This document shows positions 1 to 64,000 of a stretch of DNA of 64,000 bases, piece after piece. The notes under the pieces were generated by a model. The model did no database searches. It saw only the letters and a list, made by a program, of their open reading frames with translations, and was not told the DNA's origin. This DNA is from Promicromonospora thailandica. GTDB taxonomy: Bacteria > Actinomycetota > Actinomycetes > Actinomycetales > Cellulomonadaceae. Location: assembly GCF_024171955.1 (NCBI RefSeq), contig NZ_JAMTCS010000008.1, positions 62,001-126,000 of the forward strand, written 5' to 3'. Each line of letters begins with the position of its first letter. The stretch's first letter is position 1. The translations under genes and the position numbers were made by a program.

Positions 1-1
1 C

Positions 2-334
2 ATGTGGTTCTGGGTGTGGGCCCTGCTGATCGTGGGCAGCCTCGTCGGAGCGTTCTTCCTGGCCCGTTCTCTGTGGCGGTCGGCGAGAGGACTGCTGGAG
101 GAGCTCGGGCGGGCGTCGCAGCGGTTCGCGGAGTCGGCCGACCGGTTGCAGGAGGCGGCGGACCAGGCGCGGGAGGCGGCGAGCACGCAGCATGCGGGTC
201 CGAGCCTGTTCGACGACGTGACGATCCACTACCAGCGGGTCGACGCCCAGCGGGCGGCACGCACGGAGCGCAGGGAGGCGCGGCGGGCGCGGCACGTGTC
301 GACGTGGCAGAAGTGGAAGCACTTCAACGACTGA
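2..334 (+). CDS. Small membrane-anchored protein upstream of tatA
   Basis: This 110-residue protein opens with one strongly hydrophobic segment (about residues 1-21, rich in W, L, V and F). An Ala/Glu/Arg-rich stretch (about 30-65) likely to be helical follows, and the tail is very basic and probably cytoplasmic. I do not recognise a family. It lies about 155 bp upstream of tatA on the same strand. The ATG at base 2 fits a membrane-anchor start, but only one base precedes it, so a longer N-terminus cannot be excluded. Confidence 0.6.
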   Translation: MWFWVWALLIVGSLVGAFFLARSLWRSARGLLEELGRASQRFAESADRLQEAADQAREAASTQHAGPSLFDDVTIHYQRVDAQRAARTERREARRARHVSTWQKWKHFND

Positions 335-338
335 CGCC

Positions 339-378
339 GTGCCGGTCCTGTGCCGGTCCTGTGCCGGTCCTGTGCCGG
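339..378. repeat. 11-bp tandem repeat, about 3.6 copies
   Basis: The unit gtgccggtcct is repeated at 339-349, 350-360 and 361-371, with a partial fourth copy at 372-378. It begins just past the stop codon of the first gene. It belongs to a set of similar short head-to-tail duplications at gene ends in this window. Confidence 0.9.
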
Positions 379-491
379 GCCCGGGTGGGTCTGCGGGGTC
401 CAGTCATCTCCGGTCCACCTGGGGGCTACCGGGAGGCCCTTCCGGTTCGCGTAGGATCGGACCTGTCCGTACCGCACCATAAGGAGTCACC

Positions 492-785
492 ATGGGCGCC
501 ATGCAGCCGTGGCACTGGATCGTCCTGCTCGTCGTCGTCCTGCTCCTGTTCGGGTCCACCCGGCTGCCGGGCCTGGCCAAGAGCGTGGGGCAGTCGATGA
601 AGATCTTCCGCAAGGAGATGAAGGACCTGCGCGACGACGACAAGGGCAGGGACGGCGACGCCGCCGCACCCGGCACCTCGACGCAGAACACGACCGGGAC
701 CAGCACGGGGACGAGCACCGGGACGGGCTCCGGCTCGGTACCCGGGATCGTCGAGAACAGGGACCGCGACATCCCCAAGGCCTGA
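492..785 (+). CDS. tatA: Sec-independent translocase subunit TatA
   Basis: TatA forms the oligomeric pore-like component of the twin-arginine translocase, which moves folded proteins across the cytoplasmic membrane. The 97-residue protein has one N-terminal membrane helix (about 7-22), the FGSTRLPGLAKSVGQ hinge, an amphipathic helix containing FRKEMKDL, and a disordered polar tail, as in other TatA proteins. The ATG follows AAGGAG with 6-nt spacing. The tail contains a 12-bp DNA tandem repeat (693-728) encoding Thr-Gly-Thr-Ser units, which probably only lengthens the linker. tatC begins 3 nt past the stop codon, so the two are surely co-transcribed. Confidence 0.95.
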   Translation: MGAMQPWHWIVLLVVVLLLFGSTRLPGLAKSVGQSMKIFRKEMKDLRDDDKGRDGDAAAPGTSTQNTTGTSTGTSTGTGSGSVPGIVENRDRDIPKA

Positions 786-788
786 CCG

Positions 789-1562
789 GTGGCACGAACG
801 AAGCGGGCGTCCGACGGCCGGATGCCCCTGCTGGAGCACCTGCTCGAGCTGCGCAAGAGGTTCGTCCTGATCGCGGTCGGCCTCGTGGTGGGGGCCGTGG
901 TGGGCTGGTTGCTGTACGACCCGCTGCTGCAGCTGCTCCAGCGGCCCCTCGTGGTCGCGGAGCAGATGCGCGGCAACGAGATGACGCTGAACTTCGCCGG
1001 GCCGATGGCGGCCCTGGACCTGAAGATCAAGTCGTCGCTGTTCCTGGCCGTGTTCCTGACGTGCCCGTGGTGGCTGTACCAGGTGTGGGCGTTCATCACG
1101 CCCGGCCTGAACAAGAACGAGCGCCGGTACGCGTACGGGTTCGTCGGGGCCGCGTTCCCGCTGTTCCTGGGCGGCGCCTACATGGCGTGGCTCGTGTTCC
1201 CGCACGCCATCCAGATCCTGTCCGGGTTCCTGCCCGACGACGCGACGGCGTTCACCAACGCCCAGGAGTACCTGTCGCTGGTGATGCGGCTGCTCATCGC
1301 GTTCGGGCTGGCGTTCCTGTCCCCGGTGCTGCTCGTGGGCCTGAACTTCGCCGGCCTGATGACCGGCCGGGGCATGCTCGGCGGGTGGCGGTGGGCGGTG
1401 CTCGTGGCGTTCACGTTCGCCGCGATCATCACCCCCACCCCCGACGCGCTGACGATGATCCTGGTGGCGCTGCCGATCTGCGTGCTCTACTTCGGGGCCG
1501 TGGGCGTGTCGCTGCTGCACGACCGGCGGATCGAGCGGCGCCTGGAGGCCGCCGAGCTGTGA
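789..1562 (+). CDS. tatC: Sec-independent translocase subunit TatC
   Basis: TatC is the multi-spanning receptor that binds twin-arginine signal peptides. The 257-residue protein has the family opening MPLLEHLLELRKR (after 11 residues), six predicted membrane segments, and conserved features such as the FITPGL loop and the PTPDALTM segment before the last helices. It starts with GTG immediately after tatA. tatA-tatC followed by a HelY-type helicase matches the mycobacterial Rv2094c-Rv2093c-Rv2092c order. No tatB lies here; it is usually elsewhere in actinobacteria. Confidence 0.96.
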   Translation: MARTKRASDGRMPLLEHLLELRKRFVLIAVGLVVGAVVGWLLYDPLLQLLQRPLVVAEQMRGNEMTLNFAGPMAALDLKIKSSLFLAVFLTCPWWLYQVWAFITPGLNKNERRYAYGFVGAAFPLFLGGAYMAWLVFPHAIQILSGFLPDDATAFTNAQEYLSLVMRLLIAFGLAFLSPVLLVGLNFAGLMTGRGMLGGWRWAVLVAFTFAAIITPTPDALTMILVALPICVLYFGAVGVSLLHDRRIERRLEAAEL

Positions 1563-1616
1563 GGACCCGAGGGTCGGTACCGGTCCGTGTCACACACGGC
1601 CCGTAGGCTGTCCCTC

Positions 1617-4523
1617 ATGAACGACCTGAGCCCTTCGGAGCGGTACACGGCTTTTCGGACCCGGAGTCGTTCCGCGGCTCAGCACCCCGAGCTGGCACGG
1701 TTCCGGGAGGTCGTCGGGTTCGACCTCGACGACTTCCAGGTCACCGCGTGCGAGGCCCTCGAGCAGGGCCGCGGCGTCCTGGTCGCCGCGCCCACCGGGG
1801 CGGGCAAGACCGTCGTGGGCGAGTTCGCCGTGCACCTGGCCCTCGCCTCCGGACGCAAGGCGTTCTACACCACGCCCATCAAGGCGCTGTCCAACCAGAA
1901 GTACGCCGACCTGGTGCGCCGCCACGGCGCGGACAACGTCGGCCTGCTCACCGGCGACACCACCATCAACGGTGACGCGCCCGTGGTCGTCATGACCACC
2001 GAGGTGCTGCGCAACATGCTGTACGCCGGGTCCACCACCCTGGACGGCCTGGCCTACGTCGTCATGGACGAGGTGCACTACCTCGCCGACCGGTTCCGCG
2101 GCCCCGTGTGGGAAGAGGTCATCATCCACCTCTCCGACGACGTGCAGCTCGTGTCCCTGTCGGCCACCGTGTCCAACGCGGAGGAGTTCGGCGACTGGCT
2201 CGAGATGGTGCGCGGCGACACCGCCGTCGTCGTCTCCGAACGACGCCCCGTGCCCCTGTGGCAGCACGTGCTCATGTCCTCCCCGGAGCCGCGCGGCAAG
2301 CCGCGCCTGCTGGACCTGTACGCCGGGCACGTCGACCCGACCGACCCCGGCACCAGCCCGCCCATCAACCCCGACCTGTCCGCCGCGTTCCGCTCCGGGC
2401 GGGGCGGCACCCGCCCCGGCGACCACGGCGGACGCGGTCGCGGCTACCGGGGCAGGGGCGACCGCGGCTACCGCGGGCCCGGCGGGCGCCGCACCGGCGG
2501 CCACGGCAGCGACATGGGGCCGGCCCGCCGCACCCCGCCACGGTTCGTCGTCATCGACGCCCTGGACGCCGACGGGCTGCTGCCCGCCATCTACTTCGTG
2601 TTCTCCCGCGCCGGGTGCGAGGCCGCCGTCGACCAGTGCCTCAAGGCCGGCCTGCGGCTGACCACCCCGCAGGAGGAGGCCACGATCCGCGCCGTCGTGG
2701 AGGAACGCACCGCCGCCATCCCGCCCGAGGACCTCGACGTGCTCGGCTACTGGTCCTGGTCGCAGGCCCTGGCGCGCGGCGTCGCCGCCCACCACGCCGG
2801 CATGCTGCCCGTGTTCAAGGAGACCGTCGAGGACCTCTTCTCCCGCGGCCTGGTCAAGGTCGTGTTCGCCACCGAGACCCTCGCCCTGGGCATCAACATG
2901 CCCGCCCGGTCCGTCGTGCTGGACAAGCTCGTCAAGTGGGACGGCACCAGCCACGTACCCGTCACCCCCGGCGAGTTCACGCAGCTCACCGGGCGCGCCG
3001 GACGCCGCGGCATCGACATCGAGGGGCACGCCGTCGTCGTCGACCACCCCGCCCTGGACCCCGTCGCGCTGGCCGGTCTCGCGTCCAAGCGCCTGTACCC
3101 GCTGCGGTCCAGCTTCCGGCCCACCTACAACATGGCCGTCAACCTCGTCGCCCAGGTCGGCCGCGACCGCGCCCGCGAGGTCCTGGAGACCTCCTTCGCG
3201 CAGTTCCAGGCCGACCGCGGCGTCGTCGGCCTGGCCAAGCAGGCCCAGGCGCACGCCGAGGCCCTCGACGGGTACGCGAAGGCCATGACCTGCGACGTCG
3301 GCGACTTCGCCCAGTACATGGACCTGCGGCGCGCCATCAAGGACCGCGAGCGCGAGCTGTCCCGCGCGGCCACCGGCGCGCGGCGGGCCGAGGTCGTCGC
3401 GTCCCTGGAGAAGCTGCGCCGCGGTGACGTCGTGGAGGTGCCGTCCGGGCGCCGGCGCGGGTACGTGCTCGTGCTCGACCCGGGCGAGCCGGGCGGGTTC
3501 GACGGGCCCCGCCCCACCGTGCTCACCCAGGAGCGGCAGGTCAAGAAGCTCACCCTGGCCGACGCGCCGGACGGCCTGGTGACCGTCACCACCGTGAAGA
3601 TCCCCAAGTCGTTCAACCCGCGCAAGCCCGACGCGCGCCGCGACCTGGTCTCCACGATGCGCAACGCGCTCGGCGCCATGGCGGACGACGTGCCCTCCGC
3701 GCACACGTCCAGCAGCCCGGTCGGTGCGGGCCGGGCCGCCCGCGGCGGCAACCCGCGCCGCCGTGCCGACGCCGCCACCGACACCGAGCTCGCCCGCCTG
3801 CGCACGGCACTGAAGAACCACCCCTGCCACGCCTGCCCGGACCGGGACGACCACGCCCGCTGGGCCGAGCGGTGGAACAAGCTCAAGCGGGAGCACGACC
3901 AGCTCGTGCGCCGCGTCGAGGGCCGCACCGGGTCCATCGCGCGCACCTTCGACCGCACCCTGGACGTGCTGCTCACCCTCGGGTACCTGCAGCGCACCGA
4001 GAAGCGGGTGCGGGTGACCGACGACGGGCGGTGGCTGCGCCGCCTGTACGCGGAGAACGACCTGCTGCTGGCCGAGTGCCTGCGCCGCGGCGTGTGGGAC
4101 GGCCTCGACCCGGCGGGCCTCGCCGCCGTCGTGTCCACGGTCGTCTACCAGGGGCGGCGGGACGACGCCCCCGACCCGTACATCCCCGGCGGGCCGACCG
4201 GGCGCCTGGCCGCCGTCCTGGACGACACCCAGCGGGTGTGGTCCGAGGTGGACGACCTGGAGGAGGCGCACGGCATCGACGCGACCGGGCCGCTCGACCT
4301 GGGCCTGGTCGGGGCGATGCACCGGTGGGCGTCCGGCAAGGGCCTGGACAGCGTGCTGCGCGGCTCCGACCTCGCGGCCGGCGACTTCGTGCGCTGGTGC
4401 AAGCAGGTGGTCGACGTGCTCGACCAGCTCGGCGGCGCCGCGCCGTCCGAGAGGCTGCGCACCACGGCCCGCAAGGCGCAGGACGCCGTGCTGCGCGGGG
4501 TGGTGGCCTACTCCAGCCTGTGA
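1617..4523 (+). CDS. helY: Ski2/HelY-type DEVH-box RNA helicase
   Basis: This 968-residue superfamily 2 helicase shows motif I (APTGAGKT, about residue 60), motif II DEVH, motif III SAT and motif VI QLTGRAGRRGID. It has the C-terminal winged-helix/ratchet and DSHCT-like helical parts of Ski2/Mtr4 enzymes, so an RNA-unwinding role in decay or processing is likely. An unusual RGG-rich, low-complexity insertion (about residues 258-302) lies between the two RecA domains. A GTG 30 nt upstream (1587) is in frame. I prefer the ATG because TAGGCT at 1604-1609 sits 7 nt before it, a typical leaderless -10 box. Synteny with tatAC is conserved in actinobacteria. Confidence 0.93.
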   Translation: MNDLSPSERYTAFRTRSRSAAQHPELARFREVVGFDLDDFQVTACEALEQGRGVLVAAPTGAGKTVVGEFAVHLALASGRKAFYTTPIKALSNQKYADLVRRHGADNVGLLTGDTTINGDAPVVVMTTEVLRNMLYAGSTTLDGLAYVVMDEVHYLADRFRGPVWEEVIIHLSDDVQLVSLSATVSNAEEFGDWLEMVRGDTAVVVSERRPVPLWQHVLMSSPEPRGKPRLLDLYAGHVDPTDPGTSPPINPDLSAAFRSGRGGTRPGDHGGRGRGYRGRGDRGYRGPGGRRTGGHGSDMGPARRTPPRFVVIDALDADGLLPAIYFVFSRAGCEAAVDQCLKAGLRLTTPQEEATIRAVVEERTAAIPPEDLDVLGYWSWSQALARGVAAHHAGMLPVFKETVEDLFSRGLVKVVFATETLALGINMPARSVVLDKLVKWDGTSHVPVTPGEFTQLTGRAGRRGIDIEGHAVVVDHPALDPVALAGLASKRLYPLRSSFRPTYNMAVNLVAQVGRDRAREVLETSFAQFQADRGVVGLAKQAQAHAEALDGYAKAMTCDVGDFAQYMDLRRAIKDRERELSRAATGARRAEVVASLEKLRRGDVVEVPSGRRRGYVLVLDPGEPGGFDGPRPTVLTQERQVKKLTLADAPDGLVTVTTVKIPKSFNPRKPDARRDLVSTMRNALGAMADDVPSAHTSSSPVGAGRAARGGNPRRRADAATDTELARLRTALKNHPCHACPDRDDHARWAERWNKLKREHDQLVRRVEGRTGSIARTFDRTLDVLLTLGYLQRTEKRVRVTDDGRWLRRLYAENDLLLAECLRRGVWDGLDPAGLAAVVSTVVYQGRRDDAPDPYIPGGPTGRLAAVLDDTQRVWSEVDDLEEAHGIDATGPLDLGLVGAMHRWASGKGLDSVLRGSDLAAGDFVRWCKQVVDVLDQLGGAAPSERLRTTARKAQDAVLRGVVAYSSL

Positions 4524-4591
4524 GGTGAACCGCGGGTGGTCCTGCCTGCGCGGTCGCGCCCGGATGCTGCCGATCGCATACAGTTCCGAGC

Positions 4592-6355
4592 GTGAGCCAG
4601 CCTGTCCGATCCATCCTGTACCGCAACGGTGTGGTCCATTCCGCCGCCGACCCGTTCGCCGAGGCGATCCTCGTGGACGACGGCGTGGTGGCCTGGCTCG
4701 GTGCCGACGACACCGCCGCCGGGCTGGCCGCGCGCGCCGACCGCGTCGTCGACCTGGACGGAGCCCTGGTCACCCCGGGGTTCGTCGACGCGCACGCGCA
4801 CGTCCTGGAGAGCGGCCTGGCCGCCGACTCGGTGGACCTGAGCGTCGGCGGGGGAGTGCGGTCCCTCGGTGAGGCGCTGGCCGTGCTGCACGGCCGGTCA
4901 CGCCGCCTGGAGGTGTCCGACCCGTCGGGCGAGCGGGTGCTCCTCGCGTTCGGGTGGGACGAGCAGGCCTGGCCCGAACGGCGGGCGTTCACCCGCTCGG
5001 AGCTGGACGCCGCGTGCGGCGGGCGCGCCGTGTACGCGGCCCGCGTCGACGTGCACTCCGCGGTCGTGTCCAGCGCGATGGCCGCCCGCGCCGGCATCGA
5101 GCACGACCCCGCCTGGACCGGCACCGGCCTGTCCGGCTCCGGGTGGTCGGACGCCCCCGCCCAGACCGGCCTGGTCACCGCGGACCTGCACCACACCGTG
5201 CGCGCCGTGGCGCACACCCTGACCGCCGAGCACCGCACCCGCCTGTACCGCGACACCCTCGCCGCGTGGGCCGCCCGCGGCATCGTGTCCGTGCACGAGA
5301 TGAGCGGCGAGCACCTCGACACCCGCGCCGGGCTGGCCGAGCTGCACGCCCTGACCAGCGACCCGGCCGGCGGCCTGCCGCACCTGGCCGCCTACCGTGG
5401 CGAGCTGTGCCGCACCGCCGACGACGCCCGCGCGCTGCTGGCCGAGCTGCCGTTCCTGTCCGGCATCGGCGGCGACCTCAACGTCGACGGGTCCATCGGG
5501 TCCCGCACCGCCGCGCTGCGCAGCCCCTACTCCGACCTGCCCGCCGACCCGTCCTCGGCGTCGTTCACCGGCACCCTGACCAACCCCGACGGCACGCCCT
5601 GGACCGGGAACCTGTACCTGAACGCCGACCAGATCGCCCACCACCTGGCCGCCGTCCAGGAGGCAGGCGTGCAGGGCGCGTTCCACGTCATCGGCGACCG
5701 CGCCATGGACGAGATGGTGCTCGGCCTGCAGGTCGCCGCGCAGATCACCGGCGACAGCGCCGTGCGCGCCGGCCACCACCGCATCGAGCACGCCCTGTTC
5801 GTCGACGCGACCACGCTGGCCGCGCTGCTCGTGCGGGGCGTGGGCCTGTCGGTGCAGCCCGCGTTCGACACAGCGTTCAACACCCGGGCCGGCGGCGGCC
5901 AGGGCGTGTACGTGACCCGGCTGGGCGCCGCGCGCGCCGGGTCGCTCATGCCGTTCGCCGACCTCGCGCAGGCCGGTGTGCCGCTCGCGTTCGGCTCGGA
6001 CACCCCCGTCACCCCCGTGGACCCCTGGCAGGGCGTGCGCGCCGCGACCGGCCACGAGGACCCCGACCAGCGCATCTCCGCCGGGGCCGCCTTCCGCGCC
6101 CACACCCGCGGCGGGTGGCGCCTGGCCGGCCTCGACCACACCGGCGCCGGACAGCTGCGCGTCGGCGCCCCCGCCCACCTGGCCGTGTGGCGTGCCGAGC
6201 AGCTCGGCGTGCAGGCCGCACCCGGCCGCCTGGCGTCCTGGAGCGAGGAGGCCCGCGCCGGCACACCCCTGCTGCCCGACCTGTCGCCCGACGCCCCCAC
6301 CCCCGAGTGCCTGCACACCCTGCGCGACGGCGTCGTCATCCACGACACGTTCTGA
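4592..6355 (+). CDS. Amidohydrolase, YtcJ-like
   Basis: This 587-residue enzyme is an amidohydrolase-3-family metal-dependent hydrolase. Visible signatures are the HAHV metal-binding motif after the N-terminal beta-sandwich, HRIEHALFVD in the middle and FGSDTP near the C-terminus. The substrate of YtcJ-like members is generally unknown and cannot be inferred here. The GTG start is preceded by TACAGT (4579-4584) with 7-nt spacing, suggesting a leaderless message. It stands between helY and lnt on the same strand with short gaps, but each gene appears to have its own promoter. Confidence 0.88.
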   Translation: MSQPVRSILYRNGVVHSAADPFAEAILVDDGVVAWLGADDTAAGLAARADRVVDLDGALVTPGFVDAHAHVLESGLAADSVDLSVGGGVRSLGEALAVLHGRSRRLEVSDPSGERVLLAFGWDEQAWPERRAFTRSELDAACGGRAVYAARVDVHSAVVSSAMAARAGIEHDPAWTGTGLSGSGWSDAPAQTGLVTADLHHTVRAVAHTLTAEHRTRLYRDTLAAWAARGIVSVHEMSGEHLDTRAGLAELHALTSDPAGGLPHLAAYRGELCRTADDARALLAELPFLSGIGGDLNVDGSIGSRTAALRSPYSDLPADPSSASFTGTLTNPDGTPWTGNLYLNADQIAHHLAAVQEAGVQGAFHVIGDRAMDEMVLGLQVAAQITGDSAVRAGHHRIEHALFVDATTLAALLVRGVGLSVQPAFDTAFNTRAGGGQGVYVTRLGAARAGSLMPFADLAQAGVPLAFGSDTPVTPVDPWQGVRAATGHEDPDQRISAGAAFRAHTRGGWRLAGLDHTGAGQLRVGAPAHLAVWRAEQLGVQAAPGRLASWSEEARAGTPLLPDLSPDAPTPECLHTLRDGVVIHDTF

Positions 6356-6394
6356 CCCGGCCGACGCCGTCGGCGCCGCGGGTAGGCTGCGCTC

Positions 6395-8011
6395 GTGCGC
6401 GCGCCCGAGCCGTCCCGGCTGCTGTCCCTGTTCCTCGCGGTGACCGGGGGCCTGGTCCTCTGGGCCGCGTTCCCCGACGCCGGGGTCTGGCCCGCCGCGT
6501 TCGTCGCGGTCGCTGTCCTCTACTGGTCCCTCGGCCGCGACCACGCCGCCTGGAACGCCCTGGTCGGCCTGCTGTTCGGCCTCGCGTTCTTCCTGCCGCA
6601 CCTGTGGTGGGCGCACGAGTCCACCGAGACCGCGCCCTGGATCGCCGTGTCGACCGTGGAGGCCCTGTTCCTGGCCGCGTTCGGCGCCCTGTGGACCTGG
6701 GCACGCCGGGCACGGTTCCTGCGCCGCCGCGGCTGGCGGCTCGCCGCCGCGTTCGCCGTGCTGTACGTGGCCGTGGAGCAGTGGCGCGCCGAGCTCCCGT
6801 TCGGTGGCTTCCCCTGGGGCCGGCTGGCCTGGGCCATGGCCGGCGCCCCCACGGGTCGGGCCGCGTGGCTCGGCGGCACCGTCGCCGTCGGCCTCCTGGT
6901 CGCGTTCGCCGGCGCGCTGCTCGCCCTCGCCGTCGCGGCCGCGCTGCGGGCCCGGGCGGGCCGCGCCGTCGGGGCCCTGCTGCTGGGTGCCGCGGTCGCC
7001 GTCGGGCCGCTGGTGCTGCCGCTGCCCGCCTCCGCGAGCGCCGGGCCGGTGGCGACGCCGGACGGGCAGGAGGTGTACGACGCGGGCAGCGACCTGGCGG
7101 AGCGGGGCACGCTCTGGGCGGGTGCGGTGCAGGGCGACGTGGGGGAGCCGGGCCTGGGTGCGTTCGCGAACCGGGCCGAGGTGCTGAACAACCACCTGCA
7201 GGGCACGTACACGCTCGCGGAGAGCTTCGCGGGGGAGCTGGACGTGGTGCTGTGGCCGGAGAACGGCAGCGACCTGGACCCGCAGGAGGCGCCCGACGTG
7301 GCGCGGGGCCTGGACGCGGCGGCGACGGCGGTGGGGGCGCCGATCCTGGTGGGTGCGCAGGAGTTCCCGGAGACGGGTGGGCGGTACAACGTGTCGCTGC
7401 TGTGGCAGGCGGGCACCGGGGTGATCGGGCGGTACGCGAAGCAGCATCCGGCGCCGTTCGGTGAGTACATCCCGCTGCGGTCGGTGCTGCGGGTGTTCTC
7501 GGACCAGGTGGACCGGGTCACGACGGACATGATCGCGGGGGTGAACCCGCCGTTCGTGGACGTGCCGAGCCGGCTGGGGCAGGGGGACCACCGCCTGGGT
7601 ACGGTGATCTGCTTCGAGGTGGCGTACGACGAGATCGTGCGGGACGCGGTGCTCCAGGGCGCGCAGGTGCTGGTGGTGCCGACGAACAACGCGTCGTTCG
7701 GGTTCACGGCGGAGTCGACGCAGCAGCTGGCGATGTCGCGGGTGCAGGCGATCACGACGGGCCGGGCGACGGTGCAGATCTCGACGGTGGGGGTCTCGGG
7801 GGTGATCACGCCGGACGGCACGGTGGTGCGCAGCACGGGGCTGTTCACGGCGGACGAGTTCGTCGCTCACCTGCCGTTGCGGTCGTCGGTCACGCCGGCG
7901 GTGGCGGCGGGGTACTGGCCGGGGTGGGTGGTGGGCGGCCTGGCGGTGCTGCTGGTCGTCACGGGTCTGGTGACGGGCATCGCGGGCCGCCCGCGCACGG
8001 CGCAGGCATGA
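6395..8011 (+). CDS. lnt: Apolipoprotein N-acyltransferase
   Basis: Lnt transfers an acyl chain to the N-terminal cysteine of lipoproteins at the outer face of the cytoplasmic membrane. The 538-residue protein has several N-terminal membrane helices, a large extracytoplasmic nitrilase-like domain and a C-terminal membrane helix. The catalytic triad is visible as E289 (WPEN), K349 (YAKQHPAPFGEY) and C406 (ICFEVAYDE). The GTG start follows TAGGCT at 6383-6388 by 6 nt (leaderless pattern). In many actinobacteria lnt is fused to or followed by the dolichol-phosphate-mannose synthase ppm1 and then rbpA. Here rbpA follows convergently and ppm1 is absent. Confidence 0.93.
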   Translation: MRAPEPSRLLSLFLAVTGGLVLWAAFPDAGVWPAAFVAVAVLYWSLGRDHAAWNALVGLLFGLAFFLPHLWWAHESTETAPWIAVSTVEALFLAAFGALWTWARRARFLRRRGWRLAAAFAVLYVAVEQWRAELPFGGFPWGRLAWAMAGAPTGRAAWLGGTVAVGLLVAFAGALLALAVAAALRARAGRAVGALLLGAAVAVGPLVLPLPASASAGPVATPDGQEVYDAGSDLAERGTLWAGAVQGDVGEPGLGAFANRAEVLNNHLQGTYTLAESFAGELDVVLWPENGSDLDPQEAPDVARGLDAAATAVGAPILVGAQEFPETGGRYNVSLLWQAGTGVIGRYAKQHPAPFGEYIPLRSVLRVFSDQVDRVTTDMIAGVNPPFVDVPSRLGQGDHRLGTVICFEVAYDEIVRDAVLQGAQVLVVPTNNASFGFTAESTQQLAMSRVQAITTGRATVQISTVGVSGVITPDGTVVRSTGLFTADEFVAHLPLRSSVTPAVAAGYWPGWVVGGLAVLLVVTGLVTGIAGRPRTAQA

Positions 8012-8016
8012 CAGAA

Positions 8017-8052
8017 GACCGCCGCCCGGACCGTGTGGTCCGGGCGGCGGTC
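8017..8052. terminator. Bidirectional hairpin between lnt and rbpA
   Basis: A perfect 16-bp GC-rich inverted repeat (8017-8032 with 8037-8052) encloses a 4-nt GTGT loop in the 72-bp gap between the convergent lnt and rbpA genes. There is no U-tract, as is common for high-GC actinobacterial terminators. Confidence 0.85.
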
Positions 8053-8083
8053 CTCGTCGGCTGTCGCGGCGACGCCGTGGGCG

Positions 8084-8428
8084 TCAGGCCGAGCGGCGCA
8101 GCTTGCCGGCGCGCAGGAGCTCCAGGCGCTCGTCGAGCAGGTCCTCGAGCTCCTTGACGGTGCGGCGCTCCAGCAGCATGTCCCAGTGGGTGCGCTGAGG
8201 CTTGGTGGCCTTGGGCTCGGGCTTCTCGGCGTCGCGGAGCAGCGCCTCCTCGCCGCAGCGGCACTCCCAGATCGGGGGGACGTCCGCGTCGGTGGCGAAG
8301 GGCAGGATGATGGTGTGGCCGTTGGGGCAGTCGTAGTAGGCCTGGAACCGAGGGGCGAAGTCCACGCCCTCGTCGGACTCCATGCTCTTACTACCGATGC
8401 TCATACCGCGCAGGGACCGGTCGGGCAC
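8084..8428 (-). CDS. rbpA: RNA polymerase-binding protein RbpA
   Basis: RbpA binds RNA polymerase and principal sigma factors, stabilises open complexes and is near-universal in actinobacteria. The 114-residue protein contains the family signatures DRSLRG at the N-terminus and RTHWDMLLERR with a helical sigma-interaction domain near the C-terminus. C34, H38, C56 and C58 resemble the zinc ligands described for Streptomyces RbpA. I chose the GTG at 8428 over the ATG at 8404 because GGAGG lies 5 nt upstream and the extra residues align with the mycobacterial N-terminus. A SigR-like promoter lies about 55 bp upstream. Confidence 0.95.
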   Translation of the reverse strand: MPDRSLRGMSIGSKSMESDEGVDFAPRFQAYYDCPNGHTIILPFATDADVPPIWECRCGEEALLRDAEKPEPKATKPQRTHWDMLLERRTVKELEDLLDERLELLRAGKLRRSA

Positions 8429-8481
8429 GATGTCCTCCAGAGGGTTGTCGGGATGGGTGGTGGAAAAAGGTCCGTAGTGCC

Positions 8482-8507
8482 AACGCAGGGACCCTCGGTG
8501 ATGTTCC
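8482..8507 (-). promoter_or_regulatory. Candidate SigR/SigH-type promoter of rbpA
   Basis: Read on the minus strand, GGAAC (8507-8503) and GTT (8484-8482) are separated by exactly 18 nt. This matches the GGAAY-N18-GTT promoter of the thiol-oxidative-stress sigma factor SigR/SigH. rbpA is a known SigR target in Streptomyces coelicolor, so the match is biologically sensible. Confidence 0.65.
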
Positions 8508-8656
8508 AGCCGCCTGATCAGGCTACGCGTCGCAGGTGCGCTCGCAAGCGCACTCCGGGCAAACTGGGCGCTGATGTGCGCGATCTCACGTGCGTCCGGG
8601 CGGGTACGGGTGGCCGCCGGGGAACAATCGAGTCCACCACCCGGTTGAGCCGGATG

Positions 8657-8674
8657 TTCATGCAGATGCATGAA
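8657..8674. promoter_or_regulatory. Perfect palindrome, candidate operator of the LLM/FMN-reductase pair
   Basis: TTCATGCA and TGCATGAA flank a central GA. The 18-bp site lies 24 bp upstream of the LLM monooxygenase start, between likely promoter and ribosome-binding positions. The size and symmetry fit a dimeric repressor (for example MarR- or PadR-like). No regulator gene is adjacent. Confidence 0.55.
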
Positions 8675-8698
8675 ACAACCTGAGGGGAGCGCTCCATC

Positions 8699-9856
8699 AT
8701 GCAGTTCGGGATCTTCAGTGTCAGTGACGTGACGACGGACCCGACCACGGGCCGCACGCCGGACGACACCGAGCGGGTCCGGGCGATGCTCACGATCGCG
8801 AAGCACGCCGACCAGGCAGGTCTGGACGTGTTCGCCACCGGTGAGCACCACAACCCGCCGTTCGTGGCCTCCAGCCCGACCACGATGCTCGGCTACCTGG
8901 CGGGGGTGACCAAGGACATCACACTGTCCACGGCCACCACCCTGATCACGACCAACGACCCGGTGCGGATCGCCGAGGAGTACGCGATGCTCCAGGTGAT
9001 CTCCGAGGGCCGCATGGACCTCATGATGGGCCGCGGCAACACCGGCCCCGTCTACCCGTGGTTCGGCCAGGACATCCGCCAGGGCATCCCGCTGGCGATC
9101 GAGAACTACGCCCTGGTGCGCCGCCTGTGGACCGAGGACGTCGTGGACTGGGAGGGCAAGTTCCGCACCCCGCTGCAGGGCTTCACCGCCACCCCCCGGC
9201 CCCTGGACGGCGTGCCGCCGTTCGTGTGGCACGGCTCGATCCGCAGCCCCGAGATCGCCGAGCAGGCCGCCTACTACGGCGACGGGTTCCTGCACAACAA
9301 CATCTTCTGGCCCATCAGCCACACCAAGCAGATGATCCAGTTCTACCGTCAGCGGTTCGAGCACTACGGCCACGGCCGGGCCGACCAGGCGATCGTGGGC
9401 CTGGGCGGGCAGGCCTTCATCCGCAAGAACAGCCAGGACGCCTGGACCGAGTTCCGCCCCTACTTCGACAACGCGCCCGTCTACGGGCACGGCCCGTCCA
9501 TGGAGGACTTCACGCGCGACACGCCCCTGACCGTCGGCTCCCCGCAGCAGGTCATCGACCGCTACGGGTCGTTCATCGACGAGGTCGGCTACTACCAGCG
9601 CCAGCTGTTCCTGATCGACCACGCCGGCCTGCCCCTGAAGACCGTGCTGGAGCAGATCGACATCCTGGCCTCCGACGTCGTGCCCGAGCTGCGCAAGATC
9701 GCCGACGCCAAGCTGCCCGCCGACGTGCCGGCCAACCCGCCCACGCACGCCGAGCGCGTGGCCGCCGCCCGCGCCAAGGGCGAGACCGCCGCCACCCACG
9801 TGGGCGAGGGCGGGGACCAGTACACCGGCCGGCGCGCCGAAGAGGTCCTCTCGTGA
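8699..9856 (+). CDS. LLM-class flavin-dependent monooxygenase (CE1758-like)
   Basis: This 385-residue bacterial-luciferase-like TIM-barrel oxidoreductase starts MQFGIFSVSDV and contains GLDVFATGEHH and the FMN-site region GRGNTGPVYPWFG. Together with the downstream FMN reductase it resembles the CE1758/CE1759 pair of corynebacteria, in which one enzyme uses reduced flavin supplied by the other. The substrate is unknown. The ATG is preceded by GAGGGGAG. A perfect palindrome just upstream is a candidate operator. The next gene overlaps by a GTGA junction, so the two are translationally coupled. Confidence 0.9.
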   Translation: MQFGIFSVSDVTTDPTTGRTPDDTERVRAMLTIAKHADQAGLDVFATGEHHNPPFVASSPTTMLGYLAGVTKDITLSTATTLITTNDPVRIAEEYAMLQVISEGRMDLMMGRGNTGPVYPWFGQDIRQGIPLAIENYALVRRLWTEDVVDWEGKFRTPLQGFTATPRPLDGVPPFVWHGSIRSPEIAEQAAYYGDGFLHNNIFWPISHTKQMIQFYRQRFEHYGHGRADQAIVGLGGQAFIRKNSQDAWTEFRPYFDNAPVYGHGPSMEDFTRDTPLTVGSPQQVIDRYGSFIDEVGYYQRQLFLIDHAGLPLKTVLEQIDILASDVVPELRKIADAKLPADVPANPPTHAERVAAARAKGETAATHVGEGGDQYTGRRAEEVLS

Positions 9857-10533
9857 CCGCAGCCCCCGGCACCCCCCAGCCCGGCACCCCCGGACAGGAC
9901 CAGCCCGGTCGCACGATCGCGGTCGTGCACGCCGGGCTCGGCCAGCCCTCCTCAACCCGCCTGCTGGCCGACCGCCTGGCCGAGGCCACCGTCCGCGAGC
10001 TCGCCGCCCTGGGCCAGCCCGCGACCGTCGAGACGATCGAGCTGCGCGACCACGCCCACGCCGTCATCGACGCCATGCTCACCGGGTTCCCCACCGGTGA
10101 CCTGGCACGCGACATCCAGACCATCACCCGGGCCGACGCCGTCATCGCCGTCAGCCCCTTGTTCACCACCACCTACTCCGGGCTGTTCAAGTCGTTCCTC
10201 GACATCCTCGACAAGGACGCCCTGACCGGCATGCCCGTGCTGCTCGGCGCGACCGGCGGCACACCACGCCACTCCCTGGCCCTGGAATACTCCATGCGCC
10301 CCCTGTTCACCTACCTGCGCGCCGACGTCGTGACCACCTCGGTGTTCGCAGCCACCGACGACTGGGCACAAGCCGGCGGCCACGAGCACGACGGCGGCAC
10401 CGCGCTACCCGAACGCATCGACCGCGCCGGCCGGACCCTGGCCGCCGTAGTGGCCGACCGCCGCCAACGCACCGGACCCCCCGACCCGTTCGCGACGACG
10501 CCCAGCTTCCTCGACCTGCTCGGAGGCGACTGA
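9853..10533 (+). CDS. NAD(P)H-dependent FMN reductase (CE1759-like)
   Basis: This 226-residue flavodoxin-fold reductase probably supplies reduced FMN to the overlapping LLM monooxygenase. After a Pro/Gln/Gly-rich N-terminal tail it shows the flavin-phosphate loop AGLGQPSSTR and the ADAVIAVSPLFTTTYSGLFKSF region typical of NADPH-dependent FMN reductases. The GTG start (GTGA overlap at 9853-9856) is where homology begins to make sense; longer in-frame readings run through the upstream gene. The C-terminal tail is polar. Confidence 0.88.
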   Translation: MTAAPGTPQPGTPGQDQPGRTIAVVHAGLGQPSSTRLLADRLAEATVRELAALGQPATVETIELRDHAHAVIDAMLTGFPTGDLARDIQTITRADAVIAVSPLFTTTYSGLFKSFLDILDKDALTGMPVLLGATGGTPRHSLALEYSMRPLFTYLRADVVTTSVFAATDDWAQAGGHEHDGGTALPERIDRAGRTLAAVVADRRQRTGPPDPFATTPSFLDLLGGD

Positions 10534-10620
10534 CCAGGGCTTGCACGCCCCCGCCCCGGCAGGGAACATAAGGGACATCGGCCACGAGGGGTCGTGGCAC
10601 GAGGGCGAGGGAGCGTGGTC

Positions 10621-11391
10621 ATGGTGGACGGTACGCAGCAGCCTGTCCCGGACGGGTCCGGAGAGCCGGTCGCCGAGACCACGGCGGAAACCACCACCGC
10701 GAGCGCCCCCTACGTGGCCGCCGACACCGACCGGATCGCGCGGATCGTGGCCGCGTTGCGCAAGGCGCACGCCGACCAGGCCGCGGCGGCCCGCGTCGCG
10801 GCACCCGACCCGGCGCCTGCGGAGGCGGGCACCGAGACGGCGATCGAGGCGGCGACCGGGGCAGCCGTCGTCCAGGACGCGGAGGCTCCCGAGGCCGAGG
10901 CGCCACGCCGGGCGAGCACCGGCGTCCGGCGTGTGACGCCGGAGGCGCCCACCCTGCGCTGGAACCCGGGCGCCCGGTACCGGGCCTCGCGGCTCGCGGA
11001 CCGGCCCGCTGCGCAGGTTCCGCCGCCCCCGGCTCCCGCGGTTCACGCTCCCGCGGTACCCCCGCCGCCCGGGGCGACGACCGTCGGCTCCGTGCCGCCG
11101 GTGCCGCCGCCTCCGGCTCCCGGTCCGGCGGGGCAGGTTCCGCCCGTGCCGATGCCCCCGGCGCCCCTGCCGCCCGTCCCGGCGCCGCCGCCCCTCGCGG
11201 GACGCCTGTTCCGCGGTCCCGCCCGCCGCACCGCTGTGTTCGAGCGGGAGATCTGGTACCCGGCCACCCGTTCGAGCCGGGTACCGCGTGACGTGAGCGA
11301 CGCGCTCGTCCGCGCCGTGGAGCGCTACCGCAGCGGCTCCATCTCCACCTCGGGGCTCGTGCGGGCCATCGCCGAGACCCACGCCGCCTGA
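10621..11391 (+). CDS. Proline/alanine-rich protein of unknown function
   Basis: This 256-residue protein is not recognised. Its N-terminal third is acidic, Ala-rich and probably helical. The centre (about residues 120-195) is a Pro-rich, disordered linker with repeated PPP and PxPP blocks. The last 60 residues, from RTAVFEREIWYP onward, look folded and end with a short helical segment. The ATG at 10621 was chosen because GAGGGAG lies about 6 nt upstream; a GTG at 10594 is also in frame. The shape suggests a linker between two interaction domains, but no function can be assigned. Confidence 0.7.
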   Translation: MVDGTQQPVPDGSGEPVAETTAETTTASAPYVAADTDRIARIVAALRKAHADQAAAARVAAPDPAPAEAGTETAIEAATGAAVVQDAEAPEAEAPRRASTGVRRVTPEAPTLRWNPGARYRASRLADRPAAQVPPPPAPAVHAPAVPPPPGATTVGSVPPVPPPPAPGPAGQVPPVPMPPAPLPPVPAPPPLAGRLFRGPARRTAVFEREIWYPATRSSRVPRDVSDALVRAVERYRSGSISTSGLVRAIAETHAA

Positions 11392-11524
11392 CCCGCGCCA
11401 GCTGACCCGCCCGGCACCGCGTGCCCGGGTGGCCACGCGGCGAGGTGGCCACGTGATTTCACATCGTGGCAAACTCGCGCCCTCCCGGGGGTCTGTTGAC
11501 GCCCATGAACCCTTGTCCTGCGCT

Positions 11525-11552
11525 CGTGCAACGGAGGAGCATTCGTTGCACG
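11525..11552. promoter_or_regulatory. Perfect 9-bp inverted repeat in the lipoprotein leader
   Basis: CGTGCAACG (11525-11533) and CGTTGCACG (11544-11552) flank a 10-nt spacer that contains GAGGAG. It lies about 50 bp upstream of the lipoprotein start, in an otherwise featureless 210-bp gap. It may be an operator or an RNA hairpin. Confidence 0.5.
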
Positions 11553-11601
11553 ACGGGCCCGCATCACGCGGCGCCCGCCGGACGAGAGGAACACACGAGC
11601 G

Positions 11602-12159
11602 ATGCGACGGCAGGCGGGTGCACTGGTCGGCGCGGTGACCGCATGCCTCCTGCTCGGTTCGTGCGTCACCGACGCACGCGCCGTCGAGTTCACGGCCCCC
11701 GAGGACTACGGCACGGTCGAGCAGCTGGTCGCCGACGCGGACGTCGTCGCCCTGGTGCAGGCCGACGGCGCGCACGTCGACACGGTGGAACGAGTGCCCT
11801 ACACCCGGACCGAGGTGCGGCTGCGCAAGGTGCTGCTGGGTGCGGCCGCCGGCGACGCGACCATGACGGTCACGCAGGTCGGTTCGCTGTCGCAGCCGCC
11901 CGGGTCGGGCCTGCCCGACGTGCTGCGCAAGGGGCAGGAGTACGTCGTGGTGCTGCACCGCACCGGGCCGGGGGAGTTCGAGGTCGTGGGCCCCGGCGTC
12001 TGGCGCGCCGACACGCTCGGCGCCAGCCTGACGCTCCACACCGCGATGGCGGCGTGCGTGCCCGCGGCCATCCCGCACGTGACCACGCCGTGGGACCTCG
12101 AGGTGCAGCTCGGCGAGGTCGGCGAGGTCCTGGGCACCAGTGTCATCGGTACCGCCTGA
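11602..12159 (+). CDS. Putative lipoprotein of unknown function
   Basis: This 185-residue protein has a type II signal peptide: MRRQ, a hydrophobic core and the lipobox-like LLGSC with Cys at about residue 20, so it is probably an exported, lipid-anchored protein. The mature part is compact, with beta-strand-like segments such as VRLRKVLLG and YVVVLHRTG. I do not recognise a family. The ATG follows GAGAGGA with a rather long spacing of about 11 nt. Upstream is a perfect inverted repeat. Confidence 0.72.
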   Translation: MRRQAGALVGAVTACLLLGSCVTDARAVEFTAPEDYGTVEQLVADADVVALVQADGAHVDTVERVPYTRTEVRLRKVLLGAAAGDATMTVTQVGSLSQPPGSGLPDVLRKGQEYVVVLHRTGPGEFEVVGPGVWRADTLGASLTLHTAMAACVPAAIPHVTTPWDLEVQLGEVGEVLGTSVIGTA

Positions 12160-12220
12160 CCCAGCCCTGCACCCGCCTGTCCTCCGCCGCCGGCGGGTCG
12201 GCCCGGTCCAGACTGGGCGC

Positions 12221-13033
12221 ATGACGCGCAGCCTCGTCCTGACCGCCGACGACGCCGGCACCGACCCCGACGCCGACCGTGAGATCGCCGCCCTGCTGGC
12301 CGGCTCGCCGCTGACCGCCGTCGGCGTCATCGCCGCCGGCAGCCCCGACGACGAGTCGGGCCCGGGTGCGGCCCCCGGCGTCCAGCACCTCGTGGAGCTG
12401 CTGGCCCGGTCCGGGGCCCGGGTCGCACCCGGCGTGCACGTGGTGCTGCCCACGCCCGAGCCACCGGGCGGGTTCGGCGACGTCGTCGACCGGATCACCG
12501 CGCAGGCCGACGTCGTCGCGCGGGCCGCGGCCGCCGCCGGGCTGCCGGCGCCCGACCGCCTGGACTCCCACCGCGGCACGCTCTACGGGCTCGCGGGCCG
12601 CTCCTACCTGGGCGAGGCGCTCGGCGTGTGCGCCGCCCGCGGCCTGGCGTTCCGCCTGCCCCGCGGGCTGGAGCTGTACGGCGACGGAGACCCGCTGCTC
12701 GCCCGCCCCGACATCCGGGAGCGGCACGCGGACGCCGTGGCGGCCGCCGACGCCGCGGGCGTGCGGCTGCCCCGCGTGATCGCCACCCACCGCGGGGGCG
12801 ACGCGGAGGCCCGGGACTACCCGTCGCTGCGGGACCACTACCTGCGTCTGCTGGCCCGGCTGCCGGAGGGCACGAGCGAGATCTTCCTGCACCCGGCGCC
12901 GGACACGGCACGCCTGCGGGCGGCGGCCCCGGACTGGTGGCGCAAGCGCACGTGGGAGCTGCGCCTGCTGGGCGACCCCGTGCTCGCCCGCGAGATCGAC
13001 CGTCAGGGCATCGACCTGGTGGGTGCGTGGTGA
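12221..13033 (+). CDS. YdjC/ChbG-family carbohydrate deacetylase
   Basis: This 270-residue protein matches the ChbG/HpnK deacetylase family, which removes acetyl groups from chito-oligosaccharides or related sugars. Visible elements are LTADDAG near the N-terminus (metal-binding Asp), LDSHRGTLYG (His) and EIFLHPAP near the C-terminus. The ATG start follows xAxxxT (CAGACT) by 6 nt. The sugar-type MFS transporter overlaps its stop codon, so uptake of a sugar conjugate followed by deacetylation is a reasonable inference. Confidence 0.85.
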   Translation: MTRSLVLTADDAGTDPDADREIAALLAGSPLTAVGVIAAGSPDDESGPGAAPGVQHLVELLARSGARVAPGVHVVLPTPEPPGGFGDVVDRITAQADVVARAAAAAGLPAPDRLDSHRGTLYGLAGRSYLGEALGVCAARGLAFRLPRGLELYGDGDPLLARPDIRERHADAVAAADAAGVRLPRVIATHRGGDAEARDYPSLRDHYLRLLARLPEGTSEIFLHPAPDTARLRAAAPDWWRKRTWELRLLGDPVLAREIDRQGIDLVGAW

Positions 13034-14391
13034 GCGGGCTCGCGGGCGTGGAGGCCGACGACGGCGCGCAGCACGGGGGCACGTCGCCGGTGCGGTACGG
13101 CCTGGGGATGTTCGGCACGTCGCTGCCGATCAACCTCGTCAAGGGCTCGATGTTCTTCGTGTACGTGGACCTGCTGGGCCTGGACGCCGCGGTCTACGCG
13201 ACCGTGTACGCGGTGTACGGCGTGCTGGACGCGCTGGACAACCCGGTGTTCGGGTACCTGTCGGACCGCACCCGCTCGCGCTGGGGGCGGCGTCGGCCCT
13301 ACCTGGTGGTGGGTGCCCTGGTGCTGGCCTGCACCACGGTCGCGCTGTTCACCGTGCCGGGGCCCGTGGCCGAGTCCGCGGTCGGGCTCACGGTGTGGTT
13401 CGCGCTCTTCGCGATCACCACCGAGATGGCGGACTCGCTGATCAACGCCAGCTACGGCGCGCTGCTGCCCGAGCTGTTCACCCAGGAGCGACGCCGGGCC
13501 ACCGCCAACGCGGTGCGGCAGGGCGCGCAGCTCGTGGCGCTGGTCGTCGCGCTGGCCCTGACCCCGGTGCTGGCGCGCTCGGTGCTGGGCACCGAGGGGT
13601 CGGCCGTGGGGTACGGCCGGCTGGCGGTGATCTTCGGTGTCGTGGCCGCCGTCGTCATCCTGTGGACCGCGTTCGGCGTGCGGGAGGACCGCGCGCTGGA
13701 CGCCGAGCCGCGGCCGAGGTTCTTCCGCTCGGTGCGCGAGGTGCTCTCCACCCCGCAGTTCTGGACGGTGGGCGTGGTCAACGCCTGCTACGGCGCGGCG
13801 ATGGCGCTGGTGCTCGGCGGCCTGCAGCTCTACGTGCAGTACACGCTGGAGGGTTCGGCGTTGGACGCCAGCATCCTGCAGCTCGTGGTCATCGCCGCGG
13901 CGATCGGCATGCTGAGCGTGTGGGCCGCGGTGGTGCGGCGCAAGGGCGCGGCGTGGACGTGGCGGCTCGCGCTGCCCGTCGCGGCCGCGGGGTTCGTGCC
14001 GATGTACTTCGCCACCGACCTGCTGACCGGCATCCTCGGCGGCCTGGCCGTGGCGGTGGGCTACTCGGGCGTGCTCGCGACGAACGACCTGGTGATCGCA
14101 CGCGTGCTCGACGCCGACGCCGCCCGCCACGGCGTGCACCGCAGCGGGCTGTTCCTGGCGGCGTTCGGCGTGCTGGGCCGCCTCAACGCACTGGTCACGG
14201 CGGGCGCGGTGCTGTCGCTCGCGGTGTTCTTCGGCTACCACTCGGGCGACGACCCCGGACCCGACCCCGCGGGAGCCTTCCGCGTCTACCTCTCGCTGTA
14301 CCCGTTCGCGCTGCTCCTGGTCGGCACGGTGGTCTCGCGGTTCATCCGCCTCCCGGCCGCGCCCGAGGACGCGTCGCCCGTCATGCGCTGA
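13030..14391 (+). CDS. GPH-family (glycoside-pentoside-hexuronide) MFS transporter
   Basis: This 453-residue, about 12-helix transporter has the GPH-family signatures YGVLDALDNPVFGYLSDRTR and WGRRRPYL between the second and third helices. That points to cation-coupled symport of a sugar or glycoside. The GTG start overlaps the stop codon of the YdjC-like deacetylase (GTGA), indicating translational coupling. A second in-frame GTG lies one codon upstream. The stop codon lies in a 14-bp tandem repeat. Confidence 0.88.
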   Translation: MSGLAGVEADDGAQHGGTSPVRYGLGMFGTSLPINLVKGSMFFVYVDLLGLDAAVYATVYAVYGVLDALDNPVFGYLSDRTRSRWGRRRPYLVVGALVLACTTVALFTVPGPVAESAVGLTVWFALFAITTEMADSLINASYGALLPELFTQERRRATANAVRQGAQLVALVVALALTPVLARSVLGTEGSAVGYGRLAVIFGVVAAVVILWTAFGVREDRALDAEPRPRFFRSVREVLSTPQFWTVGVVNACYGAAMALVLGGLQLYVQYTLEGSALDASILQLVVIAAAIGMLSVWAAVVRRKGAAWTWRLALPVAAAGFVPMYFATDLLTGILGGLAVAVGYSGVLATNDLVIARVLDADAARHGVHRSGLFLAAFGVLGRLNALVTAGAVLSLAVFFGYHSGDDPGPDPAGAFRVYLSLYPFALLLVGTVVSRFIRLPAAPEDASPVMR

Positions 14392-14430
14392 GCCTCACGC
14401 ACTGAGCCTCACGCACCGACTCTCACGCAC
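14389..14430. repeat. 14-bp tandem repeat at convergent gene ends
   Basis: Two identical copies of tgagcctcacgcac (14389-14402 and 14403-14416) and one diverged copy (14417-14430) cover the stop codons of the convergent transporter and PHP genes. Duplication here does not disturb either protein. Confidence 0.85.
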
Positions 14431-15703
14431 TGACCGCCAGCAGCATCCGGTCCGGCGCCTCCAGCCGGTAGGGGCCGCGCTCGCGCGGCGCGTGCACGAC
14501 GACGCGGTCGCCCCGCACGCGCTGCCGACGGCCCGTGCCGCCGGGCGGGCCGTCGGGGTCGTCGGCGACCGGCGCCCCGACCAGGACGGTGCCGTCCGCG
14601 TCGAGCGCCACGAGGTCGTCGCCGACCCGCACGAGCGCGGGCTCGCCGGGTCCGGGGAACCGGCTGATCGCGGTGCGGCCCTGCCGCACCCCGTCGAGGA
14701 CCGCCTCGGGCGACCGGTCCTCGGCGGCGACCCACGTGGTGGGGGTGCCGGGCGGGTAGCCCTGGTCGGGTGTGTGGAAGTCGCTGCCGCCCAGCAGCAC
14801 GGGCAGGTCCGCCGCCCGGGTGCCGAGGGTGCGCAGGTAGGCCCACGCGCCCGTCGCCGTCAGGTCCAGGAACCACGAGATGTGCCACAGCTCCAGGTAC
14901 CGCGTCCGCACGGGATGCTGCCAGCCGCAGTCGTCCTGGACCGGGTGGTTCACGGACAGCAGCCCGCCCCGTTCCTCGACGTCGGCACGCCACCGCGCCG
15001 CGGGACGGCGGAAGTCGACCCAGCCGATGTCGCCGAACGCGTTCGCGTGGCCCGCGTGCGTGGTCACCTCCTGGCCTGGCAGCAGGCACGTGTCGTACGC
15101 CGCGCCGACGCCCGGCAGGTGCGGGTGGTGGGAGACGGTGTTGTGGTCGGTCACCGCGAGGAAGTCCAGGCCCCGGCCGGCCGCCGCGGCGGTGAGCTGG
15201 GCGACGGTCAGTGTCCCGTCCGAGTGCGTGGTGTGCGCGTGCAGGTCGCCCGCGTACCAGGTGAGGCCCGCAGGGGCGGGCAGGTCGCGGCCGGTCCTGG
15301 TCGCACCGGCCCGGCCCGACGACGGCGGGGGAGCGTCCGCCTCGTCCGCCACGCCGCCTGCGTCCACGCCCGTGGCCACCGTGACGGTCACGTCCACCGG
15401 GTCCGCGGGCAGCACGTGCAGGCCCAGCACCACCGCCCACGTCCCGGCGACGAGCTCACCCGGCTCGTACCCGGGGGTGGCGGCGTGCGGTGCGATCACG
15501 AACCGGGACCGGGCCCCGCCCGACCATCCGCGCCAGCGCTCCGGGTCGCGGCAGCCGAGGTCGATCACCGCGGCGTCACGGTCGTACGCGAGGGACACCT
15601 CGAGCGCCGTCGCGCCCCGCGGCAGCTCGAACGGCACCTCGAGGTACCGGTGCTCGATCTGGTCGTCGATCGACAGGCGCAGACGGCGCTCCTCGCGGGT
15701 CAC
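14423..15703 (-). CDS. CehA/McbA-like PHP-domain metallohydrolase
   Basis: This 426-residue protein has an N-terminal beta-rich domain (about residues 1-140) and a C-terminal PHP phosphoesterase domain. The PHP domain has GDLHAHTTHSDG and FLAVTDHN metal-binding motifs, then NHPVQDDCGW and GSDFHT. This arrangement is typical of the CehA/McbA family, which includes carbamate hydrolases, but the substrate is unknown. The GTG start is supported by TAGCCT (15715-15710) ending 6 nt before it. The gene converges on the MFS transporter. Confidence 0.85.
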   Translation of the reverse strand: MTREERRLRLSIDDQIEHRYLEVPFELPRGATALEVSLAYDRDAAVIDLGCRDPERWRGWSGGARSRFVIAPHAATPGYEPGELVAGTWAVVLGLHVLPADPVDVTVTVATGVDAGGVADEADAPPPSSGRAGATRTGRDLPAPAGLTWYAGDLHAHTTHSDGTLTVAQLTAAAAGRGLDFLAVTDHNTVSHHPHLPGVGAAYDTCLLPGQEVTTHAGHANAFGDIGWVDFRRPAARWRADVEERGGLLSVNHPVQDDCGWQHPVRTRYLELWHISWFLDLTATGAWAYLRTLGTRAADLPVLLGGSDFHTPDQGYPPGTPTTWVAAEDRSPEAVLDGVRQGRTAISRFPGPGEPALVRVGDDLVALDADGTVLVGAPVADDPDGPPGGTGRRQRVRGDRVVVHAPRERGPYRLEAPDRMLLAVSA

Positions 15704-15827
15704 CCCCTGAGGCTATCGCCGAGCCACACCCCGAAGCGGTTGCGCCACCGCCGTCGGGCAGGCAGGGTGCGGTGACCGAACCCCGCAGGTCGCCGCCGCG
15801 GCCGACCCGTCTCGCCGAGGAGCAAGC

Positions 15828-16721
15828 GTGCACCGTCCCGAGGACCTGTCCGTCACGGAGATCCCCGTGACGGACGCGACAGCCGGACCGTACGGCATCA
15901 CCGCGGGTCCGGACGGTGCCCTCTGGCTCACCCTCGCGCAGAACGGCCGCATCGCGCGCCTGACCCTTGACGGCGAGGTCACCGAGTTCCCGCTCGACGC
16001 CCCCGGGTGCCAGCCCACCGTCATCGCCCCGGGTACCGACGGCGCGCTCTGGTTCGCCCGCACCGCGGACCACCGGATCGGCCGCATCACGCCCGACGGC
16101 GCGGTGCGGTCCTTCGCCCTGCCGACCGCCGGCTGCGGACCGTACGGCATCGCGCCCGGGCCGGACGGCGCCATGTGGTTCACGGAGCTCAACGCGGACC
16201 GGGTCGGGCGGGTCAGCGCCACGGGCCAGGTCACGGAGTTCGAGGTCCCGGTCACCGGCGGCATGCCCTCGGCGATCACCATCGGCGCGGACAGCGCGCT
16301 GTGGTTCACGCTCAACCAGGCGAACGCCGTCGGCCGCATCTCCGTGCGCGGCGACGTCACCGTGCACCCGCTGCCCACGCCGGCCGCGGGGCCCGTGGGG
16401 ATCACGGGTGACGACTCGGCCCTGTGGTTCACCGAGATCGCGGCGGGTCAGATCGGCCGGCTCGCGCTGGACGGCGAGATCAAGGAGTTCTCCCTCCCGG
16501 ACCGGACCGCCAAGCCGCACGCGATCGTCGCGGACGGCGCCGGCGGGTGCTGGTTCACCGAGTGGGGCGCCAACCGCATCGCCCACATCAGCGCGGACGG
16601 GGAGATCGTCGAGCACGACCTGCCGACGCCGTCGTCCGAACCGCACGGCATCACCGTGGGCCCCGACGGGGCAGTCTGGGCCGCGCTGGAGACCGGCGGG
16701 GTGGCGCGCCTCGGCGCCTGA
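15828..16721 (+). CDS. Vgb-family beta-propeller, virginiamycin B lyase-like
   Basis: The 297-residue protein consists almost entirely of about seven PGPDGALWFT-type propeller blades and has the length of virginiamycin B lyase. That enzyme linearises streptogramin B antibiotics by a lyase reaction. H231, H273 and E288 fall near the positions of the catalytic and metal residues of Vgb, allowing a few residues' offset. There is no signal peptide, so it is cytoplasmic. AGGAG is well placed before the GTG start. Homologs are common in actinobacterial chromosomes. True resistance activity is unproven, and other propeller lyases are possible. Confidence 0.85.
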   Translation: MHRPEDLSVTEIPVTDATAGPYGITAGPDGALWLTLAQNGRIARLTLDGEVTEFPLDAPGCQPTVIAPGTDGALWFARTADHRIGRITPDGAVRSFALPTAGCGPYGIAPGPDGAMWFTELNADRVGRVSATGQVTEFEVPVTGGMPSAITIGADSALWFTLNQANAVGRISVRGDVTVHPLPTPAAGPVGITGDDSALWFTEIAAGQIGRLALDGEIKEFSLPDRTAKPHAIVADGAGGCWFTEWGANRIAHISADGEIVEHDLPTPSSEPHGITVGPDGAVWAALETGGVARLGA

Positions 16722-16756
16722 CGCGGCCACCACGCGCCGGACCCGCACCCACCCGG

Positions 16757-17176
16757 CTACCGCGACGAACCGACCTGCTCCACGTAGTGCGGGTTGTACA
16801 TCACCCCGACCACGTTGCCGAACGGGTCCACCACGGACGCCGTCACGAAGCCGAGGTCACCGCGCGGCGTGACAGGCTCGAGCTCGGTGGCGCCCAGCTC
16901 CAGCAGCCGGGCGACCACGGCCTCCAGGTCGTCGACGTGCCAGTACATGACGGCGCCGCCCGGCTGCGCGGACAGTCCCGGCGGCGCGAACGACCGGCTG
17001 ACCAGGCCCAGCTCCGCCTCGTTGTCACCGATCCGGAACTCGGCGTACGCGAGGGCGCCGTCCGGTCCCGGACGCTGGAAGTACGGCTTCACCCCGAGCA
17101 CCTCGGTGTACCAGTCGGCGGCCGCGGCGATGTCGTCGGCCCAGTAGTTGATGGTCGCGAATCCTCTGAGGCTCAT
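16757..17176 (-). CDS. VOC-superfamily protein (glyoxalase/bleomycin-resistance fold)
   Basis: This 139-residue protein shows the paired beta-alpha-beta-beta-beta motifs of the vicinal-oxygen-chelate fold: FATINYWADDIAAAADWYTEVLG in the first half and MYWHVDDLEAVVARLLELGA with VDPFGNVVGVMYNPHY in the second. The ligand is unknown. It points towards and nearly meets the Vgb-like gene. Upstream on the same strand, 52 bp away, ends the KfrA-like regulator, so read-through from that gene is possible. Confidence 0.82.
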   Translation of the reverse strand: MSLRGFATINYWADDIAAAADWYTEVLGVKPYFQRPGPDGALAYAEFRIGDNEAELGLVSRSFAPPGLSAQPGGAVMYWHVDDLEAVVARLLELGATELEPVTPRGDLGFVTASVVDPFGNVVGVMYNPHYVEQVGSSR

Positions 17177-17228
17177 GGAGCCATCACACCATCCGCCACT
17201 GACACCGACACCGGCACCGCCGACGCCG

Positions 17229-18161
17229 TCAGGCCCCGCTCGGCGACCCCGCGGGCACGGGGGAGGGGAGGGCCTCCAACGCCTCCCGGAGCCCCGCGGC
17301 GGTGCCCTCGGCCTGTGCCTGGCCGGCGACGGCCGCGATCCGGGCCTGCTCGGCGTCGGCGGCCTGTGCCCGCGCCGCCGCGAGCGCCTCCTTCGCCGCG
17401 GAGAGCTCGCCCTCCAGGCGGGCCACCGACGCGTCCGCCGCCGCCCGGGCCGCCTCGGCGGACGCGCGGTCGTGCTGCGCCCGGGTGCCCTCGTCCCGTG
17501 CCGCCTGGAGTGCGGCGCGCACATCGGTGAGCGACTCCCGCAGGCCGACGGCGGCGCCCTCCGCCTGCGCCCGCGCCGCCTCGGCGTCCGCCCGGGCCCG
17601 TTCGGCGGCCACCACCGCGGCACGTTCCTCGGCGAGCTCGTCCCGGGCCTGAGCGAGCGCTGCACGCGCGTCGGCGAGCTCGGTCTCCAGCCGGGCGTTC
17701 GTCGCCACCGCCTCGGCCCGCTCACGCTCCGTCGCCGACCGCTCCTCCTGCGCGGCCCGGGCGGACTCGCGCGCGGACTCCAGCACGGCGCGGAACTGGG
17801 CCAGCTCGGCGTCCGCCTCGTCCACCCGCGCGGCCAGCGCGTCCGCCTCGCCGACGACGGCGGTCAGCGCGTCGTCGGCCGCCGCCACCGCCGCCTCGTG
17901 CTCGGCCCGTGCGGCCTCGACCGCTGCGCGCCACAGGGCCTCGGTACCGCGGCCGACGAGCGTGCCCACCGCTGCGGGCAGCTCCGGGAGCGCGTTGCGC
18001 GCCTCGTCCTGCGCCACCCTGTCGTCGCGCCACTCCCGCAGGTACCTGGTCGCTGCCGCGTTGGAGCAGCCCGCGCGCTCCCGGACGCTCGTCACCGTCA
18101 CCGGTGCACCCTCGGCGGTCAGCTCGTCGGCCGCCTGGAAGACCCGTTCCTTGTCCCGCAC
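17229..18161 (-). CDS. KfrA-like DNA-binding coiled-coil protein
   Basis: The 310-residue protein has an N-terminal helix-turn-helix region (residues about 1-45, VTVTSVRERAGCSNAAATRYL). A very long Ala/Glu/Arg coiled coil to about residue 295 follows. This layout is that of KfrA, a plasmid-encoded autorepressor, and of chromosomal relatives with an N-terminal KfrA-type domain. The GTG start has a purine-rich GGGGGA about 7 nt upstream. Its promoter region holds direct and inverted GTAGTAG repeats, in line with autoregulation. A plasmid or mobile-element origin is possible but unproven. Confidence 0.8.
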   Translation of the reverse strand: MRDKERVFQAADELTAEGAPVTVTSVRERAGCSNAAATRYLREWRDDRVAQDEARNALPELPAAVGTLVGRGTEALWRAAVEAARAEHEAAVAAADDALTAVVGEADALAARVDEADAELAQFRAVLESARESARAAQEERSATERERAEAVATNARLETELADARAALAQARDELAEERAAVVAAERARADAEAARAQAEGAAVGLRESLTDVRAALQAARDEGTRAQHDRASAEAARAAADASVARLEGELSAAKEALAAARAQAADAEQARIAAVAGQAQAEGTAAGLREALEALPSPVPAGSPSGA

Positions 18162-18193
18162 CTTCGTTCCCCCGTCGTCCCAGTTCTCGGCTC

Positions 18194-18229
18194 GCGTAGT
18201 AGTACGCGTAGTAGCGCAATACTACTACG
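18194..18229. promoter_or_regulatory. Repeat cluster upstream of the KfrA-like gene
   Basis: GCGTAGTAG occurs at 18194-18202 and 18206-18214 as a direct repeat of 12-bp period. CGTAGTAGTAC (18195-18205) is repeated inverted at 18219-18229 with one mismatch. The cluster lies 33-68 bp upstream of the gene's start, where an autoregulatory operator would be expected. Confidence 0.65.
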
Positions 18230-18250
18230 ACTCTGCATCCCGCTAACTAC

Positions 18251-18275
18251 GCACCCGCTTTCCTGAAGCGGGTGC
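18251..18275. terminator. 10-bp hairpin, possible terminator
   Basis: A perfect inverted repeat gcacccgctt / aagcgggtgc with a 5-nt loop lies between the 3' end of the esterase gene (downstream on the minus strand) and the KfrA-like promoter. It could end esterase transcription. The rest of 18276-18399 shows nothing I can identify. Confidence 0.5.
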
Positions 18276-18399
18276 GCACAATAGCGAGAATCGTTGGTAC
18301 GCCGGGGATGTGAGCCGCTCAGCGGCGCGAGTTATCCGCCGCGGTGAGCACATGGTGAGCAGCGACTGCGCCGGCGCGTCGGCGGCCGGCTCGCGAGGC

Positions 18400-19626
18400 T
18401 CACCCGGCGGTGACGTCCCGGACGAACACGATGCCGTCCGCCTCGGCCAGGTGACCGGCGTCCAGCGGGGCGTAGCCGAACCAGGACGACTCCCGGGGCA
18501 CGACGCCCCCGAGGGCGTCCGCCAGGCGCCGGGCGTCGACGACGCTCCGGTCCGACGAGGGCAGCGTGTACAGCGCCCCCTCGACCGTGTCCGCGGGCGG
18601 GGCCTGGACCCCCTGGTCCGCGACGGTGCCGACGGCCGCGGCCGCGTACCCGTACCCGGTGCCATACCTGGTGCCATACCCGGTGCCCAGGCGGGCGCTC
18701 ACCTGGGCACCCGCACCCCACCACTCCAGGCGGTCGTGCCCCCACATCGTCAGGTGGCTCGCGCCGCGGCGCAGGTGGCTGGTGTGGGCGTTCACCAGCA
18801 CCGGTGCACGCTCGGCCAGGGCGAGCAGGTTCTGCGCCATCATCGTGTCGCGCACGCGCAGCAGCCAGGGCATGCGGGCCTCCGACGGTTCCGCCGTCCA
18901 GAAGTGGTAACGCAGCAGTCCCGTGGCGGTGCGTGCCCGCAGGCCGGCCGTCTCCCACGCCTCGCGGCCCGTGGCCCGGACGAGTCCCGGGCCCTGCGCG
19001 TCCAGGAGCGCCGCCAGGTCGTCCGCCACCAGACGCAGCTCACGCGCCTGCGCGGAGCGCCCCACGGAGCGGGCCGGGTCGAACATCGCGGCGGGCTCGG
19101 TCCAGCGCTCGTCGGGCCCCACGAGGCGGTCGAGCGCGTCCGCGGTGCAGGGCAGCAGGGCCGCGTCGACGTGCGCGGCGAGGTAGGCGTGCAGCCCGGC
19201 CAGGGCGGCACGCGGGCTCGCGGCGGCCTCGATCTCGAGCGGGCCGTCGAACCCGGCGAAGCGCACCTGGTCGTGCGCGGGCCGGTCCGCGTTGAAGGCG
19301 CGCATCCAGGCCACCAGGTCGCGGTTGCCGGACAGGGAGCCCCAGTCGTGGCTGAGCCCGGCGGCCACGACGTCCTCGAGAGCACCGGCGCCGGTGGTGA
19401 CGTGCTCGTCGACCAGGAGGCCGCGCAGGCAGTCGGTCTCCAGGGCGATCGTGCGGTACCCGTGGTGCTCGACCAGCTCCCGGAACACGTCGTTGCGCAG
19501 CGCGAGCAGCTCGGGGGAGCGGTGCGTGGGCTCACCGAGGGCGAGCACGCGGGGCCGGTCAGGGAACAGGTCGAGGAGGGAGCCGGCGTCGGCGGGGCGG
19601 AGCAGGTCTGCGAGTCCGTGGGTCAT
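18400..19626 (-). CDS. Erythromycin esterase family protein
   Basis: This 408-residue protein belongs to the Ere-like family. It shows the catalytic GEPTHRSPE motif near the N-terminus, ALETD, SHDWGSL and, later, NAHTSHLRR in place of the usual NAHxxH segment. Characterised members hydrolyse macrolide lactones; many chromosomal homologs have unknown substrates. ATG at 19626 is preferred over the GTG at 19635 because TACCGT ends 7 nt upstream (leaderless). A 12-bp tandem repeat encodes a Gly-Thr-x-Tyr run (about residues 316-327). The gene is divergent from a MerR-type regulator. Confidence 0.85.
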   Translation of the reverse strand: MTHGLADLLRPADAGSLLDLFPDRPRVLALGEPTHRSPELLALRNDVFRELVEHHGYRTIALETDCLRGLLVDEHVTTGAGALEDVVAAGLSHDWGSLSGNRDLVAWMRAFNADRPAHDQVRFAGFDGPLEIEAAASPRAALAGLHAYLAAHVDAALLPCTADALDRLVGPDERWTEPAAMFDPARSVGRSAQARELRLVADDLAALLDAQGPGLVRATGREAWETAGLRARTATGLLRYHFWTAEPSEARMPWLLRVRDTMMAQNLLALAERAPVLVNAHTSHLRRGASHLTMWGHDRLEWWGAGAQVSARLGTGYGTRYGTGYGYAAAAVGTVADQGVQAPPADTVEGALYTLPSSDRSVVDARRLADALGGVVPRESSWFGYAPLDAGHLAEADGIVFVRDVTAG

Positions 19627-19687
19627 TCCCTCCACGGTACCGTTGAGGTTCCGGTGGAGACCTGGGCCGGGAGGACGGCGAGCAAGC

Positions 19688-20422
19688 GTGGGAAACCTTC
19701 AAACCGCGGTGCGGCTGCGACCCGTCGACCTCGCGCGGGAGCACGGCCTGTCCACGCAGGCGGTGCGCAACTACGAGGACGCCGGCATCCTCCCGCGGGC
19801 CGAACGCACCGCGGCCGGGTACCGCGTGTACACGCCGCGGCACGCCCAGGCGCTGCGCGCCTTCCTCGCCCTGGTGCCCGGGCACGGTCACGCCACCGCG
19901 GCGGCGATCCTCCGGTGCGTGCACGACGGCGACGAGGCCTCGGCCCTGCGCCTGGTGGACGAGACGCACGCCCAGCTCCTGGCCGACCGCCGCACGCTGC
20001 GGGCGGTCGAGGACACGCTGGACGGCCTGGGCGCCGACGCCGGCCGGACGAGCCCGCAGCGCGGCGAGACGTTCATCGGGCCGCTCGCCGCCCGGCTGCG
20101 GATCCGGCCGGTGACGCTGCGCCAGTGGGAGCGCGTGGGCCTGGTGCGCCCGCGTCGCGACCCCGCGACGGGATACCGGGTCTACGACGCCGCCGCCGTC
20201 CGGGACGCCGAGCTGACCCACCAGCTGCGGCGGGGCGGCTACCTGCTGGAGCAGATCGCGCCCCTGGTCGAGCAGGTGCGGACCGCGGGCGGGGTCGAGC
20301 CGCTGGCGGCTGCGCTCGACGAGTGGCACGCCCGGCTGACGGCCCGGGGCCGGGCCCTGCTGTCGGGGGCCGCGGCCCTGGACGCGTATCTCAGCCGGTA
20401 CGCAGCCGCGCCGCCTGCATGA
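19688..20422 (+). CDS. TioE-like double-MerR transcriptional regulator
   Basis: This 244-residue regulator carries two MerR-type winged-helix units. The first (about 8-60) has STQAVRNYEDAGILP and YRVYTPRHAQALR. The second (about 130-185) has RPVTLRQWERVGLV and YRVYDAAAVRDAEL. The arrangement matches TioE-family proteins. The GTG start lies 61 bp from the divergent erythromycin-esterase gene, so control of that promoter is likely but inferred. Its 3' end overlaps the end of the sigma-factor gene by 32 bp in convergent orientation. Confidence 0.85.
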   Translation: MGNLQTAVRLRPVDLAREHGLSTQAVRNYEDAGILPRAERTAAGYRVYTPRHAQALRAFLALVPGHGHATAAAILRCVHDGDEASALRLVDETHAQLLADRRTLRAVEDTLDGLGADAGRTSPQRGETFIGPLAARLRIRPVTLRQWERVGLVRPRRDPATGYRVYDAAAVRDAELTHQLRRGGYLLEQIAPLVEQVRTAGGVEPLAAALDEWHARLTARGRALLSGAAALDAYLSRYAAAPPA

Positions 20423-21530
20423 TCAGGTGCGTGCGCTCGGCCGAGCTCGTCGCACGGTCGGCCGCGACCGTGTAGTGCCGGATCGCCCGCTCGGTGTCCC
20501 CGGCCCGCTCGTGCAGGTGCGCCGCGACGGCGTCCCAGCGGGCAAGGCGCGGGTCGACGTCGGCGAGCGCCGCGAGCCCGGCGCGGGGTCCGTCGACCTG
20601 TCCGACCGCGACGGCCCGGTTGAGTGCCACGACAGGGTTGTCGGTGAGGCGGGCGAGCTCGTCGTACCACTCGAGGATCTGGGGCCAGTCGGTCTCGGCG
20701 GCGACGGGTGCGTCGTCGTGCAGGGCCGCGATGGCGGCCTGCGCCTGGTACTCGCCGAAGCGGTCGCGGGACAGCGCCGTCTGGAGCACGTCGACGCCCT
20801 CGGTGATCATCGCCGTGTCCCACCGGGTGCGGTCCTGCTCGTCGAGCGGGACGAGCTGCCCGTCCGCGGTGTACCGGGCGTCGCGGCGGGCGTGGTGCAG
20901 CAGCATGAGGGCCAGCAGCCCTGCGATCTCCGGGTCGCCGGGTTCGGCGGCCGCGAGCTGCCGGGTCAGGCGGATCGCCTCGCCGGCCAGCGAGATCTCG
21001 CCGGTGAACCCTTCGTTGAAGATCAGGTACAGCACGTGCAGCACGGCCCGCACGTCACCGGGCGTGCCGAACCGTTCGCCGGCGAGGGTGCGCTTGGCCC
21101 GCGAGATCCGCTGGGCCATCGTGGCCTCGGGGACCAGGAACGCCCGCGCGATCTGTGCGGTGGTCAGCCCGCCCACGGCCCGCAGCGTGAGCGCGACCGC
21201 CGACGCGGGGCTGAGCGCCGGGTGGCAGCAGCGGCTGAGCAGCAGCAGCGTGTCGTCGGACTGCTCGGTGGGGCCCGGTGGCGGCTCGTCGTGCACCCGC
21301 TCCTCGCGGCGTCTGCGGGCCGCCTCGGACCGCTGGACGTCGATGAGCTTGCGGCCGGCCACGCGCAGCAGCCACGCCTTGGGGTCGTCGGGGGCGCCGT
21401 CGGGCCAGCGCCGGACGGCCTCGACCAGCGCCTCCTGCACGGCGTCCTCGGCCGTCGCGAAGTCTGCTCCGCGACGGACGAGGGCGCCCAGCACCTGCGG
21501 GGCGAGCGTACGGATCAGCTCGTCCACCAC
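20391..21530 (-). CDS. ECF42-group RNA polymerase sigma factor
   Basis: This 379-residue sigma factor has region 2 (AEDAVQEALVEAVRRWP, then a DPKAWLLRVAGRKLID segment), region 4 (GLTTAQIARAFLVPEATMAQRISRAKRTL) and a long C-terminal extension (about residues 180-379) with tetratricopeptide-like helices. This is the ECF42 layout, in which the extension controls activity. It begins with GTG directly after the stop codon of a DGPF/YCII gene, the standard partner of ECF42 factors. There is no anti-sigma gene, as expected. The 3' end overlaps the MerR gene. Confidence 0.92.
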   Translation of the reverse strand: MVDELIRTLAPQVLGALVRRGADFATAEDAVQEALVEAVRRWPDGAPDDPKAWLLRVAGRKLIDVQRSEAARRRREERVHDEPPPGPTEQSDDTLLLLSRCCHPALSPASAVALTLRAVGGLTTAQIARAFLVPEATMAQRISRAKRTLAGERFGTPGDVRAVLHVLYLIFNEGFTGEISLAGEAIRLTRQLAAAEPGDPEIAGLLALMLLHHARRDARYTADGQLVPLDEQDRTRWDTAMITEGVDVLQTALSRDRFGEYQAQAAIAALHDDAPVAAETDWPQILEWYDELARLTDNPVVALNRAVAVGQVDGPRAGLAALADVDPRLARWDAVAAHLHERAGDTERAIRHYTVAADRATSSAERTHLIMQAARLRTG

Positions 21531-21950
21531 TCACTCCGAGATCGTCAGGTCCTCGCCGAGGAACGGCCGCACCTCGAGCCACTCGTGGATCGGGCGCCCG
21601 CCGGGGCCGGGTGCCGCGGACAGCTCGGCGGCGGCCGCGTAGGCCCGCTCCTGGGACTCGACGTCGATGATCATCCAGCCCGCGATGAGGTCCTTGGTCT
21701 CCGCGAAGGGGCCGTCGGTGACCGGTGGGCGGCCCTCGCCGTCGTACCGGACGAAGGTGCCCTCCGGCGCGAGCGCTCCCTCGCCGACGAACTCGCCGGA
21801 CTCGGTGAGCTTCTCGGCGAACCGGCGCATGTAGTCGATGTGCTCGGTGATCTCCTCGGGCGTCCACCGGTCCATCGGCACGTCGGTGCCGGGCAGCCAC
21901 GCGGGGCCGCTGTTGCGCCGGTAGTGCTTGAGCAGAAGGTACTTCGCCAT
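21531..21950 (-). CDS. DGPF-domain (YCII-related) protein
   Basis: This 139-residue protein carries the diagnostic TDGPF motif (about residues 79-83) and the ferredoxin-like alpha/beta fold of YCII-related proteins. Its biochemical role is unknown. Genes of this family sit beside ECF42 sigma factors and are usually their targets. The ATG follows GAGGAG by about 9 nt. An ECF42-type promoter lies about 77 bp upstream, implying autoregulation of the pair. Confidence 0.9.
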   Translation of the reverse strand: MAKYLLLKHYRRNSGPAWLPGTDVPMDRWTPEEITEHIDYMRRFAEKLTESGEFVGEGALAPEGTFVRYDGEGRPPVTDGPFAETKDLIAGWMIIDVESQERAYAAAAELSAAPGPGGRPIHEWLEVRPFLGEDLTISE

Positions 21951-22026
21951 GGTCGTTCACTCCTCGGTCGGGGGGCCGTCCGGACCCCGGTGTCGTGGAC
22001 GCGTCTCCCCGCGCCCTCGACCCTAG

Positions 22027-22053
22027 GACGGAGCCGTCGTCCTGTCCTCGACA
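22027..22053 (-). promoter_or_regulatory. Candidate ECF42 promoter
   Basis: On the minus strand, TGTCGA (22053-22048) and CGTC (22030-22027) are separated by 17 nt. ECF42 promoters in Streptomyces are reported with TGTCGA at -35 and CG(A/T)C at -10. The site is correctly placed to drive the DGPF and sigma-factor genes. Confidence 0.7.
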
Positions 22054-22090
22054 TGACGACCGGATCTTCTTTCCGGTCGGGCCGGGCCGG

Positions 22091-23533
22091 TCAGCCGGCG
22101 CGGCTGCGCAGCGCCCGGACCGGGGCGATGCCGGTTCCCTCGTCGCCACGGTCCGGCGCGACGGCGGACGCCTGGAACGCCGCGCTCATCGCGTCGCCGA
22201 GCTGGTCGAGGTCGTCCTCGAACAGGCCCGCGTAGGTCGACAGGGTCAGCACCGGAGACTCGTGGCCGAGCATCCGCTGCACGGCCTTCACGGTGGCGCC
22301 GCCGGAGATCGCGAGGGACGCCGCGGTGTGGCGCAGGTCGTGCAGCGTGAGCGTGTCGAAGTCCTCCGCGCCGGGGGCCAGGGTGGTGCGGGACAGCGCG
22401 GTCAGCAGCCGGGTGCGGCTCGCCTTCTCGCCGCGGGTCAGCCCGTCCCGGCGGGTGCGGTCGGCCTCGGCCACCAGGGCCCAGGTGGCGGGGTCGACGA
22501 CGCCGGTGGGCTCCAGGCCGCCGTCCGCCTGCAGCCGGCGCACGGCGGCGGTCACGCCGTCGTCGAACAGCGGGGAGGGGAGCAGGCCGAGGGCCTGCCG
22601 CAGCGTGCCCACCGCGGTCCCGGCCGCGGTGACGGCGGGGCGGAACGCCGAGCGGTCGAAGCTCTCGCGCCGCAGCGGCCCGCCGCGCGCGCCGGTGAAC
22701 AGCAGGTCGGCCGGGGCGCGCCCGGCGGCCCGGTCGGTGACCGCGCCCACGAGGGTGGCGGGCAGGGGCACTTCGCGGCGCGCGTGGGTCTTGGTGTCGC
22801 CGAGCAGCAGCGTGCCGTCGTCGAGGCGCGTGTACGCCTTGGTGACCCGGACGCGCCGCCGCAGCGGGTCGACGTCCGCCACCGTGAGGGCGCTGACCTC
22901 GCCCCACCGCAGGCCGGTGAGCGCGGTGAGGAGCACGAGCGTGCGCGCCTGCGGGGACGCGGTCGCGTCGGCGACCCGCCGCAGCTGCTCGTGCGACAGG
23001 TAGCGGTGCGGCTTGGTCTTGGGCGCCCGGGGCAGGGCGGGCACCTTGCCCGACGGCGTCCGGGCCGGGTTGGTGCGCAGGCGGCGGGCGTCCACGGCGG
23101 CGTCCAGCAGCGCGACCAGGAGGCGGGTCGCGTCCCGGCGGCGCGCGGCGGACGCCGTGGCGCCGGTGGTCGGCGAGGTCATGGTCGCGGCCCACCGGGC
23201 GACGTCCTCGTGGGTGACCTGCCGCAGCGGCCGGTCACCGAACGCGGGCGCCACCAGGGAGCGGAACCGCTCCCGCTCGGCCTCCAGGGTGCGCGCGGCG
23301 CGGTCCGCGCGCGTCTCCTGCCACGTGGCGAACCACTCGGCGACCGTGAGCCGCCCCGCCGCCGGGTCCACCCACTCGGCGTGCTTGCCCGCCTCCTCCT
23401 GGCGGCGCGCCTCCGCGAGCGCCTCGCGGCGGACGGTGAAGCGGCGGGTGCTGCGCAGGCGTCCGTCGACGCGGTAGCGGCCCACGTACCCGGTGCGGCC
23501 TGCGGAGTCGGTGCGCTGCTCGGTGTAGGCCAC
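22091..23533 (-). CDS. Phage-type tyrosine integrase with an inserted PGB-like domain
   Basis: This 480-residue recombinase has an AP2-like N-terminal arm (1-60), a core-binding domain (about 62-150) and a catalytic domain. Active-site residues are visible: R209 (TGLRWGE), K248, H398/R401 (HDLRHT), H424 (LGHES) and Y434 (STYAGL). An insertion at about 306-356, between the R209 and H398 boxes, reads like a peptidoglycan-binding-1 domain (LRQALGLL, AVRRLQ, GLEPTGVVDPATW). All catalytic residues are intact. The start is GTG. No phage structural genes or att repeats are recognisable nearby. It may be the remnant of an integrated element. Confidence 0.88.
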   Translation of the reverse strand: MAYTEQRTDSAGRTGYVGRYRVDGRLRSTRRFTVRREALAEARRQEEAGKHAEWVDPAAGRLTVAEWFATWQETRADRAARTLEAERERFRSLVAPAFGDRPLRQVTHEDVARWAATMTSPTTGATASAARRRDATRLLVALLDAAVDARRLRTNPARTPSGKVPALPRAPKTKPHRYLSHEQLRRVADATASPQARTLVLLTALTGLRWGEVSALTVADVDPLRRRVRVTKAYTRLDDGTLLLGDTKTHARREVPLPATLVGAVTDRAAGRAPADLLFTGARGGPLRRESFDRSAFRPAVTAAGTAVGTLRQALGLLPSPLFDDGVTAAVRRLQADGGLEPTGVVDPATWALVAEADRTRRDGLTRGEKASRTRLLTALSRTTLAPGAEDFDTLTLHDLRHTAASLAISGGATVKAVQRMLGHESPVLTLSTYAGLFEDDLDQLGDAMSAAFQASAVAPDRGDEGTGIAPVRALRSRAG

Positions 23534-23561
23534 GGGGGCAGCGTAGTGGGCGGCGTGTCCG

Positions 23562-24005
23562 TCAGGCGGTCGGGCGCGGCCGGGGGGCGTGTCCGGTGAG
23601 CCAGGCCCGGGTGTCGGCGGAGTAGGTGCCGGCGATCACGAGGAAGGCCAGGACGATGCCGACGGCCCCGGTGGGTGGCAGCCCGTCCAGGAGGGCGACG
23701 ACGACGGTGACGATGCCGTTGAGCACGACGACGATCTCGACGACGAGCACGGGCGTGCGGGCCCAGGTGCGGCGTCGGGCGAGGCCGATCGCGCCGGCCG
23801 CGAGGACGGGCGCGGCCACGAGCGAGAGCGCGGCGGCCACGGCGACGAGGGTCGCGTCGCGGCCGTGCTCCGCCTCGTCGGCGGCGAGCACGGCGAAGAG
23901 GACACCCCCGCCCAGGTTGGTGACCACCTGGAACCAGAGGATGACGAGGGCGGCGGTCAGGGCGCGCGGACGGCGGGGGCTGCTCTGTGCCGAGTCGTGG
24001 GTCAT
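23562..24005 (-). CDS. Small four-helix membrane protein
   Basis: This 147-residue protein has four predicted membrane helices (about 18-40, 52-74, 83-103 and 108-128) and short polar ends. The family is not recognised; similar small proteins are common and uncharacterised in actinobacteria. ATG at 24005 is supported by TACCGT (24018-24013) ending 7 nt before it, so a leaderless message is likely. It is divergent from galE across 55 bp. Confidence 0.72.
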   Translation of the reverse strand: MTHDSAQSSPRRPRALTAALVILWFQVVTNLGGGVLFAVLAADEAEHGRDATLVAVAAALSLVAAPVLAAGAIGLARRRTWARTPVLVVEIVVVLNGIVTVVVALLDGLPPTGAVGIVLAFLVIAGTYSADTRAWLTGHAPRPRPTA

Positions 24006-24060
24006 GCCGGCGACGGTAGGGCGGCCGGGCCGGGACCCCTCCCCGGCTATCGTGGGCCCC

Positions 24061-25083
24061 ATGCGCGTTCTCGTCTCCGGTGGGGCCGGCTACATCGGCT
24101 CGCACACCGTCCTTGCCCTGGTAGCGGCCGGTCACGACGTCCTGGTGGTCGACGACTTCTCCAACTCCAAGCCCACGGTCCAGGGCCGCCTGGAGGCGAT
24201 CGCGGGACGTGCGATCCCCTTCCACGCGTTCGACCTGACCGACGTCGACAAGACCGAGCGGCTGTTCGCGCACGAGCAGATCGACGCGGTCGTCCACTTC
24301 GCCGGGTTCAAGGCGGTGGGGGAGTCGGTCACCAAGCCCCTGGAGTACTACCGCAACAACCTGGACTCGACGTTCGCGCTCGCGGCGGCGATGGCGAAGC
24401 ACGGGGTGACGCGGCTGGTGTTCTCGTCGTCGGCCACCGTGTACGGCGAGAAGGCGCCCGTGCCCTACCAGGAGGACTACGAGCACCTGTCGTCCTCGTC
24501 GCCGTACGGGCAGACGAAGGTGATGATCGAGCGCGTGCTGTCGGACGTCGCGCACATCTCCGAGGGCTGGAAGGTGGCGCTGCTGCGCTACTTCAACCCG
24601 GTCGGGGCGCACGAGAGCGGTGACATCGGTGAGGACCCGCAGGGTGTGCCGAACAACCTGATGCCGTTCATCGCGCAGGTCGCGGTCGGCCGGCGGGAGA
24701 AGCTGACGGTGTTCGGCGGCGACTACCCGACCGCGGACGGCACGGCCGAGCGCGACTACCTGCACGTCACCGACCTGGCGGCGGGGCACGTGGCGGCCCT
24801 GGAGCACCTGGACGACATGGCGGAGCCGGCGCGGGCGTTCAACCTGGGTACCGGCACGGGTACGTCGGTGCTGCAGCTGCTCAAGGCGTTCGAGCGTGCG
24901 GTGGGCCGTGAGCTGCCCTATGAGATCGGGCCGCGCCGCTCGGGCGACCTGCCGGCGTTCTGGGCCGACCCCACGCGGGCGCACACGGAGCTCGGCTGGC
25001 GCGCGACCAAGACCATCGACGACATGTGCGCCGACACCTGGCGGTGGCAGTCGAGGAACCCGCAGGGCTTCCCGGACGCCTGA
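24061..25083 (+). CDS. galE: UDP-glucose 4-epimerase
   Basis: This 340-residue short-chain dehydrogenase-type enzyme interconverts UDP-glucose and UDP-galactose, supplying sugars for glycans. It shows the NAD-binding GGAGYIGSHT at residues 7-16, SSSATVYG, the catalytic YGQTK (YxxxK) and RYFNPVGAHESG, all typical of GalE. The ATG follows TATCGT (24048-24053) by 7 nt, a leaderless pattern. It stands alone, divergent from a small membrane protein. Confidence 0.95.
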   Translation: MRVLVSGGAGYIGSHTVLALVAAGHDVLVVDDFSNSKPTVQGRLEAIAGRAIPFHAFDLTDVDKTERLFAHEQIDAVVHFAGFKAVGESVTKPLEYYRNNLDSTFALAAAMAKHGVTRLVFSSSATVYGEKAPVPYQEDYEHLSSSSPYGQTKVMIERVLSDVAHISEGWKVALLRYFNPVGAHESGDIGEDPQGVPNNLMPFIAQVAVGRREKLTVFGGDYPTADGTAERDYLHVTDLAAGHVAALEHLDDMAEPARAFNLGTGTGTSVLQLLKAFERAVGRELPYEIGPRRSGDLPAFWADPTRAHTELGWRATKTIDDMCADTWRWQSRNPQGFPDA

Positions 25084-25109
25084 CCGCCGGGGTCGGCGGG
25101 GCCCGCGGG

Positions 25110-26405
25110 TCAGACGACGGGGTTGCCGATCGGGGGTGTCTCCAGCCGGTCGAAGTCGAGCTGGGGCACGTCCGCCTCGCCGGCCCGGTGCCGGGCGCGG
25201 GCCGGGGTGGCCGCCGAACCGGACGGCGGTCCCTCCGGCAGCTCCTCGGGCGGGCCCTGCCGGGGCGTGCGGTCCACGGGGGCGGCGTGCGCCTCCTCGA
25301 AGGCCCGCACGATCGACCACGGCAGCCGGATGTAGCCCTCGACGTCGAACCCGTTGGCGATGGCCCACGCCCGCATCTGCGCGGGGGTGGCGCGGTTGCG
25401 CCCGTCCGTCGGCTTCTTGGCCCCGGACTCGTCGACCAGCTTGGGGAACTCGACCGGGGTCGCCTCCACGATCGGCTCGATGACGGCGTCGCGGGGGCAG
25501 CCCAGCGTGTCCGCCACGCGCCACAGCTCCTGCCGGGCCTCCAGGTGGTACCGGTCCGCCTCGATCGCCTGGTGCACGAGCGTGTCGAAGAACCGGTGCC
25601 GCACGTCGGAGGCCGCCTCCGGCGTCAGCCGGTACAGCGGCGCGATGTCGGCCAGGTGCGCCGACGTCTCGGGCGTCAGGCGGCCGTCGTGCAGCATCTC
25701 GGCGATCAGGGCCAGGTACCCGTGGGTGTGCACGTCGGCGACCACGGCGATGGCGTCGGCCAGCGGCTGCCCGGCGAGCGTCGTCAGGATGCCCGGGCCG
25801 CGGCGTCCCGGCCACGGGCGGGCGGGTCCCGCGGCCCGCCCGGGCCCCTCCGGCCACGGGTACACCCAGGCCCGCAGCGTGACCTGGAGCAGCTCCGGCA
25901 GGTCGGGCACACCGCTCGCGCTCTGCACGAACCGGCCGAGCAGGCCCGCCACGGCGCGGGCCTCGTTGACCGGGGTGGAGTTGGGCGGGATCCCGCCGCC
26001 CACCATCGCGACCCCGGCCGCGGTGCAGCAGTCCGAGAGCCGGCGGTGCTTCAGGCCCGGCAGGTAGTGGTAGCTGGCGTCGATCATCGAGAGCTGGGCG
26101 AACGGCGGCAGGTCCCACCCCAGGTGGGCCAGCTCGGCCCGCAGCACCTCCACGCCGAGGCGGCCGTTGTGCGTGACGATCGCCAGCTGCGACAGGCGCT
26201 CGCGCAGGGTGGCGGCGACGTCGGCCAGCGCGATCCACGCGCCGTCCGGGTGCAGCACCGCCGACCACTCGTCGACGACCACGCCCTGCTCGTCGACGCG
26301 CACGACGGCGATCTCGCGCAGCCGCGAGCGGGCCACCTCGATGCCGGTGACCCGTGTCGACACCGCTGCGTACGCCGGCTTGCCTACGCGTCCATCCCTC
26401 GCCAT
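25110..26405 (-). CDS. Degenerate DEDDh exonuclease fused to an Lsr2-like DNA-binding domain
   Basis: The 431-residue protein has an N-terminal domain (about 8-165) that threads well on DNA polymerase III epsilon-type exonucleases (LREIAVVRVD, VVDEWSAVLHP, THNGRLGVEVLRAELAHLGW, YHYLPGLKHRRLSDCC). The catalytic positions are lost: DxET reads STRV, HNxxFD reads HNGRLG, and the HxxxxD region reads NSTPVNEAR. A C-terminal segment (about 349-388: ATPAQMRAWAIANGFDVEGY then PWSIVRAFEEAH) resembles the Lsr2 AT-rich-DNA-binding domain. A DNA-structural or regulatory role is therefore more likely than nuclease activity (inference). The ATG has AGGAAGGA upstream. Confidence 0.78.
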   Translation of the reverse strand: MARDGRVGKPAYAAVSTRVTGIEVARSRLREIAVVRVDEQGVVVDEWSAVLHPDGAWIALADVAATLRERLSQLAIVTHNGRLGVEVLRAELAHLGWDLPPFAQLSMIDASYHYLPGLKHRRLSDCCTAAGVAMVGGGIPPNSTPVNEARAVAGLLGRFVQSASGVPDLPELLQVTLRAWVYPWPEGPGRAAGPARPWPGRRGPGILTTLAGQPLADAIAVVADVHTHGYLALIAEMLHDGRLTPETSAHLADIAPLYRLTPEAASDVRHRFFDTLVHQAIEADRYHLEARQELWRVADTLGCPRDAVIEPIVEATPVEFPKLVDESGAKKPTDGRNRATPAQMRAWAIANGFDVEGYIRLPWSIVRAFEEAHAAPVDRTPRQGPPEELPEGPPSGSAATPARARHRAGEADVPQLDFDRLETPPIGNPVV

Positions 26406-26490
26406 GCGCGTCCTTCCTCGACAGCCGTGCGGCGGGTGGCGCGACGACGCGCCACAGGGTGCCATCAGTGCGAGAGTCCTGAAAGTGGAG

Positions 26491-26520
26491 ATCGTACGAA
26501 TATGTCGGATTCTGTGAAAA
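26491..26520 (-). promoter_or_regulatory. Candidate promoter in an AT-rich gap
   Basis: TTTTCA (26520-26515) and TACGAT (26496-26491) are separated by 18 nt on the minus strand, about 85 bp upstream of the exonuclease-Lsr2 fusion gene. The surrounding 26470-26570 is strikingly AT-rich for this window. That is the kind of DNA Lsr2 domains bind, so autoregulation is possible. Confidence 0.4.
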
Positions 26521-26610
26521 TCACTACCAAAGATAGCGGACCGCCCCCCGATTATTAACACTTGTCATGGGTGTTTGGCCACCGTCTGGAGCGGGTCAAA
26601 AGGGGAGGTC

Positions 26611-26949
26611 ATGGTGCTGTCGAAGATCTCGGTCATGGACTGGCGGGCGATAGCCGCGCTCGGATTCGCTCTTCCGTACGTCGCGCTGGTGGTGCTGGGG
26701 GACCGGTTCGGGTGGCTCCAGGCGCCCGCCTCGGAGGCGCTGACCAGCCCGATCACCATCGTGACACTGGGCTGTCTGCTGGCCGGAGCGGCCCTGGCGC
26801 TGGCCCCGGCGCTGCAGGGCGGCAGCTATCCGGTGCTCAACATCCTGGTCGGCGCGGCGCTGCTCGGAGGCTTCGCCTGGGCGGTGCTGGTGCTGGCCCA
26901 GGCGCGGTACGGATGCGACCCGCTGAACCTCTTGCCCGGCTGCGGGTGA
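26611..26949 (+). CDS. Small three-helix membrane protein
   Basis: This 112-residue protein has three hydrophobic segments (about 12-32, 43-64 and 73-95) and a C-terminal extracytoplasmic or cytoplasmic tail with two Cys (YGCDPLNLLPGCG). No family is recognised. ATG at 26611 follows AGGGGAGG closely. The upstream gap 26406-26610 is AT-rich and probably holds the promoters of both this gene and the divergent exonuclease-Lsr2 gene. Confidence 0.65.
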   Translation: MVLSKISVMDWRAIAALGFALPYVALVVLGDRFGWLQAPASEALTSPITIVTLGCLLAGAALALAPALQGGSYPVLNILVGAALLGGFAWAVLVLAQARYGCDPLNLLPGCG

Positions 26950-27003
26950 TCTTTGGAAAGTTTGCACCTGCATGCATTCCGGCGCGTCCGGAAGAATGCG
27001 GAC

Positions 27004-27984
27004 ATGCTGCACGACGACGCCGGCGGCGTGGCACGACGCACCGCCGGCCACCGGACCGCGAGCCGTGAGCTGGTCACCCTCGGGACGGCCAGCCAGGTGC
27101 CCACCCGCACGCGCAACCACAACGGGTACGCCCTGTTCTGGGACGACGACGTGATCCTGTTCGACCCCGGCGAGGGCACCCAGCGGCAGATGCTGTACGC
27201 GGGGGTCTCCGCGAGCGCCCTGACCCGGATCGCCCTGACCCACCTGCACGGGGACCACAGCCTCGGGCTGGCGGGCGTGGTCCAGCGGATCAGTCTCGAC
27301 GCGGTGCCGCAGACCGTGCCGGTGACGTTCCCGGAGTCCGGCAGGCGGTGGGTGGAGGCCCTGTGCGACGCGACGGCGTACTACCACCAGGAGCGGCTGG
27401 TGCTGCAGGGGCTAACCCGGGACGGCGTCGTGCCCCGGGTGCCCGGTGAGCTGCACGGGCCCACGGTGTTGAGCACGGCCCGCCTGGACCACTCGCTGGA
27501 GGCCTACGGGTACCGGCTGGACGAGCCCGACGGGCGGCGCATGGACCCGGCCCGGCTGGCGGCGGCCGGCGTCGCCGGGCCCGACGTCGGCCGCCTGGTC
27601 CGGGAGGGCGAACTGCGGACAGCTGGCGGCACGGTGCGCGTCGAGGACGTCAGCGACCCTCGGCCCGGTCAGTCCTTCGCGTTCGTGATGGACACGCGGC
27701 TGTGCGACGCGGTGTGGTCGCTGGCCGAGGGCGTGGACATGCTGGTGATCGAGTCGACGTTCCTGGACCGGGACCAGGGCCTCGCACGCGACCACGGGCA
27801 CCTGACCGCGCTGCAGGCCGCGACCGTGGCCGCGCAGAGCGGGGTGCGCAGCCTGGTGCTGACCCACTTCTCGCAGCGCTACCCGGACCCGTCGGAGTTC
27901 GAGCGCGAGGCGCGGACGGTGTTCGACGACGAGCTCACGGTCGCTGCCGACCTCGACCGCGTCCCGCTGCCGCGCCGCCGGTGA
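27004..27984 (+). CDS. rnz: Ribonuclease Z
   Basis: RNase Z is the metallo-beta-lactamase-fold endonuclease that removes 3' trailers from tRNA precursors. The 326-residue protein has the THLHGDH metal motif (H80, H82, D84, H85), [30 protein letters not shown], a short ESTF segment, HLTA and LTHFSQRY, in family order. The ATG was chosen over a TTG 51 nt upstream; xAxxxT lies 6 nt before it. A short near-palindrome with GCATTC/GAATGC arms precedes the start. Confidence 0.92.
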
Positions 27985-28075
27985 GCACCGGGCGGGTTCA
28001 CGGTGGTGGCCGGCGGTCCCGGGTGGGCAGTTCTCCCCGTTGACCTGCCCCGGGACCCCCACGACGATTCCCGTC

Positions 28076-28825
28076 ATGAGCAACCCGGCGAACCGCACGG
28101 CCTGGGACGGCGCCGTGAACCTGCGCGACCTCGGCGGCCTGCCGCTGGAGGACGGCGGCGTCACCGCGCACGGTCGCGTCTGGCGGTCCGGGGCGCCCGA
28201 GCCGATCACGGCAGCGGGCTGGGCACGAGCCGTCGCGGACGGGCTCACCACCGTGGTCGACCTGCGCAACCCCGCCGAGATCAAGCAGGCCCGCGACCTG
28301 ATGCCCTCGGCGATGCCTGCCGCGGTCGTCGTGCGCAGCACGCCGACGGAAGACATGGGCGACCCGCACTTCCTGGCCGCCTGCGGGCCGTGGCTGGACC
28401 ACCCGCGGTCCTACGCGCCCACGACCGCGATGTACCCGCACCTGGTTGGGCGGGCGTTGCGCGCGGTCGCGGACGCCGAGGGGCCGGTGCTGGTGCACTG
28501 CTCGGCGGGCCGCGACCGCACCGGCATGGTCGCTGCGATGCTGCTGGTGCTCGCGGGCGTCGAGCACCAGGCCATCGCCGCGGACTACGAGGGCGCGTTC
28601 CGGGGCACCAGCCACCGCGGGGGCGGCGTGGCCTACGACGTCGAGCGGGGCGCCTGGGTGCAGCACCCGGGCGAGACGTGGACGCCGCAGCAGATGGACG
28701 CGCGCGTCCGCGAGCGCCGGGCCGCGCTGCTGGAGTGGCTGGCCGACCTGGACCCGGTGGCGTACCTGCGGTACGCGGGCCTGGACGAGGGGCGGATCAG
28801 GGGGCTGCGGGAGCGTCTGCGCTGA
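28076..28825 (+). CDS. Tyrosine-protein phosphatase (PtpB-like)
   Basis: This 249-residue protein belongs to the atypical lipid/tyrosine phosphatase family represented by mycobacterial PtpB. It shows NLRDLGGLPLEDG and WRSGAPEPI near the N-terminus and the CX5R loop HCSAGRDRTG with C142 as the nucleophile. It lacks a signal peptide. Substrates could be phosphotyrosine proteins or phosphoinositides. Its 3' end overlaps the convergent acetyltransferase gene by 29 bp. Confidence 0.88.
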   Translation: MSNPANRTAWDGAVNLRDLGGLPLEDGGVTAHGRVWRSGAPEPITAAGWARAVADGLTTVVDLRNPAEIKQARDLMPSAMPAAVVVRSTPTEDMGDPHFLAACGPWLDHPRSYAPTTAMYPHLVGRALRAVADAEGPVLVHCSAGRDRTGMVAAMLLVLAGVEHQAIAADYEGAFRGTSHRGGGVAYDVERGAWVQHPGETWTPQQMDARVRERRAALLEWLADLDPVAYLRYAGLDEGRIRGLRERLR

Positions 28826-29306
28826 GCGGTGCGGGCACCAGCCGCAGGGTCATGAAGGTGCTGTGCGGGTCGGGGACGTAGGCGCCGAACGGGCCGCACT
28901 CGGTGAACCCGTGCCGGGCGTACAGGCGGCGGGCGGGCGCGAAGTAGTCCTGGGTGCCGGTCTCGAGGCTGACCCGGTGGTAGGCGCGGCGGCGGGCCTC
29001 GGCGAGGATCGTGGTCAGCACGGCGGAGGCGACGCCCCGGCCGCGGGCGGTGGTGGCGGTGCGCATGGACTTGATCTCGCCGTGCGGCACGTCGCCGGCC
29101 CCGCTGAGCTCGCTGAGCGCGCCGCAGCCCAGCAGGACGCCGTCGTCGTCGCGGGCCGTCCAGAAGGTGACGGTGGCCGCGAGCAGGGCCGTGTGGTCCA
29201 GGGCGTGCACGCTCTCGGCGGGGGAGGTGGCGTACATGTCGGTGAGGTGCTCGTCCAGGAGGCGGCGGACGTCGTCGCGGGCGGGGGTGTCGAGGGCGAT
29301 GCGCAC
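28797..29306 (-). CDS. GNAT-family N-acetyltransferase
   Basis: This 169-residue acetyltransferase shows the acetyl-CoA-binding motif A (MRTATTARGRGVASAVLTTIL), GEIKSM before it, and motif B (YFAPARRLYARHGFTECGPF). This resembles PhnO/ElaA-like cytoplasmic GNAT proteins; the acceptor is unknown. It starts with GTG and converges on the tyrosine phosphatase, with which its coding end overlaps. Confidence 0.86.
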   Translation of the reverse strand: MRIALDTPARDDVRRLLDEHLTDMYATSPAESVHALDHTALLAATVTFWTARDDDGVLLGCGALSELSGAGDVPHGEIKSMRTATTARGRGVASAVLTTILAEARRRAYHRVSLETGTQDYFAPARRLYARHGFTECGPFGAYVPDPHSTFMTLRLVPAPLSADAPAAP

Positions 29307-29458
29307 GGCACCATCGTGCCCGCCCGGTCACGATCGCGTCCCGGACGGGTGCCCCGTGTGGCGCGCGTCACGTCCCGACGGTAGGAATCTCCTCGTGCGC
29401 GGACGCCGGGTCCGCGGCGGACCGGCCCGGTGCGGCCGGCGGACCGAGGAGAACCACG

Positions 29459-30835
29459 ATGTCGTTGCCCAGCCCCAGCTACACGATCACCCTGCGCGTG
29501 GAGGTGGCCGCCTCGCAGCGTGCCACGAGCTCGGTGGTAGCGGCCGTGGCGGACGCCGGGGCGGCGGTCATGGGCGTGGACATCGCCCACTCGACGTCGC
29601 ACGGGCTGGTCGTGGACGTCACGTGCGACACGGTCGACGCGGAGCACGGTGAGCGGGTCGTGGCGGCGGTGAACGCCCTCGAGGGCACCGAGGTGCTCAA
29701 GTCGAGCGACTCGACGTTCCTGATGCACCTGGGCGGCAAGATCGAGGTGACGAACAAGGTGCCGCTGCGGACGCGCCGGGACCTGTCGCGTGCGTACACG
29801 CCCGGTGTGGCGCGCGTGTGCCTGGCCATCGCGGACAACCCCGCGGACGCCCGCCGGCTGACCATCAAGCGCAACACGGTGGCCGTGGTCACCGACGGGA
29901 CGGCGGTGCTGGGCCTGGGCGACATCGGCCCGGCGGCGGCGCTGCCCGTGATGGAGGGCAAGGCGGCCCTGTTCAAGGAGTTCGGCGGCGTGGACGCCTG
30001 GCCGGTGTGCCTGGACACCACCGACACCGACGAGATCGTGCGGATCGTGAAGGCGATCGCGCCCGTCTACGGGGGCGTCAACCTGGAGGACATCGCGGCG
30101 CCGCGCTGCTTCGAGATCGAGACGCGCCTGCGGGCCGAGCTCGACATCCCCGTGTTCCACGACGACCAGCACGGCACCGCGATCGTGGTGCTGGCGGCCC
30201 TGGTCAACGCCCTGAAGGTGGTCGGCAAGGACCTCGCGGAGGTGCGGATCGTCGTGTCGGGCGTGGGCGCGGCCGGCAACGCGATCATCCGGCTGCTCAA
30301 GGCCCAGGGTGCACGGCACGTCGTCGCGTTCGGCCGCGACGGCGCCCTGCACCCGGGCGTGGCGACCGACGACCCGCACCGCCGCTGGCTCGTCGACAAC
30401 ACCAACACCGACGGCTTCTCCGGCACGCTGCAGGAGGGCCTCAAGGGCGCCGACGTGTTCATCGGGGTCTCCGCGGGCGGCATCCTGACGGGCGCGGACG
30501 TGGCCCAGATGGCGAAGGACGCGATCGTGTTCGCGCTGGCCAACCCGACGCCGGAGGTCGACCCGCTGGAGGCAGCGCAGACGGCCGCCGTGGTGGCCAC
30601 GGGGCGCAGCGACCACCCCAACCAGATCAACAACGTGCTGGCCTTCCCCGGCCTGTTCCGGGGGCTGCTGGACACCGGAGCCCGGGACATCACCACCGAG
30701 CTGCTGCGGGTCGCGGCGCTCGCGATCGCGGACGTCGTGGCGCCGGAGGAGCTCAACAGCGCGTACATCGTCCCGGGCGTGTTCGACCACCGGGTCGCCG
30801 ACGCCGTCGCGGACGCGGTACGCGCTCAGGCGTAG
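29459..30835 (+). CDS. NAD-dependent malic enzyme with N-terminal ACT-like domain
   Basis: Malic enzyme decarboxylates malate to pyruvate with NAD(P) reduction, linking the TCA cycle to pyruvate. The 458-residue protein has an ACT-like domain (about 1-80). The malic-enzyme N-domain follows (YTPGVARVCLAIA, KRNTVAVVTDGTAVLGLGDI, MEGKAALFKEFGGVD). The NAD-binding domain contains HDDQHGTAIVVLAAL, GVGAAGNAII and FALANPTPEV. The ATG has GAGGAGA well placed. The upstream gap 29307-29458 contains GC-rich inverted repeats but no clear operator. The ACT domain suggests amino-acid or metabolite regulation. Confidence 0.94.
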   Translation: MSLPSPSYTITLRVEVAASQRATSSVVAAVADAGAAVMGVDIAHSTSHGLVVDVTCDTVDAEHGERVVAAVNALEGTEVLKSSDSTFLMHLGGKIEVTNKVPLRTRRDLSRAYTPGVARVCLAIADNPADARRLTIKRNTVAVVTDGTAVLGLGDIGPAAALPVMEGKAALFKEFGGVDAWPVCLDTTDTDEIVRIVKAIAPVYGGVNLEDIAAPRCFEIETRLRAELDIPVFHDDQHGTAIVVLAALVNALKVVGKDLAEVRIVVSGVGAAGNAIIRLLKAQGARHVVAFGRDGALHPGVATDDPHRRWLVDNTNTDGFSGTLQEGLKGADVFIGVSAGGILTGADVAQMAKDAIVFALANPTPEVDPLEAAQTAAVVATGRSDHPNQINNVLAFPGLFRGLLDTGARDITTELLRVAALAIADVVAPEELNSAYIVPGVFDHRVADAVADAVRAQA

Positions 30836-30863
30836 GCGACCGGGGCGGCGTCGGCGGGCGGGA

Positions 30864-31049
30864 TCAGCCCAGCATCCCGTCGAGCGTGGCGTTCACGGCG
30901 CCGCTGACCAGAGCGGCGGCACCGAGGACCATCACGAGCAGGGCGCCGGTAGAGGCCACCAGGGGGATCCACCAGCGCACGGGCTCGGTCGCCGTGGTGA
31001 AGACCGGACCGTTGTCGGCGCGGTCGAGAAAGGGGTCGTTCGTGCTCAC
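30864..31049 (-). CDS. Small single-helix membrane protein
   Basis: This 61-residue protein has a polar N-terminus, a hydrophobic segment (about 28-52) and a short tail. The GTG start follows GAGA-rich sequence. TATGAG on the minus strand about 20 nt upstream could be a -10 box. No family is recognised. The hydrophobic segment and codon usage favour a real gene, but the evidence is thin. It converges on the malic-enzyme gene and is divergent from the LLM oxidoreductase. Confidence 0.5.
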   Translation of the reverse strand: MSTNDPFLDRADNGPVFTTATEPVRWWIPLVASTGALLVMVLGAAALVSGAVNATLDGMLG

Positions 31050-31170
31050 ACTGTTTCTCACACCCTCATAGACGTCCGGGACGGCGAAAACGATGCCGGT
31101 ACGGGATAACGTTTCGGGAACGGTCACGCCCGGCGGGACGGCGGCACCACCGCGGAGAGTTGAGGTCAGC

Positions 31171-32193
31171 GTGAAGCACATCGGTTTCCTGTCCTTCGGT
31201 CACTGGACGCCGCACCCCACCTCGGCGACCCGCTCGGCGTCGGACGCCCTGCTGCAGTCGATCGACCTGGCCGTGGCGGCCGAGGAGCTGGGCGCGGACG
31301 GCGCCTACTTCCGTGTGCACCACTTCGCCCGCCAGCTCGCCTCCCCGTTCCCGCTGCTGGCCGCGATCGGCGCCCGCACCAGCCGCATCGAGATCGGCAC
31401 CGGCGTGATCGACATGCGCTACGAGAACCCCCTGTACATGGCCGAGGACGCCGGCGCCGCCGACCTCATCTCGGGCGGCCGCCTGCAGCTCGGCATCAGC
31501 CGCGGGTCACCCGAGCAGGTCGTGGAGGGCTACCGGTACTTCGGGCACGAGCCCGCCCCCACCGACGACGGCGGCGCCACCATGGCCCGCGAGCACACCG
31601 CCCGCTTCCTGGAGGTGCTCGACGGCGAGGGGTTCGCCCAGCCCAGCCCCCGCCCCATGTTCCCCAACCCGCCCGGGCTCCTGCGCGTCGAACCGCACTC
31701 CGAGGGGCTACGCCGCCGCATCTGGTGGGGCGCCGGGTCCCGCGCGACCGCGGAGTGGACCGCCACCCGGGGCATGAACCTCATGTCCTCCACGCTCCTG
31801 ACCGAGGACACCGGCATCCCGTTCCACCGGCTGCAGGCCGAGCAGATCCAGCGGTTCCGCGACGCCTGGGCCGCCGCGGGCCACGAGCACACCCCGCGGG
31901 TCTCGGTCAGCCGCAGCATCTTCCCGATCACCGACGAGCGCGACCGCCGCTACTTCGGCACCGAGGTGTACAGCGAGGACCAGGTGGGCCACCTCGACAC
32001 CGGCCGCGCCCGGTTCGGCAAGACCTACGCCGGCGAGCCCGACGCCCTCGTGGAGGACCTGCGCGGCGACGAGGCGATCCAGGCCGCCGACACCCTCCTG
32101 CTCACCGTGCCCAACCAGCTCGGCGTCGACTACAACGCCCACGTCGTCGAGAACGTCCTGACCCACGTGGCACCCGCCCTCGGCTGGCGCTGA
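31171..32193 (+). CDS. LLM-class flavin-dependent oxidoreductase
   Basis: This 340-residue luciferase-like monooxygenase starts MKHIGFLSFGHW and contains VAAEELGADGAYFRVHHF, IGTGVIDMRYENPLYMAED and LQLGISRGSPEQVVEGY, typical of group II LLM enzymes. Whether it uses FMN or F420 cannot be told from the sequence, and its substrate is unknown. The GTG start was chosen because homology begins there and GAGAGTTGAGG lies just upstream. No reductase partner is adjacent. Confidence 0.87.
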   Translation: MKHIGFLSFGHWTPHPTSATRSASDALLQSIDLAVAAEELGADGAYFRVHHFARQLASPFPLLAAIGARTSRIEIGTGVIDMRYENPLYMAEDAGAADLISGGRLQLGISRGSPEQVVEGYRYFGHEPAPTDDGGATMAREHTARFLEVLDGEGFAQPSPRPMFPNPPGLLRVEPHSEGLRRRIWWGAGSRATAEWTATRGMNLMSSTLLTEDTGIPFHRLQAEQIQRFRDAWAAAGHEHTPRVSVSRSIFPITDERDRRYFGTEVYSEDQVGHLDTGRARFGKTYAGEPDALVEDLRGDEAIQAADTLLLTVPNQLGVDYNAHVVENVLTHVAPALGWR

Positions 32194-32263
32194 CCCACGG
32201 CCGGGCCCACCGGCGCCTTCGCGCGTGTACGGTAGCCAACGATCCACCAGAACGGAGTAATTG

Positions 32264-32908
32264 ATGGCCAGGCCGAGCTCGCTGCACGACTACGCCACCC
32301 ACGCCCCGAGCGTCCTGGGCATCGACGTCGAGGCGAGCATCCTGCTGCGCCAGTACGGCGCTGACATCAGCGCAGCGAGCAGCACTCCCGCCGCTGCTCG
32401 CTGCGACCGGGTCGAGGCGCTCGCGGGCGACGGTCCATGCATCGACGCGATGGACGAGCTGCGTGTCCGGGTCGTGACCGACGTGGCCGCGGAACAGAGC
32501 TGGCACGCCTGGCGGACGCAGGCGGTCGACGAAGGTTTCGCCACAGCGATCGCGGTGCCCGGCGAGGTCGGGGGGAGTGCAGTGATCGCGCTGAACCTGT
32601 ACTCGCGCGACGCCTCACCCTGGGACGCCCGGGCGCTCGCGGCCGCCGAGTCGTACACGCAGCTGGTCGCTGCCGCGGTGCGCCTGCACCTGGAGGTCGC
32701 GGAGCTGGAGGACCGGGCCACGGGCCTGTACCGCACCATGTCCGACGAGGTCGCGATCCAGCGAGCCGTGGGCACCATCATGGCGACGAACGACTGCTCG
32801 GCCCAGGAAGCCGCCCGCATCCTCGACAGCGCCGCGGCGACCCGGGGTGTGAGCCGTCGCGAGGTCGCCGAGACGATCCTGCGGACCCTGGCCAGCGAGG
32901 AGTCCTGA
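32264..32908 (+). CDS. GAF-ANTAR protein 1
   Basis: This 214-residue protein has a GAF-like domain (about 20-145: LAGDGPCIDAMDE and SAVIALNLYSRDASPW) and a C-terminal ANTAR RNA-binding domain (about 155-210: VAIQRAVGTIMATNDCSAQEAARIL). ANTAR proteins act as antiterminators by binding paired hairpins in nascent RNA, with GAF as the signal input. The ATG has GGAG 7 nt upstream. It is the first of three related genes in a row. Confidence 0.88.
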   Translation: MARPSSLHDYATHAPSVLGIDVEASILLRQYGADISAASSTPAAARCDRVEALAGDGPCIDAMDELRVRVVTDVAAEQSWHAWRTQAVDEGFATAIAVPGEVGGSAVIALNLYSRDASPWDARALAAAESYTQLVAAAVRLHLEVAELEDRATGLYRTMSDEVAIQRAVGTIMATNDCSAQEAARILDSAAATRGVSRREVAETILRTLASEES

Positions 32909-32976
32909 TTCACGGCGGCGCCCTGCGAGTGACTCGCGCGATGCGACAATAGCGGCGAGGAGGGCATCACGACGTC

Positions 32977-33813
32977 ATGGACAATGCCGAGATCCTGGCG
33001 CTTCTCGCGCAGACTCTGGCGCGGGGGCAGACCGGGCACCAACCAGAGCAACCACTCGCTGCACGCCTGTGCGACGCCTGCACGGAGATCCTCGGCGCGC
33101 AGGCAGGGATGATGAGCCTGTCGTCGGCGAGCGAACGCCTGACGATGCGCATCGCCGAACCCGCCTTCGCGCAGATCGAGGACCTCCAGGCCGTGCTCGG
33201 CGAGGGGCCCGCGCTCCTCGCGTTCGCCGAGGGGCGCACCGTGGTGACGCACCTCGGCGCGACGGCGGACCTGTCGACAGAGCTGACCGCCGACGTGGCG
33301 GCCGACGGCGCGGGCCGGTCCGGGTCGCGCCAGGCCGACGCGTCCGCGTTTCCGATGTTCACGGCGATGGCCGCGGCGATCGAAGGCGCCGTCAGCGTGT
33401 ACGCGGTCCCGATGCGGCCCCTGGGCCGGGTGATCGGTGTGCTGACCCTCTACCTGCGGGGCGACGTCCGCGGGGGACGCCTGGCCCGTTCGCTCGAGGA
33501 GGCGGAGTTCCTGGCCGACGCGGCAGGAGCCGCCCTGCTGGGGGATCCCGACACGTTCGACGTCGGCACCCAGCCCTGGTGGCCGCAGCGCGCCCGGGTG
33601 CACCAGGCGACGGGTGTCGTCACCGCGCAGCTCGGGATCCCGCCCGCCGACGCCCTGGCGGTCCTGCGGGCTCACGCCTTCGGCCGCGCGTCGTCCCTGG
33701 AATCGGTCGTCGACGACATCCTGGACCGTACGCTGACGTTCTCCCATGACGGGACCGACCCTGGCACGGGAGGTATCGTCACCGACCAGGACCCACGAAC
33801 TGAGGAGCCATGA
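32977..33813 (+). CDS. GAF-ANTAR protein 2
   Basis: The 278-residue protein has an N-terminal helix, a GAF-like domain (about 25-195; VLGEGPALLAFAEGRTVV, GRVIGVLTLYLRG) and a C-terminal ANTAR-like three-helix segment (about 204-255; RVHQATGVVTAQLGIPPADALAVLRAHAFGR-type). A disordered tail rich in Gly, Thr and Asp ends the protein. It is the most divergent of the three paralogs and overlaps the next gene by ATGA, so both are translationally coupled. Confidence 0.86.
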   Translation: MDNAEILALLAQTLARGQTGHQPEQPLAARLCDACTEILGAQAGMMSLSSASERLTMRIAEPAFAQIEDLQAVLGEGPALLAFAEGRTVVTHLGATADLSTELTADVAADGAGRSGSRQADASAFPMFTAMAAAIEGAVSVYAVPMRPLGRVIGVLTLYLRGDVRGGRLARSLEEAEFLADAAGAALLGDPDTFDVGTQPWWPQRARVHQATGVVTAQLGIPPADALAVLRAHAFGRASSLESVVDDILDRTLTFSHDGTDPGTGGIVTDQDPRTEEP

Positions 33814-34508
33814 CACCCCGCGATCCCGCCGACACGCTGGCGACGACGATGTCCGTGCTCCTGCGCGACCACGACGTGACCGGGCTGCTGTACCGCGTCG
33901 TCCGGGACGCGACGCGCCTCACCGGGTCCGACGCGGCCGGGCTGCTCGTGCGGGGACCGTCCGGGGGGCCGGAGCTCCTGAGCGCGACGTCGCACGCCGC
34001 CGCCGAGCTGGAGCTGCACCAGTCACAGGTGGAGGAAGGCCCCTGCGTCGACGTGCTGGCCACCGGCGCGCCCATCGAGGTGGCCGGAGCCGACACCCTG
34101 CTCGAGCGGTGGCCCACCGTGGGCCGCCTCGCGGTCGCGGCCGGCTTCCGTTCGGTGCACGCCTACCCGCTGACCTGGCGAGGCACGGTGCTGGGCGGGC
34201 TGAACCTCTTCTGCCGCGACGAGCACCTGCACACCGACGAGCAGTCGGCCACCGCACGGACCCTCGCCGACATGGCAGCCCTCGTGCTGGTCCAGCCCGA
34301 GCACCTCGACGAGACCACCCTCGCCGACCGGGTCGCCACGGCCCTGGCCGGGCGCGTGATCATCGAGCAGGCCAAGGGCGTGCTCGCCTTCCAGGACGGC
34401 GTCAGCACCGAGACCGCCTACACCACGCTCGTCGAGCGTGCGGACAGGGACGGTGGGTCCCTGTCCGCGACGGCCGACTTCATCGTGCGCGGCGCCCACG
34501 ACGACTGA
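33810..34508 (+). CDS. GAF-ANTAR protein 3
   Basis: This 232-residue protein has a GAF domain (about 22-165; GSDAAGLLVRG, EEGPCVDVLATGAPIEV, RGTVLGGLNLFCRD) and an ANTAR domain (about 172-225; ALAGRVIIEQAKGVLAFQDGVSTETAYTTL). The IEQAKGVL motif is the canonical ANTAR signature. It is translationally coupled to GAF-ANTAR protein 2. The three genes probably form a signalling set with related inputs. Confidence 0.9.
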   Translation: MTPRDPADTLATTMSVLLRDHDVTGLLYRVVRDATRLTGSDAAGLLVRGPSGGPELLSATSHAAAELELHQSQVEEGPCVDVLATGAPIEVAGADTLLERWPTVGRLAVAAGFRSVHAYPLTWRGTVLGGLNLFCRDEHLHTDEQSATARTLADMAALVLVQPEHLDETTLADRVATALAGRVIIEQAKGVLAFQDGVSTETAYTTLVERADRDGGSLSATADFIVRGAHDD

Positions 34509-34517
34509 GCGGGACCC

Positions 34518-35294
34518 TCACGCGGCGCAGGGCGTGCCGGGCCGGGCAGGCGCCATCGACGTCGCCGCCCCGGCACCCACACCCGCCGGCACCACGGCCG
34601 GCGCCCGCCGTGCCAGCTCCCGGACCTGGTCCAGGGCCCGCGCACGCGACAGCACGTGCACGTCCGACCACGGCCCGCGGGCGCCGTCAGCGACCGCCGT
34701 CAGCCGCGGACGCTGCACCGTCCACCGCTCCCAGTGCCGCACGAACTGCTGGGGCCGCACCACGCGGCCCCGGTCGAGCTGCCCGTCCAGGGCGTCGGTC
34801 AGGGAGACGTCGACCGCGACCAGCACCGGCTCCCAGCCCCGCGCCCGCGCCAGCAGACCCAGGGCACGCCGCCGCACCGGCCGCGTGGCCGTGTCGTGCA
34901 CCAGCAGAGGCACCGACGTGCGCGGACCGCGCACCACCCGCGCCACCGTCTCCACGGCGTGCAGGCCGTGGACGGCCCACCGGTAGGCGCCGTACGGCAC
35001 CCACGAGGGCAGCCGGCAGGCGATCCGCCGCCGGTGACGGTCCGGGTCCAGCACGACGCTGCGCGGCACGTCGCGCCCGACCTGGTCCAGCAGGGTGCTC
35101 TTGCCCGCCCCGGGGACGCCGCCGACCACGATCATCCGTGGTCCGACCGCCCTCGGGGCGACGGGGTGCGGGGTGCCGGCCTCCTCGGCACCCGGTTCAT
35201 CAGGTAGGTCAGGGGAGACCGCCCGCAGACGGGCGCCGCGCTCGGCAGCGGGCACGGCGCTCGGCGCGTAGGGACGTAGGGCGGGTGTCGTCAC
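34518..35294 (-). CDS. P-loop ATPase/kinase-like protein (AAA, zeta-toxin-like)
   Basis: This 258-residue protein has a disordered N-terminus and then a P-loop domain. Walker A is GGVPGAGKST (about residues 58-67), followed by VVLDPDRHRRR, LLVHDTATRP and VAVDVSLTDAL. This is the pattern of small AAA/zeta-toxin-like kinases and chaperone-like nucleotide kinases. Substrate and role are unknown. The GTG start has AGGAGG 6 nt upstream. It converges on GAF-ANTAR protein 3, with only 9 bp between the coding ends. Confidence 0.78.
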   Translation of the reverse strand: MTTPALRPYAPSAVPAAERGARLRAVSPDLPDEPGAEEAGTPHPVAPRAVGPRMIVVGGVPGAGKSTLLDQVGRDVPRSVVLDPDRHRRRIACRLPSWVPYGAYRWAVHGLHAVETVARVVRGPRTSVPLLVHDTATRPVRRRALGLLARARGWEPVLVAVDVSLTDALDGQLDRGRVVRPQQFVRHWERWTVQRPRLTAVADGARGPWSDVHVLSRARALDQVRELARRAPAVVPAGVGAGAATSMAPARPGTPCAA

Positions 35295-35494
35295 GTGGTC
35301 CTCCTCGCATAGGTGGGCCGGGTGAGCAGCATCGCGCGAGCCGGTCCAGGATCACCGGGAACGCCCTGTGCGGGCGCTGGGCGGGTCACCGACCGGAAGC
35401 CGACCAAGGGTCCGGCACGAAGGCCGAGGACAGAGCGGGTAGGGGAGAACGACCCTGGTCTGAAAACTTCGGACAAATGCTCATTCCGCTCTGT

Positions 35495-35520
35495 GGAACG
35501 CGCGAAACGGTCGCATTGTT
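35495..35520 (+). promoter_or_regulatory. Candidate SigR/SigH-type promoter of the AraC-VOC-UvrA2 operon
   Basis: GGAAC (35495-35499) and GTT (35518-35520) are separated by exactly 18 nt, the GGAAY-N18-GTT pattern. It lies about 58 bp upstream of the araC-type gene in a relatively AT-rich part of the 283-bp gap. It is the second such match in this window. Confidence 0.5.
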
Positions 35521-35577
35521 CCCGCTCAGCGACCCGAACCTGGGACAAAGCCGCCCCGCCGTGGCACCATCTGCCCC

Positions 35578-36087
35578 GTGAGCACCACCCCGGCCAGTGC
35601 CCCGGCGAGCACCGCTCAGGACGCTCGCCTGCGCGACCTCACCCTGCTGCGCCGCGTCCGGGACCGCATGGACCGCGACTACACCCAGCCCCTGGACGTC
35701 GCGGCGCTCGCGGCGGGGGTGCACATGTCGGCCGGTCACCTGTCGCGCCTGTTCAAGGCCGCCTACGGTGAGTCGCCGTACAGCTACCTGATGACGCGGC
35801 GCATCGAGCGCGCCATGATGCTGCTGCGCCGGGGCGACCTGAGCGTCACGGAGGTCTGCTTCGCGGTGGGCTGCTCGTCGCTGGGCACGTTCAGCACCCG
35901 GTTCGCCGAGCTGGTCGGGGTGCCGCCGAGCGTGTACCGGGCGGATCCGACGCTGGAGGGCCAGGTGCTCGACACGGCCGGGTTGCCGGCCTGCATCGCC
36001 AAGCAGGTGACACGGCCGGTGCGTGAGCCGGTGCGTGAGTCGGTCAGGAATCGAGAAGCGCGCACCGGGGCACCGGATCTAGCGTGA
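35578..36087 (+). CDS. AraC-family transcriptional regulator
   Basis: The 169-residue protein is little more than an AraC-type DNA-binding domain (about residues 24-122). It has two helix-turn-helix units (DVAALAAGVHMSAGHLSRLF and SVTEVCFAVGCSSLGTFSTR). A disordered Arg-rich tail follows, containing a 12-bp tandem repeat (REPVRESVR). It has no sensory domain. It is followed by a VOC protein and a UvrA-like ATPase, a combination widespread in actinobacteria, and probably regulates that operon. Confidence 0.88.
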   Translation: MSTTPASAPASTAQDARLRDLTLLRRVRDRMDRDYTQPLDVAALAAGVHMSAGHLSRLFKAAYGESPYSYLMTRRIERAMMLLRRGDLSVTEVCFAVGCSSLGTFSTRFAELVGVPPSVYRADPTLEGQVLDTAGLPACIAKQVTRPVREPVRESVRNREARTGAPDLA

Positions 36088-36092
36088 GCGTC

Positions 36093-36517
36093 ATGAGCAC
36101 AGACCAGACCAGTTCTCCGACGGTCACCGTCCATCAGACGTTCCTGCCGCACAGCGACCCGGAGGCCTCGCTCGCGTTCTACCGGGACGCGCTGGGCTTC
36201 GAGGTGCTGCTGGACGTGGGGCAGGGCAGCATGCGCTGGATCACGGTCGGCCCGGAGGGCGGGGACACCTCGATCGTCCTGACGCCGCCGGGTGCCGACC
36301 CGGGCGTCACCGACGAGGAGCGCAGGACCGTGGCCGAGATGATGGCCAAGGGCACCTACGCCGCCGTGATCCTGGGCAGCTCGGACGTGGACGCCACGTT
36401 CGAGCGGGTGCAGGCCGCCGGCGCCGAGGTCATGCAGGAGCCGATCGACCAGCCGTACGGGTTCCGGGACTGCGCGTTCCGTGACCCGGCGGGCAACACC
36501 GTGAGGATCAAGCAGCT

Positions 36518-36521
<4 letters not shown>
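36093..36521 (+). CDS. VOC-superfamily protein (PhnB-like)
   Basis: The 142-residue protein has the two VOC half-domains: HQTFLPHSDPEASLAFYRDA and GFEVLLDVGQG first, then SSDVDATFERVQAAGAEVMQ with FRDCAFRDPAGNTVRI. It may bind or sequester a small molecule. ATG at 36093 is preferred over GTG at 36084, because TAGCGT (36080-36085) ends 7 nt upstream. This suggests an internal, leaderless promoter inside the araC-type gene end. The uvrA-like gene overlaps its stop codon. Confidence 0.86.
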
Positions 36522-38902
<2,381 letters not shown>

Positions 38903-38908
38903 GGCACG

Positions 38909-39784
38909 TCAGGCGACGTCCTGCCGCAGGACGTCGCCCAGCGTGCGCGGCTCCCGGCCCGTCAGCCGCAGCACCTCACCCGACACCACACCCCAGCGGT
39001 CCTCGCGCACCGACGCGAACATGCTCGCGTACGCATAGGTCCACCACGGGTCCTCGCCCGCCCCGGCCAGCTCCCGCGCCAGGGCGGGCGGCGGCACGTC
39101 CGTGTACCGCACCGGCCGCCCCGCGACCTCCGCCAGGACGGCGGCCACCGCGTCCAGGTCCAGCGCCACCGGACCGGTCAGGTCGTGATGCGTCCCGCTG
39201 GGCCCCGCGACCGCGAGCGCCGCCAGGCACCGCCCCACGTCGGCCCGGGACACCAGCGACACCCGCCCCCGCCCGGCCGGCACCCGCAGCTCGCCCGAAC
39301 CCAGCGCAGGCCGCAGGAACGCCCCGAAGAACTCCGCGAACAGACCGGCACGCGCGAACGAGAACCCGCACCCGCTGTCCTCGAGCAGCCGCTCCGTCCA
39401 CCCGTTGGTGAAGGCATAGCAGAACGGCGACGACACGTCGGCGTCCACCCCGCTGAGATACACCACGTGCCCCACGCCGGCGTCCACCACGGCCCGCACC
39501 ACGTTCTGGTGGTGCACCATCATCCGCGCGGCCTCACCGTCGCTGGACACGAACACCAGCACCTCGACCCCCGCCAGCGCCGCCCGCAACGAGCCCGGGT
39601 CCTCGTAGTCGGCATACCGGACCACCACGGCGCTCGCGGCAGTGGGTACGGCAGTGGGTACGGCAGTGGCCACCGCTTCGGGGCGGCGGGCGAGCGCGAC
39701 CACCTGGTGCGTGTCCTCGGCGGCCAGCAGGCGCACGACCTGGCTGCCCAGCGTGCCGGTCGAACCGGTGACGGCGATCCTCAC
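38909..39784 (-). CDS. NmrA-like NAD(P)-binding protein
   Basis: This 291-residue Rossmann-fold protein has the GSTGTLGSQVVRLL nucleotide loop at residues 7-20 and VVYLSGVDAD and FSFARAGLFAEFF segments typical of atypical short-chain dehydrogenases (NmrA/HSCARG-like, often annotated NAD(P)H-binding). It may be a redox sensor or a reductase. A 12-bp DNA tandem repeat encodes an Ala-Val-Pro-Thr run (about residues 40-50). The GTG start follows TAGCCT (39797-39792) by 7 nt, a leaderless pattern. Confidence 0.86.
   Translation of the reverse strand: MRIAVTGSTGTLGSQVVRLLAAEDTHQVVALARRPEAVATAVPTAVPTAASAVVVRYADYEDPGSLRAALAGVEVLVFVSSDGEAARMMVHHQNVVRAVVDAGVGHVVYLSGVDADVSSPFCYAFTNGWTERLLEDSGCGFSFARAGLFAEFFGAFLRPALGSGELRVPAGRGRVSLVSRADVGRCLAALAVAGPSGTHHDLTGPVALDLDAVAAVLAEVAGRPVRYTDVPPPALARELAGAGEDPWWTYAYASMFASVREDRWGVVSGEVLRLTGREPRTLGDVLRQDVA
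38912..38938. terminator. 12-bp hairpin at convergent gene ends
   Basis: A perfect 12-bp inverted repeat (38912-38923 with 38927-38938, 3-nt loop) lies just beyond the UvrA-like stop and within the last codons of the NmrA-like gene. It is a plausible bidirectional terminator. Confidence 0.6.
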
Positions 39785-39821
39785 GGCCGACAGGCTACCC
39801 GCGGGCCGGGGGAGCGGGGGA

Positions 39822-40502
39822 TCAGGTGCCCGCGCGCACCAGGCCCGACTCGTAGGCCCGCACGACCATCTGGGTGCGGTCACGCAGGTCGAGCTTGTTC
39901 AGGATGCGCGACACGTGCGTCTTGACGGTCTGCTCCGCCAGGAACAGGTCCGTCGCGATCTCGGCGTTCGACCGGCCCGCGGCGACCAGCTTCATCACGT
40001 CCAGCTCCCGGTCGGTCAGCGACCGCACGGACGCGTCCGGCACCTGCGGGCGCGTCGGGCGTGCCGCGTAGTCCGCGATCAGCGCCCGCGTGATCTTCGG
40101 CGACAGCAGCGCCTCACCCTCCGCGACCACGCGCACCGCGTGCGTGAGCTCCTCGGGCGGGGAGTCCTTCAGCAGGAACCCGCTCGCCCCCGCCCGCAGC
40201 GCCGAGAACACGTACTCGTCCGCGTCGAACGTCGTCAGGATGATCACCTTCGGCACCACGCCCGGCATGCCCAGGACGGCGCGCGTCGCGTCCAGCCCGT
40301 TGACCTTCGGCATCCGGATGTCCATGAGCACCACGTCCGGGCGGGTCCGGCGCACCACCTCGACGATCCCGACCCCGTCGTCGGCAGTCCCCACCACGGT
40401 GATGCCCTCGTGGGCCTCCAGGAGCGCCGCGAAACCGGCACGGATCATCGACTGGTCGTCGACGACCAGCACGCGGATCGCGTCGGCGTCGGACTGTGGC
40501 AC
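39822..40502 (-). CDS. NarL/DesR-type response regulator
   Basis: The 226-residue protein has a receiver domain (D16, D17 and phospho-acceptor D61; TTFD; K110-region LLKD) and a LuxR-type helix-turn-helix (about residues 160-220, LTDRELDVMKLVAAGRSNAE). Second GTG at 40502 is preferred over the GTG at 40508, because TAGGTT (40514-40509) ends 6 nt before it. It is divergent from a DesK-type histidine kinase, with a fatty-acid desaturase beyond, so it may regulate the desaturase as DesR does in Bacillus (inference). Confidence 0.9.
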   Translation of the reverse strand: MPQSDADAIRVLVVDDQSMIRAGFAALLEAHEGITVVGTADDGVGIVEVVRRTRPDVVLMDIRMPKVNGLDATRAVLGMPGVVPKVIILTTFDADEYVFSALRAGASGFLLKDSPPEELTHAVRVVAEGEALLSPKITRALIADYAARPTRPQVPDASVRSLTDRELDVMKLVAAGRSNAEIATDLFLAEQTVKTHVSRILNKLDLRDRTQMVVRAYESGLVRAGT

Positions 40503-40594
40503 CCCCACAACCTAACCGACCCAGCCGGGTGCGACACGCACGTACCTCTCACGGGTGACGCGCCGCACCCACCCCACGGCATAACCTGCCCGTG

Positions 40595-41854
40595 ATGGAC
40601 CACCCACACCCCACCCGACGCCGCCGGCTGCGCTCGCTGCGCTCCCTGGCCCGGCTCGACCTGACCGCGTCCTCGATCGCCCGCCGCGAGGTGGTCTGGC
40701 TCTGGACCGTCGTCATCGTCGCCGCCGTGACCCTCGCCGCCGTCGGCTGGCCCGTGACCGCCACCGGCTACGACACGCACCCCGCCGCGGCCATGAGCCT
40801 CACCCTGCTGCACTGCTCCGCCGCGATCCTCGCCGTCCGCTGGCCCTGGGCCGGCCTCGGCGCCTCCGTCGCGGCAGCCCTCCCGCTCATGGTCGTCACC
40901 TCCCACGCCGACCCCGTCTGGCCGTGGCCCTGGCCCGTCACCGTGCTCCTGACGCACTGCCTCACCGTGCTCGTGCTCGCCCTGCGCCACCCCTGGTACT
41001 GGGCCGCCTCCCTCTGGCTCGCCGGCGCCATGCTCACCGTCCTGACCCCTGCCGCCCTGTCCCACCACCTCACCCAGGGCGGCGTCGCCAACGGCGTCGT
41101 CCTCGTCTCCCTCAGCGGCGGGATCGCGCTGGTCGGCGTCCTCATGCGCCTGTGGATCCTCAGCATCGTCCGCATGGAACAGGCCGAACGCCTCAGCGCC
41201 GCCGAGACCGGCCGCCGCCGCGAGCTCGAGGAACGCAACCGCATCGCCCGCGAGCTGCACGACGTCGTCGCCCACAGCATGTCCGTCATCACCGTCCAGG
41301 CCACCACCGCCCGCTACCGCCAGCCCGGCCTCGAACCCGGCGTCCAGCAGGAGTTCGAGGAGATCGCCACCTCCTCCCGCCGCGCCCTGGCCGAGATGCG
41401 CGGCCTGCTCGGCATCCTGCGCGGCCACGACACCGCCCCCACCGCACCCCTGCCCGGCCTGTCCGACATCCCCGAGCTCGTCGAGTCCACCCGCGCCTCC
41501 GGCATCGAGATCACCTACACCGGCACCACCGCCGTCGTCCCCGAGGCCGTCGGCCTCACCGCCTTCCGCGCCGTCCAGGAAGCCCTCTCCAACGCCCTGC
41601 GCCACGCCCCCGGCTCCACCGCGACCGTCGACCTCACCCTCACCGACGACGGCCACGACCTCGTCGTCCGCATCACCAACACCGCCCCCGCCCGCGACGA
41701 CGAACCCACCCCCGGGGCCCGCCTCGGCCTGGCCGGCGTCCGCGAACGCGCCGCCGCCCTCGGCGGCACCGTCACCACCGGCCCCACCCCCGACGGCGGC
41801 TTCCAGCTCACCACCGTCCTGCCCGTCACCGAGGACGACCTCCCGCTCCCGTAG
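40595..41854 (+). CDS. HisKA_3-type sensor histidine kinase (DesK-like)
   Basis: The 419-residue kinase has about five N-terminal membrane helices (about residues 35-190) with no large extracytoplasmic loop. A dimerisation domain follows with H222 in ARELHDVVAHSMS, and an HATPase domain with QEALSNALRHAPG and LGLAGVRERAAALGG. Many NarL-type partners use this architecture. The membrane-embedded sensor, like DesK, would suit sensing of membrane state. ATG follows TAACCT (40582-40587) by 7 nt. Its presumed partner is the divergent response regulator. Confidence 0.9.
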   Translation: MDHPHPTRRRRLRSLRSLARLDLTASSIARREVVWLWTVVIVAAVTLAAVGWPVTATGYDTHPAAAMSLTLLHCSAAILAVRWPWAGLGASVAAALPLMVVTSHADPVWPWPWPVTVLLTHCLTVLVLALRHPWYWAASLWLAGAMLTVLTPAALSHHLTQGGVANGVVLVSLSGGIALVGVLMRLWILSIVRMEQAERLSAAETGRRRELEERNRIARELHDVVAHSMSVITVQATTARYRQPGLEPGVQQEFEEIATSSRRALAEMRGLLGILRGHDTAPTAPLPGLSDIPELVESTRASGIEITYTGTTAVVPEAVGLTAFRAVQEALSNALRHAPGSTATVDLTLTDDGHDLVVRITNTAPARDDEPTPGARLGLAGVRERAAALGGTVTTGPTPDGGFQLTTVLPVTEDDLPLP

Positions 41855-41940
41855 ACCCGCGGAGGGGCTACTCACGTAGGGGGTCCGAATGGCTCCCGCG
41901 GGGGACGCGCCGCCCGAGACCACGTTCCTAGGTTGACGGC

Positions 41941-43026
41941 ATGACGACGACCGAAGCACCCCCGCGGCCGGCCCGGCAACGACGCACGGCCCGCAACGCG
42001 CAGACCAACGACTACTTCGACCTCGTCGAGCGCGCCAACGCCGCGGGCCTCATGGGCCGCCGCGCCGGCTGGTACGTCGGCCGCACCGCCGTCGTCGCCG
42101 GCGCCCTGGCGCTCGCGTTCGTGCTGCTGCTGACGCTGGGGCAGACCTGGTGGCAGCTCGCGGTCGCCGCGTTCTTCGGCGTCGTGTTCACGCAGGCCGC
42201 CTTCCTGGCCCACGACGGCGGGCACATGCAGGTCTTCGCGAACGGCCGGCGCAACGAGTGGTTCTCGCGGATCATCGGCAACCTGGTGGTCGGGCTGAGC
42301 ATCGGCTGGTGGAACCGCAAGCACAACCGGCACCACGGCCACCCGAACGTGATCGGCAAGGACGGCGACATCGACACCGGCGCGCTGGTGTTCGTGCCCG
42401 GCGAGGAGGTGGGCCGCACCGGCTTCCTGGGCTGGGTGACGCGCCGCCAGGGCTGGCTGTTCTTCCCCATGCTGGCACTGTTCGGCCCGGTGCTGCACGC
42501 CAACTCGGTGCAGACCCTCGCGACCGTCCCCGGCATCAAGCACCGCGTCTGGGAGAGCGTCCTGCTGGGGGTGCGGCTGATCGGGTTCCCGGTGCTCGTG
42601 GTGCTGACGCTCGGTCCCGCGCTGGGCCTGTCGTTCCTGGCCGTGCAGCTGGTCGTCTTCGGGGTGTACATGGGTGCGACGTTCGCCCCGAACCACAAGG
42701 GCATGCCGCTGCTGCCCAAGGACAACACGGTCGACTTCCTGCGCCGGCAGGTGCTCACCTCGCGCAACATCCGCGGCGGCCGGTTCGTGGAGTACGCGAT
42801 GGGCGGCCTGAACTACCAGGTCGAGCACCACGTCTTCCCGCGGATGCCCAGCGTGAACCTCCGTCACGCCCGCCCCATCGTGCAGGCGTTCTGCGCCGAG
42901 AAGAACATCCCGTACACCGAGACGGGGCTGATGGAGTCGTACCAGATCATCGTCGAGTACCTGAACCGCGTGGGTCTCGGGTACGCGGACCCGATGGACT
43001 GCCCGATCGCGGCGCAGTACCGGTAG
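41941..43026 (+). CDS. Membrane fatty-acid desaturase (acyl desaturase)
   Basis: This 361-residue integral-membrane di-iron desaturase has the three His boxes HDGGH (91-95), HNRHHGHPN (128 on) and NYQVEHHVFP, with pairs of membrane helices between them. Such enzymes introduce double bonds into acyl chains and adjust membrane fluidity. The ATG follows TAGGTT (41929-41934) by 6 nt, so the message is probably leaderless and has its own promoter. It lies directly downstream of the DesK-like kinase, supporting temperature- or membrane-responsive control. Confidence 0.92.
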   Translation: MTTTEAPPRPARQRRTARNAQTNDYFDLVERANAAGLMGRRAGWYVGRTAVVAGALALAFVLLLTLGQTWWQLAVAAFFGVVFTQAAFLAHDGGHMQVFANGRRNEWFSRIIGNLVVGLSIGWWNRKHNRHHGHPNVIGKDGDIDTGALVFVPGEEVGRTGFLGWVTRRQGWLFFPMLALFGPVLHANSVQTLATVPGIKHRVWESVLLGVRLIGFPVLVVLTLGPALGLSFLAVQLVVFGVYMGATFAPNHKGMPLLPKDNTVDFLRRQVLTSRNIRGGRFVEYAMGGLNYQVEHHVFPRMPSVNLRHARPIVQAFCAEKNIPYTETGLMESYQIIVEYLNRVGLGYADPMDCPIAAQYR

Positions 43027-43040
43027 TCGCCCGGGTGGTG

Positions 43041-43085
43041 CGAGCGGCGGCGTGCCCGGGGTCCTCCCGGGCACGCCGCCGCTCG
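43041..43085. terminator. 20-bp hairpin between desaturase and aldo/keto reductase
   Basis: A perfect 20-bp GC-rich inverted repeat (43041-43060 with 43066-43085) encloses a 5-nt loop between the two convergent genes. It is the longest perfect intergenic hairpin apart from the 45.9-kb repeat, and a clear bidirectional terminator candidate. Confidence 0.85.
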
Positions 43086-43098
43086 CTGCTGTGCGGTA

Positions 43099-44025
43099 TC
43101 AGGAGGCGGGCGCGACGCCGTCGAGCAGGGCGACCTCGTCGGGCGTGAGCCGGAGGTCCCCGGCGGCGACGTTCTGCTCCAGGTGCGCCACGCTGCCCGT
43201 GCCGGGGATCGCCAGCACGTGCGGGCCCCGGTGCAGCGTCCAGGCCAGGCGCACCTGCGCGGGCGTGACGCCGTGCGCCTCGGCCACCGCGGTCAGCTCC
43301 GCCTCACCGGCCGGAGCCTGCTCGGTGGTCTCCTCCGTGGTCTGGCCGGTCCGGGTCGACCCGGGCGGGGTCGGTGCCGCACCCGCCACCGCGAAGAACG
43401 GCACGAACGCGATGCCGTGCTCGCGGCACAGCGCGAGCAGCGCGTCGGCGGACCGGTTGGTCAGACCGTACTGGTTCTGCACGCACACCACGGGCGCCAC
43501 GGTCAGCGCCTCGGTGAGCTGCTCCGGCAGCACGTTGGAGACGCCCAGGTGCCGGATCAGGCCGGCGTCACGCAGCTCCGCCAGGGCGCCGAGGTGCTCG
43601 GCCACCGACCCCCGGTCCTGCTCGTGCGCGGTGCCCCAGCGCAGGTTCACGACGTCGAGGTGGTCGCGGCCGAGCTGCCGCAGGTTCTCCTCGACCTGGC
43701 CGCGCAGGTCCTCGGGCCGCGCCATCGGCTCGAACCCGCCGTCCCGGGACCGGGCCGGGCCGACCTTCGTGGTGATCACCAGGTCGTCCCCGTAGGGCTG
43801 CAGGGCCGTGCTGATCAGCTCGTTGGCCGACCGTGTCGCGGTGAAGTAGAACGCCGCGGTGTCGATGTGGTTCACACCGAGCTCGACCGCGCGGCGCAGG
43901 ACGGCGATCGCGTCCTCCCGCGGACGCGGCGGGTCCCAGGGCATGCCCATGAGCCGCATCGCGCCGAGTCCGACGCGCTGGACTGTCCGGTCGCCGAGCT
44001 GCCAGGTGCTTGCTGCTGTCGTCAT
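43099..44025 (-). CDS. Aldo/keto reductase
   Basis: This 308-residue (beta/alpha)8 NADPH-dependent reductase contains GVNHIDTAAFYF (catalytic D and Y), VITTKVGPARS (catalytic K), GVSNVLPEQL, VQNQYGLTNR and PGTGSVAHLEQNVAA near the cofactor site. A Thr/Gly/Glu-rich insertion (about residues 218-240) interrupts the C-terminal part and probably forms a surface loop. The substrate is unknown. The ATG follows GAGGCT by 6 nt. It is divergent from a LuxR-type regulator that might control it. Confidence 0.88.
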   Translation of the reverse strand: MTTAASTWQLGDRTVQRVGLGAMRLMGMPWDPPRPREDAIAVLRRAVELGVNHIDTAAFYFTATRSANELISTALQPYGDDLVITTKVGPARSRDGGFEPMARPEDLRGQVEENLRQLGRDHLDVVNLRWGTAHEQDRGSVAEHLGALAELRDAGLIRHLGVSNVLPEQLTEALTVAPVVCVQNQYGLTNRSADALLALCREHGIAFVPFFAVAGAAPTPPGSTRTGQTTEETTEQAPAGEAELTAVAEAHGVTPAQVRLAWTLHRGPHVLAIPGTGSVAHLEQNVAAGDLRLTPDEVALLDGVAPAS

Positions 44026-44115
44026 GCCTCCAGCCTCACGCCGCACCCCGCTCGCCCCCGCACGATGGCAGGTTGTTGCCGACCTTGGCGCGGGGGAGTG
44101 GTGGGAGGCAGGATC

Positions 44116-44781
44116 GTGGTCATGCAGACCGGCCAGGCCGTCACCATCGTGCGCGGGGAGCAGGAGCTCATGGAGCGCACGACCCACCTGTTCGCGACGG
44201 CCACCGACGTCGCCTGCACCGCCAACGACCTCGCCACCTGGGCCGCCGCACAGACCTCGGACGAGCTCGCCCGCGTGATTCGCCGGCGCCGGCCCGGGGA
44301 CGCGACGATCCGCAAGGTCTACCGCTCCGCCCTGCTGCTCGACCCGCTCGCGTCCCGCGGGCTGGCACGCGACCACGACCGGCACGGCGCGCAGATCCGC
44401 ATCTCCACCGCGGAGATCAACGAGACGATCATCCTCGACCGCCGGCTGGTCATCCTCGCCGGAGACCTCACCGCCGGGCAGCGCAGCTACAGCGTGATCA
44501 CCCAGCCCGAGACCGTCCAGGGCGTCATCTCCCTGTTCGAGGCCGCATGGCGCTCCGCCACCGACCTGGCCGTCTACGACGCCCGCATCGCTGACATCCG
44601 CCGCATCGCACCCCAGGTGCTGGACCTGCTCGGCCAGGGCGTCAAGGACGAGACCGCCGCCCGCATGCTCGGGCTCGGCGTGCGCACCTACCGCCGCAGG
44701 GTCGCGGAGCTGATGGAGGCGCTCGGTGCCGGATCCCGGTTCCAGGCGGGCGCCCGGGCCCGGGAGCTCGGCCTGGTCTGA
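44116..44781 (+). CDS. LuxR-type helix-turn-helix regulator with TrmB-like N-terminal part
   Basis: The 221-residue protein has an alpha/beta N-terminal region (about 5-150) like the phospholipase-D/TrmB-like effector regions seen in actinobacterial regulators. A C-terminal LuxR HTH (about 160-205) follows, with QVLDLLGQGVKDETAARMLG and GVRTYRRRVAELME. The GTG start was chosen because GGGAGG lies 7 nt upstream; ATG at 44122 is an alternative. It is divergent from the aldo/keto reductase, a possible target. Ligand unknown. Confidence 0.75.
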   Translation: MVMQTGQAVTIVRGEQELMERTTHLFATATDVACTANDLATWAAAQTSDELARVIRRRRPGDATIRKVYRSALLLDPLASRGLARDHDRHGAQIRISTAEINETIILDRRLVILAGDLTAGQRSYSVITQPETVQGVISLFEAAWRSATDLAVYDARIADIRRIAPQVLDLLGQGVKDETAARMLGLGVRTYRRRVAELMEALGAGSRFQAGARARELGLV

Positions 44782-44837
44782 CGGCAGGCTGGTCCGGGTA
44801 CCGGGGGAGTGTCGGTGGCGGGTGCGAGACTCCTGCC

Positions 44838-45245
44838 GTGAGCCAGCGCGCACCCGTCCCCACCGACACCGTCCAGCGGATCGCCGCCGTCCTCGACCGC
44901 CTGCCCGAGTGCACCGAACGCGACGCCTGGACCGGCGTCGCCTGGCAGGTACGGCACGCCACCGTCGCACACCTGTTCGGGGGAGAGGACGGCAAGGTCC
45001 GCGTCACGTTCCGCGCCGAACCCGGCGAGGTCGAGGCGTTCGCCCACCTCGGCGGCCCGTACTTCAAGGCCGACTGGGGCACCGACGTCGTCGGCCTCGT
45101 GCTCGACGAGCACACCGACTGGGACGAGCTCGCCGAGCTGCTCACCGACTCGTACTGCGTCCAGGCACCGCGCGGCCTGGCCGCACAGGTCGACCGGCCC
45201 GGACCACCGCCCGGCACACCGCCGGACGGCTCGCTAGCCTCGTGA
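44838..45245 (+). CDS. MmcQ/YjbR-like protein
   Basis: The 135-residue protein resembles the MmcQ/YjbR family (DUF419-like, double-winged fold): DRLPECTERDAWTGVAWQVR, KVRVTFRAEPGEVEAF and FKADWGTDVVGLVLDEHTDWDELAELLTDSY in order. The molecular role of the family is not established. It starts with GTG and ends with a Pro/Gly-rich tail. The -10 box of the next gene (TAGCCT 45235-45240) lies inside its last codons. Confidence 0.75.
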   Translation: MSQRAPVPTDTVQRIAAVLDRLPECTERDAWTGVAWQVRHATVAHLFGGEDGKVRVTFRAEPGEVEAFAHLGGPYFKADWGTDVVGLVLDEHTDWDELAELLTDSYCVQAPRGLAAQVDRPGPPPGTPPDGSLAS

Positions 45246-45246
45246 C

Positions 45247-45612
45247 ATGACCGACCACGCCACCGCCGAGGCCTGGGTAAGCGACTACGAACGCCTCTGG
45301 CGCACACCGGGCACCGACGCCCTCGGCGAGATCTTCACCGACGACGCCACCTACCGCACCTCACCGTGGGCCGAACCCGTCGTCGGCCTGCCGGCGCTCG
45401 CGGAGCTCTGGGAGGCCGAGCGCGACGGGCCGGACGAGCAGTTCACGCTGGGCGCACACGTCGTCGCGGTGGACGGCGGGACGGCGGTGGTGCGCGTCGA
45501 CGTCCGGTACGAGCCGTCCGGTGACCGGTGGCGAGACCTCTGGATCCTGGAGCTCGACGCCGACGGCCGCTGCACGTCGTTCGAGGAGTGGCCGATCGCG
45601 CCAGGAGGCTGA
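45247..45612 (+). CDS. SnoaL/NTF2-like fold protein
   Basis: The 121-residue protein has the cone-shaped NTF2-like fold typical of SnoaL polyketide cyclases and other small-molecule-binding proteins. It shows an AEAWVSDYERLWRTPG helix, FTDDATYRTSPWAEPVVG, then beta-strands to the end (VRVDVRYEP, DLWILELDADGRCTSFEEWP). The function is unknown. ATG follows TAGCCT by 6 nt, so it is probably transcribed leaderlessly from a promoter inside the upstream gene end. Confidence 0.8.
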   Translation: MTDHATAEAWVSDYERLWRTPGTDALGEIFTDDATYRTSPWAEPVVGLPALAELWEAERDGPDEQFTLGAHVVAVDGGTAVVRVDVRYEPSGDRWRDLWILELDADGRCTSFEEWPIAPGG

Positions 45613-45639
45613 GCTCTGGGCGTGCGTTCTGGCGATCCG

Positions 45640-45653
45640 ATAATGCACATTAT
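45640..45653. promoter_or_regulatory. ATAATG-CA-CATTAT palindrome
   Basis: A perfect 14-bp AT-rich palindrome 28 bp past the SnoaL-like stop codon. In such GC-rich DNA it stands out and could be an operator. Confidence 0.4.
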
Positions 45654-45800
45654 GTCATTTCGGCGCGAGGAACGGCGCTGGGAGGCAGCTCAGACGGTCC
45701 CCTCTGGGCGCGCCTGCGTGTCCTTGGACAAGCTTGCGCGTCGAGCGCCTCTGCGGTCGCCCTGTGACGCACATGGTCGACGGGCACACAACTCGCCATC

Positions 45801-45876
45801 TGGCCTGGGTCCCTGGCCTGGATCCGTGGCCTGGGTTCCTGGCGTCGGTTCCTGGCGTCGGTTCCTGGATTCGGTC
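45801..45876. repeat. Imperfect 13-bp tandem array
   Basis: About six units of the form tggcctgggttcc / tggcgtcggttcc follow each other; two neighbouring copies are identical. Confidence 0.7.
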
Positions 45877-45897
45877 CTTCGCAACGGGCTGCCTGGC

Positions 45898-45963
45898 GAC
45901 TTCGGTCGGTTGCGCCGAGATCGGTCGCTCGATGGACCGATCTCGGCGCAACCGACCGAAGTC
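45898..45963. repeat. Perfect 29-bp inverted repeat
   Basis: Arms 45898-45926 and 45935-45963 are exact reverse complements, with an 8-nt spacer (45927-45934). Transcribed in either direction it would form a very stable hairpin. Confidence 0.92.
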
Positions 45964-46021
45964 AGGTGTGGCATGGGTGCAACCGACCGAAGTCAGGTGT
46001 GGTGCGAGTGCAACCGACCGA
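45948..46021. repeat. 31-bp direct repeat, about 2.4 copies
   Basis: The 24-nt segment at 45948-45971, which begins with gcaaccgaccgaag, recurs at 45979-46002, and its first 12 nt recur at 46010-46021. The spacing is 31 bp. The first copy overlaps the right arm of the inverted repeat. Confidence 0.88.
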
Positions 46022-46172
46022 TCCCACCCCCCAGACCGACGCCCACCCTGCTGCTCTAAAGCATTGTGTATAGCGCAACACAACCCTCTGCAACGCTCAG
46101 CGAAGAGCACCACGCTACCAGCGGGTAATTCGGGCGCCCACGACCGCCCCGGCGTCCTACGCTCCGAGGACG

Positions 46173-46808
46173 ATGAACCTCTCCGGCGTCTTCGACCTGA
46201 CCGCCCGCACGGTGCTCCTCGTGGAGGGCGAGAGCGATCGTGCCGCGATCGAGGCCCTCGCGTCCCGGTGGGCCCTCCCCCTGGGTGCGCACGCCGTGCA
46301 GGTCGTGCCGATGGGTGGCGTGACCAACGTGGGCCACCACCTCACCGCCCTGGCGGCGCACCCGGTCCCGGTCCGGGTCGGCGGCCTGTACGACTCCGCG
46401 GAGGAACGCGTCGTGCTCAAGGCCCTGGAGCGGGCGGGCAGGCGTGTTCCCGGCGATACCACTCCCCTGTCGGCGCTCGGGTTCTTCGGGTGCGAGCGTG
46501 ATCTGGAGGACGAGCTCGTGCGTGCGCTCGGCGTCGACGGCTGCCTGGAGGTCATCGCGGCGCAGGGTGCGTTGCGCAGCTTCGAGCGGCTGCGGCGCCA
46601 GCCCGCCCAGCAGGGCTGGACCGTGCCGCAGGTGCTGCACCGGTTCCTGGGCAGCGGCAGCGGGCGCAAGGAGCGGTACGCCAGGCTCTTCACGGAGGCG
46701 ATCCCGCAGGGCCGCGTCCCGGAGCCGCTCGACGGCGTCCTGCGCTGGGCGCTGCGCGACGAACCACCGCCGCCGCTCCCCTTCGAGACCGAGGCTACTT
46801 CGCTCTGA
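46173..46808 (+). CDS. TOPRIM-domain protein, OLD-nuclease C-terminal-like
   Basis: The 211-residue protein starts almost immediately with VLLVEGESDRAAIEAL and then has VPMGGVTNVGHH and GLYDSAEERVV. These are TOPRIM signatures with the metal-binding Glu and Asp, as in the C-terminal half of OLD-family nucleases. The ABC ATPase half is absent, so it may act alone or with a partner encoded elsewhere. TACGCT lies 9 nt upstream of the ATG. It sits right after the repeat-rich gap, and its stop codon lies inside a strong hairpin. Confidence 0.75.
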   Translation: MNLSGVFDLTARTVLLVEGESDRAAIEALASRWALPLGAHAVQVVPMGGVTNVGHHLTALAAHPVPVRVGGLYDSAEERVVLKALERAGRRVPGDTTPLSALGFFGCERDLEDELVRALGVDGCLEVIAAQGALRSFERLRRQPAQQGWTVPQVLHRFLGSGSGRKERYARLFTEAIPQGRVPEPLDGVLRWALRDEPPPPLPFETEATSL

Positions 46809-46842
46809 GCGCCTTCAAAGCGAAGCAGCTTCGGTCTCGAAG
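46781..46842. terminator. 24-bp imperfect hairpin spanning the TOPRIM gene stop codon
   Basis: Arms 46781-46804 and 46819-46842 are complementary except at two positions. The 14-nt loop contains the TGA at 46806-46808. It may terminate transcription or protect the 3' end of the message. Confidence 0.75.
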
Positions 46843-46932
46843 CCGATCGACGAGGGTCGCGCGCGGTTCAGCCGCCGGACCTGACGCCCAGGGCCGCGGA
46901 TGTCAGGTCCGGCGCCGGTCAGGGGCGGGGGG

Positions 46933-47997
46933 TCAGGGGCGGCGGGGGTCCAGGACGACCATGCCGGCCCGCGGTGCGGTGTCCATGGTGGGCAGCAGCC
47001 GCGCGGCCTCGGCCAGGCCGACCACGCGGTCCAGCAGGTCCTGGGGGCGCAGCGCCCCGGAAGCGACCAGGTCGAGCATCTCCGGGTAGTCGGCGGCGGC
47101 CATGCCGTGGCTGCCGAGCAGGTCGAGCTCCCAGGCGATGACGCGCCCCATCGGCACCCGCGGGCCGCCGTCCACGGGCGGGAACAGGCCCACCTGCACG
47201 TGCCGGCCGCGTCGGCGCAGGCTGAGGATCGCGTCGGCGCACGCCTGCTCGTTGCCGACGGCGTCGACCGCGACGTGCGCGCCGCCGCCGGTCAGCTCGT
47301 GCACGGCGGCGGGGACGTCGAGCCCGGCCGCGAGCGCCGTGGGGTCGGTGAGGAGGGTGTGCTCGGCGCCGGCGTGGTGGGCGGCCTGGAGGGCGGTGGG
47401 GTTGCGGTCGACGGCGATGACGTGGGCGCCGCGGGCGACGGCGATCATGACGGTGCTGAGTCCGACGCCGCCGGCGCCGAGGACGACGACCCACTCCCCT
47501 GCGGTGACCTGGGCGCGTCCGGCGAGGGCGCGGTAGGCGGTGGCGAAGCGGCAGCCGAGGCTGGCGGCGGTCTGGAGGGTGAGGTCGTCGGGGACGGCGA
47601 CGAGGTTGGCGTCGGCGGCGTGCAGGGCGACGAGCTCGGCGTAGGAGCCCCAGTGGGTGAAGCCGGGCTGGGTCTGGTGGGGGCAGACCTGGGCCTGGCC
47701 GGTGCGGCACCAGTGGCAGGTGCCGCAGCCGCTGACGAAGGGGACGGTGACGCGGTCGCCGACGTGCCAGCGGGTGACGTCGGGGCCGACCTGGGTGATG
47801 GTGCCGGCGAGCTCGTGTCCGGGGACGTGGGGCAGGGTGGTGATGTCGGTGTCGTGGCCGGACCAGGCGTGCCAGTCGCTGAGGCACAGGCCGGTGGCGT
47901 GGACCTGGACGACGACGCCGTCGTCGGGTGCGGTGGGGTCGGGGACGTCGCGGACGTGGACGGGTCCGTGGAACTGGTCGAACTGGATGGCGCGCAC
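46933..47997 (-). CDS. Zinc-dependent alcohol dehydrogenase (MDR family)
   Basis: The 354-residue medium-chain dehydrogenase has the catalytic-zinc site CLSDWHAWSG and PGHELAG, and the structural-zinc lobe SGCGTCHWCRTGQAQVC (four Cys). It also has the cofactor motif GAGGVGLSTV. The family oxidises alcohols or reduces aldehydes; the substrate is unknown. The GTG at 47997 (MRAIQF) was chosen over a TTG four codons upstream. It is convergent with the TOPRIM gene and divergent from the tyrosine recombinase. Confidence 0.9.
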   Translation of the reverse strand: MRAIQFDQFHGPVHVRDVPDPTAPDDGVVVQVHATGLCLSDWHAWSGHDTDITTLPHVPGHELAGTITQVGPDVTRWHVGDRVTVPFVSGCGTCHWCRTGQAQVCPHQTQPGFTHWGSYAELVALHAADANLVAVPDDLTLQTAASLGCRFATAYRALAGRAQVTAGEWVVVLGAGGVGLSTVMIAVARGAHVIAVDRNPTALQAAHHAGAEHTLLTDPTALAAGLDVPAAVHELTGGGAHVAVDAVGNEQACADAILSLRRRGRHVQVGLFPPVDGGPRVPMGRVIAWELDLLGSHGMAAADYPEMLDLVASGALRPQDLLDRVVGLAEAARLLPTMDTAPRAGMVVLDPRRP

Positions 47998-48110
47998 GTG
48001 CGGATTCAACCACGGTGCGGGCGGGTGGGTGGCGGGGGTGGTCTCGTCGCAGGTCAGGGGTGCATTCCGGCATATCGGGAGTGTCAGTGGCGGCGCCTAG
48101 GGTGACGGTC

Positions 48111-49142
48111 ATGGTCGCTCCCCCGCGCCTTGAGCGCATCACTGTCGCAGAAGCCGTCCGTCGTTATCTGGCGGCGGTCGAGGTCGAGACGATCCGTGGT
48201 GTCCTGTCTCCTGCCACGGCGCGCAGCTATTCGCGTGACGTGGCGGAGTTCGGGCGGTTGGCGGGTCGTGACCGGGTGCTGGACGACGTGACGGGTGCGG
48301 ACGTGGACAGTGTGCTGGTGCGGTACCAGTCGGCGCCGGACGCGCGGTACGCGGATCCGGGGCGCAAGGCTGGTCCGGGGCGCAGCACGGCGACGGTGAA
48401 CCGGTTCCGGCAGTCGGTCACGCGGTTCTTCGGGTATGCGGCGCGGGAGTGCTGGGTGCAGGCGGACCCGATGCAGTGGGCGGCTCCGCCGGCGAAGGTG
48501 CGGGGTTCGTTGCGGACGGCGCGGACGGCGTTGTCGGCGGGTGCGGCGCGGAGCCTGCTGGCCACTGCCCCGGCGCAGGCTCCGGCGCGCACGGACCAGG
48601 ACCTGGCGGCGCGGGACCGGTTGGTGGTGGCTCTGCTGCTGGTGCTGGGTCCGCGGGTGTCGGAGCTGGCGCGGGCGGACGTGGCGGACGTGACGCGGGA
48701 GCCGGGGCATGCGTCGTGGCGTATCCGGGGCAAGGGTGGCAGTACGCGGACGGTGACGTTGTCGCCGCCGTTGTCGCGGGCGCTGGACGACTACCTGGCG
48801 GTGCTGCGTCCCACGTTGGCGGCCCGGCGACCGCAGGACGAGGACGCGCAGCGGGCGCTGCTGCTGTCGTGGCGGGGCCGGCGGATCGACACGCAGGCGA
48901 TCCGGGCGCTGCTGGCGCGTGCGGTGGCGCGGATGCCCGCGCCGTACCAGCGGGAGGCGACGCCGCACGCGCTGCGGCACACGACGGCGACGCTGCTGGT
49001 CGCCGACGGGTGGGACGTGAAGGTCGTGGCGGAGCTGCTGGGTCACGCGTCGATCGCGACCACGGGGGTCTACCTGGACCGGATCGAGGGTGAGCTGGCG
49101 GCCGCGATCCGGTCCCACCCGCTGGGGGCGGCCATGGAGTAA
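48111..49142 (+). CDS. Tyrosine recombinase (XerC/D-like)
   Basis: The 343-residue recombinase has a SAM-like core-binding domain (about residues 10-110) and a catalytic domain. Active-site residues are in LGPRVSELARAD (R), KGGSTRTV (K), PHALRHTTA (H and R), LGHAS (H) and VYLDR (Tyr nucleophile). It is shorter than phage integrases with AP2 arms and lacks neighbouring mobile genes. ATG follows TAGGGT (48098-48103) by 7 nt. It could be a resident Xer-type or an element-borne enzyme. Confidence 0.87.
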   Translation: MVAPPRLERITVAEAVRRYLAAVEVETIRGVLSPATARSYSRDVAEFGRLAGRDRVLDDVTGADVDSVLVRYQSAPDARYADPGRKAGPGRSTATVNRFRQSVTRFFGYAARECWVQADPMQWAAPPAKVRGSLRTARTALSAGAARSLLATAPAQAPARTDQDLAARDRLVVALLLVLGPRVSELARADVADVTREPGHASWRIRGKGGSTRTVTLSPPLSRALDDYLAVLRPTLAARRPQDEDAQRALLLSWRGRRIDTQAIRALLARAVARMPAPYQREATPHALRHTTATLLVADGWDVKVVAELLGHASIATTGVYLDRIEGELAAAIRSHPLGAAME

Positions 49143-49247
49143 CGGCGGAGCAGCGGCGGTGGTGCAGCGGGTTCCGAGTGCATCCCCACCCCGGGGTTGC
49201 GAGACTCGGTGTACCCGAACGAGGAGGCGGCCGATGGGGACCGATCG

Positions 49248-50192
49248 ATGACGGGGCCGACGACCACCGTCCTGGTGACGGGCGCCGGTGGCCCCGCGGG
49301 CCGGGCTCTGGGCGCGCAGCTCGCCGCCCGGGCGGCCGCGAGCGCCGGTGAGGGTCGGGTGGAGTGGGTGGGGGTGGACATCGTGCCGGTGGTGGATGCG
49401 TCCTACCCGGTGACGGACCGCGCACCGCGAGCTGATGCGTGGGAGTACGCGACCGGGATGCGGGACCTGGTGGTGAGGTATGGCCCGGACCTGGTGATCC
49501 CGACGGTGCAGGACGAGCTGGCGCAGGTCGCGGTCCTGGCGCAGGCGCTGGACGGGGGCGCGCGCGGGCGGGTGTTCCCGGAGGCCGTGGGCGGGGTGCT
49601 GACGGCGGACCCGGGGCCTGCGGCGCTCGCGGCGGACAAGCTGCTGACGATGCTGGCGCTGGAGGGGGCGGGGGTCCCGGTCCCCCGGTTCGCGCTGCCG
49701 ACGGACTTCGCCGGTGTCGCCGAGGCGCTGGCGTGGGCGCGGGGGCCTGTGGTGGTCAAGCCGCGGGTGTCGCGTGGCGGTCGCGGGGTGCGGCTGGTGG
49801 AGTCGGCGGACGACCTGCCCGGGCCGGACGCGTGGACGGACCTGGACGCGTCGTGGATCGTACAGACGTTCGCTCCGGGTACGGAGTACTGCCCGCAGGT
49901 GTACCGCAGGCGCTCGGGCGGGGCCCTCGCCGTGGTGCTGGAGAAGACGGTGCTGAAGCAGGGGCGGGTCGGCAACGCGGCGGCCGTCGTCCGCCCGCGG
50001 GAGGGCACGCTGCCCGACGTCGAGGAGGTGGCACGGGCCGCTGTCGCCGCGCTCGGGCTGACGGGGCCCACCGACCTGGACGTGCGCCGCGACGCCACCG
50101 GCGCGCCCGTGGTGCTCGAGGTCAACGGGCGGTTCGGTGCGAACAGCGCCCGCGCGCCCGAGCTGCTCGCCGCGGTGCTGGACCGCACATGA
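49248..50192 (+). CDS. ATP-grasp domain protein
   Basis: This 314-residue protein has an N-terminal Rossmann-like pre-ATP-grasp domain (VLVTGAGGPAGRALG), then an ATP-grasp fold. Features are AADKLLTMLALEGAGVPVPRF, VVVKPRVSRGGRGVRLVE, EYCPQVYR and the metal-binding VVLEVNGRFGANSARAPEL. ATP-grasp enzymes join a carboxylate to an amine or thiol through an acyl-phosphate. The ATG at 49248 lies inside a longer frame. It overlaps the GT2 gene by ATGA, forming an operon, so it may modify or activate a glycan precursor (inference). Confidence 0.82.
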   Translation: MTGPTTTVLVTGAGGPAGRALGAQLAARAAASAGEGRVEWVGVDIVPVVDASYPVTDRAPRADAWEYATGMRDLVVRYGPDLVIPTVQDELAQVAVLAQALDGGARGRVFPEAVGGVLTADPGPAALAADKLLTMLALEGAGVPVPRFALPTDFAGVAEALAWARGPVVVKPRVSRGGRGVRLVESADDLPGPDAWTDLDASWIVQTFAPGTEYCPQVYRRRSGGALAVVLEKTVLKQGRVGNAAAVVRPREGTLPDVEEVARAAVAALGLTGPTDLDVRRDATGAPVVLEVNGRFGANSARAPELLAAVLDRT

Positions 50193-51481
50193 ACGACGTC
50201 CTGACCGCGGTGACGGTCGTGTTCGGCGTGACCATCCTGCTGGTCGGCGTCGGACGGTTGCTGATCGTGCCGTGCGCCCTGTGGTTCGAGGCCCGCCACC
50301 GGCGCCTCCCGGCCGGGACCCCGCCGCACGCCGGCACGATCTTCGACCCGCCGCCGGCCGCGCCGCCGTCGATCTCCGTGATCGTGCCCGCCTACAACGA
50401 GGGCGTCGTGCTCGACGCGTGCGTGCGGTCCATCGCCCGCAGCGACTACCCCGACTTCGAGATCGTCTGCGTCGACGACGGCTCCACCGACGACACCTAC
50501 GCCCAGCTGCGGGCGCTCGCGGACGAGCTGCCCCGGGTACGAGCCCTGACACAGCCCAACGCGGGCAAGGGGGCCGCCCTGAACCGGGGCGTGCGGCACG
50601 CGCGCGGCGAGCTCCTCGTGCTGGTCGACGCCGACGGCGTGTTCCGCCCGGACACGCTGCGCGAGATGGTGCGGGCCTTCGGCGACCCCCGCGTGGGCGC
50701 GGTGTGCGGCGACGACCGGACCGTGAACCTCGACCGGGTCCAGACGCGTTACCTGGCGCTGGTCAGCCACGTCGGTACGGGGCTGGTGCGTCGCGCCCTG
50801 GACGTGCTGCGCTGCCTGCCCATCGTCTCGGGGAACACGGGCGCGTTCCGGCGTGACGTGCTGGAGCGCACCGGTCCCCTGCGTGAGGACACCGTGGGTG
50901 AGGACCTGGAGCTCACGTGGCGGGTCTACCGCGCCGGGTACCGGGTCGCGTTCGCGCCCCGCGCCCTGGTGCACGCCGAGTCGCCCTCCACCCTGCGCGG
51001 CCTGTGGAAGCAGCGGGTGCGGTGGGCGCGCGGACTGCTGCAGACCGTGGGCCACCACCGGGACATGGTGGGCAACCCTCGCTACGGCATCTTCGGCCCC
51101 TACCTGGCCCTGACCGTGGCCACCCAGGTGCTCCTGCCCGTGGTCCAGGTCGCCGCGTTCGTGGTGCTGGCCGTCCTGGCGGCCCTCGGCGACACCGCCA
51201 CCCTGCCCGGCACCCTCTGGGAGGTGGTCCTGTTCACCGGCCTGGCCCTGTCGGTGGTGCTGCTGCTGGTCGCCGTGCTGCTGGACCGGTCACCGGGCGA
51301 CCTGCGGCACGTGTGGACCCTGCCGCTGTGGCCGTTCTACTCCGCGATGATGAGCCTGGTCATGCTCCGCGCGATCTGGCTCGAGCTGCGCCGCGCCGAC
51401 AACCGCTGGAACAAGCTCGACCGCACCGGCACCATCTCCGTGGATACCACCGCCGCACCGCCCACCCGGCGGCGACCGTGA
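50189..51481 (+). CDS. Membrane glycosyltransferase family 2 (PgaC/IcaA-like)
   Basis: The 430-residue enzyme has an N-terminal membrane helix, a cytoplasmic GT-A domain (about 60-290) and C-terminal membrane helices (about 310-410). Processive-synthase motifs are VPAYNEG, VDDGSTDDT, VDADGVF, GEDLELTWR (catalytic D) and QRVRWARG (QxxRW). This is the architecture of poly-N-acetylglucosamine and related synthases. Start codon overlaps the ATP-grasp stop (ATGA), and its own stop overlaps the next start (GTGA). It probably makes an envelope polysaccharide; the sugar is unknown. Confidence 0.9.
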   Translation: MNDVLTAVTVVFGVTILLVGVGRLLIVPCALWFEARHRRLPAGTPPHAGTIFDPPPAAPPSISVIVPAYNEGVVLDACVRSIARSDYPDFEIVCVDDGSTDDTYAQLRALADELPRVRALTQPNAGKGAALNRGVRHARGELLVLVDADGVFRPDTLREMVRAFGDPRVGAVCGDDRTVNLDRVQTRYLALVSHVGTGLVRRALDVLRCLPIVSGNTGAFRRDVLERTGPLREDTVGEDLELTWRVYRAGYRVAFAPRALVHAESPSTLRGLWKQRVRWARGLLQTVGHHRDMVGNPRYGIFGPYLALTVATQVLLPVVQVAAFVVLAVLAALGDTATLPGTLWEVVLFTGLALSVVLLLVAVLLDRSPGDLRHVWTLPLWPFYSAMMSLVMLRAIWLELRRADNRWNKLDRTGTISVDTTAAPPTRRRP

Positions 51482-52692
51482 GCCGCCCCACGCGCCGCAC
51501 GGCAGCCACCCTGTCCGTGCTGGCAGCCCTGTCCGGCTGCACCGGCGACCCCGTACCACCCACCGTGGACCGCCCCGTGGTGCGCGCCGACCACGTGCAG
51601 TCGGTGAGTCTCGGCATCGAGGACGTGATCGACACCGAGCAGGACTGGGACGCGGTCCGCGAGCGCCTCGACGCCGCGCACGTCAACATGGTCAGCCTCG
51701 CGGCCGGGCGGGTCGAGTTCGTCGCGTTCGACTGGCAGGCGCACCCGGACGCGGTGGCCGAGTCCGGCGGCGACCACCTGGCCGACGCGATCGACCAGCT
51801 CGCCCAGGGCCCGGACGGTGAGCTGCGGCGGGTGGACCTGCTGATCGACGCGCTCGTGCCCCGGTGGATCGAGGAGGACCCGTCGGTCGGTGGTGTCGGG
51901 GAGGACGGTTCCCGGTCGAGGTACGCGCCGTCGGCCACCGCGATCCACGACGGGCCCGTGGGCGACCGGTACGTGGAGCTCGTCGAGGAGCTCGCCCGCC
52001 GGTACGAGCCCGACCAGATCACGTTCACCGAGCTCAAGTTCGACGACGAGACCTTCGGCGACGACGACGCGGCCCTGTACCGGCGGATGACCGGTGCCAC
52101 GGACTGGCCGCGGGAGGCCGACGGCAGCATCGACCACGACGCCCCCGAGATCGGGCAGTGGCGCTCGCAGGTGCTGGCCGACTTCCTGGACCGGACGTCC
52201 GCGGTGCTGGACGACGTGGCCGAGGAGACCGGCAAGCGCACCGCGCTGGGGATGGACGCGCTGATCAACTGGGCGGACCCGGCGGCGGGGGTGCCGGCCG
52301 CGGGCCTGAGCTACCCGCTGCTGGCCCGGTCGGCGGACCGTGTGGTGCTGTGGGGGTATCTCGGCATCGGGGACCACTCCCCGCAGGAGCTCGAGCAGGT
52401 GACCGCGGCGCTGGCCCGGGCGGCCACCGACGTGCCGATGGACCGGTTCATGGTGTCGGTGGGGGTGTGGGACCACGGGGCGCCGTCCGGAGCGATCTCG
52501 CCCGAGCTGATGGCCGACGGCGTGCGCGCCGCGAGCACCCACGGGATCACGGCGGTCAACGTCACGCCGTTCACGCTCATGAGCCCGGAGCACTGGGCCG
52601 CCCTGGAGCGGGTGTGGACGCGGCTGCCGCCGACGAGCCCGTCCTCGGTCACTCCGTCGGGCTCTCCGTCGGGCTCTGGACCGGCAGGGTGA
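51478..52692 (+). CDS. Lipoprotein with a glycoside-hydrolase-like barrel
   Basis: This 404-residue protein has a type II signal peptide with lipobox LSGC (Cys about residue 21), so it is surface-anchored. The mature part looks like a TIM-barrel glycosidase-like domain (WDAVRERLDAAHVNMVSL, ITFTELKFDDETFG, LGMDALINW, VVLWGYLGIGDHS). Function is unknown, but position after a PgaC-like synthase recalls PgaB-type hydrolases. A 12-bp tandem repeat ends the gene. Its last 44 bp overlap the convergent histidine-kinase gene. Confidence 0.78.
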   Translation: MSRPTRRTAATLSVLAALSGCTGDPVPPTVDRPVVRADHVQSVSLGIEDVIDTEQDWDAVRERLDAAHVNMVSLAAGRVEFVAFDWQAHPDAVAESGGDHLADAIDQLAQGPDGELRRVDLLIDALVPRWIEEDPSVGGVGEDGSRSRYAPSATAIHDGPVGDRYVELVEELARRYEPDQITFTELKFDDETFGDDDAALYRRMTGATDWPREADGSIDHDAPEIGQWRSQVLADFLDRTSAVLDDVAEETGKRTALGMDALINWADPAAGVPAAGLSYPLLARSADRVVLWGYLGIGDHSPQELEQVTAALARAATDVPMDRFMVSVGVWDHGAPSGAISPELMADGVRAASTHGITAVNVTPFTLMSPEHWAALERVWTRLPPTSPSSVTPSGSPSGSGPAG

Positions 52693-53335
52693 TCGTGACC
52701 CGGGTGCCCGCACCGGGCGGGTGGTCCACGGCCACGCTGCCGCCGTGCGCGGCCACGGTGGCCGCCACGACCGGCAGGCCGAGCGCCACCCCGCGGACCG
52801 GTCCCGTACCGCCGAGCTGGCCGGCCGGCACGGGCGGGCCTGTGTCGGTCACCTCGACCACGACCCACCGGTGGTCGGAGCCGTCGCGCACACCGTCCGC
52901 CGGCGGCTCGACCCGCAACGTCACGGTGCCCCCGCGCGGTGTGCGGCGCACCGCGGCACCCAGGAGGCTGTCGATCGCGAGCGCCAGCACCTCCGGGTCC
53001 CCGGACAGCCGCACCTGGTCGGGTATCAGGGGCACCAGCGCCACCCCGGCGGTGCGGGCCGCCGGGGTCAGGTCGGTCACGCAGCCGCTCGCCAGCGCCG
53101 CCAGGTCGGTGTCGGCACGGTCCGGCTCGAACGTGCCGGCGGCCAGCCGCGCACTGACCAGCAGCTCCTCCACCAGGCGCAGCATCCGCCGCCCGTTGCG
53201 CTCGATCACCTCCACGTGCCGCCGCTGCTCCTCGCTCAGGTCGCTTACCCGCAGCAGCTGCGCGTACCCGATGACGGCGCTCAGCGGCGAGCGCAGCTCG
53301 TGACCGACCACACCGAGATCGTCGCCGCCGCTCAC
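52649..53335 (-). CDS. Short histidine-kinase-like protein with degenerate ATP-binding site
   Basis: This 228-residue protein has no sensor. It has a dimerisation/phospho-acceptor helix with H12 (GHELRSPLS) and an HATPase-like domain (about 110-218). The N-box reads IDSLLGAAV, with Asn replaced by Ala at the metal-binding position. The G1 box reads DTGPPVP, lacking its second Gly. It may therefore be a phosphotransfer or receiver-binding protein rather than an active kinase. The GTG start overlaps the REC-PIG-L stop, so it is co-translated with it. Confidence 0.8.
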   Translation of the reverse strand: MSGGDDLGVVGHELRSPLSAVIGYAQLLRVSDLSEEQRRHVEVIERNGRRMLRLVEELLVSARLAAGTFEPDRADTDLAALASGCVTDLTPAARTAGVALVPLIPDQVRLSGDPEVLALAIDSLLGAAVRRTPRGGTVTLRVEPPADGVRDGSDHRWVVVEVTDTGPPVPAGQLGGTGPVRGVALGLPVVAATVAAHGGSVAVDHPPGAGTRVTITLPVQSPTESPTE

Positions 53336-54420
53336 GCGTGCCTCTCCTCGACGGCGTGGCCCGCGTGCCCGCGGGCCACCGCCGGGGGGACAGGCGTCAG
53401 CCGCATCGTGGACCGCACCGTCTCCAGCGGCTCCGCGTACCGCCCCTGCGTGAACCGCGACCAGTACCGTGCCGTGGCCCGCACGATGTCCTCGTCCATG
53501 TAGTCCCGGTGCGCCTGCGACACGAAAGCGCGCAGCATCCGCAGCTTCGTCTCCAGGTGCTCGTCGATGTCCACGAACCGGTTCGGCTGGTAGGCGATCG
53601 TCGCCGACGGGCTCTGGAAGCACGCCAGGTCCGCGACCGCCCGCGACGCGACCTGCACCGCCTGGTGCACCGCCCGGTGGTCCTGGTGCCGGTCGTTGTT
53701 GCTGTGCGTGTACACCTGGTCCGGCCGGTACTCCCGGATCACCTCCTCCACCGCGGTGATCGGCCCCGACGCCGGGTCCAGGTGCGTGTCCTGGAACCCC
53801 AGGTGGATCAGCTGCGCCCCCACGATCTGCGCCGCCTCCTGCGACTCCCGCTGCCGCGCCACCGCGTCACCACCCACCGCGCCGCCCGACATCGTCAGGA
53901 TCACCAGCCGGTCCCCGCTGGCGGCGTGCGCCGCAAGCGTCCCGCCCACGCCGATCTCGACGTCGTCCGGGTGGGCACCGACCGCCAGCACCGTCCGGCT
54001 GCGCGCCGCGGCCCGGCGGTCGCGGCCGCGGCGCAGGAGCGTGGTGGCCCGCTCGACCAGCAGGTCGACGTCGACGGGCTTGACCAGGAAGTCGTCGACG
54101 TCGCCGCGCAGGGCGCCCACGGCGTAGTCCACCCGGTTGTGCGCGGTCAGGATGATGACGGGCACGCCCACGGCCAGGCGGTGCACCTCGGGCAGGATCT
54201 GCAGGCCCGACCGGCCGGGCAGCTCCACGTCGATGACCACGAGGTCGAACTTCGCGTTCTGCAGGGCCGCCAGGGCGCTGTCCGCGTCCGTGGCCAGGAC
54301 GACGTCGACCCCCGCGTGCTGGGCCAGGACCGTGCGCGTGAACTCGCCCGCGTCCGGGTCGTCCTCCACCACCAGCGCGGACCAGGAGTGGGACGACCCG
54401 CCGGCCCCGTCGTCGGTCAT
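53332..54420 (-). CDS. Response-regulator receiver fused to a PIG-L (LmbE) deacetylase
   Basis: The 362-residue protein joins a receiver domain (about 14-125; acidic D20/D21, phospho-acceptor D64, T92, K114) to a PIG-L/LmbE deacetylase domain (about 142-340). The deacetylase has the zinc motif AHPDDVE (149-155) and HSNNDRHQDHRA (H239, H245, H248). PIG-L enzymes remove acetyl from GlcNAc-containing molecules (for example MshB). Phosphorylation may therefore switch the deacetylase. GGAGGAGG precedes the ATG. It is coupled to the kinase-like gene and converges on the ATP-grasp/GT2/lipoprotein operon. Confidence 0.88.
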   Translation of the reverse strand: MTDDGAGGSSHSWSALVVEDDPDAGEFTRTVLAQHAGVDVVLATDADSALAALQNAKFDLVVIDVELPGRSGLQILPEVHRLAVGVPVIILTAHNRVDYAVGALRGDVDDFLVKPVDVDLLVERATTLLRRGRDRRAAARSRTVLAVGAHPDDVEIGVGGTLAAHAASGDRLVILTMSGGAVGGDAVARQRESQEAAQIVGAQLIHLGFQDTHLDPASGPITAVEEVIREYRPDQVYTHSNNDRHQDHRAVHQAVQVASRAVADLACFQSPSATIAYQPNRFVDIDEHLETKLRMLRAFVSQAHRDYMDEDIVRATARYWSRFTQGRYAEPLETVRSTMRLTPVPPAVARGHAGHAVEERHA

Positions 54421-54620
54421 GCGTCCTCCTCCACGCAGGGAGCAACCCGCCCCCCTTGGTCGTGCCCTACCCGGCCTGCACCTCCGACGGTAAGCAGGAA
54501 ACCGCCGGTGCGCACACGGCGGGCGCGCACCGGCCGGGAGGTGGACGATGGAAGACCCCGAGGAGGCGAACGACACGTGCGCACGACATGCGACCGGACA
54601 GCGACCGGACCGGCACGCCC

Positions 54621-55028
54621 ATGACCCGGCGGATCCTGGTGGTCGACGACGACGACGCGATCCGCGACGTCGTGCGCACCGGCCTGGAGGTCATCGCCGG
54701 GTGGCGGGTCCAGCTCGCCACCCACGGCGCCGAGGCCCTGCGGCTGTGCGCCGCCGACCCGCCCGACGCCGTCCTGCTGGACGTGATGATGCCCACCATG
54801 GACGGCCCCACCACCTACGCCCGCCTGCAGGACGACGCCCGCACCCGCGACGTGCCCGTCATCTTCCTGACCGCGAAGGTGCAACCCGCCGAACGACGCC
54901 AGTACGAGGACCTCGGCGCCGCCGGCGTGCTCGCCAAGCCGTTCGACCCGCTCACCCTGCCCGCCCAGATCGCGACCCTGCTCGGCTGGCCGCCGGACCC
55001 GCCGTCGAGCCCGCCCCAGGACGGCTGA
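54621..55028 (+). CDS. Stand-alone receiver-domain protein (CheY-like)
   Basis: The 135-residue protein is a single receiver domain with D10-D12 acidic cluster, phospho-acceptor D54 (LLDVMMP), T84 and K106 (LAKPFD), ending with a Pro-rich tail. With no output domain, it probably relays phosphate or binds a target protein. ATG at 54621 has no good ribosome-binding site; an in-frame ATG at 54588 is an alternative start. It lies 200 bp from the divergent REC-PIG-L gene and 37 bp before the hybrid kinase. Confidence 0.82.
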   Translation: MTRRILVVDDDDAIRDVVRTGLEVIAGWRVQLATHGAEALRLCAADPPDAVLLDVMMPTMDGPTTYARLQDDARTRDVPVIFLTAKVQPAERRQYEDLGAAGVLAKPFDPLTLPAQIATLLGWPPDPPSSPPQDG

Positions 55029-55065
55029 CCTGCGGGTCCCGCACCTGTGACCTACGCTCGGCCTC

Positions 55066-58050
55066 ATGGGGCCGCGGCGCGACGCTGCGCAGTCACGCAG
55101 CAGTTTCACACTGTGGTGCTGGATCTCCGGCACCGCGCTGCTCCTGCTCGTCGTCGTCCTGTCCAGCCCCCTGACCCAGGCCGTGCGCGAACAGGTCGCC
55201 ACCACGGCCATCGCCGCGGCGGGCATCGTCGCCGCCTTCAGCTGCTGGCACCGCGCCGCCCGGTCCACCGGCCGGCGCCGCCGCGCCTGGGGAGCCCTCG
55301 CCCTCGGCGGGCTCGTCGGCCTGGCCGGCAACGTCTGGGCCACCCTGGCCGGCAACCCCGAGACCGGCGACGTCGCCTACATCGCCGCCCTCCTGCTCGG
55401 CGTCGTCGGACTGTCCCTGTTCCCCGCCGTGCGCCCCCGCGGCCGCGAGCTGGTCCGCATGCTGCTCGACAGCACCGTCGTCGGCGGCTCCGTGCTGTAC
55501 ATCGCGCTGTTCGCCCTCGCGCAGCAGGCCGGCACCCCCCAGGGACAACCCACCCTCACCGCCTACACGCTGCCCGTCGTCGACGCCCTCCTGGCCACCC
55601 TCGCCGTCCAGCTCATGACGCGCTCCGGCACCGCCGAACGCGTCCCCCTCGTGCTGGCCGGCAGCGGGTTCGTGCTCTACGCCGTCGCCGACGTCGCGTT
55701 CGCCCTGCTGTCCGCCCAGGGCGACTTCACCTTCGGCAGCCCCGTCGACGCCGGCTGGGCCGGCGGCTACGTCGCCATCGCCGTCGCCGCACGCCACCCC
55801 GCCGCCTCCGGCAGCCCCGTCGTCGACCGCCCCGGCCCCGGCACCCCCGTGCTCGGCACCGTCGTCACCTTCCTGCTGTTCTTCGCCGCCGCCCTGGTCC
55901 GTGTCGTCCAGGCCAGCGACCAGACCCTGCCCTGGATCGCCAACACCCTCTGGGTCGCCGTCCTGGTCGCCGTCGTCACCCGGCAGATCCTCGTCGTCGT
56001 CGACAACGAGTCCCTCCGCCACGGCCTCGAACGCCGCGTCCAGGACCGCACCGCCCAGCTGCGCTCCCTGGCCAGCGAACGCGAACGCACCCTCGAGTCC
56101 GTCGCCGACGGCATCTACGGCGTCGACACCACCGGCCGCGTCACCTTCGTCAACGCCGCGGCCGCCTACACCCTCGGCGTCACCGCCACCGACCTCGTCG
56201 GGCACGACGCCCACGCCACCTTCCACGCCCCCGGACCCGACGGCACCCCCCTGCCCCCCGAAGGCTGCTACATCACCGAAGCCCTCCGCGACGGCATCAC
56301 CGTCACCGCCGAGCAGGACCTCTACGTGCGCCCCGACGGCAAAGAGGTCCCCGTCGAGGTCACCGCCAGCCCCCTGCGCGACGACGACACCATCCGCGGC
56401 GCCGTCGTCGTCTTCCGCGACGTCACCGAACGCCGCGAGGTCGAACGCATCAAGGACGAGTTCGTCTCCGTCGTCAGCCACGAGCTGCGCACCCCGCTGA
56501 CCGCCATCCGCGGCGCCCTCACCCTCCTGGACAGCGACGCCCTCGCCGACTCCCCCGAGCAGAGCACCCGCATGATCCACATCGCCCTGACCAGCAGCGA
56601 ACGCCTCAGCCGCCTCGTCGACGACATCCTCGACACCGAACGCCTCGAAGCCGGCACCACCCAGCTCCACCTCACCGACCACCCCCTGGACACCCTCGTC
56701 ACCGCCGCCGTCGACCAGGTCTCCGTGCTCGCCGACGACGCCGGCATCACCCTCCACGCCGCCCGTTGCCCCGAGACCGTCCGCGCCGACGCCGAACGCA
56801 TCGTCCAGACCCTGACCAACCTCCTGGGCAACGCCGTCCGCTTCTCCCCCGCCGGCAGCACCGTCCACGTCACCGCCACCCCCGTCGGCGACCTCGTCGA
56901 GATCCGCGTCGACGACCAGGGCCGCGGCATCCCGCCCGACAAGCTCGAGACCATCTTCCGCCGCTTCGAACAGGTCGACGCCTCCGACACCCGCGAACGC
57001 GGCGGCTCCGGACTCGGCCTCACCATCGCCCGCAGCATCGTCGAGGGCCACGGCGGCCGCCTCTGGGCTGTCAGCGACGGCGAGGGCACCGGCTCCAGCT
57101 TCCGCTTCACCCTCCACCGCGCCGCGACCCACCCCGAACCCACGACCCCACCCCACGACACCGCCGGCCGCCCCGGCCGGGCCGACCAGGTCATCGTCGT
57201 CGACGACGACCCCTACGTCGTCGACGTGCTGCGCAGCGTCCTCGAGCAACGCGGCTACGACGTCGTCGGCCACACCGACGGCCAGGCCGCCCTCACCACC
57301 GTCCGGCACCACCCGCCCGCCGCCGTCGTCCTCGACCTCGCCATGCCCGGCACCACCGGCACCGAGGTCCTCAGCGACCTGCGCCAGTCCGCCGCCACCG
57401 CCGACGTCCCCGTCGTCATCCTGTCCGCCACCCGCCCCCACGACGCCCTCGAGACCGCGGCGCTCGCGGACGACTGGCTGGTCAAGCCCGTGGACCCGGA
57501 CCGCATCGCCGAGACGGTGCGGGACGTCATCCGCCGCCAGCCGCACCACGGCCGCGTCCTGGTCGTGGAGGACCACCAGGACCTGCGCACGGTCGTGGCC
57601 ACGGTGCTGCGCAACGCGGGTCTGGTCGTCACGACCGTGAGCACCGTGCGCGACGCGCGGGCCGCCCTGGCGCACGGCGCCGACCCGGACGTCGTGGTGC
57701 TCGACCTGACGCTGCCCGACGGCGACGGCCGCGACCTGGTGGCCGACCTGCGGCGCGACGGCCGCCTGCGCCGGGTGCCGCTGGTCGTCTACACGGGCAC
57801 CGAGGTCAGCACCGGGGAACGGGACGACCTGCGCCTGGGCAGCACCGTGTTCCTGACCAAGGGCCGCGCGGCACCCGACGCCGTGCTGCGCAGCGTGCTC
57901 GACCTGCTGGACGCCGCGACCGGGCGCGGCACCGAGGACTCCGAAGACATCGGGGACACCGAGGACCGGGCCGCGCCGCACGGGCCCGCCGACCCGCCGG
58001 AGCCGGACCGGCACCCACCCGACCCCCGACCGAGGACGAGGAACCGATGA
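55066..58050 (+). CDS. Hybrid sensor histidine kinase with two receiver domains
   Basis: The 994-residue kinase has about eight N-terminal membrane helices (to about residue 310) and a PAS domain (about 345-460). HisKA follows with H472 (VSHELRTPL), then an HATPase with an intact N-box (TNLLGNAVRF) and DDQGRGIP. Two receiver domains come next, with D757 (LDLAMPG) and D880 (LDLTLPD), and a disordered acidic tail. Multiple receivers allow internal phosphorelay. ATG follows TACGCT (55053-55058) by 7 nt. It is coupled by ATGA to arginine decarboxylase and probably works with the receiver protein upstream. Confidence 0.9.
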   Translation: MGPRRDAAQSRSSFTLWCWISGTALLLLVVVLSSPLTQAVREQVATTAIAAAGIVAAFSCWHRAARSTGRRRRAWGALALGGLVGLAGNVWATLAGNPETGDVAYIAALLLGVVGLSLFPAVRPRGRELVRMLLDSTVVGGSVLYIALFALAQQAGTPQGQPTLTAYTLPVVDALLATLAVQLMTRSGTAERVPLVLAGSGFVLYAVADVAFALLSAQGDFTFGSPVDAGWAGGYVAIAVAARHPAASGSPVVDRPGPGTPVLGTVVTFLLFFAAALVRVVQASDQTLPWIANTLWVAVLVAVVTRQILVVVDNESLRHGLERRVQDRTAQLRSLASERERTLESVADGIYGVDTTGRVTFVNAAAAYTLGVTATDLVGHDAHATFHAPGPDGTPLPPEGCYITEALRDGITVTAEQDLYVRPDGKEVPVEVTASPLRDDDTIRGAVVVFRDVTERREVERIKDEFVSVVSHELRTPLTAIRGALTLLDSDALADSPEQSTRMIHIALTSSERLSRLVDDILDTERLEAGTTQLHLTDHPLDTLVTAAVDQVSVLADDAGITLHAARCPETVRADAERIVQTLTNLLGNAVRFSPAGSTVHVTATPVGDLVEIRVDDQGRGIPPDKLETIFRRFEQVDASDTRERGGSGLGLTIARSIVEGHGGRLWAVSDGEGTGSSFRFTLHRAATHPEPTTPPHDTAGRPGRADQVIVVDDDPYVVDVLRSVLEQRGYDVVGHTDGQAALTTVRHHPPAAVVLDLAMPGTTGTEVLSDLRQSAATADVPVVILSATRPHDALETAALADDWLVKPVDPDRIAETVRDVIRRQPHHGRVLVVEDHQDLRTVVATVLRNAGLVVTTVSTVRDARAALAHGADPDVVVLDLTLPDGDGRDLVADLRRDGRLRRVPLVVYTGTEVSTGERDDLRLGSTVFLTKGRAAPDAVLRSVLDLLDAATGRGTEDSEDIGDTEDRAAPHGPADPPEPDRHPPDPRPRTRNR

Positions 58051-58610
58051 CGCAGCCCCTGACCATCCGTGTGAGCACCGGCACCGGCACCGGACGCACA
58101 CCCCTGGCCGCGTTCGACGCCGCGCTGGCCTCCGCCGGCGTCAGCGACTTCAACCTGGTGCGGCTGAGCTCCATCGTCCCGCCCGGCAGCCAGGTGCTGA
58201 CCGTCGAGGGGACCGACCAGCTGCGCGGCGGCCACGGGGACGTGCTGCTCTGCGTGTACGCGCGGGCCCACACCTCCCTGCCCGGGCACGAGGCCTGGGC
58301 CGGGGTGGCGTGGTCGCGGCACGAGGACGGCAGCGGCGCGGGCCTGTTCGTGGAGCACGAGGGCCCCTCGCACGAGCAGGTCAACGCCGACCTGACCCAC
58401 AGCCTGCAGGACCTGTCGGCCACGCGCGGCGACCGGTACCGCCCGGAGGGCCGCCAGGTCACCGGCATCACGTGCGTCACCCTGCCGGTCTGCGCCGTGG
58501 TCGTGGCGACGTTCCGCCGGATGGGCTGGGAACGCGGCTGGGAACAGGGCTGGGAACAGAGCCGGGACCGAGCAGCCGGGGAGCAGGGCGGGGCGTCTCG
58601 TGGCCGCTGA
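58047..58610 (+). CDS. Pyruvoyl-dependent arginine decarboxylase
   Basis: This enzyme makes agmatine from arginine and generates its pyruvoyl cofactor by self-cleavage. The 187-residue protein has the hallmark LVRLSSIVPPG, with cleavage expected between S41 and S42, and later VEGTDQLRGG, GVAWSRHED and CVTLPVCAVVVATF. Size fits the PvlArgDC family. The C-terminal tail contains a 12-bp tandem repeat coding for WERG/WEQG. Its start overlaps the hybrid-kinase stop, and its end overlaps the next gene by 11 nt, so all three are coupled. Confidence 0.87.
   Translation: MTQPLTIRVSTGTGTGRTPLAAFDAALASAGVSDFNLVRLSSIVPPGSQVLTVEGTDQLRGGHGDVLLCVYARAHTSLPGHEAWAGVAWSRHEDGSGAGLFVEHEGPSHEQVNADLTHSLQDLSATRGDRYRPEGRQVTGITCVTLPVCAVVVATFRRMGWERGWEQGWEQSRDRAAGEQGGASRGR
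58524..58571. repeat. 12-bp tandem repeat in the arginine decarboxylase tail
   Basis: Units ggctgggaacgc, ggctgggaacag, ggctgggaacag and a diverged fourth copy span 58524-58571 and keep the frame, encoding Trp-Glu repeats. Confidence 0.85.
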
Positions 58611-59142
58611 CGTCGCGTTCGAGACCGTGGTGACCGGTGCGGTCGCCGAGCTGTTCTGGGACCTGTACCGGGAGGCGTTCGAACCGTTGCGCACGCGCGC
58701 GGCGGCCCGGCACGTGCTGCACCGCGAGGAGTTCGACGACGAGCTGGCCGACCCGCGCGTGACCAAGCTGCTGGCACGCGACGAGCAGGGCACGCCCGTC
58801 GGGCTGACGACCCTCGCCACCGACCTGGCCGCGGTGCCGTGGGTGAGCCCGGAGTTCTTCGCCGCCCGCTACCCGGAGCACGCCGCGCGCGGTGCCGTGT
58901 GGTACATCGGCTTCACGCTGGCGCACCCCGGGCGGCGCTCCACGCGCACCTTCATGGACATGATCGACGCCCTCGTGGAGCACCTGGCCCGCCACCGGGT
59001 GGTGTGCGCCTACGACGTGTCCCGGTTCAACGACGACTCCCTGCGGTTCGCCGACAACCTGCGCCGCCACCTCGAGCGCACCCGCGACGTCACGGTGGAG
59101 ACGGTGGACCGGCAGTCGTACTACGCCACCACGTTCCACTGA
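58600..59142 (+). CDS. Putative acetyltransferase-like protein
   Basis: The 180-residue protein looks like an N-acyltransferase (GNAT-fold) protein: TKLLARDEQGTPVGLTTLAT in the central strands, YIGFTLAHPGRRSTRTFMDMI where the CoA loop would be, and VVCAYDVSRFNDDSL later. The family is not firmly recognised. The GTG start lies inside the arginine decarboxylase gene (11-nt overlap), so it is translated with it. Acetylation of agmatine or a relay output is conceivable but unproven. A 10-bp tandem repeat begins at its stop codon. Confidence 0.7.
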   Translation: MAADVAFETVVTGAVAELFWDLYREAFEPLRTRAAARHVLHREEFDDELADPRVTKLLARDEQGTPVGLTTLATDLAAVPWVSPEFFAARYPEHAARGAVWYIGFTLAHPGRRSTRTFMDMIDALVEHLARHRVVCAYDVSRFNDDSLRFADNLRRHLERTRDVTVETVDRQSYYATTFH

Positions 59143-59178
59143 GCGCCACCGGGCGCCACCGGGCGCCACCGAGCGCCG
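59141..59178. repeat. 10-bp tandem repeat, about 3.8 copies
   Basis: gagcgccacc, gggcgccacc, gggcgccacc and a partial fourth copy directly follow the acetyltransferase-like gene. Confidence 0.88.
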
Positions 59179-59230
59179 TGGTGGCCCGTATTTCCGGGTC
59201 CGCCGAGGTGGGAGCAGGTACCGTGAGGGC

Positions 59231-60523
59231 GTGGCCTCCCGCAACATCCCTCGTAACCTTCCCCGGCTCACGCTCGACCTGCCCCCGGGATTCGTCCGCC
59301 AGGTGCGCACCTTCGCGACCCGCGCCGCCGTGGTCGCCGCCGCCGTGCCGGTCACGGCGGCCGTCGCGCTGACCGTGACCGACCTGGTGCGCCGGCGCGT
59401 GCACCCGCTCACGACGAAGTTCCCCACGGAGAAGCCGCTCACCGAGCACATCGACGAGACCACCACGACCGTCTACACCTACGGCGCCGACCTGTACGAC
59501 GCCATGCTGGAGGCCATCCGCGGCGCCCGCCGGTCGGTCATGCTCGAGTCGTACATCTGGAAGGACGACGAGACCGGCCGCGAGTTCAAGCAGGCGGTGA
59601 TCGACGCGGCGGCCCGCGGCGTCGACGTGTACGTGATCGTGGACGGGTTCGCCAACCTCGTGGTGCCGTACTCGTTCTTCCGCTTCCCGCCGAGCGTGCA
59701 CGTGCTGCGCTTCCCCGTGCTGCGCCGCGGTATGGCCTACCTCAACGTCCGCACCTCGGGGCGCGACCACCGCAAGATCCTCGTGGTCGACGACGAGATC
59801 GGCTTCGTCGGCGGCTACAACATCGGCTCCCTGTACGCGACGCGGTGGCGCGACACGCACGTGCGCCTGGAGGGCCCCTCGGTGTGGGAGCTGCGCAACG
59901 CGTTCGTCGACTTCTGGAACCGGCACCGCAAGCCCCGCCACCCCGTGCTGACCGACATCGGCTCCAACACGTGGATGCCGCACCTGAAGGCAGCCCGCAA
60001 CGCACCCTCCGAGCTGGTCTTCCCCATCCGCGGCATCTACCTGGACGCGATCGACCGGGCCACCAGCCACGTCTACATCACGCAGGCCTACTTCATCCCG
60101 GACCACGACATCCACGCCGCGCTGCTGGCCGCCGCCGCGCGCGGCGTCGACGTCCGCGTGCTGGTACCGCACCGCTCCAACCACGTCGTGGCGGACTGGC
60201 TGGCCCGCGGCCACTACGCGTCGCTGCTGCGCGGCGGGGTGCGCATCTTCCTGTACCAGGGCGCGATGGTGCACGCCAAGACCGCCACGATCGACCGCCG
60301 CTGGACCACCATCGGCACCGCGAACATCGACCGGCTGAGCCTGACCGGCAACTACGAGGTCAACCTCGAGATCGTCGACCCGGGCCTGGCAGGCCGCATG
60401 GAGGACGTGTTCGCGATGGACCTGTCCAACGCCACCGAGCTCACCCTGGCCCAGTGGGAGGCCCGCGGGGCGCTCGCCAAGATCGGCGAGTACCTGCTCA
60501 TCCCGCTGCGCCCCCTGCTGTGA
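59231..60523 (+). CDS. Phospholipase D-family protein, cardiolipin synthase-like
   Basis: This 430-residue protein has an N-terminal hydrophobic segment (about 30-52) and two HKD motifs. The first is RDHRKILVVDDEIGFVGGYN; the second, near residue 345, is VHAKTATIDRRW followed by TIGTANID. Cardiolipin synthases and related phosphatidyltransferases have this layout, so a role in membrane phospholipid synthesis is likely. GTG follows TACCGT (59219-59224) by 6 nt (leaderless). Its last 26 bp overlap the convergent MscS-type gene. Confidence 0.9.
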   Translation: MASRNIPRNLPRLTLDLPPGFVRQVRTFATRAAVVAAAVPVTAAVALTVTDLVRRRVHPLTTKFPTEKPLTEHIDETTTTVYTYGADLYDAMLEAIRGARRSVMLESYIWKDDETGREFKQAVIDAAARGVDVYVIVDGFANLVVPYSFFRFPPSVHVLRFPVLRRGMAYLNVRTSGRDHRKILVVDDEIGFVGGYNIGSLYATRWRDTHVRLEGPSVWELRNAFVDFWNRHRKPRHPVLTDIGSNTWMPHLKAARNAPSELVFPIRGIYLDAIDRATSHVYITQAYFIPDHDIHAALLAAAARGVDVRVLVPHRSNHVVADWLARGHYASLLRGGVRIFLYQGAMVHAKTATIDRRWTTIGTANIDRLSLTGNYEVNLEIVDPGLAGRMEDVFAMDLSNATELTLAQWEARGALAKIGEYLLIPLRPLL

Positions 60524-61604
60524 CCTGATCTGCCGCGACCTGAGCTGCCGTCACCGGAGCGGGCGCCCCCTCCCACCGGGTCCGCGGCAACGCGTCCGGC
60601 GCCTCCCGCTGCAACCACGTCACCAGACCCTCGCGCACCAGGCACCGCAGGTCCCACAACGCCGAGCTGTCCGCCGCACTGACCAGCGCCCGCGCCCGCA
60701 CCACCCCCGACACCGCCGCCGTCACCTGCAGACCCACCGTCCGCCCGTCCCACAACCGCGACGCCCGCACCAGACGCTCCAGCTCCGCCCGCATCGCCCC
60801 CACCGGCACCCGGAAGTCCACGTCGACCTCCACCGTGCCCAGCACGTCCGACGACCGCCGCGTCCAGTTCTCGTACGGCGTCGTCGTGAAGTACGTGCAC
60901 GGCAGGATCAGCTTGCGCTCGTCCCAGATCCCCACCACCACGTACGCCAACGTGATGTCCTCGACCCGCCCCCACTCCCCCTCGACGACCACCACGTCAC
61001 CCACCCGCAACGCGTCACCGAACGCGATCTGCAACCCCGCGAACACGTTCCCCAGCGACGACTGCGCCGCCAGCGCCGCCACCACCGACAGCACACCCGC
61101 CGACGCCAGCAGGCTGGCGCTCGCGGCCCGCGCCTCCGGGAACGTGAACAGCACCGCGGCGCCCGCGAGCACCGAGACCAGGCCGACGGTGAGCCGCCGC
61201 ACCACCACGATCTGCGTCCGCAGCCGCCGCGCGTTCAGCCCGTTCAGCCGGTCGGTCACCCGCCGCAGCGCCCGGTCCTCGGCCACGACGGCGACCGTGC
61301 CGACCATCCACGCCGAGCTCAGGATCAGCGACACGACCACGACGTGCTCCAGCACGGGGAACCACGGGTCGCGCCGGTTGGCGGTCGACCACACCGCGAT
61401 CCACATCGCCAGCACCACGAACGTGGCGTGGGCGGGCCTGCGCAACCGTAGGGCCGCCACCCGCAACGTCGCGTGCCGGCGGCCTACCGCCCGCACCACC
61501 CTGGACAGCACCACGACCGCCACGAACGCGACGCTGCCGGCCAGGACCGCCCAGCCCAGCGTCACGGCGAGGTTGGTCGCCTGCTCGATCTCCTCGTCAG
61601 CCAC
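60498..61604 (-). CDS. Small-conductance mechanosensitive channel-family protein
   Basis: The 368-residue protein has five predicted N-terminal membrane helices. The MscS pore/beta region follows (ALAAQSSLGNVFAGLQIAFGDALRVGDVVVVEGEWGRVEDITL-type), then the cytoplasmic YENWTRRSSDVLG and VDVDFRVPV domain. MscS-like channels release solutes under osmotic downshock. The GTG start has GAGGGTGG about 6 nt upstream. Its coding end overlaps that of the cardiolipin-synthase-like gene. Confidence 0.9.
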   Translation of the reverse strand: MADEEIEQATNLAVTLGWAVLAGSVAFVAVVVLSRVVRAVGRRHATLRVAALRLRRPAHATFVVLAMWIAVWSTANRRDPWFPVLEHVVVVSLILSSAWMVGTVAVVAEDRALRRVTDRLNGLNARRLRTQIVVVRRLTVGLVSVLAGAAVLFTFPEARAASASLLASAGVLSVVAALAAQSSLGNVFAGLQIAFGDALRVGDVVVVEGEWGRVEDITLAYVVVGIWDERKLILPCTYFTTTPYENWTRRSSDVLGTVEVDVDFRVPVGAMRAELERLVRASRLWDGRTVGLQVTAAVSGVVRARALVSAADSSALWDLRCLVREGLVTWLQREAPDALPRTRWEGAPAPVTAAQVAADQVTAGGAAG

Positions 61605-61619
61605 GTGACCACCCTCGCC

Positions 61620-61662
61620 CACCCTGCCCGGTCCGTGCAAAAACCCCGAACCGGGCAGGGTG
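61620..61662. terminator. 13-bp hairpin after the MBL hydrolase gene
   Basis: CACCCTGCCCGGT (61620-61632) pairs perfectly with 61650-61662 around a 17-nt, A-rich loop. It lies downstream of the minus-strand MBL gene and upstream of the MscS start, so it probably separates the two transcription units. Confidence 0.7.
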
Positions 61663-61673
61663 GTGGGGTGGTG

Positions 61674-62348
61674 TCACACCGTCAGCGACTGCCCGGGCGC
61701 CAGCCGTGCGTACGTGTAGTCCCCGCCCAGGCGGGCGGTGTCCAGCCACCGGCCCACCAGCCCGAGGCCCGTCGGGGACAGCAGACCGTCGTGGATCGGC
61801 ACCACGGTGCCCGCGGGCACCGCCCGCGCCATGTCGATCGCCTCGCGCAGCTTCATCCACGGGCCCGACACGGGCAGCAGCAGCACGTCCAGCCGCCCGC
61901 CCGACACCTGTCCCGGCTCCTCGAACGAGTCGCCCGGGTGGTACAGGCTCTGCCCGCCCACCTCTGTCAGGTAGGTCACGTTCACGGGCAGCGGCGGCGT
62001 GTCGGGGTGGATCTGCGCGTGCACGCCCCCGCCGACCCGGACCCGCGCCTCGCCGATCTCCAGCACGTCCCCCGGGGACACCGCCTGCACCCGTTCGGCG
62101 GGCGCACCGGCGGCGACCAGCGCCTCGACGGCGCTCGGCGGCGCCCACAGGCGCGCGTCGGTGCGGGTGCGCAGGTGCTCGACGACGGGGGCGGGGTCCA
62201 GGTGGTCGATGTGGTCGTGCGTGACGAGCACGGCGGTCGCGTCGGTGAGGGCGGTGTCGTCGCTGAGGGATCCGGGGTCGAGGGTCAGGCGTGCGCCGTC
62301 GGGCAGGGTGATGCCGACGCAGGCGTGACCGTGGAAGGTGAGCTGCAT
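61674..62348 (-). CDS. Metallo-beta-lactamase-fold hydrolase (UlaG-like)
   Basis: This 224-residue protein has FHGHACVGI at the N-terminus, the HDHIDH metal motif (around residues 44-49), YHPGDSFEEP and VPIHDGLLSPTG, the arrangement of UlaG/YtnP-like hydrolases. The substrate is unknown. The ATG follows TAGCCT (62360-62355) by 6 nt, so it is probably leaderless. It is followed by a 13-bp hairpin. Confidence 0.87.
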   Translation of the reverse strand: MQLTFHGHACVGITLPDGARLTLDPGSLSDDTALTDATAVLVTHDHIDHLDPAPVVEHLRTRTDARLWAPPSAVEALVAAGAPAERVQAVSPGDVLEIGEARVRVGGGVHAQIHPDTPPLPVNVTYLTEVGGQSLYHPGDSFEEPGQVSGGRLDVLLLPVSGPWMKLREAIDMARAVPAGTVVPIHDGLLSPTGLGLVGRWLDTARLGGDYTYARLAPGQSLTV

Positions 62349-62404
62349 GCTCGCAGGCTACGCCTGCGAGCCGCGCGTGCCGGCCTGGGTGGGTGGGTGG
62401 CGGG

Positions 62405-63010
62405 TCAGACGGCGGAGCGGGCGGCGCGGCGTCGGGCGAGCTCGTCGCCCGCGACGGCGGGGACGTGCTCGCCGTCCTGCGGGTCCTGGTCGCCCTGGTC
62501 GATGGTCTCGGTGGGCATCTGGGACAGGGTGCCCTCGATCTCGCGCCAGACCCTGCCGACGGCGATGCCGAACACGCCCTGTCCGCCGGCGACGAGGTCG
62601 ACGACCTCGTCGGGCGAGGTGCACTCGTAGACGCTGGCGCCGTCGGACATGAGGGTGATCTGGGCGAGGTCCTCCACGCCGCGTTCGCGCAGGGCGGTGA
62701 CGGCGGTGCGGATCTGCTGCAGGGACACGCCGGTGTCCAGGAGCCGCTTGACGACCTTGAGCACGAGGATGTCGCGGAAGCTGTAGAGCCGGTGCGTGCC
62801 GGAACCGGTGGCGGGCTTGATGCTGGGCTCCACCAGGCCGGTGCGGGCCCAGTAGTCGAGCTGACGGTAGGTGATCCCGGCGATGTGGCATGCCGTGGTG
62901 CCTCGGTAGCCGGTCGTGGCGTCCTGCTCCGTCAGGTCCTCACCGAAGAGGAGACCCTGCGCGCCGTGCGGGACCGTAGCGCGTGTGGCTCTCTCACCGC
63001 TGGTGTTCAC
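62405..63010 (-). CDS. MerR-family regulator, Rv1830/McdR-like
   Basis: The 201-residue regulator has a MerR winged helix (ACHIAGITYRQLDYWARTGLVEPS then HRLYSFRDILVLKVVKRLLDTG) and a conserved C-terminal part (ASVYECTSPDEVVDLVAGGQGVFGIAVG). This matches mycobacterial Rv1830, linked to cell-division control. It is the last gene of a conserved actinobacterial set with FtsR-type MerR and the bifunctional nuclease. The GTG start has AGGAGG 4 nt upstream, and a good promoter lies behind it. Confidence 0.92.
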   Translation of the reverse strand: MNTSGERATRATVPHGAQGLLFGEDLTEQDATTGYRGTTACHIAGITYRQLDYWARTGLVEPSIKPATGSGTHRLYSFRDILVLKVVKRLLDTGVSLQQIRTAVTALRERGVEDLAQITLMSDGASVYECTSPDEVVDLVAGGQGVFGIAVGRVWREIEGTLSQMPTETIDQGDQDPQDGEHVPAVAGDELARRRAARSAV

Positions 63011-63034
63011 TGTGCCTCCTGGGGTGTCGTGGCC

Positions 63035-63063
63035 ACGCTATGGCGCGTCGAAGGTGATTTCAA
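63035..63063 (-). promoter_or_regulatory. Housekeeping-type promoter of the Rv1830-like gene
   Basis: TTGAAA (63063-63058) and TAGCGT (63040-63035) are separated by 17 nt on the minus strand, a near-consensus sigma-70-type promoter. It lies about 25 bp upstream of the GTG start. Confidence 0.65.
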
Positions 63064-63124
63064 AGATGCGCGCCGTGAAACGTCCCGGCGTGTCGCGAGA
63101 TGCCCGGCTGAGGCGGGTCTGGCG

Positions 63125-63652
63125 TCAGCCGTTGCGTCCGCCGCCGGGGCTCCCTCCGCCCGGGGGTCCGAGGAAGTCCTCGGGGGTGACGTGGTCGAGG
63201 AAGTCGCGGAAGCGTTCGACCTCGGCCTGCTGGTCGACGTCGACGATCTCGACGCCGGCCAGGGCGACGATCTCGGCGGAGCACAGGACGGGGCTGCCGG
63301 TGCGGACGGCCAGCGCGATGGCGTCCGAGGCGCGCGAGTCGAGGTGCACGCCGTTGCTCAGCACGAGCTCGGCGAAGTAGATGCCGCCCTCCAGGGCGAC
63401 GATCTCGACACGTTCGAGGGTGACGCCGACGGCGCCGAGGACGTCCCGCAGCAGGTCGTGCGTCATGGGGCGGGGGGTGGCCAGGCCGGCCTGGGCCATG
63501 GCGATGGCGCTGGCCTCGCGGGCGCCGATGACGATGGGGACGGCCAGGTCGGCGGCGCTGTCCAGCAGCAGCACCACGATCTCCTGATCGCGCTGCTGCT
63601 GTCTGACTCCGAGGATCTCGACGGGGACCATCGGTACGTCGTCCGGCCTCAC
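63125..63652 (-). CDS. Bifunctional nuclease-domain protein (Rv1829-like)
   Basis: The 175-residue protein has the bifunctional nuclease (DUF151) domain: VEILGVRQQQRDQEIVVLL, IVIGAREASAIAMAQAGL, RPMTHDLLRDVL, then VHLDSRASDAIALAVRTGSPV. A Gly-rich tail follows. The family is linked to nucleic-acid hydrolysis in plants but is uncharacterised in actinobacteria. The GTG at 63652 is supported by TACGGT (63664-63659) ending 6 nt before it. It stands between two MerR genes, as in mycobacteria. Confidence 0.92.
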   Translation of the reverse strand: MRPDDVPMVPVEILGVRQQQRDQEIVVLLLDSAADLAVPIVIGAREASAIAMAQAGLATPRPMTHDLLRDVLGAVGVTLERVEIVALEGGIYFAELVLSNGVHLDSRASDAIALAVRTGSPVLCSAEIVALAGVEIVDVDQQAEVERFRDFLDHVTPEDFLGPPGGGSPGGGRNG

Positions 63653-63786
63653 TCTTTCACCGTACGGCGTCGGGCGGTCGCTCGTCGCGCGCTCGGGACA
63701 AGTTTTTGGTCACGTCGTGGTCCGCGCGCGGCGAGATCCTGGGCGGGCGCGGGTGAATCCCGGCGGCCAGGGGTCGGGTGGGGCGC

Positions 63787-64000
63787 TCAGGCGAGGTCGT
63801 CGATGCCCTGCCGGATCCACGCGGCGTGCAGGCGGGTGAACAGCTCGCCCATCTCGCCGGCCATGCTGGCGGCGCGGCCGCGGGCGGCGGAGGCCTGCTG
63901 GCTGCGCAGGGGGGCGACGACCTGGTCGACGAGGGTGACCTGCCGGTCGGCGGCGGTGCGGAAGGAGCGCAGGTGCCGTGGTTCGATGCCGTACTGGGAC
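63787..64000 (-). CDS. ftsR: FtsR-like MerR regulator (Rv1828-like), C-terminal fragment
   Basis: Only the last 70 codons are inside the window; the gene runs off the right edge. The fragment begins YGIEPRHLRSFRTAADRQV and continues LVDQVVAPLRSQ, with a helical LHAAWIRQGIDDLA end, closely like the C-terminal region of FtsR/Rv1828 proteins. Its position before the Rv1829- and Rv1830-like genes supports this. FtsR activates ftsZ in corynebacteria. The gap 63653-63786 holds the promoter of the bifunctional-nuclease gene. Confidence 0.85.
   Translation of the reverse strand, partial: SQYGIEPRHLRSFRTAADRQVTLVDQVVAPLRSQQASAARGRAASMAGEMGELFTRLHAAWIRQGIDDLA

Follow-up and report, generated by a model that had tools for sequence, protein, structure and literature searches.

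A receiver–PIG-L fusion conserved across bacterial phyla as a candidate response regulator with a predicted N-deacetylase output

We describe a protein, here called REC–PIG-L, in which a receiver domain is joined to a PIG-L domain and whose gene lies among glycan genes in a 64,000-nucleotide stretch of Promicromonospora thailandica DNA (hereafter the window). Our best reading of this protein is that phosphorylation controls an N-deacetylase that acts in glycan synthesis, since the fusion is widespread, both of its active sites are intact, and glycan genes neighbor it and co-occur with it. Specifically, REC–PIG-L would be a response regulator with a predicted cytoplasmic zinc N-deacetylase as its output, serving a poly-N-acetylglucosamine-like exopolysaccharide machine, an assignment to which the sequences lead us to give slightly better than an even chance.

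Domain architecture of REC–PIG-L

The initial annotation of this DNA had proposed a complete receiver and a complete PIG-L domain in one frame and had called for a domain search, which bears the proposal out. The gene is a single uninterrupted open reading frame with an ATG start and GGAGG just 5′ of it, and both Pfam matches, Response_reg over residues 16–124 (89.5 bits against a cut-off of 30.2) and PIG-L (PF02585) over residues 145–258 (93.9 bits against 28.2), lie far above the curated cut-offs.

53332–54420, minus strand: REC–PIG-L fusion, 362 residues; receiver 16–124 and PIG-L 145–258 (Pfam), structured to about residue 336
54046–54375, minus strand: receiver domain, approximately residues 16–125, with the phospho-acceptor D64 (Pfam and alignment)
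53410–53994, minus strand: PIG-L domain, approximately residues 143–337, with AHPDD (149–153) and HQDH (245–248) (Pfam, model and PDB alignment)

The receiver carries the key residues previously listed for it, namely the acidic pair D20 and D21, the phospho-Asp D64, the Thr/Ser position T92 and the Lys K114. The zinc site had been assigned to AHPDD together with H239, H245 and H248, and this assignment held in part. In alignments with BC1534 (2ixd) and BshB (6p2t), residues H150, D152, D153, H245 and H248 fall on the HxDD and HxxH active-site motifs, but H239 lies opposite a proline in both structures and outside the classic zinc site. We take H150, D153 and H248 to have metal roles and D152 and H245 to have catalytic ones.

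An AlphaFold2 model computed from an alignment of 44 rows (the window protein and 43 loci) reached a pLDDT of 91 and a pTM of 0.72, the latter leaving the predicted arrangement of the domains only moderately certain. In this model the last helix of the receiver (118–138) reaches the first PIG-L strand (143–148). A rigid helical coupling of receiver to PIG-L finds no support in the 77-sequence alignment described below, where the K114–A149 spacing ranges from 27 to 35 residues (35 being commonest, in 35 of the 77).

The top Foldseek matches of the model are BC1534 (2ixd), Pyrococcus diacetylchitobiose deacetylases and BshB, with MshB also among the matches, and the closest PDB match by sequence is BshB (6p2t), named N-acetyl-alpha-D-glucosaminyl L-malate deacetylase. 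REC–PIG-L is like the PIG-L/LmbE deacetylases (PF02585; BC1534, BshB, MshB and the archaeal diacetylchitobiose deacetylase) in its fold and its HxDD and HxxH motifs. It differs from these matches, which are chains of about 220–310 residues aligned over the PIG-L part, in having a receiver in front and in being encoded by a glycan-locus gene. In terms of location, hydropathy analysis finds no hydrophobic segment in the window protein, which is consistent with a cytoplasmic enzyme; 7 of the 77 aligned sequences have one 19-residue stretch above the hydropathy cut-off, mostly within a domain.

Conservation and distribution

A scan of species genomes returned at least 537 confirmed relatives, the best 80 of 537 being taken as loci; the scan patterns were drawn from both domains, so that these 80 are biased toward full-length fusions. 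The window protein was aligned with 76 of the 80 (77 sequences in all), L069, L077, L078 and L083 being left out as short or as having a stop inside the tblastn stretch. D64, K114 and T/S92 are present in 77 of 77 aligned copies, D20 in 74 and D21 in 73, and H150, D152, D153, H245 and H248, as well as H239, are each found in all 77. This shared invariance of D64, K114 and the catalytic residues indicates that the same proteins have retained both the site of phosphorylation and that of catalysis.

Among the objections foreseen by the initial annotation were a frameshift and a lack of conservation in related genomes, and neither of these holds. The identical in-frame fusion, with both domains, recurs in all 77 aligned sequences from several phyla, and it is stop-free in 6 more genomes from the genus, two of which (G006 and G007, the source of loci L004 and L005) are already among the 77. 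A sequencing error that joins two genes thus has a negligible probability, and we regard a frameshift or chance joining as ruled out.

Among Actinomycetota, relatives occur in Promicromonospora (79% identity), Cellulomonas (53–60%), Microbacterium, Leifsonia, Blastococcus, Nakamurella and Thermoleophilia; Pseudomonadota contribute Marinicella, Kangiella, a Burkholderiales bin and others, and further relatives belong to Myxococcota, Bacteroidota, Rhodothermota and Gemmatimonadota. Many of the non-actinobacterial relatives are metagenome bins. The distribution is patchy: the REC–PIG-L profile matches 7 of 13 genomes of the genus, at least 62 of 200 in the family sample (G155 and G158 over the PIG-L part alone) and at least 6 of 396 in the phylum sample (3 of them covering the receiver too), the family and phylum counts being lower bounds because 11 and 5 candidates per genome, respectively, were scored. 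Plasmid records searched by tblastn at E 1e-40 contained no match. In a tree of PIG-L domains, placing the 44 receiver-bearing rows takes 4 changes, whereas shuffles take 8.4. By this measure the receiver-bearing rows cluster, which is the sole use made here of a tree that was built by a quick method, has a very long outgroup branch, and labels as lone PIG-L proteins both L096, whose receiver has decayed, and L099, which is closely related to L094.

Some relatives lack an intact receiver.

L094, 8027–9049: receiver-less PIG-L protein with three hydrophobic segments
L095, PIG-L at 7741–8367, minus strand: receiver-less PIG-L protein with three hydrophobic segments
L084, 7815–8507, minus strand: decaying paralog without a receiver, reading HPGD where others read HPDD
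L096, PIG-L stretch 8680–9333, minus strand: diverged relative with some motif loss in both domains

Decay such as that of L096 and the L084 paralog would be expected if REC–PIG-L were mainly a phosphate sink or signaling partner and its deacetylase domain a vestige. The presence of all five active-site residues in every aligned copy makes this highly improbable.

L094 and L095 are family members that keep the PIG-L/ATP-grasp/GT2 set and have their hydrophobic segments at the N terminus, in place of the receiver. Either front end, a receiver or a membrane anchor, would fit an enzyme that works close to the synthase on the cytoplasmic side of the membrane. This replacement looks as though positioning the enzyme could fall to one front end or the other, and it gives the strongest argument for the idea that the receiver is a docking or localization module, and not an allosteric switch, that on phosphorylation or mere binding brings a constitutively active PIG-L domain to the kinase or the synthase at the membrane; the variable length of the receiver–PIG-L linker points the same way. 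Pure docking, however, would need neither D64 nor K114, and from their invariance phosphorylation itself seems to be under selection. We consider docking unlikely, if well short of dismissible, and continue to favor phosphorylation control of the deacetylase.

Genomic neighborhood and co-occurrence with glycan genes

The genes surrounding REC–PIG-L in the window are as follows.

49248–50192, plus strand: ATP-grasp ligase (ATP-grasp_3; Pfam)
50189–51481, plus strand: GT2 synthase, of processive type by a QRxRW-like motif; best model PgaC_IcaA
51478–52692, plus strand: lipoprotein with an LSGC lipobox (by eye) and a predicted TIM barrel, the fold resembling the PgaB/BpsB glycoside-hydrolase domain
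52649–53335, minus strand: HK1, with HisKA and HATPase_c but lacking a sensor domain; retains the H-box HELRSPL, with degeneration at the N-box Asn and the G1 box
54621–55028, plus strand: stand-alone receiver with no output domain (Pfam)
55066–58050, plus strand: hybrid histidine kinase with six hydrophobic N-terminal segments, PAS, HisKA, HATPase_c and two receivers; N and G boxes intact
58047–58610, plus strand: pyruvoyl-dependent arginine decarboxylase family protein, with a 4-bp overlap with the hybrid kinase gene

As first described, REC–PIG-L faces a glycan-synthase operon: the ATP-grasp, GT2 and lipoprotein genes (49248–52692, plus strand), each overlapping the next by 4 bp, converge on it. 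It had also been described as coupled to a kinase-like gene, and the coupling stands, as the start of HK1 (53335–53333) overlaps the stop of REC–PIG-L (53334–53332) in GTGA; HK1 is probably not the kinase, however, having lost ATP-binding residues. The lone receiver, the hybrid kinase and the arginine decarboxylase protein stand divergent from REC–PIG-L.

This association extends well beyond the window. Within 6 kb of REC–PIG-L in the best 80 of the at least 537 relatives, an ATP-grasp gene is found in 68 loci, a GT2 in 63, both in 59 and either in 72, alongside a histidine kinase in 64, a PHP-domain protein in 51, a TPR-repeat protein in 9 and a lipoprotein of the window type in 6. When the count is restricted to loci that extend 6 kb or more in each direction (n = 58), 46 have both ATP-grasp and GT2 and 50 have a histidine kinase. 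The commonest order in Actinomycetota is REC–PIG-L, ATP-grasp, PHP, GT2, receiver and kinase, and several Gammaproteobacteria have REC–PIG-L, ATP-grasp, GT2 and the TPR-repeat protein, with a divergent hybrid kinase. A histidine kinase is absent within 6 kb in 16 of the 80 loci, and 8 have neither ATP-grasp nor GT2 (L019, L041, L051, L054, L056, L058, L071 and L078, with less than 1 kb downstream in L019). In the Microbacteriaceae loci L058, L068 and L071, REC–PIG-L is accompanied by a kinase and by a gene of carbon-nitrogen hydrolase type, without ATP-grasp; a GT2 is absent from L058 and L071, and L068 has a weak distant match only.

As a rough base rate, taken for ATP-grasp and GT2 from the window genome alone, the window ATP-grasp finds no second copy above 50 bits in its own genome and the PgaC model finds 4 stretches above 50 bits, so that chance neighbors of both kinds would be rare; the neighborhood census itself used several queries per family.

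Co-occurrence in whole genomes agrees with this picture. In the genus, the same 7 of 13 genomes hold REC–PIG-L and the window-type GT2; the GT2 match crosses one TGA in G005 and G010, and G004 has the two genes on separate contigs. In the family sample (n = 200), the GT2 subtype was found in 51 of the 62 genomes with a REC–PIG-L match, against 0 of 138 without one (Fisher p 3.8e-37, a value that overstates independence, as the genomes are related). A further caution is that the GT2 profile was built from GT2s adjoining REC–PIG-L. The GT2 is missing at the cut-off in the other 11 of the 62, and the total of 51 in 200 is a lower bound, 7 candidates per genome having been scored in the GT2 search. 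Two of the 51, G159 and G089, have their full-length REC–PIG-L apart from the GT2, which in G089 adjoins a PIG-L fragment on another contig.

Alternatively, the substrate of the PIG-L domain could be a small precursor, for instance an amino sugar linked to a nucleotide or a lipid, or some other GlcNAc conjugate, with the ATP-grasp enzyme acylating the freed amine and the receiver throttling precursor supply instead of deacetylation of the polymer. This is a substantial possibility, though one we place below even, and it overlaps with our best explanation, so that the likelihoods given here are not exclusive shares of a whole. It would agree with the position of the ATP-grasp gene, immediately downstream of REC–PIG-L on the same strand in 60 of the 80 loci, with the lack of a hydrophobic segment, and with the top PDB sequence match to BshB and the fold match to MshB, both of which act on small GlcNAc conjugates. 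The diacetylchitobiose deacetylases, also among the closest fold matches, act on oligomers and argue against it.

Relation to poly-N-acetylglucosamine systems

With respect to the polymer, the window GT2 matches PgaC_IcaA best among NCBIfam models, at 187.8 bits and below the cut-off of 422.3. No other stretch of its genome is as PgaC-like (187.6 bits against 77.5 for the next), and PgaC_IcaA was also the top model for all four GT2s tried from other loci (121–131 bits). The lipoprotein, searched as 51481–52692 (one codon short of its GTG start), has no Pfam match over the cut-off, GHL10 matching weakly in 4 of 11 members, and its profile found no match up to E 1 among solved structures, so its fold was taken from prediction. 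The model (pLDDT 79) has the PgaB/BpsB hydrolase domain as its first six Foldseek hits and whole PgaB as the seventh, at 16–19% identity; the match to 4p7q (E 1.5e-12, TM 0.60/0.66, 17% identity) is a match of fold only, made with a predicted model. As the lipoprotein occurs in only 6 of the 80 loci, it says nothing for the others.

The window thus resembles the PNAG systems PgaABCD and IcaADBC in pairing a PgaC-like GT2 with a lipoprotein whose predicted fold is like the PgaB hydrolase, and 9 of the 80 relatives add a TPR-repeat protein whose second half resembles, by eye only, an outer-membrane barrel. Unlike in those systems, the predicted deacetylase here is a PIG-L domain under a receiver, without a signal or membrane segment, whereas the known PNAG deacetylase works outside the cytoplasm; an ATP-grasp enzyme is added, often with a PHP protein as well, and the GT2 falls below the PgaC cut-off. 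No Polysacc_deac_1 deacetylase of the PgaB type is encoded on the window contig (C8), the three copies in the genome lying on C5 and C6. Membership in the canonical Pga/Ica class was rejected on the GT2 score and on this absence. From its gene content the locus would work like a poly-GlcNAc system yet lacks some defining features of one, and we do not class it as such.

Kinases and the source of phosphate

HK1 is doubtful as a normal kinase, its N and G boxes being degenerate: in the window copy the H-box HELRSPL is kept, and SLLGAAV and DTGPPVP stand at the N-box and the G1 box. It still matches HATPase_c in Pfam (55.9 bits). Among genus mates, the HK1 copies of L086 and L090 are eroded too, that of L004 has lost the N-box Asn and kept G1, and that of L005 keeps both; the kinases beside REC–PIG-L in L006, L020, L029 and L034 are intact. 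The gene looks like that of a former kinase on its way to a role in phosphotransfer or as a phosphatase.

On its motifs, HK1 may be such a phosphotransfer or phosphatase protein, and by analogy it may pass on or remove phosphate as ChpT and Spo0B do. ChpT and Spo0B are histidine-kinase-like phosphotransferases, and HK1 is like them in its retained H-box and degenerate ATP-binding domain, but differs in that its HATPase_c score persists and in that kinases near several other REC–PIG-L genes are intact. With its boxes intact (NLLGNAV and GSGLGL), the hybrid kinase is what we infer to be the source of phosphate for REC–PIG-L.

Proposed mechanism and relation to known regulators

In the mechanism that we propose, D64 would receive its phosphate from a membrane sensor kinase, which in the window would be the hybrid kinase, perhaps acting via the HK1 histidine, and this phosphorylation would alter the activity or the placement of the PIG-L domain. 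The PIG-L domain would in turn strip N-acetyl groups from GlcNAc-type units of a precursor or nascent chain on the cytoplasmic side, and the freed amine may be left charged or be capped by the ATP-grasp ligase. Signaling could thereby modify how the polymer is charged or exported without new transcription. More tentatively still, and with less confidence than in a small-precursor substrate, we suggest an undescribed and widespread class of response regulators that edits polysaccharide, in which a phosphorelay, possibly via an ATP-dead HK1, switches a cytoplasmic PIG-L, ATP-grasp can cap the amines freed in a poly-GlcNAc-like polymer or its precursor, and surface charge is set by the signaling itself, without an extracytoplasmic deacetylase.

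Response regulators with enzymatic output domains include CheB and PleD. REC–PIG-L shares their layout, with an enzyme domain preceded by an N-terminal receiver that has every phosphorylation residue, and is unlike them in that its predicted output is a PIG-L deacetylase. If the proposed reading is true, it would add a new enzyme class to the known two-component outputs and a direct post-translational route to setting exopolysaccharide N-acetylation, in a polysaccharide locus that spans Actinomycetota to Pseudomonadota. In known poly-GlcNAc systems, N-acetylation governs export and adhesion.

The component parts are of known kinds, and their union as a response regulator with a conserved glycan locus was not found named in the literature searched. 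Specifically, neither the receiver–PIG-L fusion nor its glycan locus is named in the titles, abstract openings and passages covered by that search, which left out most subscription journals and bioRxiv, and passages of PMC12471899, PMC1183210 and PMC12613277 do not name the fusion. In PMC12613277, a pig-L gene of C. difficile has a separate neighboring response-regulator gene.

Flanking genes

On the side of the hybrid kinase, the arginine decarboxylase protein also adjoins that kinase in the genus mates L004, L005, L086, L087 and L090, the L085 stretch ending within the hybrid kinase. At the opposite end, a tyrosine-recombinase gene (48114–49142) lies just upstream of the ATP-grasp gene and is retained in several genus mates at 88–90% identity; it may be a housekeeping gene that marks the edge of the locus.
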